Shown: in pieces, positions 1 to 64,000 of the stretch
Layout of the letters: every line of letters starts with the position of its first letter
Numbering within the stretch: the first letter of the stretch is position 1
From: Goekera deserti
GTDB taxonomy: Bacteria > Actinomycetota > Actinomycetes > Mycobacteriales > Geodermatophilaceae
Direction: 5' to 3'
Assembly: GCF_010685995.1 (NCBI RefSeq)
Contig: NZ_JAAGWK010000016.1
Span: 1 to 64,000 of the forward strand
Length of the DNA stretch: 64,000 nt
The notes under the pieces: model-generated
The model's database searches: none
What the model saw: only the letters and a program-made list of their open reading frames with translations
Told to the model about the DNA's origin: nothing
Program-made: the position numbers and the translations under genes

Positions 1-1
1 A

Positions 2-853
2 CGCACTCCCGACCAGATCGTTGCCGGCACTCCCGAGAAGCTCTGGTGGACGTGTCCAGTCGCGCCCGACCACCGCTGGCAGGCATCCGGCGACAGCCGG
101 GTGCGCATCGGCTCCGGCTGCCCGGCCTGCGCGGGACTGCAGGTCTCAGTGACCAACAGCCTCGCCCGGTTCCCGGAGCTGGCCGCGCAGTTCGACGTCG
201 ACGCCAACGACGGCCTGACCCCCGAGCAGGTCGTCGCGGGCACCAACCGCAAGCTGTGGTGGGCCTGCCCGGTCGCACCCGACCACCGTTGGGCCGCGTC
301 CGGCGCCAACCGGCTCAAGGGCCGTGGCTGCCCAGCGTGCGCGTTGGTCGCCGTCTCCATCCGGGAGGTCCGGCTGGCCGCCGAGCTGGCCGCCGCTCTA
401 CCCGGGCTGGACGTCGAAGCGCGGCGCATTGTGATGCCCGGGAGTCGGGCCCTCGAGGCGGACATCCTCGACCGGGAGCGTCGCCTGGTTGTCGAGTATG
501 ACGGCAGCTACTGGCACGCCGGGGAGGACATGGAGCGCCGGGACCGGGTCAAGACCGCTCGGTTGACCGAGGCCGGGTACACCGTCATCCGGGTCCGGGA
601 GGCGCCCCTGGCGCCCATCACCGCCGCCGATGTGACCTGCAGCGAAGAGGACCCGATCCACCTCGTCGCCGCCGCCGTCCTGGACCGCATCGCCGCGTTG
701 CGCCCCGACCTGCTCGCCGTCCACGAGGCCGCCGTCTACCGACGGCACGGCCGTCCCCTCGGCAACGTGGACGCGGAAACCCGGCTGGCGGAGCTGCGCC
801 GCCGAGCCGCCCGCACTGCAGCGGAGCTCGGCAGCGACCCGACCCTGTGGTGA
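2..853 (+). CDS. Zinc-ribbon / Vsr-like endonuclease fold protein (5' partial)
   Basis: The frame is open from the window edge, so the N-terminus is missing. Two zinc-ribbon repeats are visible (about 37-130 and 262-345), each with a W-x-C-P-V-A-P-D-H-x-W core and a terminal GCPAC; this resembles the probable zinc-ribbon family PF14311/DUF4379. The C-terminal half has a nuclease-like core: ADILD, then VVEYDGSYWH, then a KTARL...VIRVRE strand, as in Vsr/DUF559 restriction-endonuclease folds. Family knowledge suggests a DNA-binding nuclease, often found in mobile or defence regions. It is co-oriented with, and upstream of, a Wadjet operon. Substrate and biological role are unknown; the fold call is by motif only. 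Confidence 0.7.
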   Translation, partial: RTPDQIVAGTPEKLWWTCPVAPDHRWQASGDSRVRIGSGCPACAGLQVSVTNSLARFPELAAQFDVDANDGLTPEQVVAGTNRKLWWACPVAPDHRWAASGANRLKGRGCPACALVAVSIREVRLAAELAAALPGLDVEARRIVMPGSRALEADILDRERRLVVEYDGSYWHAGEDMERRDRVKTARLTEAGYTVIRVREAPLAPITAADVTCSEEDPIHLVAAAVLDRIAALRPDLLAVHEAAVYRRHGRPLGNVDAETRLAELRRRAARTAAELGSDPTLW

Positions 854-1010
854 GCAACGCTTCCGGGCGACGGGCTGCGGAAGGCCGTCGGTGGCGCTCC
901 CGCCTCCCCTCTTGGAGGCAGCCGGCCCGCACACGCGACGGCGAAATGGTCCTACCGCGGCACGCTGACGACGGAGATCGCCGGCAGACGGCCGGCGCGA
1001 GGAAGGCAAG

Positions 1011-1634
1011 GTGAGTGCGCTGGCGCGGCAGACCTGGATCGACCAGCACGTCGACATCATGGTGAACGAGCTGGCGGAGCTCGGCCTCACGGCCCGCCGG
1101 GAACCGCTCGCTGACTTGCTGCGCGAGCGCGTCCGCAGCGTCGCCGCGCAGATGGGCGTCAGCGAGCAGACCGCCCGTGGCTACCTGACCACCGACCTGC
1201 TGCGTCAGCTCGCCCGAGAGATGGCGGTGCAGCTCGTCGACGAGCATCCCGGCGCCAACCTGCGCGCCCTGCGCCGCACCGTCTCCCTCGACCGGACCGG
1301 GCTCGGCCGCCTCCTACGTGGCCTCGCCACGTCGGCCCGCATCCTCGCCGCCGGCGAGGATCACGACCGCAGCGACGAGTGCCTGGGGCTGCTGTTCGAC
1401 GTCGGGATCTTCGTCCCCGACACCCCCGCGGACGATTCCGCCGCAGTCCTCGTCCCGCCCGCCGCAATGACCCGGGCCGCCCGACTGCTGAACACCGCCG
1501 CCGACGCGCTGCTGACCGGCAGCAACCCGGACCAGCTGACCGCAGCCGAGGCTGCGGACCTCAGTGCCGGGATCACGGTGGACGTGCGGTGGATGAGGGA
1601 GCTGGCTGCGACCCAGTCGCAAGGCGACGTCTGA
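1011..1634 (+). CDS. Hypothetical protein, possible helix-turn-helix, upstream of Wadjet operon
   Basis: A 207-residue protein starting at GTG 1011 with a purine-rich ribosome site (GGAAGG) just upstream. I do not recognise the family. It is mostly alpha-helical by composition; residues around 45-60 (AAQMGVSEQTARGYL) look like a helix-turn-helix, the only hint of DNA binding. It lies between the zinc-ribbon nuclease gene (157 bases upstream) and the jetA start (about 160 bases downstream), on the same strand. It may be a regulator or accessory gene of the defence cluster, but that is inference from position only. Confidence 0.55.
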   Translation: MSALARQTWIDQHVDIMVNELAELGLTARREPLADLLRERVRSVAAQMGVSEQTARGYLTTDLLRQLAREMAVQLVDEHPGANLRALRRTVSLDRTGLGRLLRGLATSARILAAGEDHDRSDECLGLLFDVGIFVPDTPADDSAAVLVPPAAMTRAARLLNTAADALLTGSNPDQLTAAEAADLSAGITVDVRWMRELAATQSQGDV

Positions 1635-1796
1635 CGCGAGGCGCACTGCAGCTCAGATGACTGCCCCGTGGCGTGGCATGCGCACCATTTGCGGGACCGG
1701 CGGCCGACGGCGTGTCGGTTCCGTCACAGGGTGACGACACACTACGCAGACACACCGGGTGCGGGGGCGCCCGACGAGACGGGGACGGGGAACGGC

Positions 1797-3325
1797 ATGG
1801 ACGTGGTGCAGCAGCACGACGACCTGCTCGCGCAACGCCGCAACCACTCCGCGTGGAAGCTGCTCGTGGCCGACAACGCGCCGCTCGTGATCGGCTTCCT
1901 CGACCGCGTGTTCCTCACCCCGAACGTGCGTCAGCTGCCGGGCCCGGAGCTCACCGAGGCGCTCGAGGACCACCTGCACCCGTTGCGTGGCGCGACACGG
2001 CCGCGTACCCGAAGGCCGCCGAGGCGTACCTGGCGGACTGGGCCGACGCCCGCAACGGCTGGCTGCGCCGGTTCTACCCGACGGGCAGCGACGTCGCCCA
2101 CTACGCGCCGACCTCGGCGGTGGAGACGGCCGCGGCGTTCGTCCGCTCGCTGGGCCGCCGGGAGTTCCTCGGCACGGCGAGCCGGCTGCTCACCGTCCGC
2201 GACCTGCTCCGGCAGATCACCGCCGGTGCGGCCACGGACCCCGAGGTGCGGCTGGGCGCGCTGGAGCGGCAGCGGGCCGAGATCGACGCGCAGATCGAGG
2301 CCATACGCAGCGGCGCCGACACCGGCCTGGACGACACCGCCATCAGGGAGCGGTACGCGCAGGCGGTCACCACCGCCCGGGAGCTGCTGGCCGACCTGCG
2401 CGAGGTGGAGGAGAACTTCCGCGCACTCGACCGCGACGTCCGCCGGCGCGCCACCACTTGGGACGGGCCGCGCGGGGAGTTCCTCAAGACGGTGTTCGGC
2501 ACTACCGCCGAGATCGGCGCGTCCGATCAGGGTCGCTCCTGGCGGGCGTTCTGGGAGCACATGCTCTCGGCCGCCCAGCAGGACGAGCTGGCCGAGCTCC
2601 TGGCTGCGGTGCGCTCGGTGCCGGCGCTGACCGGCGCCGGGGAACAGGTCACCCAGCTGCTGCGCGAGGAGCTGTTCGTCGCCGCCGAGGCCACCCAGCG
2701 CACCGTCGCCTCGCTGTCGGCACAGCTGCGTCGCTTCCTCGACGAACGCTCCTGGAGCGAAGGCCGTCGCATCCACGAGGTCATCCGCGGCACCCTCGCG
2801 GCGGCGCTGGCCGCGCACGACGGCGACGTTCGCGGTCTGGGCAGCGACCTGGCCGGCCTGCGCGCCGAGTTCGCCCTGCCGCTCGAGCGGCCGCTGTACA
2901 CGCCGCGGACCGAGACCCGTCTGGAGTCGACCGCCGCCGAGGATCCCGGCGTCGACCCCGGCGGCGACGATGCCCTCGCCGACCTGCTCGACATCAGTCA
3001 CATCGACCTCGATGCCCTGCGCGCCGCGGTCGGCAGCACCGTCGCCGCGCACGGGGGCCAGGCCACCCTCGGCCAGGTCGTCCGCGCCCATCCGCTCACC
3101 GAGGGCCTGGCCGAGCTCGTCGGGTACCTGCAGGTCTCCGACGACGGCGGCCTGGTGTTCCCGGACCACCGTGAACGCATCGGCTGGACCGATCCCGACG
3201 GTCGCCGCCGGCAGGCCGACGTCCCCCTCGTCCTCTTCGGCGACGCTCCGCGGTCGCCGGTGCCGAGCACCCCCGATCGCGCGTCGACGCCGCAGCCGCG
3301 CACCGCCGAGCAGGAGAGCCGCTGA
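1797..3325 (+). pseudogene. jetA: Wadjet JetA (DUF3375, MksF-like kleisin), apparent frameshift
   Basis: JetA is the kleisin-like subunit of the Wadjet SMC complex that recognises and cuts circular plasmid DNA. The N-terminal DUF3375 signature (LLAQRRNHSAWKLLVADNAP) is read from ATG 1797, but the matching continuation (AAYPKAAEAYLADWA...GWLRRFYP) is in another frame. The switch falls near 1986-1993 and one missing base would restore a single frame of about 510 residues, the normal family length. The rest continues intact to the stop one base before jetB. Either the gene is genuinely broken or the assembly lost one base. I see no slippery heptamer that would support programmed frameshifting. 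Family assignment is firm; functional state is uncertain. Confidence 0.8.
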
Positions 3326-3326
3326 G

Positions 3327-3956
3327 ATGGCCGCCCCCGAACTGTCCATCGCCCTGGCCCACCTGCTCCGCGGGCCGGTTCACGCCGAGGACGTCCCGGC
3401 CGTCTGGACGTCCATCACCTCGCTGGGGCCGCAGCTACGCGAGCACCTGGAAGTTCTGGGCATGCGGCTGGTCGTCGACGACGTCGAGAACTACGCCTAC
3501 CTCCGCCAGCTCGACGAGCTGCCCGAGGGCATGCCCCGCCTGGTCCGCCGGCACGCGCTGACCTTCACCGCGACCGTGCTCCTGATCCTGCTGCGCCAGC
3601 AGCTGGCCACCGCCGAGTCCGACGGCGACACGCCCCGCCTGATCGTGACCACCGAGGAGATGGTCGAGTCGATGCGGCTCTACCACCGCGACGGCACCAG
3701 CGACGAGAAGATCGCCTACGACATCACCGCGCTGGTCAACCTCGGCTACCTGCGGCGGCTGCGGGGCGAGACCGACGTGTTCGAGGTCCGCCGAATCATC
3801 AAGGCGCTGGTCACGGCCGACTGGATCGCCGAGTTCGGCGACCGGCTGCTACAGCTAATCCCGTCCGGCGAGAACGCCGCCGACCACGCCCCAGACCCCA
3901 TGCCTGACGACGCGGACGCCCAGGCCGCCGCGGCCACCGAAGGAGCGCCGGCATGA
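3327..3956 (+). CDS. jetB: Wadjet JetB (DUF4194, MksE-like kite subunit)
   Basis: This 209-residue protein is the JetB/MksE winged-helix 'kite' partner that binds the kleisin JetA in the Wadjet condensin. The DUF4194 pattern is visible: ALTFTATVLLILLRQQL, then a helix pair with VTTEEMVESMRLY, then the winged-helix end DITALVNLGYLRRLRG...FEVRRIIKALV. The ATG at 3327 follows AGGAG at 3312-3316 and lies one base after the jetA stop. Its end overlaps jetC by ATGA, so translation is probably coupled. The last 35 residues are an acidic, Ala/Asp-rich tail. Confidence 0.92.
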   Translation: MAAPELSIALAHLLRGPVHAEDVPAVWTSITSLGPQLREHLEVLGMRLVVDDVENYAYLRQLDELPEGMPRLVRRHALTFTATVLLILLRQQLATAESDGDTPRLIVTTEEMVESMRLYHRDGTSDEKIAYDITALVNLGYLRRLRGETDVFEVRRIIKALVTADWIAEFGDRLLQLIPSGENAADHAPDPMPDDADAQAAAATEGAPA

Positions 3957-6900
3957 GTGCCACGCCCGCCCGTCCGCCGGTCTCCCTGGCGCCGGACGAA
4001 GGGTTCCTGCCGCTGGAGGTGCCCGGCCGCCACGGCGTGCGCCTCGAGCAGTTCCAGATGCTCAACTGGGGCACCTTCGATACCACCGTCGCGCGCCTCG
4101 ACGTCGATGGCAGCAACGCGCTGCTCACCGGCAACGTCGGCGCCGGCAAGTCGACCATCGTCGACGGTCTGACGACGCTGTTCGCCTCCGCGCACAAGGT
4201 CACCTACAACCGGGCCGCCGGGGCCGACCGCAGCGAGCGGACGCTGGCCACCTATGTGCTGGGCCACTACAGCAACGTCTACGACGAGGCCACCGGCAGC
4301 ACCCGCCCTCAGTCACTGCGGGAGCGCAAGAGCGCCTACAGCGTGCTGCTGGCCCGCTTCACCGGGCTGCCCGGGCCGACCGGCACCCTCTCCGCGGGCG
4401 CGGTGTTCTGGTTCGAGGCCACCGGTGTGGTGCACCGCCTGTACTTCACCGCCCCGGCCGCGCTGGACATCGCCGAGCACCTGGCCGGCCACGGCGACAC
4501 GAGAGCAGTCCGGGCGGCGCTGCGCGCGGCTGGCGGCGACCTGTTCGACGACAACTTCCGCAACTACCAGCGCTCCCTGTGCCGGCACCTCGGCATCAGC
4601 CCCGCCGCGCTGGACCTGCTGGTGCAGACGGTGTCGATGAAGTCCGTCGGCAACCTCACCGACTTCGTCCGCGCGCACATGCTCGACGCCGTCGACGCCC
4701 GTGAGCGCATCGGCAAGGTCCTCGACCACTACAGCGACCTCACCCGCGCGCATGAGCTGGTTCAGACCGCCCGCCGACAGCTGGACGCGCTCACACCGGT
4801 CGCCGAAGCGGCCGCCGCCTACGACCGCGCCGTGGCCCGCACCCAGGCCAGCACCGAAGCCGCTGCCGCCGTTCCGGCCCGCGTCGAGCAGCACCGGGTC
4901 ACCCTGCTCGCCGCCGCGATCGCCGAGCTGGCCGGGCAGATGCCCGCCCGCGAGGCCGCGGTCAAGGCCAAGCGGAGCGAGTTGACCGGTCAGGAGACCC
5001 GGCGCACGCAGCTGGCCCTCGCCCTGCAGGCCGGCGGTGGCGCGGAGCTCACCGAGGCTCGGCTGCGCATGGAGGCCGCCGAGACGCGGCTCGGTGACGT
5101 CCGCCGCGCGCACGTCGAGCTCGTCGCCCTGGCCGCCCAGGCCGGCGTCTCTGCCCCGGAGCGCACCGCCGACCACCCGCGGTTCCTCACCGCTGTCAAG
5201 GACGTCGCCGCCCGGCTCGCCGCCGCGGAGCGGGATCTGCGCAAGCGTGACTTCGAGGCTCAGTCGAAGCTGGCCGGCGCCCGCGAGGAGCTGCGGACCC
5301 TGCGCGAGGAGCTCGCCGCGGCCGGCAGCCGCGACAGCAACGTCCCCCTTGACGACGCCCGGCTGCGCGGCCGCATCGCCGAGGCGCTCGGACTGGCCGC
5401 CGACACCCTGCCGTTCGCGGCCGAGCTCATCGCCGTGGCCCCGGAGTCGGCCGAGTGGGAGCCGGCGGCCGAACGCCTCGTCCGCCCGTTCGCGCTGTCC
5501 CTGCTCGTGCCCGAGGAGCACTACGCCCGCGTCGCCGCCTGGGTCGACCGCGAGCACCTCGGCCGCCGGCTGGTGTACTTCCGCGTGCCCAACGTGGTGG
5601 CCGCGCCCGGCGCGCCCCGCGCCGGAACGATGGCTGCGCACCTCCACATCCGCCCCGGCACCCCGGTGAGCGCATGGCTGCGCGCCGAGATCAACCGCCG
5701 CTTCGACCACGTGTGCGTCAACGACGCGACCGAGCTGAGCGGGCACACCCGGGCGGTCACCCGCGCCGGGCAGGTCAAGGACAACGCCCGGCACGAGAAG
5801 GACGACCGCCGGCGCGCCGACGACCGCCGCCACTACGTGCTCGGGTGGGACACCGCCGCCCGGCGTGCGCACCTGACCGCGGCCATCCCGGGCGCTCAGC
5901 GCGCCGTCGAGGAGGCCGAGCGCGCACAGGAGGCCGTCGGCAAGGAGCGGAGCGGCAACGGCGACCGGGAGTACGCCGTTCGCCAGCTCACCGAGCGGTT
6001 CACCGACCCTTCCACCGTGGACGTCACCACCGCGGTGCAGGGCGCTGCCGCCGCCCGCGAACTGCACGAGAAGCTCGCCTCCCGCCCGGACATCGCCGAG
6101 CTGCTGGACCAGCACGCCGACTGCGAGCAGCAGATCAGCACGCTGGGCAACGAGTTGTCCCGGCTGGACCGGGCCCTGGGCGCTGCCACGGAGCGGCTCG
6201 AGCAGCACCGCACCGCACACGACGCCGCCGAGCGGGCGCTGGCTGCCATGCCAGAGCCGGAGCTGTCCGAGGAGGCGACGGCAGCGCTCGCCGACGCCCT
6301 GCGGCAGGCCGGCGTCCCGCCTGCCAAAGCGACCGACTGCGACGCCTGGGGGCAGAAGGTCACCGAGGCGCTGCGCGCACGCGCCGCGTCGGCGTCGGCC
6401 ACCCGGGAGCGCGCCGGCCGGGACCTGACCAACGCGATGAAGGATTTCGCGCACTCCTGGCCGCAGATGGTCGTCGACATCCCCAGCGACCCGGAATCCC
6501 GGGGCGAGTACCTGGCCATCCGGGACCGGCTGGCCACCGACGACCTGCCCAGCTACGAGCAGCAGTTCCGCGAGCAGCTGGAGACCAACGCCATCCACGA
6601 GCTGGTCGGGTTCAGCAACTTCCTCGACCGCGAGGCCGGCAAGATCACCGCGCGCATCGACACGATCAACGGGGCCCTGGCCGAGATCGACTACCGGCCT
6701 GGCACGTACATCCGGCTTGAGGTGGAGCGCAGCGCCGACCTGGAGGTGCGTGAGTTCCGTCAGCAGCTGCGCGACATCACCGCCAACACCCTCCTCGGCG
6801 ACGACGACACCTACGCCGAGTCCCGGTTCCTCTTGGTCAAGGAGCTGCTCGACCGCTTCCAGGGCCGCGAGGGCAACGCCGCCGCCGACGAGCGGTGGAC

Positions 6901-7465
6901 CGCGCGGGTCACCGACGTCCGCATCTGGTTCTCCTTCGCCGCCTCCGAGCGGACCCGCGAGGAGGACGCCCCGCTGGAGCACTACACCGACTCCGGCGGC
7001 AAGTCCGGCGGGCAGAAGGAGAAGCTCGCCTACACCATCCTGGCCGCGTCGCTCTCCTACCAGTACGGCCTCGCCGGCGGCAACGTCTCCGCGTTCCGCT
7101 TCGTGATGATCGACGAGGCGTTCGGCCGCGGTTCGGACGAGTCGACCCGCTTCGGGTTGGAGCTGTTCACCCGCCTGGGGCTGCAGCTGCTCGTCGTCAC
7201 CCCGCTGCAGAAGATTAACACCATCGCGCCGTTCGTCGACGCGGTCGGCTACGTCCGCAACGACGACCCGCGCAGCCGGCTGGTCACCATGACCATCACC
7301 GAGTACCAGGAGCAGCGGGCCCGCCGCGCGGGTCAGCGCCTCGCCGAGCGCGCGGTCACCGTCCTGCCGCCCGCGGACGCCAACGAGAGCGAGGTCGACC
7401 CCGCAGTCGACGGGACGCCGGACGGTGGCGACGATGCGGTGGCCGCGGCCGGCGGCTCCTGGTGA
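3953..7465 (+). CDS. jetC: Wadjet JetC (SMC/MukB-like ATPase)
   Basis: The 1170-residue SMC-like motor of the Wadjet complex, which extrudes DNA loops using ATP. Visible motifs: Walker A GNVGAGKST at residues 60-68; a long Ala/Glu/Arg-rich coiled coil from about 260 to 480 and 650 to 800; an ABC signature GGKSGGQKEKLAY near residue 1013; Walker B FVMIDEAFGRG near 1050. Full length for the family, with no internal break. The start overlaps the jetB stop (ATGA) and its stop overlaps the jetD start (GTGA), so the operon is tightly coupled. This subunit looks intact, unlike jetA. Confidence 0.93.
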   Translation: MSATPARPPVSLAPDEGFLPLEVPGRHGVRLEQFQMLNWGTFDTTVARLDVDGSNALLTGNVGAGKSTIVDGLTTLFASAHKVTYNRAAGADRSERTLATYVLGHYSNVYDEATGSTRPQSLRERKSAYSVLLARFTGLPGPTGTLSAGAVFWFEATGVVHRLYFTAPAALDIAEHLAGHGDTRAVRAALRAAGGDLFDDNFRNYQRSLCRHLGISPAALDLLVQTVSMKSVGNLTDFVRAHMLDAVDARERIGKVLDHYSDLTRAHELVQTARRQLDALTPVAEAAAAYDRAVARTQASTEAAAAVPARVEQHRVTLLAAAIAELAGQMPAREAAVKAKRSELTGQETRRTQLALALQAGGGAELTEARLRMEAAETRLGDVRRAHVELVALAAQAGVSAPERTADHPRFLTAVKDVAARLAAAERDLRKRDFEAQSKLAGAREELRTLREELAAAGSRDSNVPLDDARLRGRIAEALGLAADTLPFAAELIAVAPESAEWEPAAERLVRPFALSLLVPEEHYARVAAWVDREHLGRRLVYFRVPNVVAAPGAPRAGTMAAHLHIRPGTPVSAWLRAEINRRFDHVCVNDATELSGHTRAVTRAGQVKDNARHEKDDRRRADDRRHYVLGWDTAARRAHLTAAIPGAQRAVEEAERAQEAVGKERSGNGDREYAVRQLTERFTDPSTVDVTTAVQGAAAARELHEKLASRPDIAELLDQHADCEQQISTLGNELSRLDRALGAATERLEQHRTAHDAAERALAAMPEPELSEEATAALADALRQAGVPPAKATDCDAWGQKVTEALRARAASASATRERAGRDLTNAMKDFAHSWPQMVVDIPSDPESRGEYLAIRDRLATDDLPSYEQQFREQLETNAIHELVGFSNFLDREAGKITARIDTINGALAEIDYRPGTYIRLEVERSADLEVREFRQQLRDITANTLLGDDDTYAESRFLLVKELLDRFQGREGNAAADERWTARVTDVRIWFSFAASERTREEDAPLEHYTDSGGKSGGQKEKLAYTILAASLSYQYGLAGGNVSAFRFVMIDEAFGRGSDESTRFGLELFTRLGLQLLVVTPLQKINTIAPFVDAVGYVRNDDPRSRLVTMTITEYQEQRARRAGQRLAERAVTVLPPADANESEVDPAVDGTPDGGDDAVAAAGGSW

Positions 7466-8673
7466 GCCCTGCGCGTACCGCTGGCTGGGCCGGGCCGAGC
7501 ACCGTCCGCGAGGCCCTGCGCGTCCGGTGGGACCGCGGCGACGTGCTGCGGGAGCTGCACACCGACCCCGCGGACCGGCGCGTGTTCCCGCTGCGCGTGC
7601 GGCTGCCCGGGCCCGGCCGCACGGAGCTGGCCGACCGGTACGCCGAGGCCACCACCTGGGCCCGCGGGCTGCGTGACGCCGCCGCCCGCGACGGCTGGAC
7701 GCTCGAGGTCAGGCCGGTGCGCGCCGGCGGGCTCGGCACCCAGCCGATGCCGTACGCCGGAGTCGTCGACACCCCGGAGCTGGCGCTGCGGCTGCTCGGC
7801 CGCGACCGCGCCGGTGACGCCGCCCGCTTCGCGGCCGCGCTGCAGGCGGCCAACGCCCTCGACCCAGCGGCGCGGGATCTGGCACTGGGCCGCCCGCACG
7901 ACGTGCTCGGAGCCGCCGGCGACTGGCCGCTGCTGCTGCAGCTCGCCGGCTGGATCCGCGACCATCCCCGGCCCGGCATCTACCCGCGGCAGATCCCTGT
8001 CGCCGGGGTGCACACGAAGGTCCTGGAGCGGAACACCAGGCTGCTCAGCCGCCTCCTCGACGCCCTCCTACCCGCCGAGGCGGTCGAGCCGGCCGCGCGC
8101 GGGTTCGCCGCCCGGTACGGCTTCGTTGAACCGGCCCGCCGCGCACGGGTCCGCGGCGCCGCTGCCGCGCTCGGCGTCCCCGTCGACGGCACCGCCGACG
8201 TCGAGTGGGACGTGGCCGCCCTCGCCGCGTTGAACCCGGCCAACTGCGGCATCACCGAGCTGCTCGTCTTGGAGAACAAGACGTCGTTCCTCACCGCCCC
8301 CACCGGCGCCGGCCGGCTCATCCTGTGGGGAGCCGGCTACGGCGCGGACGAGCTGCTCGCGGCACTGCCGTGGCGGACCGAGGTCGCCGTCCGCTACTGG
8401 GGCGACATCGACACCCACGGGTACGTGATCCTCGCCCGGGTCCGCGCGGTCGCGCCGCACGCCACCAGCGTCCTGATGGACACAGCGACGCTACTGGCTC
8501 ACCGGCCGTACTGGTCGACCGAAGCCGCACCGCGGACCGATCCGCTGCCCCACCTGACGGCGACCGAGGCGGAGGTGTACGCCGCGTTGTGCGTGGGCAC
8601 GCACGGCGTCGGCGTCCGGCTGGAGCAGGAGTTCGTCCGCTTCGATCTGGTCACGTCCGCGCTGATGTCGTAG
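7462..8673 (+). CDS. jetD: Wadjet JetD (DUF3322/DUF2220, Toprim-like nuclease)
   Basis: The 403-residue nuclease subunit that cuts the plasmid after loop extrusion by JetABC. The N-terminal half matches DUF3322 (START-like arm). The C-terminal half carries Toprim residues: LVLENKTSF near residue 270 (catalytic Glu) and YWGDIDTHG near 313-320 (the metal-binding Asp-x-Asp). GTG start overlaps the jetC stop by four bases. The protein appears complete. It is the last gene of the operon; downstream lies a convergent, decayed patatin gene. Confidence 0.92.
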   Translation: MSPARTAGWAGPSTVREALRVRWDRGDVLRELHTDPADRRVFPLRVRLPGPGRTELADRYAEATTWARGLRDAAARDGWTLEVRPVRAGGLGTQPMPYAGVVDTPELALRLLGRDRAGDAARFAAALQAANALDPAARDLALGRPHDVLGAAGDWPLLLQLAGWIRDHPRPGIYPRQIPVAGVHTKVLERNTRLLSRLLDALLPAEAVEPAARGFAARYGFVEPARRARVRGAAAALGVPVDGTADVEWDVAALAALNPANCGITELLVLENKTSFLTAPTGAGRLILWGAGYGADELLAALPWRTEVAVRYWGDIDTHGYVILARVRAVAPHATSVLMDTATLLAHRPYWSTEAAPRTDPLPHLTATEAEVYAALCVGTHGVGVRLEQEFVRFDLVTSALMS

Positions 8674-8711
8674 GCGCCGGGAGGTGTCGAGGACTCCTGG
8701 CGGCCCGCGCC

Positions 8712-9775
8712 TCAGCCGAGCAGGGCCGGGGTGTAGTGGTGGAGCAGTAGGCGTGTCAGCTGCTCCCCGCGGGTGGTGACGGCGCCGAGGTCCTCGTCCT
8801 TCATCGCCTTGAAGTTCGTGGGGTATCCGTTCACGCGCTCCAGCGGCACCAGCCCAGGGGCGGCCATCGGCAGCTTGTCGTCCTTCTGGCCGAGGTAGGC
8901 GTGGACTACGCCCCGGAACTGCCCGGGGCCTGCGGAGTTGTGCAGCCGCGCCCGGGTGCCGTCCTGGGTCCCGCGGTAGGTGATGTCGAAGCTGCGCATG
9001 AGCCGGAACGGCAGCACCCGAGCGTTGGATTCGCCCGGCTCCTGGCGGCCGGCGTCGGACGCGATCACGTAGTCGACCGGGTACACGTGGTCGGTGAACG
9101 CCCGATCGCGCCCGGACTCGAGCACGGACAGCCCTAGGTTGTCGTAGACACCCCCGTCGGTCAGGGCGACCCGCTGGCGCTGTGTCCGGCCGCGGCACTC
9201 GAAGGTGTACGTCCTCTGCACCGCCGGCAGGAGCAGCGGGAAGGCGGCGCTGGCCGCGACGGCCTCCGCCACCCGGATGGGCTCCACGATGCGCCCGTAC
9301 ATCCAGCTGGCACTGACGTCGCTGCCGAAGCGGACCGCGCCCGGCCGGTGATCAGGTCGGTGGCCGAGAGCACCGTGGCCAGCCCGGGGTGGGTGACGTC
9401 GGGCAGGTGCCTGTCGCCGAAGGCGCGGTCGGCGAGCGCGGCGGCGAGCACATCGGTGCGATTCCGGCTGGCCCGTTCGCGGCCGCCGGGACCGGCGGCC
9501 GCGACGAGGTCGCCGGCCCTGCGGGCGAGGCGCGCAGGAGACAGGGTTCCTGTGGCGAGCTGCAACTGCAGGCCCCGCCGCAGGAGCGCCATGACGTGCT
9601 CGTCGAACTCATCGAACCGCGCGGGGCCGTAGGCCCACAGTGCGGCCAGCAGGCTTCCGCCGCTGATGCCGCTGATGCCGCTGATGCCGCTGATGCCGCT
9701 GACCTTGTGCAGGACGCCGGTGTCGTGAGTGGGGTCCGCGGGTCCATCGCGTGCCGCAGACTGGCCGAGAACCAC
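8712..9775 (-). pseudogene. Patatin-like phospholipase remnant (5' truncated and frameshifted)
   Basis: Two overlapping reading frames together spell one patatin-like lipase. The upstream part has the nucleophile elbow expanded to GISGISGISGISGGS followed by LLAALWAYG; the downstream part has MYGRIVEPIRVAEAV and the catalytic-Asp motif ALTDGGVYDNLG. The frames change near 9325-9335, where the frame encoding VRFGSDVSASWMYG takes over after ATDLITGRA. The usual N-terminal oxyanion-hole glycine motif is absent: patatin similarity begins just left of a strong hairpin (9776-9807). I infer a recombination-truncated, decayed gene. Intact relatives are membrane-phospholipid hydrolases, some acting in phage defence. 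Confidence 0.72.
9662..9697. repeat. 9-bp microsatellite in the patatin nucleophile elbow
   Basis: Four perfect copies of GCTGATGCC, followed by a partial copy. On the minus strand they read GGC-ATC-AGC, i.e. repeated Gly-Ile-Ser, which multiplies the GxSGG catalytic elbow of the patatin remnant. In-frame slippage would add or remove triplets of residues without breaking the frame. Confidence 0.9.
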
Positions 9776-9807
9776 CGCGGGCCCACCGGGGTACCGGTGG
9801 GCCCGCG
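9776..9807. terminator. Strong hairpin after the integrase gene
   Basis: A perfect 14-bp inverted repeat (CGCGGGCCCACCGG and its complement) around a GGTA loop lies just downstream of the integrase stop on the minus strand. There is no T-run, which is common for GC-rich actinobacterial terminators. It also marks the point where patatin homology ends. Confidence 0.6.
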
Positions 9808-9818
9808 ACGGAGGTGGG

Positions 9819-11147
9819 CTACTGCTCGTCGTGCAGCGGGCGCTCGAAGAGCTGCTGCTTCAGCTTGGCCAGCTCGTCCAGGCGCTCCTTGAGGTAGTGG
9901 TCGGTGGAACTGCCCCCGTCGTGCGCCAGGTGGAGCTTGGCGGCCTGCTGGTCGGCCGCCTTGAACACCATGCGTCCGCTGGTGTGGCGGATGTCGTGGC
10001 AGCGGAGCTCGACGCGCTCCGTCCACGGCAGGTGGCGACGGACCCGGGCGAACAGCCCCTCGATGCGCTTGCGCGAGATGGGCCGGACCGTGCGCGAGAC
10101 GAAGTAGCCGTGCTCGTCGAAGGTGTCGACGGGCCGGCCGTAGAAGACGGGGGAGGACCCCGTCAGTGCGGGGATGCCGTGCCGGCGGTCCTCCTCGGAG
10201 GCGTCCGGCGGCGCGGCGACACGGGGTCCGCGGGTGAGCGAGTGGATGACCAGGTCGGCCATGTGCGTGCTGGTGGTGGGCCGGTACCGCCAGGTCTTCT
10301 TCTTCTTGTCCCAGTAGCGGATGCGGCAGCCCTCGACGTCGAGCCCGCCGCAGGTCGTGTCCAGCAGCGCACCGCGGCGGACGGCCTGGATGAGCAGGTG
10401 CCGCAGGATGAGCCCGTCGAGCGCGGGGTCCTGGCCGGTGCTGACGGCGGTGCCGTAGACCTCGACGAACTCCTGGTCGGTCAGCGAGCGCGCTCCGGCC
10501 TCCTGTCGGGGCGGCAGCTTGACCTTCAGCGCCGGGTTGGTGGCGGCTTTCTCCTCGTCGACCAGCCACGTGACCATCCACCGGGTCGCCTGGATGAACT
10601 GCTCGCGGGCCCCGCGACCGTCGCTGTGCAGCAGGTTCCGGCCGGCTGCCTCGCGCTTGACGTTGCGGGCGACGGTGCGCTTCAGTCCGCGGCGCTGGGC
10701 CCACCAGGCGGCCTCGGCGATGACGCCGCGGGTCATCTCCTTGACCGCCAGGTCAGGCACGCCGAGGTAGCGGTCGGCGCAGTCGCCGTGCAGCTCGCCG
10801 TCGGGCATCGCGCACACCTCGGCGTGTCCGTCGTCACCGCCGGGGCAGGGGCACGGCCCGGTCGCGCACGCCGGGCAGGGGCACGGGCACACGTCGGGCA
10901 GCCCGTCGACGAGCAGCCGCAGGTAGGGCGCCCAGGTCTTCTCGCTGTCGGGCAGGTCCTGGCGCAGGGCGGTGGTCGCCTCGGCGACCGCCTGCCGCAC
11001 TCGGTAGAGCTGGGCCTGGGCCGGGAGCATCGTCTCGACGACGGACGCGTCGAAGCCCTGCGCGAGCAGGGTCGCGCGCATGGCGTCGCGGGTGGCCTCG
11101 TGCACGGCGTCGTCCGAGCGCGTCGCGGGGGTGGGAATGGTGGTCAT
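9819..11147 (-). CDS. Tyrosine recombinase / phage-type integrase with Cys-rich insert
   Basis: A 442-residue site-specific recombinase. The catalytic domain shows an Arg in LLIQAVRRGALL, the HxxR box HDIRHTSGRMV, the second His box LAHDGGSSTDHY and the nucleophilic Tyr in DHYLKE. The N-terminal part contains an unusual cysteine-rich stretch (about residues 87-125) with a CPCPCPAC start and further C/H residues, suggestive of metal binding. It lies about 1 kb from the 3' end of a tRNA-Leu gene, the normal relation for an integrase and its tRNA attachment site. The downstream hairpin probably ends its transcript; an AbrB-like gene lies 63 bases upstream in the same direction. Confidence 0.88.
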   Translation of the reverse strand: MTTIPTPATRSDDAVHEATRDAMRATLLAQGFDASVVETMLPAQAQLYRVRQAVAEATTALRQDLPDSEKTWAPYLRLLVDGLPDVCPCPCPACATGPCPCPGGDDGHAEVCAMPDGELHGDCADRYLGVPDLAVKEMTRGVIAEAAWWAQRRGLKRTVARNVKREAAGRNLLHSDGRGAREQFIQATRWMVTWLVDEEKAATNPALKVKLPPRQEAGARSLTDQEFVEVYGTAVSTGQDPALDGLILRHLLIQAVRRGALLDTTCGGLDVEGCRIRYWDKKKKTWRYRPTTSTHMADLVIHSLTRGPRVAAPPDASEEDRRHGIPALTGSSPVFYGRPVDTFDEHGYFVSRTVRPISRKRIEGLFARVRRHLPWTERVELRCHDIRHTSGRMVFKAADQQAAKLHLAHDGGSSTDHYLKERLDELAKLKQQLFERPLHDEQ

Positions 11148-11210
11148 GCGGAGTTCTCCAGTCGTGGCGGCGGCACCGGTCGTGCCGCGGACGTGAAGGG
11201 ACGGTGCGGG

Positions 11211-12053
11211 TCAGCGGACGATGCGCAGTCGCCCGCCGGCGTCGCCGGCAGCGGCCGGGGCCGAGGCGGCCGGCGCGACGCCGTCAGCACCGAACTGCTC
11301 GTCCCCGGGGGAGGCGGACGCGGTGGCCGCGGGGCGACGAAGCCCGTCGAGCAGGTCGCCGATGCCGGCCGACAGCCGGCTGGCGGCGGTCACGGTGATG
11401 ACGCCGCGGTCGGTGTCGAGGACGGCCAGGACGTCGGCGCCGTCGGGGATGCCGGCCTCACGCCGGACCGCGGCGGTCAAGGTCAGCCGGCCGCGAGCAT
11501 CCAGCGGAAGGGCGGCGACGGCGAAGCCCGGCCGCGGGCGCTCGGCGCTGCCGGGCAGGAACACGGTGAGCACCGCCCCGTCGCGCTCGGCCGGCGCGGG
11601 AGCCGCCGCAGCCAGCGTGAGCGGCAGCATGAGCCGGCCCTTGGCGTCGAGCATGCGGATGAGCGCGTTGCTGCGGGGTGCGGCCGGGTCGGCCGGCCGC
11701 ACCCACATCCCGGAGAGGTCCACCGCCGGCCCGGTGCCGGCATCGCCGCCGGTACCGGTGGCCAGCCGCAGCGCGTCGGCCGGCGCCCGCTCGCCAACAG
11801 CGGCCAGAAGCGGGCCGACCCCGGCCCACGAGGCGGGCACCCCGGACAGCGCGGGAGCGGCCGCGGGTGTGGCTACGGCGGTGACGGGCGACGTGGCACG
11901 CGCGGGAATCGGAGTCGGCGCCGCCGCAGTGCGGACGCGCGCCATCGGCGGGAGCGGGGGAGCTGCGTTGGGCATGCGCAGACCGGTGCTGAGGTCCCGA
12001 CGATCGGCAGTCGCCAGCACGGCGCGCAGGGCAGCGGCGTCAGATTCACCCAT
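11211..12053 (-). CDS. Protein with two AbrB/SpoVT-like hairpins, integrase partner
   Basis: Residues with the pattern LDAKGRLMLPLTL and, about 50 residues later, LDARGRLTLTAAVRREAGIPDGADV are two copies of the AbrB/MazE/SpoVT swapped-hairpin DNA-binding motif; the second is followed by a good IxV strand. The N-terminal 90 residues are Ala/Pro-rich and the C-terminal tail is disordered. I chose ATG 12053 because longer frames run into the tRNA gene; the ribosome site is weak, so the start is uncertain. It is transcribed towards the integrase with a 63-base gap, suggesting one operon. Likely a regulator or directionality partner of the recombinase (inference). Confidence 0.6.
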   Translation of the reverse strand: MGESDAAALRAVLATADRRDLSTGLRMPNAAPPLPPMARVRTAAAPTPIPARATSPVTAVATPAAAPALSGVPASWAGVGPLLAAVGERAPADALRLATGTGGDAGTGPAVDLSGMWVRPADPAAPRSNALIRMLDAKGRLMLPLTLAAAAPAPAERDGAVLTVFLPGSAERPRPGFAVAALPLDARGRLTLTAAVRREAGIPDGADVLAVLDTDRGVITVTAASRLSAGIGDLLDGLRRPAATASASPGDEQFGADGVAPAASAPAAAGDAGGRLRIVR

Positions 12054-12169
12054 TCCGGGTGTCGCCGCGGGGGAGATGGTGGCCGCATCGGTCCGAGAGG
12101 GGACCGTGCGTTCCGGCCGGGGAGAGCCCGGCTCTGGGCTTGGAAGGTGGGAGAACTCCCACTCCATGG

Positions 12170-12255
12170 TGTCCGAGGGGGGACTTGAACCCCCACGCCC
12201 GATAAAGGGCACTAGCACCTCAAGCTAGCGCGTCTGCCATTCCGCCACCCGGACA
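12170..12255 (-). tRNA. tRNA-Leu (anticodon GAG)
   Basis: On the minus strand the sequence folds as a class II tRNA: acceptor GTCCGGG pairing with CTCGGAC, a D-arm, an anticodon stem CTAGC/GCTAG enclosing loop TTGAGGT (anticodon GAG), a long variable arm and a T-arm with GGTTCAAGTCC. Discriminator A is followed by genomic CCA (down to 12167). The 3' end faces the integrase, so it is the probable attachment site of the element to its left. Confidence 0.95.
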
Positions 12256-12369
12256 GGTGGGCCGCACGCACGCGTCGTGGGCCGTGGAAGAGCATACAGA
12301 GCGTTGCGGTCCCTCCTGGCAGGGGCTCGCGGGCGGGCCGGTGTCCGGGGCCGGTGGCAGGATCGTCGC

Positions 12370-13698
12370 ATGGCCGAGAACACCCCGCAGCCCCTCGCCG
12401 GCGCCCAGAGCGAGGTCGCGGACCTGCTGTCCGACCTCATCCGCATCGACACCACCAACACCGGTGACACCTCGACGAGCGCGGGGGAGCGGCAGGCCGC
12501 GGAGTGGGTGGCCGGCAAGCTCGACGAGGTCGGCATCTCCAGCGTCATCCACGAGAGCGAGCCCGGCCGGGCCAGCCTGGTCGCCCGGATCGAGGGCCGC
12601 GACCGCTCCCGGCCGGCCCTGCTGGTGCACGGCCACCTGGACGTCGTCCCGGCCGACGCCGCCGAGTGGAGCGTGCACCCGTTCTCCGGTGAGCAGCGCG
12701 ACGGCTACGTGTGGGGCCGGGGCGCCGTCGACATGAAGGACATGGACGCGATGACCCTCGCGCTCGTCCGCGACTGGGCCCGCACCGGCGTGCGACCCGA
12801 GCGGGACATCGTGCTCGCCTACGTCGCCGACGAGGAGGCCGGCGGGACGTACGGCGCGCACTTCATGGTCGACGAGCACGCCGACCTGTTCGAGGGCTGC
12901 ACCGAGGCGATCAGCGAGGTCGGCGGGTTCAGCATCACCGTCCGCGACGACCTGCGCCTGTACCTCGTGCAGACCGCCGAGAAGGGCCTGGCCTGGATGC
13001 GGCTCACCGCCACCGGCAAGCCCGGGCACGGCTCCTTCGTGCACGACGACAACGCCGTCACCCGGCTCTGCGAGGCCGTCGCCCGGATCGGCTCCGCCCG
13101 GCTGCCCACCGTGCTCACGCCGCCGATGCGCCAGTTCCTGGACGCGGTCAGCGACGCCTACGGCATCGAGATCGACGCCGACCACCCCGAGGAGGCGCTG
13201 AGCCGCCTGGGGTCGATCAGCCGCATGATCGGTGCCGCGCTGCGCAACACCGTCAACCCCACCATGGTCGACGCCGGCTACAAGGCCAACGTCATCCCCG
13301 GCACCGCCACCGCCACCATCGACGGTCGCTTCCTCTACGGCCAGGAGGAGGCGTTCGAGAGCCAGCTCGCCTCGCTGATCGGGGAGGGGATCCAGCGGGA
13401 GTGGATCACGCACGACCAGGCCGTGGAGACCACCTTCGACGGCCCGCTGGTCGACCAGATGGTCACCGCCCTCAAGGCCGAGGACGACGGCGCCCGCCCG
13501 GTCCCGTTCACCATGAGCGGCGGTACCGACGCCAAGAGCTTCGAGACCCTCGGCATGCGCTGCTTCGGCTTCTCCCCGCTTCGGCTGCCCGCCGACCTGG
13601 ACTTCGCCGGCCTCTTCCACGGCATCGACGAGCGGGTGCCCGTCGAGTCGCTGCAGTTCGGCATCCGGGTGCTGGACCGGTTCCTGAGGGCCGCCTGA
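12370..13698 (+). CDS. M20 family metallopeptidase
   Basis: A 442-residue zinc-dependent amidohydrolase/peptidase of the M20/M25/M40 family (as in ArgE/DapE relatives). Visible metal and catalytic motifs: LLVHGHLDVVPAD (His and Asp ligand), WGRGAVDMKD (bridging Asp), VAYVADEEAGG (catalytic and ligand Glu), and MSGGTDAKSFE near the C-terminus. ATG 12370 follows a -10-like CAGGAT by six bases, which fits a leaderless transcript. Cytoplasmic, with no signal peptide. It is the first chromosomal gene after the tRNA and the substrate cannot be told from sequence. Confidence 0.9.
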   Translation: MAENTPQPLAGAQSEVADLLSDLIRIDTTNTGDTSTSAGERQAAEWVAGKLDEVGISSVIHESEPGRASLVARIEGRDRSRPALLVHGHLDVVPADAAEWSVHPFSGEQRDGYVWGRGAVDMKDMDAMTLALVRDWARTGVRPERDIVLAYVADEEAGGTYGAHFMVDEHADLFEGCTEAISEVGGFSITVRDDLRLYLVQTAEKGLAWMRLTATGKPGHGSFVHDDNAVTRLCEAVARIGSARLPTVLTPPMRQFLDAVSDAYGIEIDADHPEEALSRLGSISRMIGAALRNTVNPTMVDAGYKANVIPGTATATIDGRFLYGQEEAFESQLASLIGEGIQREWITHDQAVETTFDGPLVDQMVTALKAEDDGARPVPFTMSGGTDAKSFETLGMRCFGFSPLRLPADLDFAGLFHGIDERVPVESLQFGIRVLDRFLRAA

Positions 13699-13717
13699 CC
13701 CGTGATCTGATCGGGGC

Positions 13718-14524
13718 GTGACCGAGCCCACTGCCGTGCCCGCCGCAGGTTCCGTAGCACTCATCACCGGGGGGACGGGCGGCTTCGGCCGGGCCCTCGC
13801 CGCCCGGCTGCGCGACGCCGACGTCCGCGTCGTGCTCGCCGACCTCGACTCCGAGCGCGCCCGCGCCACCGCCACCGACCTCGGAGCCGGGTTCGCCGTC
13901 CTCGACGTCACCGACCACGCGGCCAACCAGCGCGTCGTTGCCGACGTCGAGGCCGAGTTCGGCCGGCTGGACGCCGTCTACCTCAACGCCGGGATCGCCG
14001 GCAGCGGGAAGGTCGACGCCCTCGACGTCGAGGAGTACCTGCGCGTGGTCGCCATCGACCTGCACGGCGTGGTCTACGGCGCCGACGCCGCCCGGCCCGC
14101 GCTGCGCCGCGCCGGCGGGGGCTCCATCGTGGTCACCGCGTCGCTGGCCGGGCTCACCCCGATGCCCACCGACCCGGCGTACAGCGTGGCCAAGGCCGGA
14201 GCGGTGGCCTACGTGCGCTCGGCCGCGCCGGTGCTGGCCGCGGAGGGCATCACCATCACCACGGTCTGCCCCGGGTTCGCCGACACCGCCATCATCGACC
14301 CGCTGCGCGACGCCTTCACCGGCGCGCAGTTCCCGGTGCTCACCGCCGACGAGGTCGCCCAGGCCATGGTCGCGGCCTGGACCTCCGGGGAGCCCGGGGC
14401 CGCCTACATCGTGCAGGCCGGCGTGGGCGTCGTGCGCTACCAGTTCAAGGGCGTGCCCTCGGCCAAGACCAGCTCCGGGGAGCGCGCGCTGGTGCCCGAC
14501 GCGCTCAACCCCTTCCCCGGCTGA
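13718..14524 (+). CDS. Short-chain dehydrogenase/reductase
   Basis: A 268-residue SDR. The Rossmann motif TGGTGGFGRALA is near residues 17-28, followed by LNAGIAG, the catalytic Ser in VVTASLAG and the YSVAK active-site Tyr/Lys. The Asp in VVLADLD after the second strand suggests NAD(H) preference (inference). GTG start 19 bases after the peptidase stop; TCTGAT six bases upstream may be a -10 box. Substrate unknown. Confidence 0.88.
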   Translation: MTEPTAVPAAGSVALITGGTGGFGRALAARLRDADVRVVLADLDSERARATATDLGAGFAVLDVTDHAANQRVVADVEAEFGRLDAVYLNAGIAGSGKVDALDVEEYLRVVAIDLHGVVYGADAARPALRRAGGGSIVVTASLAGLTPMPTDPAYSVAKAGAVAYVRSAAPVLAAEGITITTVCPGFADTAIIDPLRDAFTGAQFPVLTADEVAQAMVAAWTSGEPGAAYIVQAGVGVVRYQFKGVPSAKTSSGERALVPDALNPFPG

Positions 14525-14716
14525 CCCGGACGGCGTGTCGGTGGGCGTCGTCGACGGGGTGTTCGCGGACGTCACCTAGCAGGTGCTCGCCCGGCACCCG
14601 GAGGACGAGCAGGCCCAGATGCTGCACGCGCCAGGCCCGTCCTGCCGGACGGGCTCGGCGACCGGCGCTTGCCGGTACGACCTGCGGGGACGCCCGGCGC
14701 GGCACATGATCGGCAG

Positions 14717-15220
14717 GTGCTGATCGCGCTGACCGTCCTGCTGGTCGTCGGTGGCGGCACCCTGCTGGTGTGGTGGGTCGGGCGGGACCGGTCCCCCCGC
14801 GACCCGGATCCCGAGGGCACGTTCCGCCGGGAGCACGGGCTGACCCCGCTGCAGATGGAGGCCGTGCGGCAGGCCCGCGGGCGCTTCCGGCCGCCGGAGG
14901 ACCCGGTGGTCCGCCGGGCCGTCGTCGAGCTGCTCCGCGCCGAGCTGGCCGCGCCGGACGGCTGGCGCCTGCGGGACCTCCGGCACCTGGTGATCAGCCT
15001 GGGCACCGCCGTCTCCTTCGGCGCCCTGATGGTGGTGGTCTTCCTGCTCCAGGGCCGCGCGGCCCCGGCCGACGGCCTCGTCGTGGGGGCGACGTACGCG
15101 GGGATGGGGATCGTGATGATCTGGCTGATGCCGCTGATCGTGCGCACCCGAGCGCGGTGGGACCTGCGGCGCGCGGAGTCGCACCTGGCCGCACGGCAGG
15201 ACAGCGATCCGGCCGGCTGA
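14717..15220 (+). CDS. Small three-helix membrane protein, family member 1
   Basis: A 167-residue protein with a hydrophobic N-terminal helix (residues 1-20), a soluble segment containing LTPLQMEAVRQARGR, and two further helices (about 90-145) before a basic C-terminus. It resembles three tandem genes at 18551-20171 in layout and in the promoter: CATGAT six bases before the GTG start, consistent with leaderless transcription. I do not recognise a named domain. It is the most divergent of the four. Confidence 0.7.
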   Translation: MLIALTVLLVVGGGTLLVWWVGRDRSPRDPDPEGTFRREHGLTPLQMEAVRQARGRFRPPEDPVVRRAVVELLRAELAAPDGWRLRDLRHLVISLGTAVSFGALMVVVFLLQGRAAPADGLVVGATYAGMGIVMIWLMPLIVRTRARWDLRRAESHLAARQDSDPAG

Positions 15221-15262
15221 CCCGGTGACGCCGGTCACCGGGCGTCTGGCAAGGTCGGGCAC

Positions 15263-16219
15263 ATGCGTGCATGGCGAGTCCACGAACTCGGGAACCCGGC
15301 GGACGTCCTCAGGCTCGACGACATCGAGCAGCCCGTGGCCGGCGAGGGCCAGCTGCTGGTCAAGGTGCGGGCGGCGGCGCTGAACTTCCCCGACGTCCTG
15401 ATGGCGCACGGCATGTACCAGGAGCGCCCACCGCTGCCCTACGTGCCCGGTGTCGAGCTGTGCGGTGAGGTCGTGGACACCGGCCAGCGGGTGATCGGCG
15501 GCCCGTCCGGCGGGCCGGGCGCCTTCGCCGAGTACGCCCTGATGGACGCCGACAACGCCTGGCCGGTGCCGGACGAGATGCCCGACGAGCAGGCCGCGGC
15601 GCTGTACCTGACCTACCAGACCGGGCACGTCGGCCTGCACCGGCGGGCCGGGCTGCAGGCCGGTGAGGTGCTGCTGGTGCACGCCGGCGCGGGCGGGGTC
15701 GGCTCGGCCGCCATCCAGCTGGGCAAGGCCGCCGGGGCGACCGTGATCGCCACCGCCGGCGGCCCGCGCAAGACCGAGGTGTGCACCGAGCTCGGCGCCG
15801 ACCACGTCGTCGACTACACCGCCGACGACTTCGTGGCCGCGGTCAAGGACCTCACCGGCGGCCGCGGCGCCGACGTGGTCTACGACCCGGTCGGCGGCGA
15901 GGTGTTCGACAAGTCCCGCAAGTGCATCGCCTTCGAGGGCCGGATCGTCGTGGTCGGCTTCACCAGCGGCACCATCCCGCAGGCCCCGGCCAACCACCTG
16001 CTGGTCAAGAACTACAGCGTGTTGGGCCTGCACTGGGGCCTGTACCGCACCAAGGACCCGGCCCGGATCGGCACCGTGCACGAGGACCTGATGCGGCTCT
16101 ATGCCGAGGGCGCGATCCAGCCCCTGGTCAGCCAGGCCCTGCCGCTGGACCAGGCCCCGGAGGCGCTCACCGCGCTGGCCGACCGCAGCACCGTCGGCAA
16201 GGTCGTCCTCGTCCCGTAG
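15263..16219 (+). CDS. NADPH:quinone oxidoreductase-like (zinc-less MDR)
   Basis: A 318-residue medium-chain dehydrogenase/reductase of the quinone oxidoreductase type, which reduces quinones or enones with NADPH. The N-terminal GroES-like domain includes NFPDVLMAHG and PYVPGVELCGEV. The nucleotide domain has LLVHAGAGGVGSAAIQLGKAAGA and DVVYDPVGGE. The structural zinc cysteines are absent, as expected for this class. Starts at ATG 15263; its end faces a convergent DUF5703 gene 10 bases away. Confidence 0.88.
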   Translation: MRAWRVHELGNPADVLRLDDIEQPVAGEGQLLVKVRAAALNFPDVLMAHGMYQERPPLPYVPGVELCGEVVDTGQRVIGGPSGGPGAFAEYALMDADNAWPVPDEMPDEQAAALYLTYQTGHVGLHRRAGLQAGEVLLVHAGAGGVGSAAIQLGKAAGATVIATAGGPRKTEVCTELGADHVVDYTADDFVAAVKDLTGGRGADVVYDPVGGEVFDKSRKCIAFEGRIVVVGFTSGTIPQAPANHLLVKNYSVLGLHWGLYRTKDPARIGTVHEDLMRLYAEGAIQPLVSQALPLDQAPEALTALADRSTVGKVVLVP

Positions 16220-16229
16220 TGCCCCAGCG

Positions 16230-16436
16230 TCAGACGACGGGACCCGGGAGGTAGGACAGCCGCATCCGGCGGCGCATGACCACCTTGCGGGTGCCGTCGG
16301 CGTGCAGCGCCAGGTGGGCCAGCTCCCAGCCCCCGACGTCGGACTGCAGCGCCATCATCGTCGCCGCGGCCGACCGGGACGTGCCGGACGGGATGCGCAG
16401 CGGTGCGTACTCGTACTCGCTCCCGGTTCCTGTCAC
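16230..16436 (-). CDS. DUF5703 family small protein
   Basis: A 68-residue protein reading YEYAPLRIPSGTSRSAAAT near the start and GGWELAHLALHADGTRKV later, the pattern of actinobacterial DUF5703. GTG 16436 follows CACAAT by seven bases. Function unknown. It lies tail to tail with the quinone oxidoreductase gene. Confidence 0.75.
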   Translation of the reverse strand: MTGTGSEYEYAPLRIPSGTSRSAAATMMALQSDVGGWELAHLALHADGTRKVVMRRRMRLSYLPGPVV

Positions 16437-16586
16437 GGCCCCGATTGTGCCTGCTGGACGCCTCCCGGTCACCTGAGCGTCGCCCAGCTCACCGGCCGGG
16501 CCGGGTGTCGGGGGCGCCGCCGGCGGGCAGGCGAGCGAGCGTGCCGGGGCACCCGCGCCCGGCCACGCACGACGAGAGGAGCACCG

Positions 16587-16838
16587 ATGACCGACCCGGC
16601 CACCGACGCCGACCGCGCCGAGCAGGTCGCCGCCGTCCAGCCCGACGGCCCCGGCACGCACGCCCGGACCGCTCCGCCCGCCGACGACGTCCCCGTCGCC
16701 GACGCCGTGGAGCAGCAGCTCACCGTCGTCCCCTCCGACGGCGCCCGCCCGGTCTCGCTGCCCGCGGAGGCCGACGAGTACGACGTCCTGGAGCAGATGG
16801 CCGCCGTCCCGCTGGACGACGACGACCACCGCGACTGA
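16587..16838 (+). CDS. Small acidic hypothetical protein
   Basis: An 83-residue, Asp/Ala/Val-rich protein starting at ATG 16587 after a GAGAGGAG ribosome site. Composition suggests a soluble, largely disordered chain; no motif is recognised. It is convergent with the DHFR-like gene, whose stop is five bases away. The clear ribosome site is the main support for it being real. Confidence 0.5.
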   Translation: MTDPATDADRAEQVAAVQPDGPGTHARTAPPADDVPVADAVEQQLTVVPSDGARPVSLPAEADEYDVLEQMAAVPLDDDDHRD

Positions 16839-16843
16839 CCGGC

Positions 16844-17410
16844 TCACCCCTCCGGCAGCACCACGCGGTAGACCTGCAGGGTCACGCCGGAGGGGTACCG
16901 GGTCAGCTCGGTGAGCTCGACGTCGGTGCGGTGCCGCTCCTCGCCGAACAGCCGCAGCCCGCCGCCCACCGCGACCGGGAACACCATCAGCCGCAGCTCG
17001 TCGACCAGGTCGTGGGCCAGCAGGGTGCGCACCAGGGTGGCGCTGCCGTTGACCAGCACCGGGTCGCCGTCGCCGGCCTTGATCTCGCGCACCGCCGCCG
17101 GCACGTCCCCGCCGATCGCCGTGGCCTGCCAGCGCAGCCCGGGCCGGGAGGTGACCACGTGCTTGGGCATGCCGTTGATCCGGTCGGCGAACTCGCCCTC
17201 CCGGGCGGGCCAGGCCCCGGCGAAGCTCTCGTAGGTGGTGCGCCCGAGCAGCAGGGAGCCGGCGTCCAGCACCTCCTCCAGCTTGTACTGGAACAGCTCG
17301 CCGCTCACGTGCGGCCCGGCCCAGCCGGTGTGCGGGTGGGTGGGCTCCCCGCCGGGGGCCTCCACGACGCCGTCGAGGGTGACGAACTCCGAGACGATCA
17401 GCGTGCGCAC
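16844..17410 (-). CDS. Dihydrofolate reductase family protein (RibD C-terminal-like)
   Basis: A 188-residue protein of the RibD-C/DHFR-like fold. It begins LIVSEFVTLDGVVEAPGG, then LLLGRTTYESF in the pyridine-nucleotide region, VVTSRP, and VNGSATLVRTLLAHDLVDELRLMVFPVAVGGG, all typical of the 'dihydrofolate reductase family' found in many actinobacteria. Probably an NADPH-dependent reductase of unknown substrate. GTG 17410 has GGAG about seven bases upstream and follows the lipoprotein gene stop by 18 bases, so the two may be co-transcribed. Confidence 0.85.
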   Translation of the reverse strand: MRTLIVSEFVTLDGVVEAPGGEPTHPHTGWAGPHVSGELFQYKLEEVLDAGSLLLGRTTYESFAGAWPAREGEFADRINGMPKHVVTSRPGLRWQATAIGGDVPAAVREIKAGDGDPVLVNGSATLVRTLLAHDLVDELRLMVFPVAVGGGLRLFGEERHRTDVELTELTRYPSGVTLQVYRVVLPEG

Positions 17411-17428
17411 GAGCTGTCTCCAGGTGGA

Positions 17429-18421
17429 TCAGGGGTCGATGAGCTGCAGCTGGCCGGTGGCCCGGCTGCCGACGAACACCCGGCCGGTGCCGGGGTCCAC
17501 GGCCACCGTGTTCGGCTGCCGGACGGTCGGGAAGCGGGCCACCTCGGTGAGCTGGTCGCCGTCGGTGGCGAGGCCCACCACCTCGTTGCGAGCGGTCAGC
17601 GTCACCCACAGCACCTGCCCCGTGCCGTCGTACGCCAGGCCGTACGGGGTGCCCGGCAGGTCCAGCTGCTGCTCCTGGCGCAGCGTGTCCGCCCGGAAGA
17701 CCAGCAGCGCGTTCCCGCGGGTGTCGGCCACCACGAACCGGCCCCGGCCGTCGGCCACCACGTGGGTGGGGCCCTCCCCGGCGTCCACCACCCGGCCCAG
17801 CTCGCCGCCGGGCACGTCGTAGGAGGTCAGGGTGAAGGCGGCGACGTCCACCACACCGGCCAGGTCGCCCACCACGGCGATGCCCCCGGGCTGGGTCTGG
17901 GAGTCGAAGGTCTGCGTCACCGCACCGTCGGTGACCACCGACAGCGTGCCGCCCAGCTCGTCGGCGACCAGCACCTGACCGCTGGCCACCTGCGCCGCGT
18001 CGTGCGGGTACTCACCGACCGGCACGCTGGTGGTCGCGCCGTCCGGCAGCGCCACCGTCACCAGCGTGTCCGAGTCCTCCGCGGGCACCAGCACCGGCCC
18101 GCCGGGGGCGGCCAGCTGCAGGTGTCGCGCATGGCCGGGCAACGGCACCTCGCGGACGACGGCACCGGTCGCGCCGTCGGCCAGCACCAGCCGGTCCGGG
18201 TCGCGCACCGCCACCGCCAGCAGCCCGGTGACCGGGTCGAACACCATGCCCTCGGCGTCCGGGTCCAGGTCGACGACGGTGCCGGCGGGGTCGGTGGTCA
18301 GCTCGGGGGAGCGGCCGGGCTCCGCGGCACCGGGACGCCCGGGGCCGTCGTCGGACGCCGAGCACGCGGTGACCGCGAGGACGAGCAGCAGGGGGAGGGC
18401 GGCGGCCCGGCGTCGTCGCAT
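17429..18421 (-). CDS. YncE/NHL-type beta-propeller lipoprotein
   Basis: A 330-residue exported protein. The N-terminus is MRRRR, a hydrophobic stretch and a lipobox VTAC (Cys about residue 20), so it should be lipid-anchored on the outer face of the membrane. The rest has repeated blades with patterns such as DPVTGLLAVAVRDPDRLVLADG and VAVDPGTGRVFVGSRATGQLQLID, as in YVTN/YncE propellers. I prefer ATG 18421, which lies seven bases after GATGAT, to ATG 18433 in the same frame. Ligand or partner unknown. Confidence 0.82.
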   Translation of the reverse strand: MRRRRAAALPLLLVLAVTACSASDDGPGRPGAAEPGRSPELTTDPAGTVVDLDPDAEGMVFDPVTGLLAVAVRDPDRLVLADGATGAVVREVPLPGHARHLQLAAPGGPVLVPAEDSDTLVTVALPDGATTSVPVGEYPHDAAQVASGQVLVADELGGTLSVVTDGAVTQTFDSQTQPGGIAVVGDLAGVVDVAAFTLTSYDVPGGELGRVVDAGEGPTHVVADGRGRFVVADTRGNALLVFRADTLRQEQQLDLPGTPYGLAYDGTGQVLWVTLTARNEVVGLATDGDQLTEVARFPTVRQPNTVAVDPGTGRVFVGSRATGQLQLIDP

Positions 18422-18550
18422 GAGGGCGATCATCCCCGTCGCCCATCCCCGTCGCCGCGGACGGCGGGACCACCCCCGTCGCAGCGGTGTGGCGCCGGTC
18501 ACCCCGATCGGATGATGGTCGTGGGCGATCCTGTCGTGCATGCTGGCTCC

Positions 18551-19057
18551 ATGATGGTCGCGATGATGACGATGTGTCTCGTCTCGCTCGGCCTCCCGCT
18601 GCTCGGGTGGTGGGTCGGCGGGCGCTCGATGGCGCTGCGCGTGCTCACCCGCGACCAGGCCGGCGCCTGCAGCGAGGCCGTGCAGGGCTGCTCGCTCACC
18701 CCGGCCCAGCAGGCCAACGTGCGCCGAGCCATGAGCAGCGGCCGCCGGCTGGACGACCCGGCCGAGCGCGCCGCCGTCGTCGGCTGGGCGCAGGCCACCA
18801 TCGACCGGGACGCCGCTCGCGCCCGCCGCCGCCCGGTCGCCCACCGGGCGCTGCGCGTGGCCCTGGTGCTCTGGGGCGCGGCGATGCTCGTCGGCACCGT
18901 CTACGTCGTCGCCCACTCGCACGTGGAGGACGTCCCGGTCTTCCCGCTGGCCTGGTACGCGCTGTTCGCCGCACTGACCCTGCACCACCGGGCCACCCTG
19001 CGCCGCGTCGTCCGCAACAACTCCGACGTCGAGGTCCGCCAGCCCGTCGCTGCCTGA
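18551..19057 (+). CDS. Small three-helix membrane protein, family member 2
   Basis: A 168-residue protein: N-terminal hydrophobic helix ending GLPLLGWWVGG, a soluble part with LTPAQQANVRRAMSSGRRL-DDPAERAAVVGWAQ, two membrane helices, then a basic tail with RRVVRNNSD. The same layout is seen in the next two genes. ATG 18551 follows CATGCT by six bases, matching the promoter arrangement of its paralogues; ATG 18554 is the alternative. Function unknown. Confidence 0.72.
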   Translation: MMVAMMTMCLVSLGLPLLGWWVGGRSMALRVLTRDQAGACSEAVQGCSLTPAQQANVRRAMSSGRRLDDPAERAAVVGWAQATIDRDAARARRRPVAHRALRVALVLWGAAMLVGTVYVVAHSHVEDVPVFPLAWYALFAALTLHHRATLRRVVRNNSDVEVRQPVAA

Positions 19058-19106
19058 CCGCGGGCCGTGACGAGCGCCCGGCGCCGTCTCGGCGGATGAT
19101 CGGGTC

Positions 19107-19628
19107 GTGACCGCTGTCCTCACCCTCGCGGTGCTGCTGGTGGGCCTGCCCCTGCTGGCGTTCTGGCTGGGCGGTCGGCCGTTCTGGGGCCGGTTGCGCC
19201 TGCGCCAGGACCGGGACCTGTACGGCGACGTCGTCCGCCGGCACCGGTTGACCCCCACGCAGACCGCGCGGGTCGAGTCCGCCGTCGCCTGGGGCCGGGA
19301 GCTGGCCGACCCGGTCGAGCGGGCCGCCGCCGTCGACTGGGCGCAGGGGCTGATCGCCGACACCCGGCAGCGCGCCCGCGAGCACCCGCTGCGCCGCCGC
19401 CTGCTGCTGGCGCTGCTCGGTGCCTGGGTGCTGCTGGTGCTGGGCCGGGCCGTCGTCGCCGTGGTCGAGAGCGGCCTGGCCGGTTTCAACTGGTACGGCG
19501 TGGTGACCGGGACCGTGGTCGTCGCGCTGGTGGTCCAGTCGGGCCGGGCCCCGCGCCGCGCGGTGCTGCTCAACGCCGGCCCGCCGTCGATCGAGGTCCG
19601 CGGGCGGCGGGCCCAGCCGGGCACCTGA
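19107..19628 (+). CDS. Small three-helix membrane protein, family member 3
   Basis: A 173-residue paralogue of its neighbours: helix with GLPLLAFWLGGRPFWGRLRL, then LTPTQTARVESAVAWGREL-ADPVERAAAVDWAQ, two further helices, and RRAVLLNAGPP near the end. GTG 19107 lies six bases after GATGAT. Divergence from the other copies suggests old rather than recent duplication. Confidence 0.74.
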   Translation: MTAVLTLAVLLVGLPLLAFWLGGRPFWGRLRLRQDRDLYGDVVRRHRLTPTQTARVESAVAWGRELADPVERAAAVDWAQGLIADTRQRAREHPLRRRLLLALLGAWVLLVLGRAVVAVVESGLAGFNWYGVVTGTVVVALVVQSGRAPRRAVLLNAGPPSIEVRGRRAQPGT

Positions 19629-19664
19629 CCAGCGCGCCCACCGTCCCGGGGGCATGATCACCGG

Positions 19665-20171
19665 GTGAGCGTCGGGTGGGCAGCCGTGCTGCTGATCCTG
19701 CTGGGGCTGCCGCTGCTGTCGGTCTGGGTCGCCCGGCGCCCGGCGTGGGGGCGGCTGCGGCCCGGCCGCGACCGGGACGAGTTCGCCGACGCCTCGGCCC
19801 GCTACGGGATCAGCAGCGCGCAGGTGGCCCGGGTGGAGCACGCGCTGGCGGCCGGCACTGCGCTGAGCGACCCCGCCGAGCGCGCCGCCGCGGCCGACTG
19901 GGCGCACCGCCAGCTGGCCGCGATGCGGCTGCCGGCCGACCTGCGCCGGCGCCCCGGCCTGCTCCTGCTGCTCGTGGGCTGCGCCGCGTTCTACGTCGCC
20001 TTCGCCGTGCACGTGGTCCGCTCGGTGCTGGACGACGACCTCGGGCCGCTGTTCTCCTGGACGATGATCTACCTCGTCGGGGGCCTCGGGTGGGGCTGGC
20101 GCCGCCGCCGGGTGCTGCGCCGGGCGGTCCGGTTGAACACCGACCCGCCCGGCACCGTTCAGCGGGAGTAG
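19665..20171 (+). CDS. Small three-helix membrane protein, family member 4
   Basis: A 168-residue paralogue: LGLPLLSVWVARRPAWGRLR near the start, ISSAQVARVEHALAAGTAL-SDPAERAAAADWAH in the middle, two membrane helices, then RRAVRLNTDPPG. GTG 19665 lies six bases after CATGAT. Its last 13 bases overlap the 3' end of the convergent rpsD gene. Confidence 0.74.
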   Translation: MSVGWAAVLLILLGLPLLSVWVARRPAWGRLRPGRDRDEFADASARYGISSAQVARVEHALAAGTALSDPAERAAAADWAHRQLAAMRLPADLRRRPGLLLLLVGCAAFYVAFAVHVVRSVLDDDLGPLFSWTMIYLVGGLGWGWRRRRVLRRAVRLNTDPPGTVQRE

Positions 20172-20761
20172 TGCTCCACGACGAGCTGCTCCTGGCAGAC
20201 CACCGGCACCTCCTCCCGGGCCGGCACCCGGTCGACCCGGCACACCAGGTCGGCCAGCGACACCGTCAGGTAGGACGGCGCCGCCGCGTGCGCACCGGAC
20301 GCCGCCACCAGGAAGGGCTCCTTGCGCCGGCTGCGGTCGGCGATCGCCACGACGTCCCCGGGCACGAGCCGGTAGGAGGGCCGGTCGACCCGGCGCCCGT
20401 TCACCGTGACGTGCTGGTGGGTCACCGTCTGGCGGGCCTGGTAGATCGTGCGGGCGAAGCCGGCGCGCAGCACGGTGGCGTCCAGCCGCGCCTCCAGGTC
20501 CTGCACCAGGGCCTCGCCGGTCTTGCCGCCGCTGCGCCGGGCCCGGTCGAAGGCGCGCCGCAGCTGGGTCTCGCTGATGTCGTACTGCGCGCGCAGTCGC
20601 TGCTTCTCCATCAGGCGGGTCGAGTAGTCGCTCGCCGTCCGGCGCTTGCGGCCGTGCTCGCCCGGCGGGTAGGGACGCTTCTCGAAGTACGCCACGCACT
20701 TGGGCGTCAGCGGGATCCCGAGGGCCCGGCTGCGGCGGACCTTGGGGCGTGAGGTGTTCAC
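20159..20761 (-). CDS. rpsD: 30S ribosomal protein S4 (zinc-free type)
   Basis: A 200-residue S4. The N-terminal SRPKVRRSRALGIPLTPK and YFEKRPYPPGEHGRKRR blocks and the S4 RNA-binding domain (RLDATVLRAGFARTIYQARQ...HVTVNGRRVD) are clear, and the end EQLVVEHYSR is typical. The zinc-binding cysteine cluster of C+ S4 proteins is missing. It stands alone rather than in the rpsM-rpsK-rpoA operon, like the stand-alone S4 of Streptomyces. GTG 20761 has GAGGAG upstream. An iron-box-like palindrome lies between it and the divergent DUF2470 gene. Whether a second rpsD exists elsewhere cannot be seen here. Confidence 0.92.
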   Translation of the reverse strand: MNTSRPKVRRSRALGIPLTPKCVAYFEKRPYPPGEHGRKRRTASDYSTRLMEKQRLRAQYDISETQLRRAFDRARRSGGKTGEALVQDLEARLDATVLRAGFARTIYQARQTVTHQHVTVNGRRVDRPSYRLVPGDVVAIADRSRRKEPFLVAASGAHAAAPSYLTVSLADLVCRVDRVPAREEVPVVCQEQLVVEHYSR

Positions 20762-20788
20762 GGAGCTCCTCTGTTGCTCGACCGACTC

Positions 20789-20807
20789 TTTGGTTAGGCT
20801 CACCTTA
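20789..20807. promoter_or_regulatory. Putative IdeR/DtxR iron box between rpsD and DUF2470 gene
   Basis: Read on the minus strand the site is TAAGGTGAGCCTAACCAAA, which matches 17 of 19 positions of the published IdeR/DtxR consensus TWAGGTWAGSCTWACCTWA. It sits 28 bases upstream of the rpsD start and about 40 bases upstream of the DUF2470 start, so it could serve either or both promoters. Iron-dependent regulation is inference. Confidence 0.62.
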
Positions 20808-20848
20808 CCCATCCGGTCACCAGGTCCCACAGCCCCGAGGTGCAGCAC

Positions 20849-21610
20849 ATGACCCGCTCCGTCGTCCCCCCGGCCGTCCGCCCCACCGCAGCCGAGCGGG
20901 CCCGCACCGTGTCCCGCCGACCCTCGGCCGCCGTCTGCGCCGCGGGCATCTCCGGCTCGCGCGTGCTGGCGCACACCACCACCGCCGACGGCCGGGTGCT
21001 GCTCGTCGTGCCCACCGACGGCGAGCTCGCCCAGGCGGTGCTCGGCTCCGCCGACGGCGACCTGGCCGCGCTGCTCATGGTCACCGACCACGCCCCGGTC
21101 ACCCTGCGCGACCCGGTGCGGGCCCAGCTGTGGCTGTCCGGCTGGCTGGCGCCGCTGCACCCGGCCACGCAGCAGGAGGCGCTGCTGGCCTTCGCCGACG
21201 CGTACCCGGCCGGGGCGCTGCTCGACGTCGGCCGGACGGCGACCCTGCTGCGCCTGGACCTCGCCGAGGTGGTGCTGGGCGAGGACGGGCACACCGCGGA
21301 GATCACGCCCGAGGAGTTCGCCGCCGCGGTGCCCGACCCGCTGGTGGCCGTCGAGGCCGGCTGCCTGCAGCACCTGGACGCCGACCACCCCGACCAGCTG
21401 GCCCTGTTCCGCTCCCGCATCCCCGGCGACTGGCTGACCGACGGCGACGTCGTGCGGCCGCTGGGGCTGGACCGCTGGGGCCTGCGGCTGCGCATCGAGC
21501 GCCCGCGCGGTCACACCGACGTCCGGCTGCCGTTCCCGGCACCGGTCGCCGACGTGCAGGAGTTGAAGCCGGCGATGGCCCGGCTGCTGTGCGCCGCCCG
21601 CCGCTGCTGA
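20849..21610 (+). CDS. DUF2470 domain protein (haem-utilisation type)
   Basis: A 253-residue protein whose C-terminal 80 residues fit DUF2470 (DADHPDQLALFRSR, then VRPLGLDRWGLRLRIE, DVRLPFPAPVAD). The middle part resembles the split-barrel flavin/haem fold that accompanies DUF2470 in HugZ-like proteins. Such proteins bind or break down haem in some bacteria. ATG 20849 follows GAGG at 20837-20840. An iron-box-like site in the upstream gap supports a role in haem or iron metabolism, but this remains inference. Confidence 0.78.
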   Translation: MTRSVVPPAVRPTAAERARTVSRRPSAAVCAAGISGSRVLAHTTTADGRVLLVVPTDGELAQAVLGSADGDLAALLMVTDHAPVTLRDPVRAQLWLSGWLAPLHPATQQEALLAFADAYPAGALLDVGRTATLLRLDLAEVVLGEDGHTAEITPEEFAAAVPDPLVAVEAGCLQHLDADHPDQLALFRSRIPGDWLTDGDVVRPLGLDRWGLRLRIERPRGHTDVRLPFPAPVADVQELKPAMARLLCAARRC

Positions 21611-21648
21611 CGGACCTCGCCCCTCCCCACGACACGCTCCGCGGGCCC

Positions 21649-23613
21649 CTAGGCCTGGCCCTCCACGGACTCGGCGAGCAGCTGGGCCAGCCGGGTCCGC
21701 CGGGGGCGCACGTCGACCTCGCGCACCGCGCGGGCCAGTGCGGCACCACTGGCGTGCACGATCGACAGGTGCTTCTGCGCGCGGGTGAGCGCGGTGTAGA
21801 CCAGCGGCCGGGACAGCATGCCGCCGGCCTCCGGCGGCAGGACGACGACGACCCCGGCCCACTCCGAGCCCTGCGCGCGGTGCACGGTGATCGCCCAACC
21901 GTGCTTGAGGTCCGACAGTGCCGAGCCGGTGACCTTGACGGGCCCGGACGCGAACGCGATGTCCAGCGCCCCGTCGCCGGTGCCGGTGACCACGCCCACC
22001 TCGCCGTTGGCGAACCCGATCGGCTCCAGGTCCAGGTGGTTGGCCGTGGCCACCACCCGGTCGCCCACGTCGAAACCGAACACCGTGCCGTCACCGGGGT
22101 TCAGTGCGGCCTTGAGCGCCTTGTTCAGCTCGATGGTGCCGGCCGGCCCGCGGTGCACCGGGGTCACCACCTGCACCGAGCCCGGGTCGATGCCCAGGGC
22201 CCGGGGGATGGAGTCGGTGATCAGCTGCACCACCCGCTTCGCGGCCTCCGCGCTGCCGGTGGCCGGCACGATCACCACCTCCCGGTCGGGGGAGTCGACC
22301 GCGGGCAGCTCACCGGCCCGCACCCCGGTGGCCAGCCGGGCGATCGCGCCACCGGCGGCCTGCCGGTGCAGCGTGGTCAGCTCGGTCACCGGGACGACGC
22401 CGGAGTCGATCAGGTCGCCCAGCACGTGCCCGGGCCCGATCGAGGGCAGCTGCGCCGGGTCGCCGACCAGCAGCAGGTGGGTGCCGTCCGAGCACGCCTC
22501 CAGCAGTGCCGCGGTCAGCTCCACGTCCAGCATGGAGGCCTCGTCCACCACGACGACGTCGGCGTCCAGCGGCCACTCCTCGTTGCGGGCGAAGCCACCG
22601 GTGGTGCCCTGCGCGCCGAGCAGCCGGTGCACGGTCACCGCCGGGTGGTCGGTGAGCTCCTCCAGCCGCTTGGCCGCCCGCCCGGTGGGCGCGGCCAGCG
22701 CCACGTCGGTGCCGCGTGCCTGCAGCAGTTTCACCACCGAGGCCACGGTGCGGCTCTTGCCGGTGCCGGGCCCGCCGGTGAGCAGCGACACCCCGGCGCC
22801 CAGCACCTGGGCGACGGCGGCCTGCTGCGCGGGGTCCAGGCCCTTGGCCACCGAGCGCACCGACGCCGGGTCGGCGATCCGCTCGCTGGTGGCGGCCAGC
22901 CGGGCCACGTTCTCGGCCACCGCCTCCTCGGCCATCCCGTACCGGGACAGCGACAGTGTCCTCAGTGCCGGGTCCGGCTCGGGCAGCTCGTCGGCGTCGT
23001 CGTCGGGTTCGGTGAACGGGGGTTCGTGCTCCAGCACGTCGCCGCTCTCCACCGCGGCCAGCACCGCGGCGGCCGGGTCCTCGATGCCCTCCGCGCGCAG
23101 CGCGGCCACCACGAGGTCGACCGGCAGCACGGTGTGCCCGTCCCGGGTGGCGGTGCGCAGCGTCATCGACACCACGGCCCGCCCGCGCCGGCTGTCCTGC
23201 CGGTCGGCGCCGGGCAGCACCGCGATGGCCAGCCGGTCGGCGTCGGCGATGGTGACGCCGGTGAGCCCCAGCAGCGCCCACGGGTCGTCCCGCAGCCGGC
23301 GCGCGGCGTCCGGGCCCAGGGCGGTGGCCGCCGAGGAGGCCAGCTTGGCCGCGAGCCCGGCGCCCACCAGCAGCTCCACGACGTCGTAGGTGGGCTGGGC
23401 GGCCAGGAACGAGGAGAACAGCCGCTCGGCGCGCTGCCGGCCCACCCGCGGCAGCTTGAGCAGCCGGTCGGCCGACACGTGCTCGGGGGAGGTGATGCCC
23501 ACCCCGGGCAGCTCGGCCGCCGAGCGCTTGCCCAGCCCGGGCCAGAGCCCGGCCGCGCAGAACGCCGCGAAGACCGGGTCGGGGGCGGTGCCGGTGGCGG
23601 TCGGGGTGCTCAC
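21649..23613 (-). CDS. RecD2-like ATP-dependent DNA helicase
   Basis: A 654-residue superfamily 1B 5'-3' helicase. Helix-hairpin-helix-like segments (LPGVGITSPE, LPRVGRQRAERL) precede the motor. Motor motifs: LLTGGPGTGKSRTV (Walker A, about residue 280), LAAPTGRAAKRL, VVVDEASMLD (motif II), LLVGDPAQLPSIGPG (motif III), and late in the chain ITVHRAQGSEW and YTALTRAQ. It lacks RecB/RecC neighbours, as expected for RecD2, and likely acts in repair or replication-fork processing. GTG 23613 overlaps the aldo/keto reductase stop, so the two genes are coupled. The same frame stays open far upstream but without homology. Confidence 0.87.
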   Translation of the reverse strand: MSTPTATGTAPDPVFAAFCAAGLWPGLGKRSAAELPGVGITSPEHVSADRLLKLPRVGRQRAERLFSSFLAAQPTYDVVELLVGAGLAAKLASSAATALGPDAARRLRDDPWALLGLTGVTIADADRLAIAVLPGADRQDSRRGRAVVSMTLRTATRDGHTVLPVDLVVAALRAEGIEDPAAAVLAAVESGDVLEHEPPFTEPDDDADELPEPDPALRTLSLSRYGMAEEAVAENVARLAATSERIADPASVRSVAKGLDPAQQAAVAQVLGAGVSLLTGGPGTGKSRTVASVVKLLQARGTDVALAAPTGRAAKRLEELTDHPAVTVHRLLGAQGTTGGFARNEEWPLDADVVVVDEASMLDVELTAALLEACSDGTHLLLVGDPAQLPSIGPGHVLGDLIDSGVVPVTELTTLHRQAAGGAIARLATGVRAGELPAVDSPDREVVIVPATGSAEAAKRVVQLITDSIPRALGIDPGSVQVVTPVHRGPAGTIELNKALKAALNPGDGTVFGFDVGDRVVATANHLDLEPIGFANGEVGVVTGTGDGALDIAFASGPVKVTGSALSDLKHGWAITVHRAQGSEWAGVVVVLPPEAGGMLSRPLVYTALTRAQKHLSIVHASGAALARAVREVDVRPRRTRLAQLLAESVEGQA

Positions 23614-24605
23614 GGCTGGGGGGCCATCGGCAGCGGCCGCCGCTCGGGGTAGGAGGTGTGCGGGGAGGAGACGTCGTCCAGGGCGGTCTGGATCGCCCGG
23701 GGCAGCCGCAGCGACTCCGCCTCCAGCGACGCCTGCAGCTGCGCGGCCGTGCGGGCACCCACGACCGGCGCGACGACGCCGGGGCGGTCGCGCACCCAGG
23801 CCAGCGCCACCGCCAGCGGGGTGGTGTTCAGCCCCTGCGCGGCGGTGATCACCGCCTCCACGATCCGGTCGGACGTCGAGGACCGCAGCCCGTCGATGAA
23901 ACCCTGCCACTGCGGGGACGCCCCGCGGGAGTCGGTCGGCACCGCGTGCCGGTACTTGCCGGTGAGCAGCCCCCGGCCCAGCGGCGACCACGGCAGCAGC
24001 CCGATCCCGAGTGCCTCGGCGGCGGGCACCACCTCGCGCTCCACCCCGCGCTGCAGCAGCGAGTACTCCATCTGGGTGCTCACCACCGGCGCCCGGCCCG
24101 GCCAGGACCGCTGCCAGGTGACCGCCTGTGCGGTCTGCCAGCCGGTGAAGTTGCTCACCCCCACGTAGCGCACCTTGCCGGCGGCGACGGCGGCGTCCAG
24201 GGCGGCCAGCGTCTCCTCCAGCGGGGTGCCGTCGTCCCAGGAGTGCAGCTGCCACAGGTCGACGTGGTCGACCCCGAGGCGCTCCAGCGATGCGTCCAGC
24301 GCGGCGAGCAGGTGCCCGCGGGAGGCGCCGCGGCCCATCGGTCCGGGCCCGGTGCGGCCCACGGCCTTGGTGGCCACCAGCACGTCCGAGCGCGGCACCA
24401 CGTCGCTGAGCAGCCGGCCCAGCGTGCGCTCGCTCTCCCCGTCGACGTACACGTCGGCGGTGTCGACCAGCGTGCCGCCGGCGTCGACGAAGGCGGTGAG
24501 CTGCATCGCCGCCTCGTCCTCGTCGGTGTCCCGGCCCCACGTCATGGTGCCCAGGGCGAGCCGGGAGACGACCAGGCCGCTGCGCCCGAGCGCCCGCTGT
24601 TCCAC
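23610..24605 (-). CDS. Aldo/keto reductase
   Basis: A 331-residue TIM-barrel NADPH oxidoreductase. Motifs: LALGTMTWG, DTADVYVDG (catalytic Asp and Tyr), VATKAVG (catalytic Lys), LWQLHSWDDGTPLEET (His) and the C-terminal cofactor region PVVGARTAAQLQASLEA. GTG 24605 follows a TAGGTT -10-like box by eight bases. Substrate unknown. It is the first gene of a two-gene unit with the helicase and is divergent from uppP. Confidence 0.9.
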   Translation of the reverse strand: MEQRALGRSGLVVSRLALGTMTWGRDTDEDEAAMQLTAFVDAGGTLVDTADVYVDGESERTLGRLLSDVVPRSDVLVATKAVGRTGPGPMGRGASRGHLLAALDASLERLGVDHVDLWQLHSWDDGTPLEETLAALDAAVAAGKVRYVGVSNFTGWQTAQAVTWQRSWPGRAPVVSTQMEYSLLQRGVEREVVPAAEALGIGLLPWSPLGRGLLTGKYRHAVPTDSRGASPQWQGFIDGLRSSTSDRIVEAVITAAQGLNTTPLAVALAWVRDRPGVVAPVVGARTAAQLQASLEAESLRLPRAIQTALDDVSSPHTSYPERRPLPMAPQP

Positions 24606-24695
24606 GAGGGGTCAACCTACCGGTGCCCCCGGGGCGGGGCCCGGCGCGTGAGCGACGTCGCGCCGGGTGTCCCTCGACAGCGGTGGTGGCCGTCC

Positions 24696-24701
24696 TAGGG
24701 T
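24696..24701 (+). promoter_or_regulatory. -10 box of leaderless uppP-leader transcript
   Basis: TAGGGT ends six bases before GTG 24708, the spacing repeatedly seen before start codons in this window. It implies transcription starting at the first base of a 22-codon ORF, not at uppP itself. Confidence 0.55.
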
Positions 24702-24707
24702 CGCTCC

Positions 24708-24776
24708 GTGCACCCGTCGTCCGCCCCCGTCCTGGCCGTGCCGCCGGCCGCCGCGCTCTCCCGGTCCAAGGGCTGA
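24708..24776 (+). CDS. Putative leaderless leader peptide upstream of uppP
   Basis: A 22-codon ORF starting at GTG 24708, six bases after TAGGGT, and ending in TGA seven bases before the uppP ATG. The product is Pro/Ala-rich with a [11 protein letters not shown] core and a basic end (LSRSKG). It would be the first thing translated on a leaderless mRNA and could couple or attenuate uppP translation. Evidence is promoter geometry only; it could instead be a spurious ORF in the 5' leader. Confidence 0.42.
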
Positions 24777-24783
24777 TCCGGCG

Positions 24784-25602
24784 ATGGGCTGGATCGAGGC
24801 GATCGTGCTCGGGCTGGTGCAAGGGCTCACGGAGTTCCTGCCCATCTCCTCCAGCGCGCACCTGCGCATCGTCGGCGAGCTGTTCGGCTGGGACGACCCG
24901 GGTGCGGCGTTCACCGCGATCACGCAGATCGGCACCGAGATCGCCGTCCTGCTGTACTTCCGGGAGGACATCACCCGGATCGTGGTCACCTGGCTGCGCT
25001 CGCTGCGCGACCGGGAGCTGCGCAGCAACGCCGACGCCCGGATGGGCTGGCTGATCATCGTCGGCAGCATCCCGATCGTGGTGCTGGGCCTGCTGTTCCA
25101 GGACCAGATCGAGACGACGTTCCGCGACCTGCGGATCATCGCGATCGCGCTGGTCGCGTTCTCGCTGGTGCTCTACTACGCCGACCGGGTGGGCAGCAAG
25201 CAGCGCCAGTTGGCCGACCTCACCCCGCAGCACGGCATCGCCTACGGGTTCGCCCAGGCCCTCGCCCTGGTCCCGGGGGTGTCGCGCTCGGGCGGCACGA
25301 TCACCATGGGCCTGTTCCTGGGTTACTCGCGGGAGGCCGCAGCGCGCTACTCGTTCCTGCTGGCGGTGCCCGCGGTGCTGGGCTCCGGCTTCTACCAGGT
25401 CTACGAGTCCCTGGACAGCGGCATCGAGTGGGGCCCGACCCTGCTGGCCACGGTGATCGCCTTCGGGGTGGGGCTCGCGGTCATCACCTGGCTGCTGCGC
25501 TACCTGGCGCACGGCAGCTTCACGCCGTTCGTCGTCTACCGGATCGTGCTGGGCCTGCTGCTGCTCGTGCTGGTGGGCACCGGGGTGCTCAGCCCCAGCT
25601 GA
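24784..25602 (+). CDS. uppP: Undecaprenyl-diphosphate phosphatase
   Basis: A 272-residue integral membrane enzyme (BacA/UppP) that dephosphorylates undecaprenyl diphosphate to recycle the lipid carrier for cell-wall synthesis; loss or excess alters bacitracin response. Signature motifs: [17 protein letters not shown] near the N-terminus and [15 protein letters not shown] around residue 160. Several hydrophobic segments follow. ATG 24784 is taken because earlier in-frame residues lack homology. It heads the uppP, phosphatase, DUF3090, SCO1664-like, mshC cluster known from mycobacteria. Confidence 0.95.
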
Positions 25603-25647
25603 CGCCACGGAGCGGGACCGCCGTGTCACCGTGACTACATTCGTCCC

Positions 25648-26346
25648 GTGACCACGGTGATCTTCCTGAGGCACGGTCGCAGCACGGCGAACACCGCGGG
25701 CGTACTGGCCGGCTGGACCCCGGGCGTGCAGCTCGACGAGACCGGGCTGGCCCAGGTCGCCGCGGTCGGTGAGCGGCTGTCCCGGGTCCCGCTCGCCGCG
25801 ATCGTGGCCAGCCCGCTGGCCCGCTGCCAGCAGACCGCCGGTGCCGTCGCGGCGGGCCGCGACCTCGTCGTGGAGAGCGACGACCGGCTCGGCGAGTGCC
25901 GCTACGGCGACTGGACGGGACGGCCGATCAAGGAGCTGCTCAAGGAGCCGATGTGGAAGGTGGTGCAGCAGCACCCCTCCGCCGCGGTGTTCCCCGGCCC
26001 GGAGGGGGAGGGGCTGGCGCAGACGCAGGCCCGCGCGGTCGCTGCCGTCCGGGAGTGGAACGCCCGGCTGGGCCCGGACGCCGTCTGGCTGGCCTGCAGC
26101 CACGGTGACGTGATCAAGGCCGTCCTCGCCGACGCGCTGGGCGTGCACCTGGACCAGTTCCAGCGGATCGTGGTCGACCCGGCGTCCATCTCGGTGGTCA
26201 GCTACACCGAGACCCGCCCGTTCGTGGCCCGGGTCAACGACAGCGGCGGCGACGTGTCCGCGCTGGTCCCGCCACCGAAGCGGCGCCGCCGGAAGGCCGC
26301 CTCGTCCGACGCCGTGGTGGGTGGCGGGGCCGGTCCCGGGGCGTGA
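25648..26346 (+). CDS. Histidine phosphatase family protein (phosphoglycerate mutase-like)
   Basis: A 232-residue member of the histidine phosphatase superfamily. The phospho-acceptor motif is FLRHGRSTAN (His 8), the second Arg lies in ASPLARCQQTA, and the second catalytic His in LACSHGDVIKAVLAD. The last 35 residues are Arg/Lys-rich then Gly-rich. GTG 25648 lies six bases after TACATT. In mycobacteria the orthologue (Rv2135c) occupies the same place beside uppP. Substrate uncertain. Confidence 0.88.
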   Translation: MTTVIFLRHGRSTANTAGVLAGWTPGVQLDETGLAQVAAVGERLSRVPLAAIVASPLARCQQTAGAVAAGRDLVVESDDRLGECRYGDWTGRPIKELLKEPMWKVVQQHPSAAVFPGPEGEGLAQTQARAVAAVREWNARLGPDAVWLACSHGDVIKAVLADALGVHLDQFQRIVVDPASISVVSYTETRPFVARVNDSGGDVSALVPPPKRRRRKAASSDAVVGGGAGPGA

Positions 26347-26390
26347 GCGGCGCCCGCCCCGGCGTTCGCGTACCCGCGTAACCTGATCCC

Positions 26391-26942
26391 GTGCCCCGTC
26401 AGGTCCATCACTTCGAACGTCCCTCCCGCTTCGTGGCAGGCACGGTCGGCCAGCCCGGGGACCGCACCTTCTACCTCCAGGCCGCCGACGAGGCCGGCCG
26501 GGTGGTCAGCGTCGCCCTGGAGAAGTCGCAGGTGCAGGTGCTCGCCGAGCGGATGAGCGAGCTGCTCGACGAGGTCGCCACCCGGGACACCACCGCCGTC
26601 CCGGTCGAGGCCGACGTCGACGACCTGGACCCGCTCACCGCACCGGTCGACGAGGAGTTCCGCGTCGCCGCGATGGGCCTGGCCTGGGACGGCGAGGCCG
26701 AGGCCGTCGTCGTCGAGGCGGTCGCCGCGGGCGAGGAGCCGATCGACGAGGAGGCCATCCTCTCCGACAGCGACGAGGGCCCCGACGCGCTGCGGGTCAC
26801 CATCACCCCCGGCGCGGCCCGGGCGTTCGTCGCCCGCGCCCGCCGGGTCATCGCCGCCGGCCGCCCCGCCTGCCCGCTGTGCTCGCTGCCGCTGGACCCG
26901 GCGGGCCACGTGTGCCCGCGGCAGAACGGGTACCGGCGCTGA
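26391..26942 (+). CDS. DUF3090 family protein
   Basis: A 183-residue protein of the actinobacterial DUF3090 family. It begins VHHFERPSRFVAGTVGQPGDRTFYLQ when read through (quoted here as its key words HFERP and GDRTFYLQ) and ends with a Cys motif CPLCSLPLDP...HVCPR that could bind zinc. GTG 26391 lies six bases after TAACCT. Function unknown; always near mshC and uppP in relatives. Confidence 0.88.
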   Translation: MPRQVHHFERPSRFVAGTVGQPGDRTFYLQAADEAGRVVSVALEKSQVQVLAERMSELLDEVATRDTTAVPVEADVDDLDPLTAPVDEEFRVAAMGLAWDGEAEAVVVEAVAAGEEPIDEEAILSDSDEGPDALRVTITPGAARAFVARARRVIAAGRPACPLCSLPLDPAGHVCPRQNGYRR

Positions 26943-26961
26943 CCAGGCCACGGCGCCCCCG

Positions 26962-27831
26962 GTGAGCGAGTCCCGGTCCGGCCCGGACCCGGTCGTGCCC
27001 GACGACGTCGAGCTGCTCGACCTCGACGAGGACGGGTACGGCTTCGACGACGACGCCGAGGAGGGCGACGTGCGGGAGCTCGACGTGGCCGCCTTCGACC
27101 ACGGCGACCGCCGCCCCCCGGCCGACGACGACGAGGCCCGCACGCTGCTGCTCGACGGCGTCATCGACCTCGAGGGCCGGCTGATGGACGCCAGCAACGT
27201 CACCTGCATCGGGGCGATCCGCACCGACACCCTGGCCGGGGAGTGCGTCTACAAGCCGGTGGCCGGCGAGCGCCCGCTCTGGGACTTCCCGGACGGCACC
27301 CTGGCCGGCCGGGAGATCGGCGCGTACCTGGTGTCCGAGGCCCTGGGCTGGCGGGTCGTGCCGCCCACGGTGCTGCGCGACGGCCCCTTCGGCACCGGCA
27401 TGGTCCAGCTGTGGAAGAACGCCGACCCCGAGGTCGACCTGACCGAGTTCGTCCGCCGGGACGACCCGGGCCTGCGCCGGATGGCCGTGTTCGACGCGGT
27501 GGTGAACAACGCCGACCGCAAGGGAGGCCACATCATCCCGATGGCCGACGGCCACGTGTACGGCGTCGACCACGGCATCTGCTTCTCCCACGAGCCCAAG
27601 CTGCGCACGCTGCTGTGGCGGTGGGCAGGGCAGCCGCTGACCGAGGAGGCCCTCGCTGCGCTGGAGGCGCTGACCGGGGACCTGCTCGGTGACCTGGGCG
27701 AGCAGCTGCACCAGCACCTGACCCGCCGCGAGGTCCGCCGCACCCAGCAGCGGGTCGCCGACCTGCTGCGCACCGGCCGGCACCCGCAGCCCAGCGGCGA
27801 CTGGCCCGCGCTGCCCTGGCCGCCCTTCTGA
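26962..27831 (+). CDS. SCO1664 family protein (kinase-like fold)
   Basis: A 289-residue protein resembling the SCO1664 family, distantly related to PI3/4-kinase or HipA-like folds. Visible blocks: ECVYKPVAGERPLWDFPDGTL (ATP-site Lys), MAVFDAVVNNADRKGGHII (catalytic-loop Asn/Asp) and GVDHGICFS (metal-binding Asp). A very acidic N-terminal tail of about 60 residues precedes the domain. GTG 26962 is 17 bases after the DUF3090 stop. Kinase activity is inferred from motifs only. Confidence 0.82.
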   Translation: MSESRSGPDPVVPDDVELLDLDEDGYGFDDDAEEGDVRELDVAAFDHGDRRPPADDDEARTLLLDGVIDLEGRLMDASNVTCIGAIRTDTLAGECVYKPVAGERPLWDFPDGTLAGREIGAYLVSEALGWRVVPPTVLRDGPFGTGMVQLWKNADPEVDLTEFVRRDDPGLRRMAVFDAVVNNADRKGGHIIPMADGHVYGVDHGICFSHEPKLRTLLWRWAGQPLTEEALAALEALTGDLLGDLGEQLHQHLTRREVRRTQQRVADLLRTGRHPQPSGDWPALPWPPF

Positions 27832-27910
27832 GGCCGTGCCCACCGTCGCCCCCCGGGCCCCCACCGCGACCAGGAGCAGGCCTGTCAGACGGCGGCCTTA
27901 GGCTCGTGGG

Positions 27911-29161
27911 GTGCTCGCCTGGCCCGCTCCTCTGCTGCCCTCACTCCCGGGTCCCGGCCCTGTCCTGCGGTTGTTCGACACCGCGCGCGGGGAGGTGGTC
28001 GAGACGACCCCCGGTCCGACCGCGCGGATGTACGTCTGCGGCATCACGCCCTACGACGCCACCCACCTCGGCCACGCGGCCACCTACCTCGCCTTCGACC
28101 TGGTGAACCGGGTGTGGCGCGACGGCGGGCACGCGGTGCACTACGTGCAGAACGTGACCGACGTCGACGACCCGCTGCTGGAGCGCGCCGACCGGGACGG
28201 CGAGGACTGGATCGTGCTGGCCATGCGGGAGACCGCACTGTTCCGTGAGGACATGGCGGCACTGCGGGTGCTCCCGCCGGAGGACTACGTCGGCGCGGTC
28301 GAGTCGATCCCGATGATCGTGGCGCACGTGGAGACCCTGCTGGACGCGGGCCTGGCCTACGCGCTGGACGACGGCACCGGCGACGTCTACCAGGACGTCG
28401 CCCAGGCGCCGGGCTTCGGTACCGAGTCCGGCTACGACGAGGCCACCATGCTGCGGCTGTCGGCCGAACGCGGGGGCGACCCCGACCGGGCGGGCAAGCG
28501 CAACCGGCTGGACCCGATGCTGTGGCGCGGCGAGCGACCGGGGGAGCCGTCCTGGCCGGGTCCGCGCGGCACGGCCGGGCGCCCCGGCTGGCACATCGAG
28601 TGCGCCGCGATCGCCCTGGACCGGATCGGCATGGGCTTCGACGTGCAGGGCGGCGGCAGCGACCTGGTGTTCCCGCACCACGAGTTCTCGGCCGTGCACG
28701 CCGAGGCCCTGACCGGCACCAAGCCCTTCGCCCGGGCCTACGTGCACGCGGCGATGATCTCCCTGGACGGGGAGAAGATGAGCAAGAGCCGCGGGAACCT
28801 GGTGTTCGTCTCCAAGCTGCGCGGCTCGGACGTGGACTCCATGGCGGTGCGGCTGGCGCTGCTGTCCGGGCACTACCGCACCGACCGGGCCTGGACCCCG
28901 CAGCTGCTGTCCGCCGCCGAGCAGCGGCTGTCGACCTGGCGCGCCGCGGTGGCGCTGCCCGCCGGCGCCCCCGCCGCACCGTTGCTCACCGCCCTGCGGG
29001 AGCGGCTGGCCGACGACCTGGACTCACCCGGGGCGATCGCCGCCGTCGACGCCTGGGCCGAGCGCACACTGGCCACCGCCGCCGAGTCCGACGGGCAGGA
29101 GGAGCACGCTCCGGACATCGCCCGGGACGCCGTCGACGCGCTGCTCGGCATCGCGCTGTGA
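27911..29161 (+). CDS. mshC: Mycothiol ligase MshC
   Basis: A 416-residue class I tRNA-synthetase-like enzyme that joins cysteine to glucosamine-inositol (GlcN-Ins) in mycothiol synthesis. Motifs: [17 protein letters not shown] (zinc Cys and HIGH-like element), [10 protein letters not shown] (zinc and Cys recognition), VFPHHEFS and the KMSKS loop. It lacks the tRNA anticodon-binding domain of CysS, which marks it as MshC. GTG 27911 lies six bases after TAGGCT (leaderless). Confidence 0.93.
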
Positions 29162-29186
29162 CCGGGCACCCGGGGGAGGCGGTGAC

Positions 29187-30230
29187 GTGACCGGGCCCGG
29201 GTTCCGGCTGGCCGACCGGGCCGCCCGTGAGCTCGCCGAGCAGGCCCTCGCGCCGGCGGCGGCGCGGGCCGCGGACACCCGCGGCCGGGCCCGGCCGGAG
29301 CCGGAGGACGCGCTGCGCACCGCCTACGAGCGCGACCGGGACCGCATCCTGCACGCCAAGGCGTTCCGGCGGCTCAAGCACAAGACGCAGGTGTTCCTGC
29401 ACCCCGACGGGGACCACTTCGTCACCCGGCTCACCCACACCCTGCAGGTCACCCAGGTGGCCCGCTCGCTGGCCGCTGCGCTCAGCCTGAACGAGACGCT
29501 GGCCGAGGCGATCGCGCTGGCCCACGACGTCGGCCACTCGCCGTTCGGGCACCTGGGCGAGGACGCCCTGGAGCCCTACGTCCCCGGCGGCTGGCACCAC
29601 GCGGCGCAGGGCGTGCGGATCGTGGAGGTGCTGGAGGACCTCAACCTCACCTGGGAGGTGCGCGACGGCGTGCGCGCGCACAGCTGGAAGATCGACCCGC
29701 CACCGGCCACCCGGGAGGCCGAGTGCGTGCGCTACGCCGACCGGATCGGCTACCTGTCGCACGACGCCCTGGACGCCGTCCGGGCGGGCGTGCTGCGGGT
29801 CAGCGACCTGCCGGCGCGGGCCCGGGACGTCTTCGGCGAGCCCGGCAGCCAGATGGTCGGCTCGATGATCGACGCGGTGCTGGCCGGCAGCCTGTCCGCG
29901 GACAACACCGCCGGTGCCGTGGTGATGGCCCCCGACGAGCTGTCGGCGATGCACGAGCTGCGGGCGTTCATGTTCGAGCGGGTGTACGCCTCCGAGACCG
30001 CCGCCGGCCAGAAGCACGTGGCCATCGACGTCATCCGCCGGCTGGTCGACCACCACCTGGCCCACCCCGGCCTGATCCCGGCCACCTACCGGGACACCGA
30101 CGCCGACCCGGTCACCCAGGTCGTCGACTACGTGTCCGGCATGACCGACCGCTTCGCCCTGGCCACGCACGACCGGCTCTTCGACGCCGACGCGGGTTCG
30201 CAGATGACCCGCCTGCTGCACACCAGCTGA
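29187..30230 (+). CDS. HD-domain dGTPase-like protein
   Basis: A 347-residue deoxyguanosinetriphosphate triphosphohydrolase-like protein. The HD-domain ligands appear as TRLTHTLQVTQVARS (first His), ALAHDVGHSPFGHLGE (HD pair and helix) and ADRIGYLSHDALDA (distal Asp). Members hydrolyse dNTPs, usually dGTP, and can affect dNTP pools or phage defence; here the context is housekeeping. GTG 29187 has GGGGGAGG upstream and is 25 bases after mshC, so co-transcription is likely. Confidence 0.88.
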   Translation: MTGPGFRLADRAARELAEQALAPAAARAADTRGRARPEPEDALRTAYERDRDRILHAKAFRRLKHKTQVFLHPDGDHFVTRLTHTLQVTQVARSLAAALSLNETLAEAIALAHDVGHSPFGHLGEDALEPYVPGGWHHAAQGVRIVEVLEDLNLTWEVRDGVRAHSWKIDPPPATREAECVRYADRIGYLSHDALDAVRAGVLRVSDLPARARDVFGEPGSQMVGSMIDAVLAGSLSADNTAGAVVMAPDELSAMHELRAFMFERVYASETAAGQKHVAIDVIRRLVDHHLAHPGLIPATYRDTDADPVTQVVDYVSGMTDRFALATHDRLFDADAGSQMTRLLHTS

Positions 30231-30606
30231 CCCGCCCGGCCCCCGGGCTGCCGCAGGCCCGGGACCCGGGCATGCCCGGGCGCCCTGACCCGGTGCGCGC
30301 CCGCCGGGCGCCCTGACCCGGTGCGCGCCCGCGCGGGACCGTGTGTCGCAGCCGCGCCACTGCGCGGGCGCCGAGTGCGGAGTCGTGGTCGCCGACCAGG
30401 GGCGACCCGCCGGGCAGCCCGACCACACCTGCACAGTCGCACCAGGCGGCCGTTATCCCCAACACCTGCGTCGACACCGCCGCACGACCACGAGCGGCGA
30501 TGACGGGGGAGGGGCGGTGTGAGGACCAGGCGGCGGACGGCGGCAGCGCGCGTCGGGGCGGCGGGAGCACGGACCCGCCGCGCGCCCACCGCCCGACCCG
30601 GTGGGT
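30231..30606. other. 376-base gap with short tandem repeat and recurrent motif
   Basis: No convincing gene. It contains a perfect 28-bp direct repeat (30277-30332) and, near 30450-30463, CCGTTATCCCCAACA, a motif also found at about 53761 and 54466 in another gene-poor gap. The convergent dGTPase-like and PAC2 genes end on either side. Confidence 0.7.
30277..30332. repeat. 28-bp perfect tandem repeat, two copies
   Basis: Two identical 28-base units beginning CGGGCGCCCTGACCCGG and ending CGCCCGC lie back to back, between convergent genes. They may be slippage products; each unit is itself partly palindromic. Confidence 0.85.
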
Positions 30607-31470
30607 CTAGGAGCCGGCGGGGCCGCGGCGGCGCAGGTACCGCTCGAACTCGCGGGCGATCTGGTCGCCGCTGGCCTGGGAGAGGTCGGTCTCGGTGGCC
30701 CGCTCCTCCAGGGACCGGACGTACTCCACGACCTCGTCGTCCTCGCCGGCCATCTCGTCGACGGTGGTGACCCACTCCTCGGCCTGCTGGGGCAGCGCGC
30801 CCAGCGGCACGGACACCTCCAGCACCTCTTCCACCCGCTGCAGCAGCGCCATGGTGGCCCGGGGCGAGGGCGGCTGCGACACGTAGTGCGGCACTGCGGC
30901 CCAGAAGCTCACCGCGGGCAGACCGGCCTGCACGCAGGCGTCCTGGAAGACGCCGAGGATGCCGGTGGGGCCCTCGTAGCGGGAGGTCTCCAGGCCCCAG
31001 CGGGTCGCCGACTCGGTGTCGTACGCGGAGCCGGTGACCGGGGTGGGGCGGGTGTGCGGGGTGTCGGCGAGCAGGGCGCCCAGGGCCACCACGGTGTGCA
31101 CGTCCAGCTCCTGGAGCAGGGCGATCAGCTCCGCGCAGAACCCGCGCCAGCGCATGTTGGGCTCGATCCCGCGGATGAGCACGACGTCCCGGTCGCCGTC
31201 CGGCGGGCGGGCCACGGAGATGCGCGTCGTCGGCCACTCGATGCGGCGGCTCACGCCGCCGACGAGGGTGACCGTGGGGCGGTTGACCTGGAAGTCGTAG
31301 TAGTCCTCGGGGTCCAGGGCGGCCAGCGGGCGCGCGTCCCAGATGAGCTCCAGGTGCTCCAGCGCCCCGGTGGCAGCGTCGCCGGCGTCGTTCCAGCCCT
31401 CGAACGCGACGACCACCACGGGATCGGTCAGCTCGGGCAGCTCGTCCGCTGCGGTGTCAGGATCGCTCAC
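30607..31470 (-). CDS. PAC2 family protein
   Basis: A 287-residue PAC2 (proteasome assembly chaperone 2-like) family protein. Family patterns: VVVVAFEGWNDAGDAAT near the N-terminus, DFQVNRPTV, VVLIRGIEPNMRW, and VSFWAAVPHYVSQPPSPRAT. GTG 31470 lies seven bases after TAGGCT. In mycobacteria the orthologue (Rv2125) lies next to metH as here. The name derives from a eukaryotic chaperone; the bacterial role is not established. Confidence 0.9.
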   Translation of the reverse strand: MSDPDTAADELPELTDPVVVVAFEGWNDAGDAATGALEHLELIWDARPLAALDPEDYYDFQVNRPTVTLVGGVSRRIEWPTTRISVARPPDGDRDVVLIRGIEPNMRWRGFCAELIALLQELDVHTVVALGALLADTPHTRPTPVTGSAYDTESATRWGLETSRYEGPTGILGVFQDACVQAGLPAVSFWAAVPHYVSQPPSPRATMALLQRVEEVLEVSVPLGALPQQAEEWVTTVDEMAGEDDEVVEYVRSLEERATETDLSQASGDQIAREFERYLRRRGPAGS

Positions 31471-31649
31471 CCGGTCGAGCCTACGTCTCGGCGGGCCCCG
31501 TCGCGGGCACGGCTCCGGCGCCGTCCCACCGTCTGGTGAGACGATGGGACGGCGTCCGATGAGGTCCGCGGTCCCCACGAGGGTGCCGCAGCGTCCCCGG
31601 CCGTGCGCCCCGCTCGACCCACAGCCGTTCCCCAGCCCCGAGGAAGCCC

Positions 31650-35447
<3,798 letters not shown>

Positions 35448-35448
35448 C

Positions 35449-35485
35449 GTGTGGCCGGGACCCCGGGCGGGGGTCCCGGCCACAC
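35449..35485. terminator. Bidirectional hairpin between metH and alkaline phosphatase gene
   Basis: A perfect 15-bp stem (GTGTGGCCGGGACCC and its complement) with a short GC-rich loop, beginning two bases after the metH stop and facing the convergent phosphatase gene. Confidence 0.82.
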
Positions 35486-35498
35486 GGTCGGGTGGTGC

Positions 35499-35522
35499 GT
35501 CAGCCGGTCAGCCGGTCAGCCG
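35499..35522. repeat. Triple 8-bp repeat over the phosphatase stop codon
   Basis: Three copies of GTCAGCCG. On the minus strand each carries a TGA; because the period is eight, the three TGAs fall in all three reading frames, the first being the real stop at 35516. Confidence 0.88.
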
Positions 35523-37297
35523 GCATAGCCGCTGAGGACGTCGGTGACGACGTCCTCGTCCGGTCGGCCCGGGGTGGTGCCCTGGGGCGCCGGCCGGGTC
35601 GGGGCCACCTCGCCCTCGGGGTACTCCAGGGCCTTCCCGAACAGGGTCAGGTAGGCCACCCGGTAGACGTCGTTGTTCTCGAACCGGGCAGAGAACACCT
35701 CGTCCACCAGGTCGGCGTTCAGTCCCTCGGCCCGGGTGACGACGCCACCGGTGATGTCGTTGGTGGTCGTCCAGGCGATACCGAAGGGCAGCTCCTGCCC
35801 GAACTGGTCGGGTGCGGACAGGAACGGCTCGGTGCCGCGCCCGTACCGGCCGTCCAGCGGGTTCTGCGGGACCTCGGGCTCCTCGCCACCGGTGACCAGC
35901 TCCTCGCCCGGGTTGACCGGGATCGACTCGACCGCCGGGGGCAGCTCCTCGTCCACGTTGTACGGGGACGCCTGGATGCCGCCGGCGGTGCCGTCGGCCG
36001 CGGTGAGCACCGTGGTCGCGGGCTCGGCCTCGACGAAGTCGCGGGCGACGCCGATCATCTCGTCGGCGTACCGGGCCTCCAGCAGCGTGCCGGAGGCGTT
36101 GTCGATGTTGGCCATGTTGTCGGTGCCCTCGACCTCCCACACGGTCGCGAAGGGCTTGCCGGCCTCCTCGCTGTGCGCGTCGAGGACGGTGGTGGCCACC
36201 GCGGCCATCTCCGGAGCCGTCGGCGGCCGGTAACCCGGCGTGCCGGGCTCGGAGCCGTAGAGCACCAGGTTGGTCTCCTTGGCGTCGGCCGGGACGCTCG
36301 GGTCGACCAGACCCGCGGCGATCAGCTGCTCCTCGGCGACGGCGTTGAAGATGTCCTGGCTGGCGAACAGGGCCAGCACCTTCGCCTCGGCCGGGTCGAC
36401 GTCGCCGGACTCGATGGCCGCGGCCAGCGCCTCGAACTCGGCTCGGGTGCGGATCACCGTGTAGCCCTCGTCGGCGGCGGCCTGGGCCAGGTTCAGCCCG
36501 TCGGTGCGCAGCCCGCCGGTGGCCGAGGGACCGTCCTCGTCCAGGGTGTCGCCGGGTGCCCGGTGCACGACGCAGTCCAGCGGGATGGTCGGCACCGCGG
36601 TGTCCTCGGCCAGGGCGGCGTCGATCACCTCGGGGGAGCAGATCGGGGTCTCGGTCGGGAAGAACAGGTCCTCGCCGCCGCCCATGATCACGGCCGGGTC
36701 GGCGTCGGCGGCGTCGAAGCCCGGCCGGCCCTGCACGAGCTGGCGGGCGATCTCCAGCGCCGAGGCGTCCGAGCGCTCGGTCACCTCGGTGAGGAACGCC
36801 GCCGTGCCGGGCTCGGCGACGTCCCCGTCGTTGACCACGCCGATGGGCAGGCCGGCGTTGCCGGCCTCCCGCAGCCAGCTGCCCGCGTAACCGGACAGCG
36901 CGTTGATCGTGCGGGGCTCCTCGGCGTCACCGGCCAGCACGTCCTCGGCACCGGAATCGGTGCCGAAGGAGTCGGGCGCGTCGGTCTTGAAGCCGAAGGC
37001 GTGCGTGGTGGCGCCCCCGTTGGACGACGTCGTCAGGATGTCCGACGCGTGCCCCCGGTAGGGCACCGCAGCCTCCAGCTGGTCCCAGTTGCTCACCGCG
37101 TCCGGGCCGTACCAGTAGATGCGGGCCAGCTCCCACATGGCGACGTCGGAGCCGTCGGGGTGGATGAAGATCATGTTGCCGGTCTCGTGCGTGCCGGACG
37201 AGGCGGTGTCGTCGCTGCCCTGGGCTGCCGTCGGTACGACGGCCAGGGCTCCCGCGATCGGGATGGCGACGGCAGCAGTCCATTGCCTACCGCGCAT
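35516..37297 (-). CDS. Secreted alkaline phosphatase
   Basis: A 593-residue protein of the alkaline phosphatase family (PF00245). A signal peptide (MRGRQWTAAVAIPIAGALAV...AAQG) directs export. Catalytic-site patterns: NMIFIHPDGSD (metal Asp), SSNGGATTHAFG (nucleophile region), VVNDGDVAEPGTAAF and VWEVEGTDNMANID (metal ligands), and a late TTTNDITGG. It resembles the variant with HPDG rather than GDGM at the first metal site. ATG 37297 has GGAGG upstream. Likely releases phosphate outside the cell; no clear Pho box could be confirmed by eye. Confidence 0.86.
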   Translation of the reverse strand: MRGRQWTAAVAIPIAGALAVVPTAAQGSDDTASSGTHETGNMIFIHPDGSDVAMWELARIYWYGPDAVSNWDQLEAAVPYRGHASDILTTSSNGGATTHAFGFKTDAPDSFGTDSGAEDVLAGDAEEPRTINALSGYAGSWLREAGNAGLPIGVVNDGDVAEPGTAAFLTEVTERSDASALEIARQLVQGRPGFDAADADPAVIMGGGEDLFFPTETPICSPEVIDAALAEDTAVPTIPLDCVVHRAPGDTLDEDGPSATGGLRTDGLNLAQAAADEGYTVIRTRAEFEALAAAIESGDVDPAEAKVLALFASQDIFNAVAEEQLIAAGLVDPSVPADAKETNLVLYGSEPGTPGYRPPTAPEMAAVATTVLDAHSEEAGKPFATVWEVEGTDNMANIDNASGTLLEARYADEMIGVARDFVEAEPATTVLTAADGTAGGIQASPYNVDEELPPAVESIPVNPGEELVTGGEEPEVPQNPLDGRYGRGTEPFLSAPDQFGQELPFGIAWTTTNDITGGVVTRAEGLNADLVDEVFSARFENNDVYRVAYLTLFGKALEYPEGEVAPTRPAPQGTTPGRPDEDVVTDVLSGYAG

Positions 37298-37557
37298 GCG
37301 TGGGTCCTCCGTGGTCCTGCCGGGGGACCCACGACGGCCCCCCGGTCCGGGCGGAGCGTCATCGCGGGTCCTGCACGTCCAGCGGCCCCCACTCGACGCT
37401 CCGGTTGCCGCCGGATGAACACGAGGTGTCCCCGGCTGTGTCGTCGCTGTGCGCTGGGTGTGGGGTCGCGCCACGTGACGATCGGTCGATCACGACGCCG
37501 CGCTGGGGTCGACCGGCCCGCCGGCCACGGACGGCACCCGTGCCCGATCATGGTCGG

Positions 37558-38283
37558 GTGTCCGAGACGCTGACCGAGCCGAGGCCGGGTGGTCACCCGG
37601 GTGCCCTGGCTGCCGTCCTGTTCGACATGGACGGCACGCTGGTCGACACCGAGGTGCACTGGGACGTCGCCCTGGAGGAGCTCGCGCAGCGGCTCGGCGA
37701 CACCCTGTCCGCCCCGGCGCGCGCGGAGATCACCGGCTCCAGCGTGCCCACCGCCCTGGGCATCCTGTACCGCGACGTGGGCGTCACCCGGGGCGCCGGC
37801 CAGCAGGCCGCCGACGACGCCTGGCTGCAGGCCCGGGTGGCCGAGCTGATGCAGACCTCGGTGCCGTGGCGGCCAGGCGCCCCCGAGCTGCTGCGGGCGG
37901 TGCGGGACAGCGGCCTGCGCACCGCGCTGGTCACCACCACGTTCCGGGCCATCGCCGACATCGCGCTGGGGCACATCGGCAGGCACTTCTTCGACGTCAC
38001 CGTGTGCGGGGACGAGGTGCCGGCCACCAAGCCCTCGCCGGCCCCGTACCTGCAGGCCATGGACGCCCTCGGCGTCGCCGCCGCGGCCTGCGTCGTCATC
38101 GAGGACTCGGTCACCGGGGTGACGGCCGGGCTGGCCGCCGGGGCCGCCGTGCTGGGCGTGCCGTCGCTGTCGCCGTTCACCCCCGCACCCGGGCTCACCG
38201 TCCGCGGCTCGCTGACCGGGGTGAGGGTCGCCGACCTGCAGGCGGTCCTGGCCGCCCGGCCGGTCGCCGACGTGCCCGGCTGA
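37558..38283 (+). CDS. HAD-superfamily phosphatase (beta-phosphoglucomutase-like)
   Basis: A 241-residue HAD hydrolase. Motif I VLFDMDGTLVDTE (nucleophile Asp and acid/base Asp), motif II ALVTTTF, motif III Lys in PATKPSPAPY and motif IV CVVIEDSVTGV are all present, with a helical cap between motifs I and II. Substrate unknown; related proteins act on small sugar or nucleotide phosphates. GTG 37558 is taken as start. Its 3' end is convergent with, and close to, the truncated sensor kinase. Confidence 0.88.
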   Translation: MSETLTEPRPGGHPGALAAVLFDMDGTLVDTEVHWDVALEELAQRLGDTLSAPARAEITGSSVPTALGILYRDVGVTRGAGQQAADDAWLQARVAELMQTSVPWRPGAPELLRAVRDSGLRTALVTTTFRAIADIALGHIGRHFFDVTVCGDEVPATKPSPAPYLQAMDALGVAAAACVVIEDSVTGVTAGLAAGAAVLGVPSLSPFTPAPGLTVRGSLTGVRVADLQAVLAARPVADVPG

Positions 38284-38328
38284 GCACCCCAGTCGACAGC
38301 ACCCCGACCAGCAGCGCCCCGCACAGGG

Positions 38329-39222
38329 TCAGCCACAGCGCCCGGGCCAGCAGCCAGCCGGGCGCCGATCGGCCTGCTGGTCCTCGGCGCGGAGCACGCC
38401 GAGCAGCTGCTGCAGCTCGGTGAGTGCCCGGCGCGCGGTGGACGCGGTCGCGGCCAGCTCCTCCCGTGCCTCGGGTGACAGCCCGGCCACCCGGTAGGGC
38501 GCGGTCTCGGCCCGCACGGCGATCGCGGAGAGCTCGTGCGCCACCACGTCGTGCATCTCCCGGGCGATCCGGGCCCGCTCGGCCAGCGCGCCGCGCTGGG
38601 CCAGCGCCTCCTCGGTGCGCTGCTGCTCCACGGCCAGCGCCCGGCCGGCGTCCCAGCGCACGCCCAGGCTGATGCCCACCAGCACGACGAGCGCCACGCC
38701 CAGCAGCGACACCTGCAGGTGGCCGGGGGTGATCTCCACCGGGGCGCCGAACCGCAGCAGGACGACGACCAGCAGGGACCCGGCGCCCACCAGGAGGCCG
38801 GTGCGGCGCGGGCGGGCCCAGCCCACCGCCAGCAGGGTCGGCACCCAGAGGCACCAGCCCCATGCCTCGACCACCGGCGCCCCGCCGCCCGGCCGCTGGA
38901 GCAGGAACGGCGTCATCACCAGGCACGCGGTGACCAGCGCCCACCCGGCCACCGGTGCACGGACCGTCAGCACGGTGCCGGCGGCCGCGGGCACGGCGAG
39001 CAGCAGGAACGGCGAGGCAGGCAGCTGCTGGTCCGTCGCGACGACGTCGGAGGCGGCCAGCAGCACCAGCACGACGTACAGGACGGCGACACCGGTGAGC
39101 AGCCAGGTGTGCCGACAGCCGCGTCGGCCACGGGCAGCGGCCCAGGGCAGGGGTGCGCCGCCGGACGGGCGGGTGTCCCGCCGGTCGGCCGGCGCCTGCC
39201 CGGTGGACGGCGGGGCGGTCAT
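38329..39222 (-). pseudogene. Truncated sensor histidine kinase (no ATPase domain)
   Basis: The N-terminal 200 residues have five to six hydrophobic segments (for example GVAVLYVVLVLLAASDVV and LLGVALVVLVGISLGV), followed by a HisKA_3-type dimerisation domain with the phospho-acceptor His in IAREMHDVVAHELSAIAV. The chain then stops soon after LQQLLGVLRAED; the HATPase domain and any response regulator gene are absent, and the next gene is the convergent HAD phosphatase. It is therefore probably a deletion remnant, though a membrane protein lacking ATPase could be expressed. ATG 39222 overlaps the stop of a short upstream ORF. Confidence 0.72.
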
Positions 39223-39281
39223 GGCCGGGGGAGCGGGACGACCGGGGGCCCGCCGGCCTGCGAGGAGGGCGCACACGTCAT
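39219..39281 (-). CDS. Putative 20-codon leaderless leader ORF of the kinase gene
   Basis: ATG 39281 lies six bases after TAGGTT on the minus strand. The ORF encodes MTCAPSSQAGGPPVVPLPRP and its TGA overlaps the kinase ATG (ATGA), so kinase translation would be coupled to it. Support is promoter geometry and overlap only; an alternative is that the kinase itself starts at GTG 39276 in its own frame. Confidence 0.4.
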   Translation of the reverse strand: MTCAPSSQAGGPPVVPLPRP

Positions 39282-39497
39282 CCCGGCAACCTAGGGCGGC
39301 AGGTGACCTCGTGGCGTCACCCTGGGGGACCGTCCTGCCCTGGCTCCCCGGTAGGGGGTCCGCCGGCGCACGCGGCCTCCGCAGGCCACGCCCGGCGCCT
39401 CCCGGCCGAGACCGCCCCGCGGACAGCCCGCCCGGTCGGCGCTAGCGCTCGGCCGGGGAACGCGGGACTGCCCGGCCGTGGCAGGCGACGGGGTCGG

Positions 39498-40490
39498 TCA
39501 GCTGACCACGGCCAGGGTGGTGCGCCAGCCCGCGGCCGCTGCGGCCTCGGCGGGGAACGGCGGGGGAGTGCCGCCGAAGGAGGGGCAGAACGCCTGGTGG
39601 TCGCACCAGCTGCACAGCCGGCCGGGGCTGGGCCGGAAGTCCCCGGTGGACACCGCCCGCTCGATGGCCGACCAGATCGCCTGCAGGGTGCGCTCGAAGC
39701 GCAGCAGCTCGGCCTCGTCCGGGGCGTAGGTGAGCGCGTCGCCGTCCTTGAGGTAGAGCAGCTTCAGCTGCGCCGCGACCACGCCGCGGGTGCGCCACAG
39801 CACGAGTGCGTAGAACTTCATCTGGAACAGCGCGGCGGCCTCGAAGGCCTCCCGCGGCACGCCACCGGTCTTGTAGTCGACGACCCGCAGGGCGCCGGTG
39901 GGGGCGACGTCGAGCCGGTCGACGTAGCCGCGCAGCCGCAGCCCGTCGGGCAGCGTGACCTCGACCAGCTCCTCGCGGCCGGCGGGCTGGATCCGGGTCG
40001 GGTCCTCCAGGCGGAAGTAGGTCTCCAGCAGCGTGCCCGCCGAGGCCAGCCAGGACTCGAGCTCGCCGGCACCGGCGGCAGCGGGCGCGGGGGAGCCGGC
40101 GGGCTCCGGGGAGCCGGCGAACAGCTCGGCGACGCCCTCCTCCTGGCGCAGCTCCGCCCACGCCGGCCCGATCAGCTCGCGCGCGGCGGCCACGGTGCGC
40201 TGCGCCGGCGGCAGGTCGTACAGCTTCTCCAGCACCGCGTGCACCAGGGTGCCGCGCACCGCGGCCCGCGACCTCTTCTCCGGCAGCCGGTCGATGGTGC
40301 GGAACCGGTACAGAAGCGGGCAGCTCTTGAAGTCCGCCGCCCGCGACGGCGACAGCGAGGGCCGCCGGGGCGCGGTGTCGGCGGCGGCCGTGCGCGTGTC
40401 GGCCGGGTGCCCGTCGGAGGGCCGGGTGGGCCCGCTCGCGGCAGGCGCGGCGGAGTGGGCGGGGTCGGCAGCCAGGGTCGTCGCCGTCAT
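39498..40490 (-). CDS. RecB-family Fe-S exonuclease
   Basis: A 330-residue PD-(D/E)XK nuclease of the RecB/Cas4-like type. The nuclease core shows RGTLVHAVLEKLYD, the Asp in VDRLDV and the catalytic ALRVVDYKTGG; a first Cys (SCPLLY) and a C-terminal CSWCDHQAFC provide four Cys for a 4Fe-4S cluster. ATG 40490 lies seven bases after TAGCCT. The M. tuberculosis counterpart (Rv2119) occupies the same position beside trmI. Probably a single-stranded DNA exonuclease in repair (family inference). Confidence 0.9.
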   Translation of the reverse strand: MTATTLAADPAHSAAPAASGPTRPSDGHPADTRTAAADTAPRRPSLSPSRAADFKSCPLLYRFRTIDRLPEKRSRAAVRGTLVHAVLEKLYDLPPAQRTVAAARELIGPAWAELRQEEGVAELFAGSPEPAGSPAPAAAGAGELESWLASAGTLLETYFRLEDPTRIQPAGREELVEVTLPDGLRLRGYVDRLDVAPTGALRVVDYKTGGVPREAFEAAALFQMKFYALVLWRTRGVVAAQLKLLYLKDGDALTYAPDEAELLRFERTLQAIWSAIERAVSTGDFRPSPGRLCSWCDHQAFCPSFGGTPPPFPAEAAAAAGWRTTLAVVS

Positions 40491-40504
40491 GCACCCGAGG
40501 CTAG

Positions 40505-41674
<1,170 letters not shown>

Positions 41675-41812
41675 GGCACCGCCCGCCGGTGCCGTTGGGC
41701 TCGTGCGGCGGGTGTACGTGACGGGCAGCACAGCGGCGGGACGATCCGACGCGGCGTCGGCGGGCGTGGTTAGAGTGACGTCCTGGCACCACCGAGTGTG
41801 CGGAGGTACGCG

Positions 41813-43591
41813 ATGGGCCTGGACCCGGAAGAGACGCGGGCGCGGCGGGAACGTGACGTCGCCTCCCTGGTCAGCCAGATCTCCTACCTCGAGGAGGAGA
41901 TCGGTCTGCTGCGGCGGAAGGTCGCCGACAGCCCGCGCCAGGTGCGCGCGCTGGAGGAGCGGATCGCCGAGGCGGAGGGGCGGGCCGCGTTCCTGTCCGA
42001 GCGCAACGACAAGCTCGCCGGCACGCTGCGCGACGCCCGCGACCAGCTGGTCACGCTCAAGGAGGAGGTCGAGCGCCTCGGGCAGCCGCCGTCCGGCTAC
42101 GGCGTGTTCCTGGTGCGCCACGAGGACGACACGGTCGACGTCTTCACCGCCGGCCGCAAGATGCGCGTCTCGGTGTCCCCGTCGGTGGAGGTCGCCGAGC
42201 TGCGGCACGGCCAGGAGGTCATGCTCAACGAGGCGATGAACGTCGTCCAGGCGCGCGGGTTCGAGCGCACCGGCGACGTCGTGATGCTCAAGGAGCTGCT
42301 GGAGCCGGTCGAGGGCATCCCGCGCCGGGGCCTGGTCATCGGGCACACCGACGAGGAGCGCGTGGTCTTCCTCGCCGACTCCCTCACCGACCAGCCGCTG
42401 CGCAGCGGTGACTCGCTGCTGCTGGAGACCCGCTCGGGCTACGTCTACGAGCGGATCCCCAAGAGCGAGGTCGAGGAGCTGGTCCTCGAGGAGGTGCCGG
42501 ACATCGACTACGAGGACATCGGTGGGCTCTCCCGGCAGATCGAGCAGATCCGGGACGCCGTGGAGCTGCCGTTCCTGCATGCCGACCTGTTCCGCGAGTA
42601 CGAGCTGCGCCCGCCCAAGGGCATCCTGCTGTACGGCCCGCCCGGGTGCGGGAAGACGCTGATCGCCAAGGCCGTTGCCAACTCGCTGGCCAAGAAGGTC
42701 GCCGCCCTGCGGGGCGACGCCGACACCAGCCAGGGCAAGTCGTTCTTCCTCAACATCAAGGGCCCCGAGCTGCTCAACAAGTACGTCGGGGAGACCGAGC
42801 GGCACATCCGCCTGGTGTTCCAGCGTGCCCGGGAGAAGGCCAGCGAGGGCACCCCGGTCATCGTGTTCTTCGACGAGATGGACTCGATCTTCCGCACCCG
42901 TGGCTCGGGCGTGTCCTCCGACGTGGAGTCCACGATCGTGCCGCAGCTGCTCAGCGAGATCGACGGCGTCGAGGGCCTGGAGAACGTCATCGTGATCGGT
43001 GCCTCCAACCGGGAGGACATGATCGACCCGGCCATCCTGCGTCCCGGCCGGCTCGACGTGAAGATCAAGATCGAGCGCCCGGACGCCGAGGCCGCCCGGG
43101 ACATCTTCAGCAAGTACCTGACGACGACGCTGCCGATCAACGCCGACGACCTGGCGGTGCACGGCGGCAGCCGCGAGGCCACCATCGCCGGGATGATCCA
43201 GAGCACCGTCGAGCGGATGTACACCGAGACCGAGGAGAACCGCTTCCTCGAGGTGACCTACGCCAACGGTGACAAGGAGGTCCTGTACTTCAAGGACTTC
43301 AACTCCGGCGCCATGCTGCAGAACATCGTCGACCGGGCGAAGAAGATGGCCATCAAGGACCGTCTGGAGACCGGTGTCGGCGGCCTGCGGGTGGGTCACC
43401 TGATGGCGGCCTGCGTGGACGAGTTCAAGGAGAACGAGGACCTCCCGAACACGACCAACCCCGACGACTGGGCGCGGATCTCGGGCAAGAAGGGCGAGCG
43501 GATCGTCTACATCCGCACCCTGATCAGCGGCAAGGGCAGCGAGAGCGGCCGGGCCATCGACACCGCGTCGAACACCGGGCAGTACCTCTAG
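41813..43591 (+). CDS. arc: Proteasome-associated AAA ATPase (ARC/Mpa)
   Basis: A 592-residue ATPase that recognises Pup-tagged proteins, unfolds them and feeds them into the 20S proteasome. An N-terminal coiled coil (about residues 10-80, heptads such as [15 protein letters not shown]) binds Pup; two OB-fold regions follow; the AAA module has Walker [10 protein letters not shown] (about 273-281), Walker [13 protein letters not shown] and a sensor/Arg-finger region [11 protein letters not shown]. The C-terminal GQYL tail is the docking motif for the proteasome alpha ring. ATG 41813 with GGAGG is chosen over GTG 41798. TAGAGT at 41771 is a likely -10 box. A hairpin terminator follows. Confidence 0.96.
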
Positions 43592-43600
43592 CAGTCGCGT

Positions 43601-43626
43601 CCCGGTCCCGGCTCGCCGGGACCGGG
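43601..43626. terminator. Terminator between arc and HAD gene
   Basis: An 11-bp perfect stem (CCCGGTCCCGG with its complement) and CTCG loop ten bases after the arc stop; it can serve both the arc and the convergent HAD gene. Confidence 0.82.
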
Positions 43627-43639
43627 GGCCGGTGGGCGG

Positions 43640-44506
43640 TCAGGTCAGCTGCTCGACCAGGGTCCGCAGGTGGGCAGCACCGGCCGCGTCGTCGACCAGT
43701 CCGGGCAGCGTGTGCACCCGGTACGGCCGCTCCGCCGGCGTCCCGGCCGGTCGCACGTCCACGTGCACCACGTCGTGGCCGAGGGCGTGCAGCTGGTCGG
43801 CCATCGCGTAGTCGGTGGCCGAGTCGCCCATCGTGTGCCACCGGGTGGGCAGGTCCCCGTCGGCGGCCAGCAGCTCCAGGGCGCGCCGGGCCCCGAGGTC
43901 CTTGCCGGTGCGGGTGGACTCGACGTCGGTCGCGATCACCGAGGGGTCGATCCGCCACGGCACGCGGCCCTCGGCGTCCGGGTGGTCCGCCTCGTCCAGC
44001 CGCACGCCCAGCCCGGCCTCGCGCAGCCCGGCCAGCAGGTCCCGGCACAGGAACGGCTGCGCGACGGTGAAGGCGCCCGGCTCCAGGTCGGTGCGTGCCT
44101 CCACGGTCACCATGGAGCGCTTGCTGCGGTCGAGGAAGCCGACGCCGCCGTACTCGCCGTCCAGCAGCGCCGTGACGACGGCGGTGCCCACCGCGGGCAC
44201 GGCCAGCCCCGGGTCGACGTGCACCGGGCCGAGCCCGCCCGGGCCGGCGGTGGCCCAGACGGCGCCCTTCTCGCACACCGCGTGCAGCCGTGCGCCGGCC
44301 GGCAGCCCCGCGGCCAGCAGCGGCGCGACGACCTGCTCGGCGACGAAGTCGGCGGACCGGCCGGTGTTGAGCACCACCGGCACCCCGGCGGCCAGCAGCG
44401 TCACCAGGTCGGCGACCAGGCCGGGTGCGGACAGGGAGCGGGTGACCGGGCTGGCCAGCGGCCCGTCGACGTCCAGCAGGAGCCCGGGTGGGGGTGGGGT
44501 GTGCAC
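43640..44506 (-). CDS. HAD-superfamily hydrolase
   Basis: A 288-residue HAD protein of the Cof/sugar-phosphatase-like class: motif I LLLDVDGPLASP (the acid/base position is Asp, then Gly-Pro in place of Gly-Thr), motif II VVLNTGRS and motif IV TMGDSATDYAMAD. A large cap domain lies between them. GTG 44506 is divergent from dop, with about 50 bases between starts. In M. tuberculosis this slot has no direct counterpart that I can recall. Substrate unknown. Confidence 0.82.
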   Translation of the reverse strand: MHTPPPPGLLLDVDGPLASPVTRSLSAPGLVADLVTLLAAGVPVVLNTGRSADFVAEQVVAPLLAAGLPAGARLHAVCEKGAVWATAGPGGLGPVHVDPGLAVPAVGTAVVTALLDGEYGGVGFLDRSKRSMVTVEARTDLEPGAFTVAQPFLCRDLLAGLREAGLGVRLDEADHPDAEGRVPWRIDPSVIATDVESTRTGKDLGARRALELLAADGDLPTRWHTMGDSATDYAMADQLHALGHDVVHVDVRPAGTPAERPYRVHTLPGLVDDAAGAAHLRTLVEQLT

Positions 44507-44556
44507 CTGCCCATGGTGTCGGCCGGGGTGTCCGGGCCGCCGCCTAGGGTTGGCCC

Positions 44557-46062
44557 ATGAGCGTGCGGCGGGTCATGGGGACCGAGTTGGAGTACGGCAT
44601 CTCGGTGCCCGGGCAGCCGGGGGCGAACCCGACGACGCTGTCCAGCCAGGTGGTGAACGCCTGGGCGGTGGCCGACGCCCCGAGCCGCCGGCGGCCCCGC
44701 TGGGACTACGAGGAGGAGTCGCCGCTGCGCGACGCCCGCGGCTTCGACCTCTCCCCGGCGAACGCGCTGGACCACACCGAGCGCGACGAGGACGCCGGGA
44801 TGGCCAACGTCATCCTCACCAACGGCGCCCGGCTCTACGTCGACCACGCGCACCCCGAGTACTCCACGCCCGAGGTCACCAGCCCCCGCGACATCGTGCT
44901 GTGGGACAAGGCGGGGGAGAAGGTGATGGCCGAGGCGTCCCGGCGGGCGGCGCAGGTGCCGGGCACCCAGCCCATCCAGCTCTACAAGAACAACACCGAC
45001 AACAAGGGCCAGTCCTACGGGGCCCACGAGAACTACCTGATGGACCGCCGGACGCCGTTCCTGGACATCGTGCGCGGGCTGATCCCGTTCTTCGTCACCC
45101 GCCAGGTGGTCACCGGTGCCGGCCGGGTGGGCATCGGCGTCGACGGCCGCACGCACGGCTTCCAGCTGTCGCAGCGGGCGGACTTCTTCGAGGTCGAGGT
45201 CGGCCTGGAGACCACGCTGAAGCGCCCGATCATCAACACCCGCGACGAGCCGCACGCCGACGCCGACAAGTACCGCCGGCTGCACGTGATCATCGGCGAC
45301 GCCAACCTCGCCGAGCTCTCCACCTACCTCAAGGTCGGGACGACGTCGCTTGTGCTGGCGATGATCGAGGCGAAGGCGCTGCGCCAGGACCTGACCATCG
45401 AGGACTCGGTCGAGGCGCTGCAGGCGATCAGCCACGACGCGACGCTCACCCACCGGGTGCGGCTGCGCGACGGGCGCCGGCTGACCGCCATCGAGGTGCA
45501 GCGCGAGTACCTGGCGCAGGCGCAGCGGTTCGTCGCCGACACCGGGGACAGCGACGAGCAGACCCACGACGTGCTGCGCCGCTGGGCCGAGGTGCTCGAC
45601 GACCTGGAGGTCGACCCGATGCGGCTGGCCGACCGGCTGGACTGGCCGGCCAAGCTGCGGCTGCTGCAGGGCTACCGCAAGCGCGACGGCCTGGAGTGGG
45701 GTGACGCGCGGCTGCAGCTGGTCGACCTGCAGTACTCCGACGTGCGCCCGGACAAGGGGCTCTACCACCGGCTGGTGGCGCGCGGCTCGATGCAGCGCCT
45801 GCTCACCGACGAGGAGGTCACGCACGCGATGACGCACCCACCGACCGACACCCGCGCCTACTTCCGCGGCGAGTGCCTGCGCCGGTACCCGACCGCGGTG
45901 GCCGCGGCGTCCTGGGACTCGGTGGTGTTCGACCTGGGCCGGGAGAACCTGGTGCGCATCCCGACCATGGAGCCGCTGCGGGGCACCCGCGAGCACGTGG
46001 GCGCGCTGTTCGAGGACTCACCCACGGCGCAGGAGCTGGTCGACACCATCACCGGCGGCTGA
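44557..46062 (+). CDS. dop: Deamidase/depupylase Dop
   Basis: A 501-residue carboxylate-amine-ligase-like enzyme that deamidates Pup-Gln and removes Pup from substrates. It starts with [14 protein letters not shown] (metal-binding Glu), has the Dop-specific loop with [16 protein letters not shown] (the region that distinguishes Dop from PafA), [20 protein letters not shown] and [16 protein letters not shown] 44557 lies six bases after TAGGGT. Because the pup here already ends in Glu, deamidation would not be needed and Dop would serve mainly as depupylase. Confidence 0.96.
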
Positions 46063-46165
46063 GCCGGCCGAGCGCGGCCGATGACGTGGGACCGTCACAG
46101 GTCGGGGGTAGTTTCAGCCCCAGCACGCGGCACCATCCCAGAGCAGTCGACCACCGGAGGGTGAG

Positions 46166-46375
46166 ATGGCAACCAGGGACACAGGCGGACAGCAGAAGGC
46201 CACGCGCTCGCGCGAGGAGACCGACGAGGTCGAGGCCTCCGTCGACACCGAGGGCGCCGAGCGCCGCGCCGAGATGAGCGAGGACGTCGACTCGATCCTG
46301 GACGAGATCGACGAGGTGCTCGAGTCCAATGCCGAGGAGTTCGTGCGTGCCTACGTACAAAAAGGGGGGGAGTGA
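46166..46375 (+). CDS. pup: Prokaryotic ubiquitin-like protein Pup (ends GGE)
   Basis: A 69-residue protein: disordered N-terminal half, helix SILDEIDEVLESNAEEFVRA and C-terminal YVQKGGE. The final Glu is the residue that PafA attaches to substrate lysines. ATG 46166 has GGAGG at 46156-46160; TAGTTT at 46109-46114 is a possible -10 box. The last codons use CAA-AAA-GGG-GGG-GAG, giving an A5G7 run that is unusual for this GC-rich genome. Confidence 0.97.
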   Translation: MATRDTGGQQKATRSREETDEVEASVDTEGAERRAEMSEDVDSILDEIDEVLESNAEEFVRAYVQKGGE

Positions 46376-46405
46376 ACAAGATCATCTTGGTCGGAACGAA
46401 CGAAC

Positions 46406-47155
46406 ATGGACACCAAGTTCTGTCGTGACTGCGGGTACCACCGACCCGTCGCCGACTTCTCCGTGAACAAGCGATCTCGCGATGGGCTGGCCTTCTACTG
46501 CCGCCAGCATCTCGCCGAGAGGTCGCTGAAGAGTCGGGAAGCCCGCCGGGTCAAGCCGAGGACTCATCGGTTCGCCCCGCAGGGCACGGTCGTCCCGGAG
46601 GGCCACAAGTGGTGCCCCGACTGCGGCAGCGTGAAACGCCTGGATGCCTTCCCTCGGACGCGGGCATCGTCCAGTGGGCGCGCGACCTACTGCCTGCCCT
46701 GTCACAACGAGCGCGGCAAGCGCAGTCGTGAGGCAGTCGGCGGCAGCCGCACCTACCACCTGACCCGTCGGTACGGGATCACAGCGGAGGAGGCGGACGC
46801 CATGTCGGCCCAGCAGGACGGTCGCTGTGCCATCTGTCGCACTGCGCCGGCGGCTCACGTCGACCACGACCACGAGACCGGCCGTGTGCGGGAACTCCTC
46901 TGCTTCGGCTGCAACGGCGGGTTGGGGCAGTTCAAGGACGCCCCGGACGTCCTCAGGCGCGCCGCGACGTACGTCGAGGAGCACGCTCTCCGTGGCGCCG
47001 GGGAGCCGACCGAGGCCACCAGCGGACCAGCGTCCGGGTCGACCGCCGAGCTGGTGCACCGCAGGGTGCTCTGGCTGCTCGACGAGTTCCGCGCGGCCGT
47101 GGACCGTCCGCCTGCGGCCAGCGGCCCACCGGAGTGGCTCGTGCCCCGCCGGTAG
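46406..47155 (+). CDS. Endonuclease VII-type HNH protein between pup and prcB
   Basis: A 249-residue protein. Two Cys-rich modules ([20 protein letters not shown] with a later [14 protein letters not shown] with [10 protein letters not shown]) are followed by a recombination endonuclease VII domain: [23 protein letters not shown] (catalytic His/Asp) and [12 protein letters not shown]. It probably cuts branched or structured DNA (family inference). Its 5' flank is AT-richer than its surroundings and no good ribosome site is seen. From memory, similar genes occupy the same position in other actinobacteria, so it may be a stable part of the locus. The stop codon lies in a probable prcB promoter. 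Confidence 0.88.
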
Positions 47156-47158
47156 GGT
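47153..47158 (+). promoter_or_regulatory. Probable -10 box for prcBA
   Basis: TAGGGT overlaps the stop of the HNH gene; transcription from about 47165 would give prcB a roughly 43-base leader containing GAGAGAGG before GTG 47208. This would let the proteasome subunits be expressed apart from pup. Confidence 0.5.
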
Positions 47159-47207
47159 CGGTGACGGGATCGACCCACCGCGGGTCGCAGGTGAGAGAGG
47201 CGGGCGC

Positions 47208-48053
47208 GTGAGCGAGTCGGCAACCGGTCGGAGCGGGTTCAGCCCCGCGTACCTGGACAGGGTGGGGTCCTCGTTCACCGAGTTCCTCGGCGCCACCGCA
47301 CCCGACCTGCTGCCCGGCCGGCGCAGTCTCCCGGCGGTGGCCGCGGCGGACCTCAGCCCGCACGCCACCACCATCGTCGCGGTCAGCTACGACGGCGGCG
47401 TGCTGATGGGCGGTGACCGGCGGGCGACCATGGGCAACCTCATCGCCTCCCGGGACATCGAGAAGGTCTACGCCGCCGACTCCTGGTCGGTCATCGGCAT
47501 CGCCGGCACCGCAGGCCTGGGCATCGAGATGATCCGGCTCTACCAGGTCGAGCTGGAGCACTACGAGAAGATCGAGGGCGTCACGATGAGCCTGGACGGC
47601 AAGGCCAACCGGCTGGCCACGATGGTCCGCGGCAACCTCGGCACCGCGATGCAGGGCCTGGCCGTCGTCCCGCTGTTCGCTGGGTACGACCTCGATGCCG
47701 TCGAGGGCACCAGCCCGGGGCGGATCTTCAGCTACGACGTCACCGGCGGCAACTACGAGGAGCGCGGCTACTCGGCCATCGGCTCCGGATCGCTGTTCGC
47801 CAAGAGCTCGCTGAAGAAGACCTGGCGGCCCGGCATGAGAGCCGCCGAGGCCACCCGCACCATCGTCGAGGCGCTCTACGACGCCGCCGACGACGACTCC
47901 GCCACCGGCGGCCCGGACACCGTCCGCCGCCTGTACCCGATCCTCTACCGGGTCGACGCCGAGGGTGCGGTGAAGCTGCCGGACACCGAGGTGGCCGAGA
48001 TCGCCGGCTCGATCATCGGCGCCCGCACCACCGACGCCGCTCGGGAGGCCTGA
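47208..48053 (+). CDS. prcB: Proteasome beta subunit
   Basis: A 281-residue 20S proteasome catalytic subunit. The propeptide ends at HA and the mature chain starts at Thr 54 ([17 protein letters not shown]), whose hydroxyl is the nucleophile; Asp and Lys partners are in GGDRRATMG and [12 protein letters not shown] 47208 follows GAGAGAGG. prcA starts three bases after its stop, so the two are co-translated for assembly. Confidence 0.96.
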
Positions 48054-48056
48054 GCC

Positions 48057-48980
48057 ATGACGATGCCCTACTACGCCTCCGCCGAGCAGGTCATGCGCGA
48101 CCGCTCGGAGTACGCCCGCAAGGGCATCTCCCGCGGCCGCAGCGTCGCCGTGCTCACCTACGCCGACGGCGTGCTGTTCATCGCCGAGAACCCCAGCTCG
48201 ACCCTGCACAAGATGGGCGAGATCTACGACAAGATCGGGTTCGCCGCGGTCGGCCGGTACTCCGAGTTCGAGAGCCTGCGGGTCGCCGGCGTCCGGCTGG
48301 CCGACATGCGCGGCTACAGCTACAACCGCCGCGACGTCACCGGCCGGGTCATCGCCAACGCCTACGCCCAGACCCTCGGCTCGATCTTCACCGAGCAGAT
48401 GAAGCCCTTCGAGGTCGAGCTGTGCGTGGCCGAAGTCGGCCCCACCGCCGACCGCGACCAGCTGTACCGGCTGACCTTCGACGGCTCGGTCGTCGACGAG
48501 CCCGACTTCGTGGTGATGGGCGGGCAGGCCGACGCCGTCGCCAGCAGTCTCAAGGCCACCTTCCAGCGGGGCATGTCGCTCACCGCGGCGCTCGCCGTCG
48601 GGGTGGCGGCGCTGTCCACGGTCAGCTCGGCGACCTCGGCCAACGGCGGCGGGCACGACCAGCTGCCCGCCGAGCAGCTCGAGGTGGCGGTGCTGGACCG
48701 CAAGCGCCCCAAGCGGGCCTTCCGGCGGATCACCGGTGCCGCCCTGCGCACGCTCCTCGCCCCGGGTGACGCCGAGCCGGCCCTGGACGACGCCGCGCCC
48801 ACCGGCACGCACGCGCCCAGCCACCCCGAGCCCGGCACGCCGCCGGGCCTCGGCGACCCCGCAGCCGTCGACACCGCCGGCGGTCCGGCCGGCGCGGCGG
48901 CCACCCCGCCGGTGGACGACGGGGTGGGCGGCGGCACCGACGGCGCCGACCCGCACGCCGAGGACGACGCCAGCAGCTGA
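48057..48980 (+). CDS. prcA: Proteasome alpha subunit with long C-terminal tail
   Basis: A 307-residue alpha subunit, which forms the outer gated rings of the 20S core and docks ARC. The N-terminal gating segment ([21 protein letters not shown]) and core ([42 protein letters not shown]) are typical. About 75 extra C-terminal residues, rich in Pro, Ala and Asp, extend past [17 protein letters not shown] 48057 has GGGAGG upstream. A hairpin follows the stop. Confidence 0.96.
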
Positions 48981-48992
48981 CCGGTCCGGCCC

Positions 48993-49027
48993 CGACGCCC
49001 GCCCGCCACCCCGGCCGGCGGGCGTCG
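48993..49027. terminator. Terminator after prcA
   Basis: An 11-bp perfect inverted repeat (CGACGCCCGCC and its complement) 12 bases downstream of prcA. Confidence 0.75.
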
Positions 49028-49104
49028 GCGTCCGCGGGACCGGGGTCGGCGGTGCCGGGGGAGCGGGTCCGACGCCCGCGGGGCACTGGCTCACGATGGA
49101 CAGG

Positions 49105-50385
49105 TCAGCGCGGCACCGCGCGGCCGCTGTCCCGCCGCCAGGCGCTGAACGAGCGCACCGAGGTGGTGCCGGGCCGCACCAGCCACCGCCACGGGTGCAG
49201 CTCCACCGGCGCGAGGTGCGCCGCGATCCGCGACCAGCCCGGCACCGGCGTCCAGGTGGCGGCGAGCGGGCGGCCGGCCAGCTCCTCGGCGACCACCCCG
49301 CGGCGCACCTCGACCGGCCGCTGCGCCGCCAGCTCGCCGAGGGTCTCGGCCAGGAACACCAGCCGCTTGCCCGACAGCCGCAGCCGGCGCAGCAGGGGCT
49401 CGTCGAACACGAACACCGCGGGCCGGTCGTCGTCGGCGGCCAGGGCGGGGTCGCCGGTGCCGAGGGACTCGGCGGTCAGCCACACCAGCTCCGCGCCACC
49501 CGGGCCCTCGACCGTCTCCGGGCCGGCCGGCACCGGTGCCCGGCCCAGGTCGGGGCCGGGCACCGCGCGGCCCAGGTCGGAGTCCGGCCACGCCTCGATC
49601 GGGCAGGCGCGGGCCAGGGCGCACCCCCGGCACAGCTCCGGTGCCCGCTTCTCCACCTGCCACCGGCTGAACCCGTAGGCCTTGCCGCTGCCGGTGCCGA
49701 CGGTCCACTGCCAGCCCAGCCGGTTGGCCGCCCGGGAACCGTCCAGCAGGTGGGCGTACATCTCCGACTCCCCGACCCGCCAGTCCGCCCCGGCCCGCAC
49801 GCCCCACTGGGAGGCCAGCCACATGCGGGTCTGGTTCACCAGCCAGCCGTCGGTGTGCAGCTCCTCGACCACCGTGGCGGTGCAGTTCATCGACTCCGGC
49901 CACGGGTCACCGGCCCACGGACCGCGGCCGGTGGGCGCCGGTGCCCGCTGCGCCCGCTGCAGGTCCTGGCCCAGCTCCCGGCCGACCCGCGCGTACAGGT
50001 GCCGGGCGAACTCCTGCCAGAGCAGCTCGTCCCGGTACTTCCCGCGGTCCCGGGCCGGTGCGTCGGCCACCGCGGCCCAGACGTCGGGCAGGGAGAGCAG
50101 GCCGTGCCGGATGTAGGGCGACATCCGGCTCGCGCCGCGCCGGTGCACCGGCAGCACCGTGCTGCGGTCGCGGGCGTACCCGGTGACGTCCAGCGCGGCC
50201 AGGGCCGCGTCCGCAGCGGCCTGGCCGCCGCGGAACGCCCCGGCAGCCACGCCGTCCGGTCCCTCCCGGGTGAGGTCGCCCAGGTGGGCGGCGACCCAGC
50301 TGGTGACGTCGTCGGTGGAGGCGCCGTCGGTGGAGGCGCCGTCGGCAGGGGAGGGGGGAGCAGGGAGCAGGGGCACGTCCACCAC
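49105..50385 (-). CDS. Photolyase/cryptochrome-like FAD protein with permuted domain order
   Basis: A 426-residue protein. Residues 80-245 match the FAD-binding helical domain of DNA photolyases (SRMSPYIRHGLLSLPDVW, ELLWQEFARHL, GWLVNQTRMWLASQW, DWRVGESEMYAHLLDGS, GWQWTVGTG). The alpha/beta antenna domain, normally N-terminal, seems to come after it (AVFVFDEPLLRRLRLSGKRLVFLAETLGELAA, residues 323-354). Four Cys (168, 252, 255, 261) in a C-x83-C-x2-C-x5-C pattern recall the 4Fe-4S cluster of FeS-type photolyases. Role in light-driven repair is uncertain. GTG 50385 is assigned from the open frame; convergent with prcA. Confidence 0.76.
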   Translation of the reverse strand: MVDVPLLPAPPSPADGASTDGASTDDVTSWVAAHLGDLTREGPDGVAAGAFRGGQAAADAALAALDVTGYARDRSTVLPVHRRGASRMSPYIRHGLLSLPDVWAAVADAPARDRGKYRDELLWQEFARHLYARVGRELGQDLQRAQRAPAPTGRGPWAGDPWPESMNCTATVVEELHTDGWLVNQTRMWLASQWGVRAGADWRVGESEMYAHLLDGSRAANRLGWQWTVGTGSGKAYGFSRWQVEKRAPELCRGCALARACPIEAWPDSDLGRAVPGPDLGRAPVPAGPETVEGPGGAELVWLTAESLGTGDPALAADDDRPAVFVFDEPLLRRLRLSGKRLVFLAETLGELAAQRPVEVRRGVVAEELAGRPLAATWTPVPGWSRIAAHLAPVELHPWRWLVRPGTTSVRSFSAWRRDSGRAVPR

Positions 50386-50452
50386 TGTCCCTGCCGGCTC
50401 CGACAGTCCGGCGGCTCGGCGCCGTCGTGCCGGGCGCCGCGGCCGCCGGGCC

Positions 50453-51004
50453 TCACCAGAGGTCGCCGTCGCGCCAGTCGCAGGTGAGCTCCCCGGCCGG
50501 GTCCACCGGTACGCCGACCGGGAGCACGTGCAGCGAGTCCTCGTCCGGGGTGGGCCGCACCCCGTCCGGGGTCAGCGCCGACGCCGGGCCGGTCCAGGGC
50601 AGCCAGCCGCGGCCGCGGTAGAACGCCAGCGCCTCGGCCGATGCGCTCAGCGCACCCAGGTCGTAGCCGCCGCGCACCACCCGCTCCGCCGCGGCCATCA
50701 GCGTGCCGCCGTGGCCGCGCCGGCGGTGCGACCGGTGCACGGCCACGCCCTCCACGTACCCGGTGCGCAGCGCCCGTCCCGCGTGCAGCAGCCGCCGCGC
50801 GACGACGGCCGCGTGCCCGACCAGCCCGTCGTCCCCGGTGACCAGGCCGTTGTCCCCGGTGAGCAGCACGTGCACACCGCCCCGGGCGTGGTCCCAGTCG
50901 TCGTCGCCGAACGCGCCGTCGAAGACGTCGTCCAGCAGGGCCCGCACCGCCCGGAGGGCGGCGACGTCCAGATCGGCGGTGTGCGCCAGGGTCAGGGTGA
51001 GCAC
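50453..51004 (-). CDS. Aminoglycoside 2'-N-acetyltransferase-like (AAC(2')) protein
   Basis: A 183-residue GNAT protein closely resembling the chromosomal AAC(2') group of mycobacteria in length and sequence: HTADLD near the N-terminus, GHAAVVARRLLHAGRALRTGYVEGVAV, the acetyl-CoA loop RSHRRRGHGG, LGALSASAEALAFYRGRGWLPWTGP and the C-terminal CDWRDGDLW. In mycobacteria such enzymes acetylate aminoglycosides and possibly cell-wall amines. GTG 51004 is divergent from pafA, with 84 bases between starts. Resistance activity is not shown by sequence. Confidence 0.86.
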   Translation of the reverse strand: MLTLTLAHTADLDVAALRAVRALLDDVFDGAFGDDDWDHARGGVHVLLTGDNGLVTGDDGLVGHAAVVARRLLHAGRALRTGYVEGVAVHRSHRRRGHGGTLMAAAERVVRGGYDLGALSASAEALAFYRGRGWLPWTGPASALTPDGVRPTPDEDSLHVLPVGVPVDPAGELTCDWRDGDLW

Positions 51005-51088
51005 GCCTCATCCTGCTCGTGCGTCCCGGGCGTGGGCTCCCGGAACGGGACACGAGCCTTCCCGGGCGGGTACGCCTAGGCTCGGGTC

Positions 51089-52447
51089 GTGGAGCGACGG
51101 ATCTTCGGCATCGAGACCGAGTACGGCGTCACGTGCACCTTCAAGGGGCAGCGTCGGCTGTCCCCGGACGAGGTCGCGCGCTACCTGTTCCGCCGGGTGG
51201 TGTCCTGGGGGCGCAGCTCGAACGTGTTCCTGCGCAACGGCTCCCGGCTCTACCTCGACGTCGGCAGCCACCCCGAGTACGCCACCGCCGAGTGCGACGA
51301 CCTCACCGAGCTGGTCGTGCACGACAAGGCCGGTGAGCGCATCCTCGAGGGCCTGCTCGTCGACGCCGAGCAGCGGCTGAACGAGGAGGGTGTCAGCGGC
51401 GACATCTACCTGTTCAAGAACAACACCGACTCCGCCGGCAACAGCTACGGCTGCCACGAGAACTACCTGGTCAGCCGGCACGGCGAGTTCGCGAGGCTGG
51501 CCGACGTGCTCATCCCGTTCCTGGTCAGCCGGCAGGTCGTCGTCGGTGCGGGGAAGGTGCTGCAGACCCCGCGCGGTGCGGTCTACTGCGTGAGCCAGCG
51601 CGCCGAGCACATCTGGGAGGGCGTCTCCTCGGCCACCACCCGCTCCCGGCCGATCATCAACACCCGGGACGAGCCGCACGCCGACGCCGAGCGCTACCGC
51701 CGCCTGCACGTGATCGTCGGCGACTCCAACATGAGCGAGACGACGACGCTGCTCAAGGTGGCGATGACCGACCTCGTGCTGCAGATGATCGAGGCCGGTG
51801 TCGTCCTGCGGGACATGACGCTGGAGAACCCGATCCGGGCGATCCGCGAGATCAGCCACGACATGACCGGACGGCGCAAGGTGCGCCTGGCCAACGGCCG
51901 GGAGATGTCGGCGCTGGAGATCCAGACCGAGTACCACGACCGGGCAGCCGAGTTCGTAGACCGCGAGGGCCTGGGCCCGGTGCACCGGCAGATGCTGGAG
52001 CTGTGGGGTCGCGTGCTCAAGGCCGTCGACACCCAGGACCTCAGCCTGATCGACCGGGAGATCGACTGGGCGATCAAGTACCAGCTGATCGAGCGGTACC
52101 GCGCCAAGCGCGACCTGCCGCTGTCCAGCCCCCGGGTCGCCCAGCTGGACCTGGCCTACCACGACATCAGCCGCAAGCGGGGGCTGTACTACCTGCTGGA
52201 GCGGGCCGGCCAGGTCGAGCGGGTGGCCACCGACCCGCTGGTGTTCGAGGCGAAGAACGTGCCGCCGCAGACCACCCGGGCCAAGCTGCGCGGGGAGTTC
52301 ATCCGCAAGGCCCAGGAGAAGCGCCGCGACTTCACCGTCGACTGGGTGCACCTGAAGCTCAACGACCAGGCCCAGCGCACCGTGCTGTGCAAGGACCCCT
52401 TCAAGGCCGTCGACGAGCGGGTCGACAAGCTCATCGCCAGCATGTGA
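51089..52447 (+). CDS. pafA: Pup ligase PafA
   Basis: A 452-residue ligase that uses ATP to join the terminal Glu of Pup to substrate lysines. It starts [14 protein letters not shown] (metal-binding Glu), has [42 protein letters not shown] and the long C-terminal domain ending VDKLIASM. It lacks the extra Dop loop. GTG 51089 lies six bases after TAGGCT (51077-51082), a clear leaderless geometry. Confidence 0.97.
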
Positions 52448-52454
52448 CATCCGT

Positions 52455-52477
52455 GCCGGGCCCCGCGGGGGTCCGGC
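52455..52477. terminator. Hairpin after pafA
   Basis: A 10-bp stem (GCCGGGCCCC pairing with GGGGTCCGGC, one G-T pair) and three-base loop eight bases after the pafA stop. Confidence 0.68.
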
Positions 52478-52574
52478 GGACCTGGTGCAGCGCTGCCGCC
52501 GCCCGCCCGGGGGGCCCGATCCGGCGGGCCACCCGACGCGCGGGTCGGTCGAGCCGGGTGGGCAGGATGCTGCC

Positions 52575-53657
52575 GTGGACGAGCAGACCCGGCAGCGTCG
52601 TGATGCCTGCACCCGGTTCCTGGTCGGGGACGGACCCGTGTCACCGGCCCGGCACCTGGCGGCGCTGGACTCCGAGACGGTGGCCGACGTCTACGGCGAC
52701 GGGGGAGTGGTCGCCGAGCTGGAGACCCGGGTGGCGGATCTGCTGGGCACCGAGGCCGCCGTCTTCCTGCCCAGCGGCACGATGGCCCAAGGCGCCGCGC
52801 TGCGGGTGCACGCCGACGCCCGCACCAGCCGCACGGTGCTGTGGCACCCCACCTGCCACCTGGAGCTCTACGAGCTGCAGGCACACGCGCAGCTGCACCG
52901 GCTGACCGGTCGCCGGGTCGGCGCCGCCGACCGGCTGATGACCCTGACCGACCTGGCGGCGGTGGCCGAGCCCTACGCCGCGCTGCTGGTCGAGCTGCCG
53001 CAGCGGGAGATCGGCGGTCAGCTGCCCGACTGGGCGGAGCTGCAGGCCCTGGTGGCCCACGCGCGTGGCCGCGGCGCGGCGGTGCACTGCGACGGCGCGC
53101 GGCTGTGGGAGGCCGCGGCGGGGTACGGGCGCGACCCGGCGGACCTGGCGGCCCTGTTCGACACCGTCTACGTCTCCTTCTACAAGGGCATCGGCGCGCT
53201 GCCCGGGTGCTGCCTGGCCGGGTCGACCGGTGATGTCGCCCAGGTGCGGGAGTGGCGACGCCGGCTGGGCGGGACCCTGCACGGCCTGTGGCCGCTGGCC
53301 GCCTCGGCCCTGGCCCTGCTGCCCGAACGGCTGGCGGAGATGCCCGCACGGCAGGCGGCCGCCGTCCGGATCGCGGCGGCCCTGCAGGCGGTGGACGGCG
53401 TGACCGTCGTGCCGGCGGTGCCCCAGACGCCGATGATGCACCTGCTGCTGCGCACCTCCGTGGCCGACTACCGGGCCGCCGCCGAGCGGCTGGCCACCGA
53501 GGACGGTGTCTGGGTGTGGCCGGAGGCGCGGCCCACTGCCGACCCCGGCGTGGTGCTCGTGGAGCTGTCCGTAGGGCGGGCGACCGTTGCCTGGGACGCC
53601 GCGGACGTCGCCCACGTGCTCGGCCGGCTCGCCGGCCCGGTGGCCGCCGCCGGCTGA
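52575..53657 (+). CDS. PLP-dependent threonine aldolase-like lyase
   Basis: A 360-residue fold-type I PLP enzyme of the beta-eliminating lyase/threonine aldolase family, which cleaves beta-hydroxy amino acids to glycine and an aldehyde. Motifs: AVFLPSGTMAQGAAL, VHCDGARLWEA (PLP-ring Asp) and VYVSFYKGIGALPG (Schiff-base Lys). GTG 52575 lies six bases after CAGGAT. Exact substrate unknown. Confidence 0.85.
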   Translation: MDEQTRQRRDACTRFLVGDGPVSPARHLAALDSETVADVYGDGGVVAELETRVADLLGTEAAVFLPSGTMAQGAALRVHADARTSRTVLWHPTCHLELYELQAHAQLHRLTGRRVGAADRLMTLTDLAAVAEPYAALLVELPQREIGGQLPDWAELQALVAHARGRGAAVHCDGARLWEAAAGYGRDPADLAALFDTVYVSFYKGIGALPGCCLAGSTGDVAQVREWRRRLGGTLHGLWPLAASALALLPERLAEMPARQAAAVRIAAALQAVDGVTVVPAVPQTPMMHLLLRTSVADYRAAAERLATEDGVWVWPEARPTADPGVVLVELSVGRATVAWDAADVAHVLGRLAGPVAAAG

Positions 53658-53999
53658 GCGGTCCTCGCTCCGAGCGGCTGGGCCCTCGTCGACGGGGACG
53701 GTGCACCGGCGGGGCTCGTCGTGTCGACCAGGTGCACTCGCACGATCACGTCGCCAGTTGACCGTTATCCCCAACAATGAACGCGCACCCGCAACGGCAC
53801 GACGAACAGCAGCGACAGCGCGGGAGCCCGTCGCGCGCCGCGGGTCGCGGCGGACGACGACCTCGGCGCGACCGGCGCACGGTGTGGGTCCGGCGGTCGT
53901 GTCACCTCGGGGTGTCAGTTCTGCTGCCCCTGCGCTCGGCGGGGGCGTTGGCGCGGGGTGATGAGCTGGCCGGCGCCCGCATCGAGGGGTGATGTCGCC

Positions 54000-54026
54000 G
54001 TGGATGCCGTGGATGCCGTGGATGCC
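54000..54026. repeat. 9-bp tandem repeat, three copies
   Basis: Three copies of GTGGATGCC in the gap between the aldolase-like and DUF3866 genes; similar in length to the repeat in the patatin remnant. Confidence 0.85.
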
Positions 54027-54280
54027 GGGGCGCGCTGGCACGCACTGCCCGCCGGGCGGGAGGACTCGTCGAGCTCTTGCCCGCCGAGTGGAGGAGTGCG
54101 GCGGGCAACTCGCCGCCTGACGCCACGGGGAGTGCGGTCGGCAGCTGACCCCGACGCCGTGCGGGAAACGCAGCTGGGGCCCGACGCCGCGGGGGAGTGC
54201 GGCCTCGGAGCCGCGACGTCGGAGCGGGGCTCGGGGCGATGTCGCCGCACCGCCGACCGCGAGACGCGAGGTCAGCCGGC

Positions 54281-54364
54281 CCGGACCACCCAGTCCGGAC
54301 CACCAAGTCCGGACCACCCAGTCCGGACCACCCAGTCCGGACCACCCAGTCCGGACCACCCAGT
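54281..54364. repeat. 14-bp minisatellite, six copies
   Basis: Six copies of CCGGACCACCCAGT; the second has A for C (CCAAGT). No spacers, so it is not a CRISPR array. It is non-coding as far as I can tell. Confidence 0.93.
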
Positions 54365-54514
54365 CCGCCCCTGGGGACCCGCCATGGCGACCCGGCCGCT
54401 GCGGACCATCACGTGGACCGGGCCCGAGAGCGGACGGGGGTCCGGCAGGACCACCCTCATTCGACCGTTATCCCGAACAAATTCGACGACAAGCGAAAGG
54501 AAGACCCGCGCCGA

Positions 54515-55615
54515 TCACGCGGGGCGGACGCTCCTGGCCGCGTACCGACCGGCCGCAGCCGCGGCCAGGAAGTACGCCCGCTCCTCGGCCAGCCCACGTC
54601 CCATGGTCGACAACGTCACCGGACTCGCCGCCAGAGCGTCGTCCAGACCCTGGGTGTCCACCCAGACGACGGGGTTGCGCTCGGGCTGCCCGGCGAGGTC
54701 CTCCTCGACCTGGCCGGCGAGCTCGGGGGAGAGGCCCAGCGGGGCCACCAGGGTGACCCCGCCGAGCGCGACCCGGCCGAAGGCGGTGAGGGAGTGGTGG
54801 GAGACACCGCGGTGCCGCGGCCGCGGGTCGGCGTCGGAGATGCGCAGCGCGCCCACCGGCAGTCCGCCGAGCACGGTGACCGCGTTGCAGGCGTCGCCGG
54901 CGGCCACGCCGGAGAACCCCCACGGCGTCCCGGTGCCCAGGTTGCCCGGCCCCTGGGTGACCACGGTGACGTCGGCGTGCAGCACGTGCCGGGCGGCCAG
55001 CAGCCCGGTGTGCACGCTGACCGCCTCCAGGTCACCGCCGAAGGCCTGCCCGGTCGTCACCACCCCGGCCAAGGTGCCCGCGAGCGCGTCCAGGGTGCGG
55101 GAGAACGCCGCTGGCAGGGCACCGCCGTCGGTCATCACGTAGGCGACCCGCAGCTCGCGGGACTCGGCGTGCACGCCGGCCAGCACGGCCGGCAGCGCCG
55201 AGTGCAGGTCTGCGACGACGACCGGCATGCCGTCGACGTCGTCGGCGTCGGCGATGGTGCGGTGGTGCGGGGTGTCCTGCTCGTCCACGCCCTGCACGGT
55301 CACCTGCAGGCCGGTGTAGCGGGCCTTGACCAGGTGCCCGGCCACCTCGGGGTCCGGCGGCAGCCGGTCGGGCACGGCGACGACCAGCGCGTAGCCGCCG
55401 GTGCCCAGCCGCTGCGCCCAGGCCGTGGTGTTCAGCAGCACCTCGTCGCCGACCTGCGGGGTGCCCACGACCGACGGGTGTGCCAGGGCGCGCACCGCCC
55501 CGTCCTGCGGCACCTCGACGGTCAGCTCGAGGGCGTCGCCCCACGTCCGGCCGGTCGCCGTGACCCGGCCCCGCCGCCAGCGCACCCGGTGTCCCGTTCC
55601 CCCTGAAGCCGCCAC
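54515..55615 (-). CDS. DUF3866 family protein
   Basis: A 366-residue protein of the DUF3866 family. Recognisable blocks: LLNTTAWAQRLGTGGYALVVAVPD near residue 62, VVVADLHSALPAVLAGVH, YVMTDGGALPAAFSRT, VTQGPGNLGTGTPWGFSG and RHRGVSHHSLTAFGRV. Biochemical role unknown. GTG 55615 lies six bases after TAGCCT on the minus strand. Divergent from pafB, the usual actinobacterial order. Confidence 0.9.
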   Translation of the reverse strand: MAASGGTGHRVRWRRGRVTATGRTWGDALELTVEVPQDGAVRALAHPSVVGTPQVGDEVLLNTTAWAQRLGTGGYALVVAVPDRLPPDPEVAGHLVKARYTGLQVTVQGVDEQDTPHHRTIADADDVDGMPVVVADLHSALPAVLAGVHAESRELRVAYVMTDGGALPAAFSRTLDALAGTLAGVVTTGQAFGGDLEAVSVHTGLLAARHVLHADVTVVTQGPGNLGTGTPWGFSGVAAGDACNAVTVLGGLPVGALRISDADPRPRHRGVSHHSLTAFGRVALGGVTLVAPLGLSPELAGQVEEDLAGQPERNPVVWVDTQGLDDALAASPVTLSTMGRGLAEERAYFLAAAAAGRYAARSVRPA

Positions 55616-55687
55616 CGCCGCAGGCTAGAGGCAGCGCCGGTCCTTCCCCGAGGCGCCCCGCCACAGCGGGCGGCTAGCCTGCTCACC

Positions 55688-56686
55688 GTGTCGGCCAAGC
55701 GAGCGGAACGGCTGGTGAACCTGGTCTTCGCCCTCCTCGGCACCCGGCAGTACGTGTCGGCGGCGCGGATCCGGGCGACGGTGCCCGGTTACGAGGCCGA
55801 GGACGGCACGGCGCGCGCCGACGAGGCGTTCAAGCGGATGTTCGAGCGGGACAAGGCCGAGCTGCGCGAGATCGGTGTGCCGCTGGAGACCGGGCGGAAC
55901 AGCTTCTTCGACACCGAGGACGGCTACCGGATCGCGCGCACCGACTACGAGCTGCCCGAGATCACCCTGACCGGTGAGGAGGCCGCGGCCGTGGGCCTGG
56001 CGCTGCGGCTGTGGCAGTCCGCGCAGCTGGCCGGGGCCGCGCAGGGCGCGCTGGTCAAGCTGCGGGCCGCCGGCGTGGAGGTCGACGTCGGCCGGGCGTT
56101 GCCGCTGCAGCCGCGGCTGGACGCCGGGGAACCGGCCTTCGAGCCCTGCTACGTCGCCGCCCGCGATCGCCGCGAGCTGTCCTTCGACTACGCCCGCCCC
56201 GACGAGGACCAGCCCGTGCGCCGCCACGTGCAGCCGTGGGGCGTCGTCGCCTGGCACGGCCGCTGGTACCTGGTGGGCCACGACCTGGACCGGCACGCCC
56301 CCCGGGTGTTCCGGCTGTCCCGGGTCACCGGCTCCCCGCGGGCCAGCGGCCCGGCCGGCGCCTTCGAGCCACCCGCGGACCTCGACCTCGCCGCCGTCGT
56401 CGCCGGCCAGGTCGACGGCGAGGAGCAGCTGGTGCTGGTCGCGGCCCGCCCCGGTGCCGCCGTGGGCCTGCGGCGGCGCGCCACCGTCGTCGGCACGACC
56501 GCCGACGGTGACGACCGGCTGCAGCTGCGCACCACCGACCTGACCGCGCTGGTCGACGAGCTGGCGGCCTACGGTCCCGACGTGCTCGTGGAGGCGCCGG
56601 CCGAGGCGCGGCAGGGTGTGGTCGAGCGGCTGACCCGGCTGGCCGGCATGGCGCCCGGCGGCTCGGTCCCGGGGGACGCCCGGTGA
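55688..56686 (+). CDS. pafB: WYL-domain regulator PafB
   Basis: A 332-residue transcription factor: N-terminal winged helix (RLVNLVFALLGTRQYVSAARI...RMFERDKAELREIGV), then a WYL domain with RRHVQPWGVVAWHGRWYLVGHD and a C-terminal extension. With PafC it forms the activator of the LexA/RecA-independent DNA-damage regulon in mycobacteria. GTG 55688 lies seven bases after TAGCCT (55675-55680). Its 3' end overlaps pafC by four bases. Confidence 0.92.
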   Translation: MSAKRAERLVNLVFALLGTRQYVSAARIRATVPGYEAEDGTARADEAFKRMFERDKAELREIGVPLETGRNSFFDTEDGYRIARTDYELPEITLTGEEAAAVGLALRLWQSAQLAGAAQGALVKLRAAGVEVDVGRALPLQPRLDAGEPAFEPCYVAARDRRELSFDYARPDEDQPVRRHVQPWGVVAWHGRWYLVGHDLDRHAPRVFRLSRVTGSPRASGPAGAFEPPADLDLAAVVAGQVDGEEQLVLVAARPGAAVGLRRRATVVGTTADGDDRLQLRTTDLTALVDELAAYGPDVLVEAPAEARQGVVERLTRLAGMAPGGSVPGDAR

Positions 56687-57684
56687 GCGCGCCCACCGCC
56701 GACCGGATGGTGCGGCTGCTGGCCCTGGTGCCCTACCTGCAGGCCCGCCCGGACGGCGTCCGGCTGGCCGAGGCGGCCCGGGACTTCGGCACCACCGAGG
56801 CCCAGCTGCGTCGTGACCTGGACCTGTTGTGGGTGTGCGGGCTCCCCGGGCACGGGCCGGGGGACCTGGTCGACCTCTCCTTCGAGGGCGACCGGGTGCG
56901 GGTGACCTTCACCGCCGGCCTGGTGCGCCCGCTGCGGCTGACCACCGACGAGGCGGTCGCGCTGATCGTCGCGCTGCGCACGCTGCTGGAGCTGCCCGGC
57001 CTGGCCGAGGGCGAGGCGGTGAGCCGCGCGCTGGCCAAGGTGTCGGCGGCCACCGGTCAGCCGGCCGACCGGGTCGCCGCCGTCGCGGTCAGCGTCGACG
57101 CCCGGGAGCAGGCCCTGTCCGTGGTCCGGGACGGGCTGGAGCGGCACCGCGCCCTGCACCTGCACTACTACGTGCCCACCCGGGACGAGCGCACCGAGCG
57201 CAGCGTCGACCCGATGCGGCTGCTGCTCGTCGACGGGCACTGGTACCTGGAGGCCTGGTGCCGCGGAGCCGAGGGGGTGCGGCTGTTCCGGCTGGACCGG
57301 GTGGACGACGTCGTCGTCCTCGACGAGCCGGCCGCCCCGCCGCCGCAGGCCGAGGAGCGCGACGTGCAGGCCGGTGTCTACCAGCCCGACGCGGCCGCGC
57401 CGGTGGTGCGGCTGCGGCTGGCCCGGACCGCCCGGTGGGTGGCTGACTACTACCCGGTCGAGCGGGTCGAGCCGGTCGATGACCCGCCGGGTGGTCTCTC
57501 GGTCACGGTGCGCACCGCCGACCCCGCGTGGGCCCGCCGGCTGGTGGCGTCCCTGGGCGGTGCCGCGGTCATCGACGAGCCGGTCGCGCTCGCCGAGCAG
57601 GTCGCCGCCGACGCCCGGGCGGCCCTGGCCCGGTACGGCGACCGAACCGGTGGTGAGCAGGACGGGGCCCCGGCCGGCGGCTAG
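56683..57684 (+). CDS. pafC: WYL-domain regulator PafC
   Basis: A 333-residue partner of PafB: winged helix (RLLALVPYLQARPDGVRLAEAARDFGTTEAQLRRDLDLLW), WYL domain with DPMRLLLVDGHWYLEAWCR, and the WCX tail. Starts at GTG 56683 inside the pafB stop (GTGA). In mycobacteria PafBC responds to DNA damage independently of proteasome function despite its genomic place. Confidence 0.92.
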   Translation: MSAPTADRMVRLLALVPYLQARPDGVRLAEAARDFGTTEAQLRRDLDLLWVCGLPGHGPGDLVDLSFEGDRVRVTFTAGLVRPLRLTTDEAVALIVALRTLLELPGLAEGEAVSRALAKVSAATGQPADRVAAVAVSVDAREQALSVVRDGLERHRALHLHYYVPTRDERTERSVDPMRLLLVDGHWYLEAWCRGAEGVRLFRLDRVDDVVVLDEPAAPPPQAEERDVQAGVYQPDAAAPVVRLRLARTARWVADYYPVERVEPVDDPPGGLSVTVRTADPAWARRLVASLGGAAVIDEPVALAEQVAADARAALARYGDRTGGEQDGAPAGG

Positions 57685-57693
57685 GGTCGGTGC

Positions 57694-57939
57694 GTGGTCG
57701 TGCTCATCGTGGTGGTCGTGCTGGTGCTCCTCGGGCTGCTGGTCCTCGGCCTGCTCGCGTACTCGCTGCTGGGTGCCTTCGGCCGGCTGACCCGCGAGCT
57801 CGACGGGCTGCGCACCGACGTCGCCCCCGTGGTCGCGGAGGTGCAGGCCACCCTGGAGCGCGCCGCCGCACAGCGCGCGGCCGCCGACAGGCCGGCTGCG
57901 ATGCCCCCGGTGCTCGAGGTCGGCCGCGCCGGACGGTGA
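57694..57939 (+). CDS. Small single-helix membrane protein
   Basis: An 81-residue protein: one hydrophobic N-terminal helix (VVLIVVVVLVLLGLLVLGLLAYSLLG) and an amphipathic helix with LTRELDGLRTDVAPVVAEV. GTG 57694 lies exactly six bases after TAGGGT (57682-57687). Unknown function; it precedes tatA and resembles DUF948-like small membrane proteins only in general layout. Confidence 0.65.
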   Translation: MVVLIVVVVLVLLGLLVLGLLAYSLLGAFGRLTRELDGLRTDVAPVVAEVQATLERAAAQRAAADRPAAMPPVLEVGRAGR

Positions 57940-58080
57940 ACGTCCGGGCAACTGCTGGCAGGGCCCTGGTGAACGTCCGGGAACACCCTTCGCAGCGAAC
58001 GCTGGGCAGGTCTCGACGCGTATGGTCGCGACGAACGCTCTGCGAGCGGAGCACACCGATGGGACGACTGGAGCACACTG

Positions 58081-58410
58081 ATGGGTAGTCTCGGCGCGCC
58101 GGAGATCATCTTGATCATCCTCGCCATCATGCTGCTGTTCGGCTACAAGAAGCTGCCGGAGGCCTCCCGCTCGATGGGCCGCTCGCTGCGCATCTTCAAG
58201 GGCGAGATGAAGGGCATGAAGGACGACGACGTCAGCACAAAGGACGCCGCCGCCACGACGCCCGTGCGCGGCCAGATCGTGTCCCCGGCCCAGCCGGTGG
58301 CCACCCCCGACTACGAGGCCGAGGCTCGCGCCGCCGAGGCCCGTGCAGCCGAGGCCCGCGCCCGCGCGGACGCCGCGCGCTCGTCGACCCCGGTCGACGG
58401 CACCCGCTGA
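58081..58410 (+). CDS. tatA: Twin-arginine translocase subunit TatA
   Basis: A 109-residue TatA: short N-terminal segment, membrane helix (EIILIILAIMLLFGYKKLPEASRSMGRSLRIFKGEMKGM read through the amphipathic helix) with the FGYKKLPE hinge, and an Ala/Glu-rich tail. Forms the pore that exports folded proteins with TatC. GGAGCACACTG precedes ATG 58081; an almost identical GGAGCACACCG-ATGGG lies 22 bases upstream, opening a nine-codon ORF that overlaps the tatA start. TATGGT at 58021-58026 is a possible -10 box. Confidence 0.93.
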   Translation: MGSLGAPEIILIILAIMLLFGYKKLPEASRSMGRSLRIFKGEMKGMKDDDVSTKDAAATTPVRGQIVSPAQPVATPDYEAEARAAEARAAEARARADAARSSTPVDGTR

Positions 58411-58443
58411 CCCCGGGGTCGCACCGGTCGTGACAGAGCTGTC

Positions 58444-59364
58444 GTGACGGAGCTCAGGGAGCGCAGGCCTCGTCGTCCGCCGCGCGACGAGGCGGCCACG
58501 ATGAGCCTGATCGGGCACATCAAGGAGCTGCGCAACCGGATCCTGTTCGCCCTGCTCTTCATCGGCATCGGCACCGCGGTCTGCTTCTGGTGGTACGAGC
58601 ACGGGCTCGGCGAGTTCATCCGAGCGCCGTACTGCAACCTGGACGAGGCCTTCGTCGGGCCGAACGGCGACTGCGGGCTGCTCATCACCGACGTGTTCGG
58701 CGGCGCGCTGATCCGCCTGAAGATCAGCTTCATCGCCGGCGTCGTGGTGTCCGCACCCTTCTGGCTCTACCAGGTCTGGGCCTTCGTCACCCCGGGGCTG
58801 AAGAAGAACGAGAAGCGCTACGGCGTCGGTTTCGTCGTGGTGTCGTCCTCGCTGTTCGCCCTGGGCGCCACGCTGGCCTACATCTCGCTGTCCGCGGGTC
58901 TGGAGCTGCTGCTCAACCTGGCCGGCGACGACGTGATCGTCGCGCTCACCGCGCAGGACTACCTCGGGTTCGTCATCTCGATCCTGCTGGCCTTCGGGAT
59001 CAGCTTCGAGGTGCCGCTGCTGGCGGTGGCGTTGAACCTCGTCGGCGTCCTGTCCCACGAGCTGCTGTCGAAGTCGCGGCGCTGGATCTACTTCCTCACC
59101 ATCGTGGCCGCGGCGTTCATCACGCCCACCCAGGACCCGTTCACGATGCTGCTGCTGGCCCTGCCCATGTGCGTGCTGTTCGAGGTGGCCATCCAGATCG
59201 CCCGGGTGGTGGACAAGCGGCGGGCCAAGCGGGACGGGCTGGCCGCCTTCGCCGACCTGGACGACGACGCGGCGTCCCCGCTGGACGCCCGTCCCTCCAG
59301 CCTGGACGACCGGCCGTCCGCGCTGGACACCCGGCCCACCGGGCTGGACGAGCCCACGACCTGA
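58444..59364 (+). CDS. tatC: Sec-independent translocase TatC
   Basis: A 306-residue multi-helix membrane protein that binds twin-arginine signal peptides. Family motifs: MSLIGHIKELRNRILFAL, FWLYQVWAFVTPGLKKNEKR, DYLGFVISILLAFGISFEVPLL and FITPTQDPFTMLLLALP. GTG 58444 is used; ATG 58501 is an internal alternative. The C-terminal tail has about four copies of an LD-x-RPS-x-like heptad (PLDARPS, SLDDRPS, ALDTRPT, GLDEPTT). Confidence 0.94.
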   Translation: MTELRERRPRRPPRDEAATMSLIGHIKELRNRILFALLFIGIGTAVCFWWYEHGLGEFIRAPYCNLDEAFVGPNGDCGLLITDVFGGALIRLKISFIAGVVVSAPFWLYQVWAFVTPGLKKNEKRYGVGFVVVSSSLFALGATLAYISLSAGLELLLNLAGDDVIVALTAQDYLGFVISILLAFGISFEVPLLAVALNLVGVLSHELLSKSRRWIYFLTIVAAAFITPTQDPFTMLLLALPMCVLFEVAIQIARVVDKRRAKRDGLAAFADLDDDAASPLDARPSSLDDRPSALDTRPTGLDEPTT

Positions 59365-59367
59365 CCC

Positions 59368-60264
59368 GTGGCCGCCGGTGAGGTCGCGCTGCTCGTCAAC
59401 CCGGCGGCGGGCCGGGGGTCCGCCGCCCGGGTCGTGGGCGCCGTGCACACCGCGCTGGCCGCGGCGGGGCTGGCCGTGGTCCGGGTGCCGGCCGGCAGCC
59501 GGGAGCAGGCGGAGGAGGGGGCCCGGGCGGCGGTGCGGGCCGGGGCCCGCGCCGTGCTCACCCTCGGTGGGGACGGCACCGCGCACGCCGGCCTGCAGGC
59601 CGTGGCCGGCACCGGCATCCCGCTGGCGGTGCTGCCGGCCGGCTCCGGCAACGACCTGGCGCACGCCCTGGCGACGCCGACCGACCCGGTGGCGGCGGCC
59701 CGGGCCGCCGCGGCGGACCTGGTGGCCGGCCGGACCCGCCGTCTCGACGCCGTCCGCGCCGGCACGCGCTGGTGGGCCACGGTGCTGTGCTGCGGCTTCG
59801 ACTCCGCGGTCACCGACCGCGCCAACCGGCTGCGCTGGCCGCGTGGTCGGTGCCGCTACGACGTCGCGGTGCTGGCCGAGCTGGCCGGCCTGCGCCCCCG
59901 GTTCCTGGTGCTCACCCTGGACGGCGTGCGCACCGAGCTGGAGGTGACGCTGGTGGCGGTGGGCAACACCGCCCGCTACGGCGGAGGCATGCTGATCTGC
60001 CCGGACGCCGACCCCGCCGACGGCCTGCTGGACGTGACGGTGGTGGGGCCGCTGTCGCGCCGCGAGCTGGTGCGCGCCCGGCCGGGACTCACCGACGGCA
60101 CCCACGTGCAGCACCCGGCCGTGCAGGTGCTCCGTGCCAGCGAGGTGGTGCTGGCCGGCGCGGGCCTCAGCACGTACGCCGACGGCGAGCCCGTGGCCGC
60201 CCTGCCGGTGACCAACCGGTGCGTGCCCGGCGCCCTGACCGTCGTGGGCACCGGCCGCCGATGA
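59368..60264 (+). CDS. Diacylglycerol kinase family lipid kinase
   Basis: A 298-residue member of the DAGK/sphingosine-kinase/YegS family. Catalytic-domain patterns: LLVNPAAGRGSAARV, VLTLGGDGTAHAGLQAVAGT (nucleotide loop) and LAVLPAGSGNDLAHALA; the C-terminal barrel has NTARYGGGMLICPDADPADGLLDV. It phosphorylates a lipid, perhaps diacylglycerol. GTG 59368 is three bases after tatC, so the two are co-translated. Confidence 0.9.
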   Translation: MAAGEVALLVNPAAGRGSAARVVGAVHTALAAAGLAVVRVPAGSREQAEEGARAAVRAGARAVLTLGGDGTAHAGLQAVAGTGIPLAVLPAGSGNDLAHALATPTDPVAAARAAAADLVAGRTRRLDAVRAGTRWWATVLCCGFDSAVTDRANRLRWPRGRCRYDVAVLAELAGLRPRFLVLTLDGVRTELEVTLVAVGNTARYGGGMLICPDADPADGLLDVTVVGPLSRRELVRARPGLTDGTHVQHPAVQVLRASEVVLAGAGLSTYADGEPVAALPVTNRCVPGALTVVGTGRR

Positions 60265-60328
60265 CGGCTTGAGCAGCAGCTCCGCACCCGCCCCGCGGGT
60301 GTCCCCGGCACGGCATACCGTGGGGCTC

Positions 60329-63259
60329 ATGTCCAGCCCCGCGGAGCGGTACGCGGCAGCGCGGCGCCGCGGCGCCCACCCCAGCCTGTCGGACTTCACC
60401 ACCGAGCTGGGGTTCACCCTCGACCCGTTCCAGGTCGAGGCGTGCGAGGCCCTGGAGCGGGGCAGCGGCGTGCTGGTCTGCGCGCCCACCGGTGCCGGCA
60501 AGACCGTGGTCGGCGAGTTCGCGGTGCACAAGGCGCTCAGCGAGGGCCGCAAGGCGTTCTACACGACGCCGATCAAGGCGCTGTCCAACCAGAAGTACAC
60601 CGACCTCGTCGACCGCTACGGCACCGAGCGGGTGGGCCTGCTCACCGGGGACAACGCGATCAACGGCTCGGCGCCCGTGGTGGTGATGACCACCGAGGTG
60701 CTGCGCAACATGCTCTACGCCGACTCCCCGGCGCTGGTCGACCTCGGCTACGTGGTCATGGACGAGGTGCACTACCTGGCCGACCGGTTCCGCGGCGCCG
60801 TCTGGGAGGAGGTGATCATCCACCTGCCCTCCGACGTCCGGCTGGTCTCGCTGTCGGCGACGGTGAGCAACGCCGAGGAGTTCGCCGACTGGCTGGTCAC
60901 CGTGCGCGGGGACACCGAGGTGGTGGTCAGCGAGGTGCGCCCGATCCCGCTGTGGCAGCACATGCTGGTCGACAACCGGGTCTTCGACCTGTTCGCGCTG
61001 CGCCCGGCCGCCCACGCCGCCGAGCTGGAGCTCACCCCGCGTGGCGCTTCGACGCGGGAGCGCGGCGCGGCCGTGGTCGACCCGGAGCTGGTGCGGTACG
61101 TGCGCGAGCGCGAGCGGCGGCTGGACACCTGGGGCGGGGGAGGGGCCCGCGGCGGGGGGCCGGGTGGGCTCCGGGGGCAGGGCGGGGGGCACAACCGGCC
61201 TCGGCACACTCCGCCGGCCCGCTCGGACGTCATCGAGCGCCTGGACCGGTCGGCGCTGCTGCCGGCGATCACCTTCGTGTTCAGCCGGGTGGGATGCGAC
61301 GCCGCCGTCGACCAGTGCCTGCGCTCGGGGCTGCGGCTCACCGACGAGGGCGAGCGGCGGGAGATCGCCGAGATCATCGACCGGCGCACCGGCTCGCTGC
61401 CCGAGGAGGACCTCGACGTCCTCGGGTTTTGGGAGTGGCGGGAGGGCCTGCTGGCCGGGCTGGCCGCGCACCATGCCGGCCTGGTGCCCGCGTTCAAGGA
61501 GACCGTGGAGGAGTGCTTCGTCCGCGGCCTGGTCAAGGCCGTGTTCGCCACCGAGACCCTCGCCCTGGGCATCAACATGCCGGCCCGCACGGTGGTGCTG
61601 GAACGGCTGGTCAAGTGGAACGGCGAGGCGCACGTCGACGTCACGCCGGGTGAGTACACCCAGCTCACCGGCCGGGCCGGGCGGCGCGGCATCGACGTCG
61701 AGGGGCACGCCGTCGTCGTCTGGGCGCCCGGGGTCGACCCGACCAGCGTGGCCGGGCTGGCCAGCACCCGCACCTACCCGCTGCGGTCGTCGTTCCGGCC
61801 CAGCTACAACATGGCCGTGAACCTGGTGGGTTCCTTCGGGCGGGCGCACGCCCGGGACCTGCTGGCCTCCTCCTTCGCCCAGTTCCAGGCCGACCGCTCG
61901 GTGGTGGGCCTGGCCCGCTCGGCCGCCGCGCACGAGGCGGAGGCGGCCCGGTTCGCCGCGCAGATGGAGAGCGACCACGGCGACGTGGCCGGCTACGCCC
62001 GGCTGCGGGCGGAGATCTCCGACCGGGAGAAGGAGCTGTCCCGCGACACCCAGGCCAAGCGCCGGCTGGAGGCCGCGGAGGCGCTGGCCGCGCTGCGCAC
62101 CGGCGACGTGATCCGGGTGCCCACCGGTCGCCGGCAGGGCCTGGCCGTGGTGCTCGACCCGGGGATCACCGAGCTGGCCGACCCGCGGCCGCTGGTGCTC
62201 ACCGAGGACAAGTGGGCCGGCCGGCTGGGCTCCGGGGACTTCCCGACGCCGGTCACCGCGCTCGCCCGGGTGCGGGTGCCCAAGCAGTTCAACCACCGCA
62301 GCCCGCACGCCCGGCGCGACCTCGCCTCCACCCTGCGCAACGCCCGGGTGGAGAACGACCTGGGGGCCCGGCGCACCAGGCAGCGCTCGGGGGCCTCCGA
62401 CGACCCGGTGCTCACCGACCTGCGGCACGCGGTGCGGGCACACCCGGTGCACGCCCTGCCCGACCGGGAGGAGCGGGTGCGCACCGCCGAGCGCTGGCTG
62501 CGCGCACTGCGGGAGGCCGAGCGGCTGCACCGGCAGATGGACGAGCGCACCGGCTCGCTCACCCGCCAGTTCGACCGCACCTGCGACGTGCTGCTGGAGC
62601 TGGGCTACCTGGCTCCCGAGCCGGCTCCCGAGCCCACCCCGCCGCCGCTGGTGCAGGCGGCCCAGCGGACCGTGCACCACCCGGCCGAGCACCCGGCGGG
62701 GCCGGCACCCACCGACGTCCCGAGGGCGGGGGAGGACGCCGTGGTCACCGACGACGGCCGGCGGCTCGCCCGGATCTGGAGCGAGACCGACCTGCTCACC
62801 GCCGAGTGCCTGCGGGCCGGGGTGTTCACCGGGCTGAACGCCGTCGAGCTGGCGGCCTGCGTGTCCACGCTGGTCTTCGAGGCCCGCCGGGACGCGGCGT
62901 CCCAGCCCTCGGTGCCGTCGGGCCGGGTGGCGGCCACCATCGCCGAGATGCGGCAGGTGCGGTCGCGGCTGGAGGACGTCGAGCGCGACCACGGCGTCCC
63001 GGTGACCCGGGACCTCGACCTGGGGTTCGTCTGGGCCGCCTACCGGTGGGCCGACGGCCAGTCGCTGGACCGGGTGCTCGCCGGGGCCGAGCAGGCCGGC
63101 ACGGAGCTCTCCGGGGGTGACTTCGTGCGCTGGGCCCGGCAGCTGGTCGACCTGCTGGACCAGCTGGCCAAGGTCGCCGGTGACCCGGTGGCACGCACCG
63201 CCCGCACCGCGGTCGGCCGGGTGCGCCGCGGGGTGGTGGCGGTCGCCGTCAGCGGCTGA
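60329..63259 (+). CDS. helY: HelY-type superfamily 2 DEVH RNA helicase
   Basis: A 976-residue Ski2/Mtr4-like helicase. Motifs: [15 protein letters not shown] (Walker A), [13 protein letters not shown] (Ia), [11 protein letters not shown] (motif II, DEVH), [12 protein letters not shown] (III), [17 protein letters not shown] (V) and [13 protein letters not shown] (VI), followed by a long C-terminal domain. A Gly/Arg-rich loop ([13 protein letters not shown]) is inserted near residue 270. ATG 60329 lies seven bases after TACCGT. Probable RNA helicase of unknown substrate; downstream of tatC in M. tuberculosis too. Confidence 0.93.
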
Positions 63260-63320
63260 GCCCGGCGGCACGCCCGGTCGCGCGCTGGCGGGCCGGGCCC
63301 GGTGGTGGACAATCGCAGCA

Positions 63321-63342
63321 CCCGGCGGCTGGTGCCGCCGGG
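63321..63342. promoter_or_regulatory. Hairpin in the leader of the last gene (or helY terminator)
   Basis: A 9-bp perfect stem (CCCGGCGGC and its complement) with TGGT loop lies 60 bases after the helY stop. GACAAT just upstream (63308-63313) could be a -10 box, which would put the hairpin in the 5' leader of the next gene; it could also end helY transcripts. Confidence 0.42.
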
Positions 63343-63386
63343 CCCGTGGTGCGCAGGTGGCGGCCGACAGCTGGACAGGAGCGACG

Positions 63387-64000
63387 ATGACCAACCCGCC
63401 GCAGGACGGCGACCAGCCGTCGACAGGCAGCTCGCCCGCCGGGTGGGGGCAGCAGCCGACCGGGTCGACCGGCTGGTCGGGTCAGGACGGCGAGCGTTCC
63501 ACCGGGGCGGACGGCGGCGAGGGTGCCGGGCGGCACGGGCAGCCCGGCTACGGCCAGCAGTACGGCCAGCAGCCCGGGTACGGGGAGCCCGGGTACGGCC
63601 AGCCCGGCTACGGGGGTCAGCAGGGCGCGGCGCAGTACGGACAGGGTCAGCAGCCGGGCCCGTACGGCCAGCCCGCCTACGGGCAGCCGGGGTACGGCCA
63701 GCAGGGCTACGACCAGCAGGGCCAGCCTCGGTACGACCAGCAGGGCCAGCCCGGCTACGGGCAGCAGCCCTACGGTCAGCAGCCGGCGTACGGGCAGCCC
63801 GGGTACGGGCAGCAGCCCTACGGCCAGCCCGGGTACGGGCAGCAGCCGTACGGGCAGCCCGGCTACGGCCAGCAGCCGTACGGCCAGCCCGGCTACGGCC
63901 AGCAGCCCTACGGCCAGCCCGGGCCCGGCCAGCCCGGCGCCGAGCAGCCCGGGAGCCGGAAGAAGCGCACGCTGCTGCTGGTCGGGATCGGTGTCGTGGT
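63387..64000 (+). CDS. Gly/Gln/Tyr/Pro-repeat membrane protein (3' partial)
   Basis: The frame is open from ATG 63387 (GGAG upstream) to the window end, 204 codons. About 185 residues are low-complexity: polar at first, then YGQPGYGQQ-type repeats, with four near-identical 10-residue units [10 protein letters not shown] over 63801-63920. The chain then turns basic (SRKKR) and enters a membrane helix ([11 protein letters not shown]). The folded or extracellular part lies beyond the window. Such disordered cytoplasmic heads are common before small lipoprotein-like or DUF4333/DUF4190 domains; the domain here is unseen. Confidence 0.72.
63801..63920. repeat. 30-bp coding repeat, four copies
   Basis: Four imperfect 30-base units, differing mainly at third codon positions, encode [10 protein letters not shown]. 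The last unit is followed by PGPGQPG. Confidence 0.9.

Follow-up and report, generated by a model that had tools for sequence, protein, structure and literature searches.

Does the broken kleisin gene of a Wadjet operon in Goekera deserti reflect a genuine inactivating mutation, or an error in the sequence from which it is read? In this family, an intact Wadjet system extrudes plasmid DNA, which JetD goes on to cut, and a frame change in jetA bears directly on whether such a system operates in this genome. The stretch of DNA analysed here, which we call the window, comprises 64,000 nucleotides (NCBI assembly GCF_010685995.1, contig NZ_JAAGWK010000016.1, positions 1-64,000, forward strand) and is the start of contig C53 in the G. 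deserti genome (G000).

A type I Wadjet operon with jetA in two frames

The genes jetA, jetB, jetC and jetD are adjacent and in this order at window positions 1797-8673, and all four are best matched by type 1 PADLOC models. These genes form a type I Wadjet operon, sharing both gene order and type 1 profile matches with the systems also named JetABCD, MksBEFG and EptABCD. Its features are as follows.

1797-1991, plus strand: 5' part of jetA, 65 residues in a separate frame (Pfam DUF3375 positions 2-52, E 5.2e-13)
1986-1994, plus strand: frame-break site, one base shorter than the intact Blastococcus tunisiensis copy
1991-3325, plus strand: 3' part of jetA in the next frame, 444 residues (DUF3375 positions 58-474 of 474, E 1.5e-105; PADLOC JetA1 E 5.9e-136)
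3327-3956, plus strand: jetB, KITE subunit, open (DUF4194 E 1.4e-35; PADLOC JetB1 E 3.1e-56)
3953-7465, plus strand: jetC, SMC ATPase, open (SbcC_Walker_B and AAA_29; PADLOC JetC1 positions 15-1121 of 1123, 1129 bits)
7462-8673, plus strand: jetD, Toprim nuclease, open (JetD_C E 9.7e-40, DUF3322 E 3.9e-37; PADLOC JetD1 E 2.3e-106)

The products of jetB, jetC and jetD each cover nearly the full length of their family models in both Pfam and PADLOC, in agreement with a preliminary description of the window in which these three genes were called complete. The translations contain what we take to be the Walker A (GNVGAGKST), SMC signature (SGGKSGGQ), Walker B (FVMIDEAF) and Toprim DxD (WGDIDTHG) motifs. 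The jetA gene is split across two frames at about position 1993: the best PADLOC JetA model is matched over positions 2-60 in the first frame and over 65-477 of 480 in the next. A frame scan based on codon usage, which needs no reference sequence, independently put the switch at 1982. The frame that opens at 1797 runs into a stop at TGA 2628-2630, about 700 bases short of jetB, and the first in-frame starts of the second frame past the break are GTG 2120 (residue 109) and GTG 2246. Inspection of the sequence revealed no homopolymer at the break, and no slippery heptamer was seen there by eye. The first 65 residues of JetA, which hold 14 invariant columns in an alignment of seven JetA proteins, are identical to those of the intact B. 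tunisiensis copy. A whole-genome search found no second DUF3375 or JetD_C gene elsewhere in the genome. The four intact subunits that define a type I Wadjet system are not encoded here, jetA being out of frame, and we file the operon as a broken member of this type and not as a working system.

An intact twin on a shared tRNA-Leu island

A JetC search of genome contigs identified a close counterpart of the operon, at 99% identity, in Blastococcus tunisiensis DSM 46838 (L007). The genome reached through this locus (G041) and one in our family survey (G076) have the same contig and coordinates and were therefore counted as one; the survey places G. deserti and B. tunisiensis in different genera (g1 and g11). 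Window positions 1-12254 align with B. tunisiensis DNA at 99.5% identity, with 50 mismatches and three gaps: two of these are one base long, at about 1993 and at 11834, and the third, at 9658, is a 9-base repeat unit. The B. tunisiensis jetA stays open in a single frame for 509 residues, and the solved JetA structures 8dk1, 8q72, 8as8 and 9qxt match its product. These results bear out the essentials of the preliminary description, which had recognized a Wadjet operon with a frameshifted jetA, placed the frame change at about 1986-1993 and judged the gene to be one base away from an open frame: DUF3375 is matched in two frames, the gap in the alignment follows 1993 (with the scan's switch at 1982), and the intact copy is one base longer. 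The B. tunisiensis operon has the same genes beside the same tRNA-Leu; it differs in that its jetA is one open frame and in that the genome is without a near match to the left ~25 kb of the island described below. Since the intact twin is 99.5% identical, we regard the jetA break as recent.

The surroundings of the operon include the following features.

1-12254, no strand: the window's portion of the shared module, at 99.5% identity to B. tunisiensis
9819-11147, minus strand: tyrosine integrase (Pfam Phage_integrase E 1.7e-5, 25.1 bits, just below the cut-off of 27.1)
12167-12254, minus strand: tRNA-Leu(gag), the integration target (ARAGORN); the high identity to B. tunisiensis ends at its 5' end
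12169-12187, no strand: attR core, a 19-base piece of the tRNA-Leu 3' end, repeated exactly and directly at G000:C52:137869-137887

The Wadjet operon sits on a tRNA-Leu integrative island, with an integrase beside the tRNA gene, a direct repeat at the far boundary and a module whose identity to B. tunisiensis far exceeds that of the backbone. In G. deserti the island measures about 43.3 kb, of which contig C52 holds 31.1 kb and the window 12.2 kb. B. tunisiensis carries the integrase too, with three codon differences between the copies. The longest exact match after the 19-base repeat is 13 bases; a stricter search for a 30-base att site, allowing three mismatches, recovered solely the tRNA itself. 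Comparing relatives with C52 for an empty site yielded only weak alignments, for three of seven stretches, of which C52 117363-118312 came closest to the tRNA; one stretch (L174) could not be placed on the tRNA. When plasmid records were compared with window positions 1-12254, seven matches were obtained, each covering about 1% of the query and located at the tRNA gene.

The shared module continues leftward on C52:163146-169001. Because the module is 99.1-99.5% identical between the two genomes and the alignable chromosome beyond the tRNA is only 69-85% identical, the reading that fits best is a recent transfer between genera. The whole of the ~43 kb was rejected as the transferred unit: just the stretch from C52:163146 to window position 12254 is common to B. 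tunisiensis, in which the far-left ~25 kb of the island has no near match. In B. tunisiensis the start of the module adjoins DNA at the contig edge in which a transposase gene can be read by eye.

Mutation or error

We consider it likely that the jetA break is a real, inactivating single-base deletion in a type I Wadjet operon on a tRNA-Leu island, because few frame breaks are found elsewhere and the site is not a homopolymer. The frame scan covered 643.5 kb of the genome, 572 kb of which was called coding, and returned six candidates: jetA, a patatin-like gene at about 9341, C52 69529, C52 136619 and a single break in each of L163 and L186. The patatin-like break is common to B. tunisiensis, which leaves four unshared candidates besides jetA. 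With the sensitivity of the scan taken into account (32 of 60 random single-base test deletions were recovered), the background works out at roughly one per 76 kb of coding sequence (about 0.02 per jetA), on the assumption that these four others are all errors. A second test, with the genes of B. tunisiensis, gave 2 frame-changed genes among the 53 matched (72 predicted), jetA being one, and the reverse test gave 3 among 53 (74 predicted), jetA again included. The other possible change in the forward test lies near C53 73.6 kb (~73580), outside the window, and affects a gene with a conserved counterpart in B. tunisiensis.

An assembly or sequencing error, with an operon that is intact and working as in B. 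tunisiensis, is the most serious alternative, though an unlikely one in our judgement. It is consistent with a twin that differs by just 0.5% and is intact, with open reading frames for jetB, jetC and jetD, and with the occurrence of single errors in draft genomes, this assembly comprising 61 contigs, one of them of 681 bases; against it stand the sequence of the break site, which is no homopolymer, and the scarcity of frame breaks elsewhere, with four unshared candidates across the 572 kb called coding, at the sensitivity given above. The preliminary description had offered a dead system and a base error as two possibilities; the evidence leans to the real mutation without deciding between them.

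A JetA match was found in 21 of the 112 genomes of the family survey, and all 21 loci, the window and 20 others, were examined. Across JetA residues 60-70 the frame is unbroken in each of the 18 other loci that cover the break site, one of them the twin; in the two remaining loci the match falls short of the site (residues 1-37 only in G096, 425-495 only in G104). This comparison across the site, which had been proposed as a check on the frame change, supports a break in the window. All four jet genes were matched in 13 of the 21 loci. Frame breaks occur in three of these 13 operons: in jetA of the window, in both jetA and jetC of G065 (three pieces for each gene) and in jetD of G007 (two pieces), the latter two genomes being covered by entries L139 and L132. 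Of the 19 other jet loci, the frame scan flagged 2, namely G065, where jetA and jetC are affected, and G093 (L136), where the flagged site is not in a jet gene; it missed the jetD split of G007. The scan returned zero candidates in 100 kb of G065 outside the operon, and we therefore regard that operon as specifically damaged. Among 79 other public loci, which were found by JetC and are thus biased toward an intact JetC, 64 have jetA as a single ORF over 80% of the model, four have a partial jetA that in every case starts at a locus edge, and 11 have no jetA match; interior splits occur in two (jetD in L080, jetC and jetD in L084). Breaks in jet genes are real but uncommon, and three of 13 is too few for claiming an excess. 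Six survey genomes of one genus (L140-L145) have matches to jetA, jetB and jetC, whereas a search of 11.5-12 kb at each locus found no jetD match at E 1e-4; these loci are perhaps MksBEF-type condensins.

Apart from the jetA frame, the operon does not look decayed when its codons are compared with those of the twin. Silent and amino acid-changing differences number 2 and 0 in jetB, 3 and 1 in the second part of jetA, 3 and 8 in jetC, and 2 and 4 in jetD. At JetC position 991 the window has isoleucine, where 14 of 17 other JetC proteins have asparagine and three have glutamine; the JetC of the intact twin has unusual residues of its own at conserved sites (P465S, H523D). Changes at conserved sites of JetC are thus seen on both sides and would not indicate one-sided decay, with the caveat that 99.5% identity gives such a comparison little power.

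Consequences of the break and neighbouring genes

A ribosome that starts at 1797 would make 65 correct JetA residues, followed by out-of-frame residues up to the stop at 2630. Only an internal start could yield the remainder of JetA, and from the first of these in its frame, GTG 2120, the product would lack 108 residues. JetABC is described in PMC10586767 as a dimer of SMC motors, with JetD as the subunit that cuts DNA, and the same account has the N-terminus of the kleisin joining the two motors. It also states for Bacillus subtilis that all four subunits are required, a requirement that the preliminary description had attributed to Wadjet generally. Because the N-terminal part of JetA would be severed from the remainder, no working complex is to be expected. 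The genes jetB to jetD could still be read but may be less translated, because the jetA stop no longer adjoins the jetB start. Judging from these reading frames and the unbroken twin, the Wadjet copy in the window is most likely dead.

It is highly improbable that the system works in an altered form, with a JetA made by ribosomal frameshifting, by initiation at an internal start or as two pieces acting together. Both pieces are open, the second frame from GTG 1673 to 3325, and the second part retains most of the DUF3375 profile; however, the N-terminal part carries the 14 invariant columns, neither GTG 2120 nor GTG 2246 has a clear ribosome-binding site by eye, and the two-frame layout is not conserved. 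Programmed frameshifting in particular was set aside, given that no slippery run or homopolymer was seen by eye at the site and that 18 of 18 relatives read through. We give equally little credence to the retention of JetB, JetC and JetD for another role without JetA: the three genes are open and the six genomes of a related genus with an unmatched jetD do exemplify partial retention, but of a different subset, a break with a 99.5% identical intact twin is too recent for retention to be informative, and we know of no role for a motor without its kleisin.

Returning to a real, inactivating deletion, we find the event an ordinary one in a system of known kind, to which the intact twin and the mobile setting add some use. 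Two strains without Wadjet are described as taking up plasmids more readily, an EptABCD null mutant of Mycobacterium smegmatis and a spontaneous deletion mutant of Clostridium cellulovorans (PMC10586767; PMC12287153); in the latter, which is without jetABCD, the reported uptake of a conjugative plasmid rises by about five orders of magnitude (PMC12287153). In contrast to these mutants, the probable loss in the window is a single-base change in one gene, seen in the DNA sequence. One could speculate, as a doubtful proposition at present, that Wadjet is costly to its carrier and that loss of jetA was selected soon after the operon reached a new host, sparing the island's own circle or resident plasmids. 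The targets of Wadjet are given as lying in a size range below 50-100 kb (PMC10586767), and the excised island could therefore be a target itself, since a circle of ~43 kb falls within this range. If this were true, the recurrent breaks in the family (the three of 13 four-gene operons) would be traces of selection for Wadjet loss.

Annotation from profiles only would label this genome as Wadjet-positive in spite of its out-of-frame subunit. The two operons constitute a natural pair across genera, one intact and one broken, that differ by one base in jetA and a few other changes, and could be used to ask whether loss of Wadjet follows transfer and whether an island that bears Wadjet is targeted by its own nuclease.

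Several other genes in and near the island deserve mention. The patatin-like gene (8712-9775, minus strand) has a Pfam match just below the cut-off, and its frame switch at about 9341 is the one common to B. tunisiensis; a 79% identical copy at G041:C18:160937-161898 was left unflagged by the frame scan. At window 9658-9700 there is an in-frame tandem repeat of 9 bases, which the patatin-like frame translates as GIS units; B. tunisiensis has one unit fewer. Further left on the island lie DISARM-like genes (G000:C52:141918-149803, L175), with DrmB, DrmA and a DrmE C-terminal domain, for which B. tunisiensis holds no near match. Inside the shared module, about 1.7 kb at G000:C52:164193-165878 (L128) is missing from B. 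tunisiensis; this insert overlaps an ORF with DUF4379 treble-clef repeats, and the break between contigs C52 and C53 also falls in such repeats. In the same locus, a lone DUF1016 N-terminal domain of 176 residues (G000:C52:163440-163970) is possibly a truncated gene. Finally, 47 bases inside the left edge of the module, at G000:C52:163193, 13 bases match the 5' part of the tRNA-Leu exactly, which may be due to chance or mark an old attachment site.
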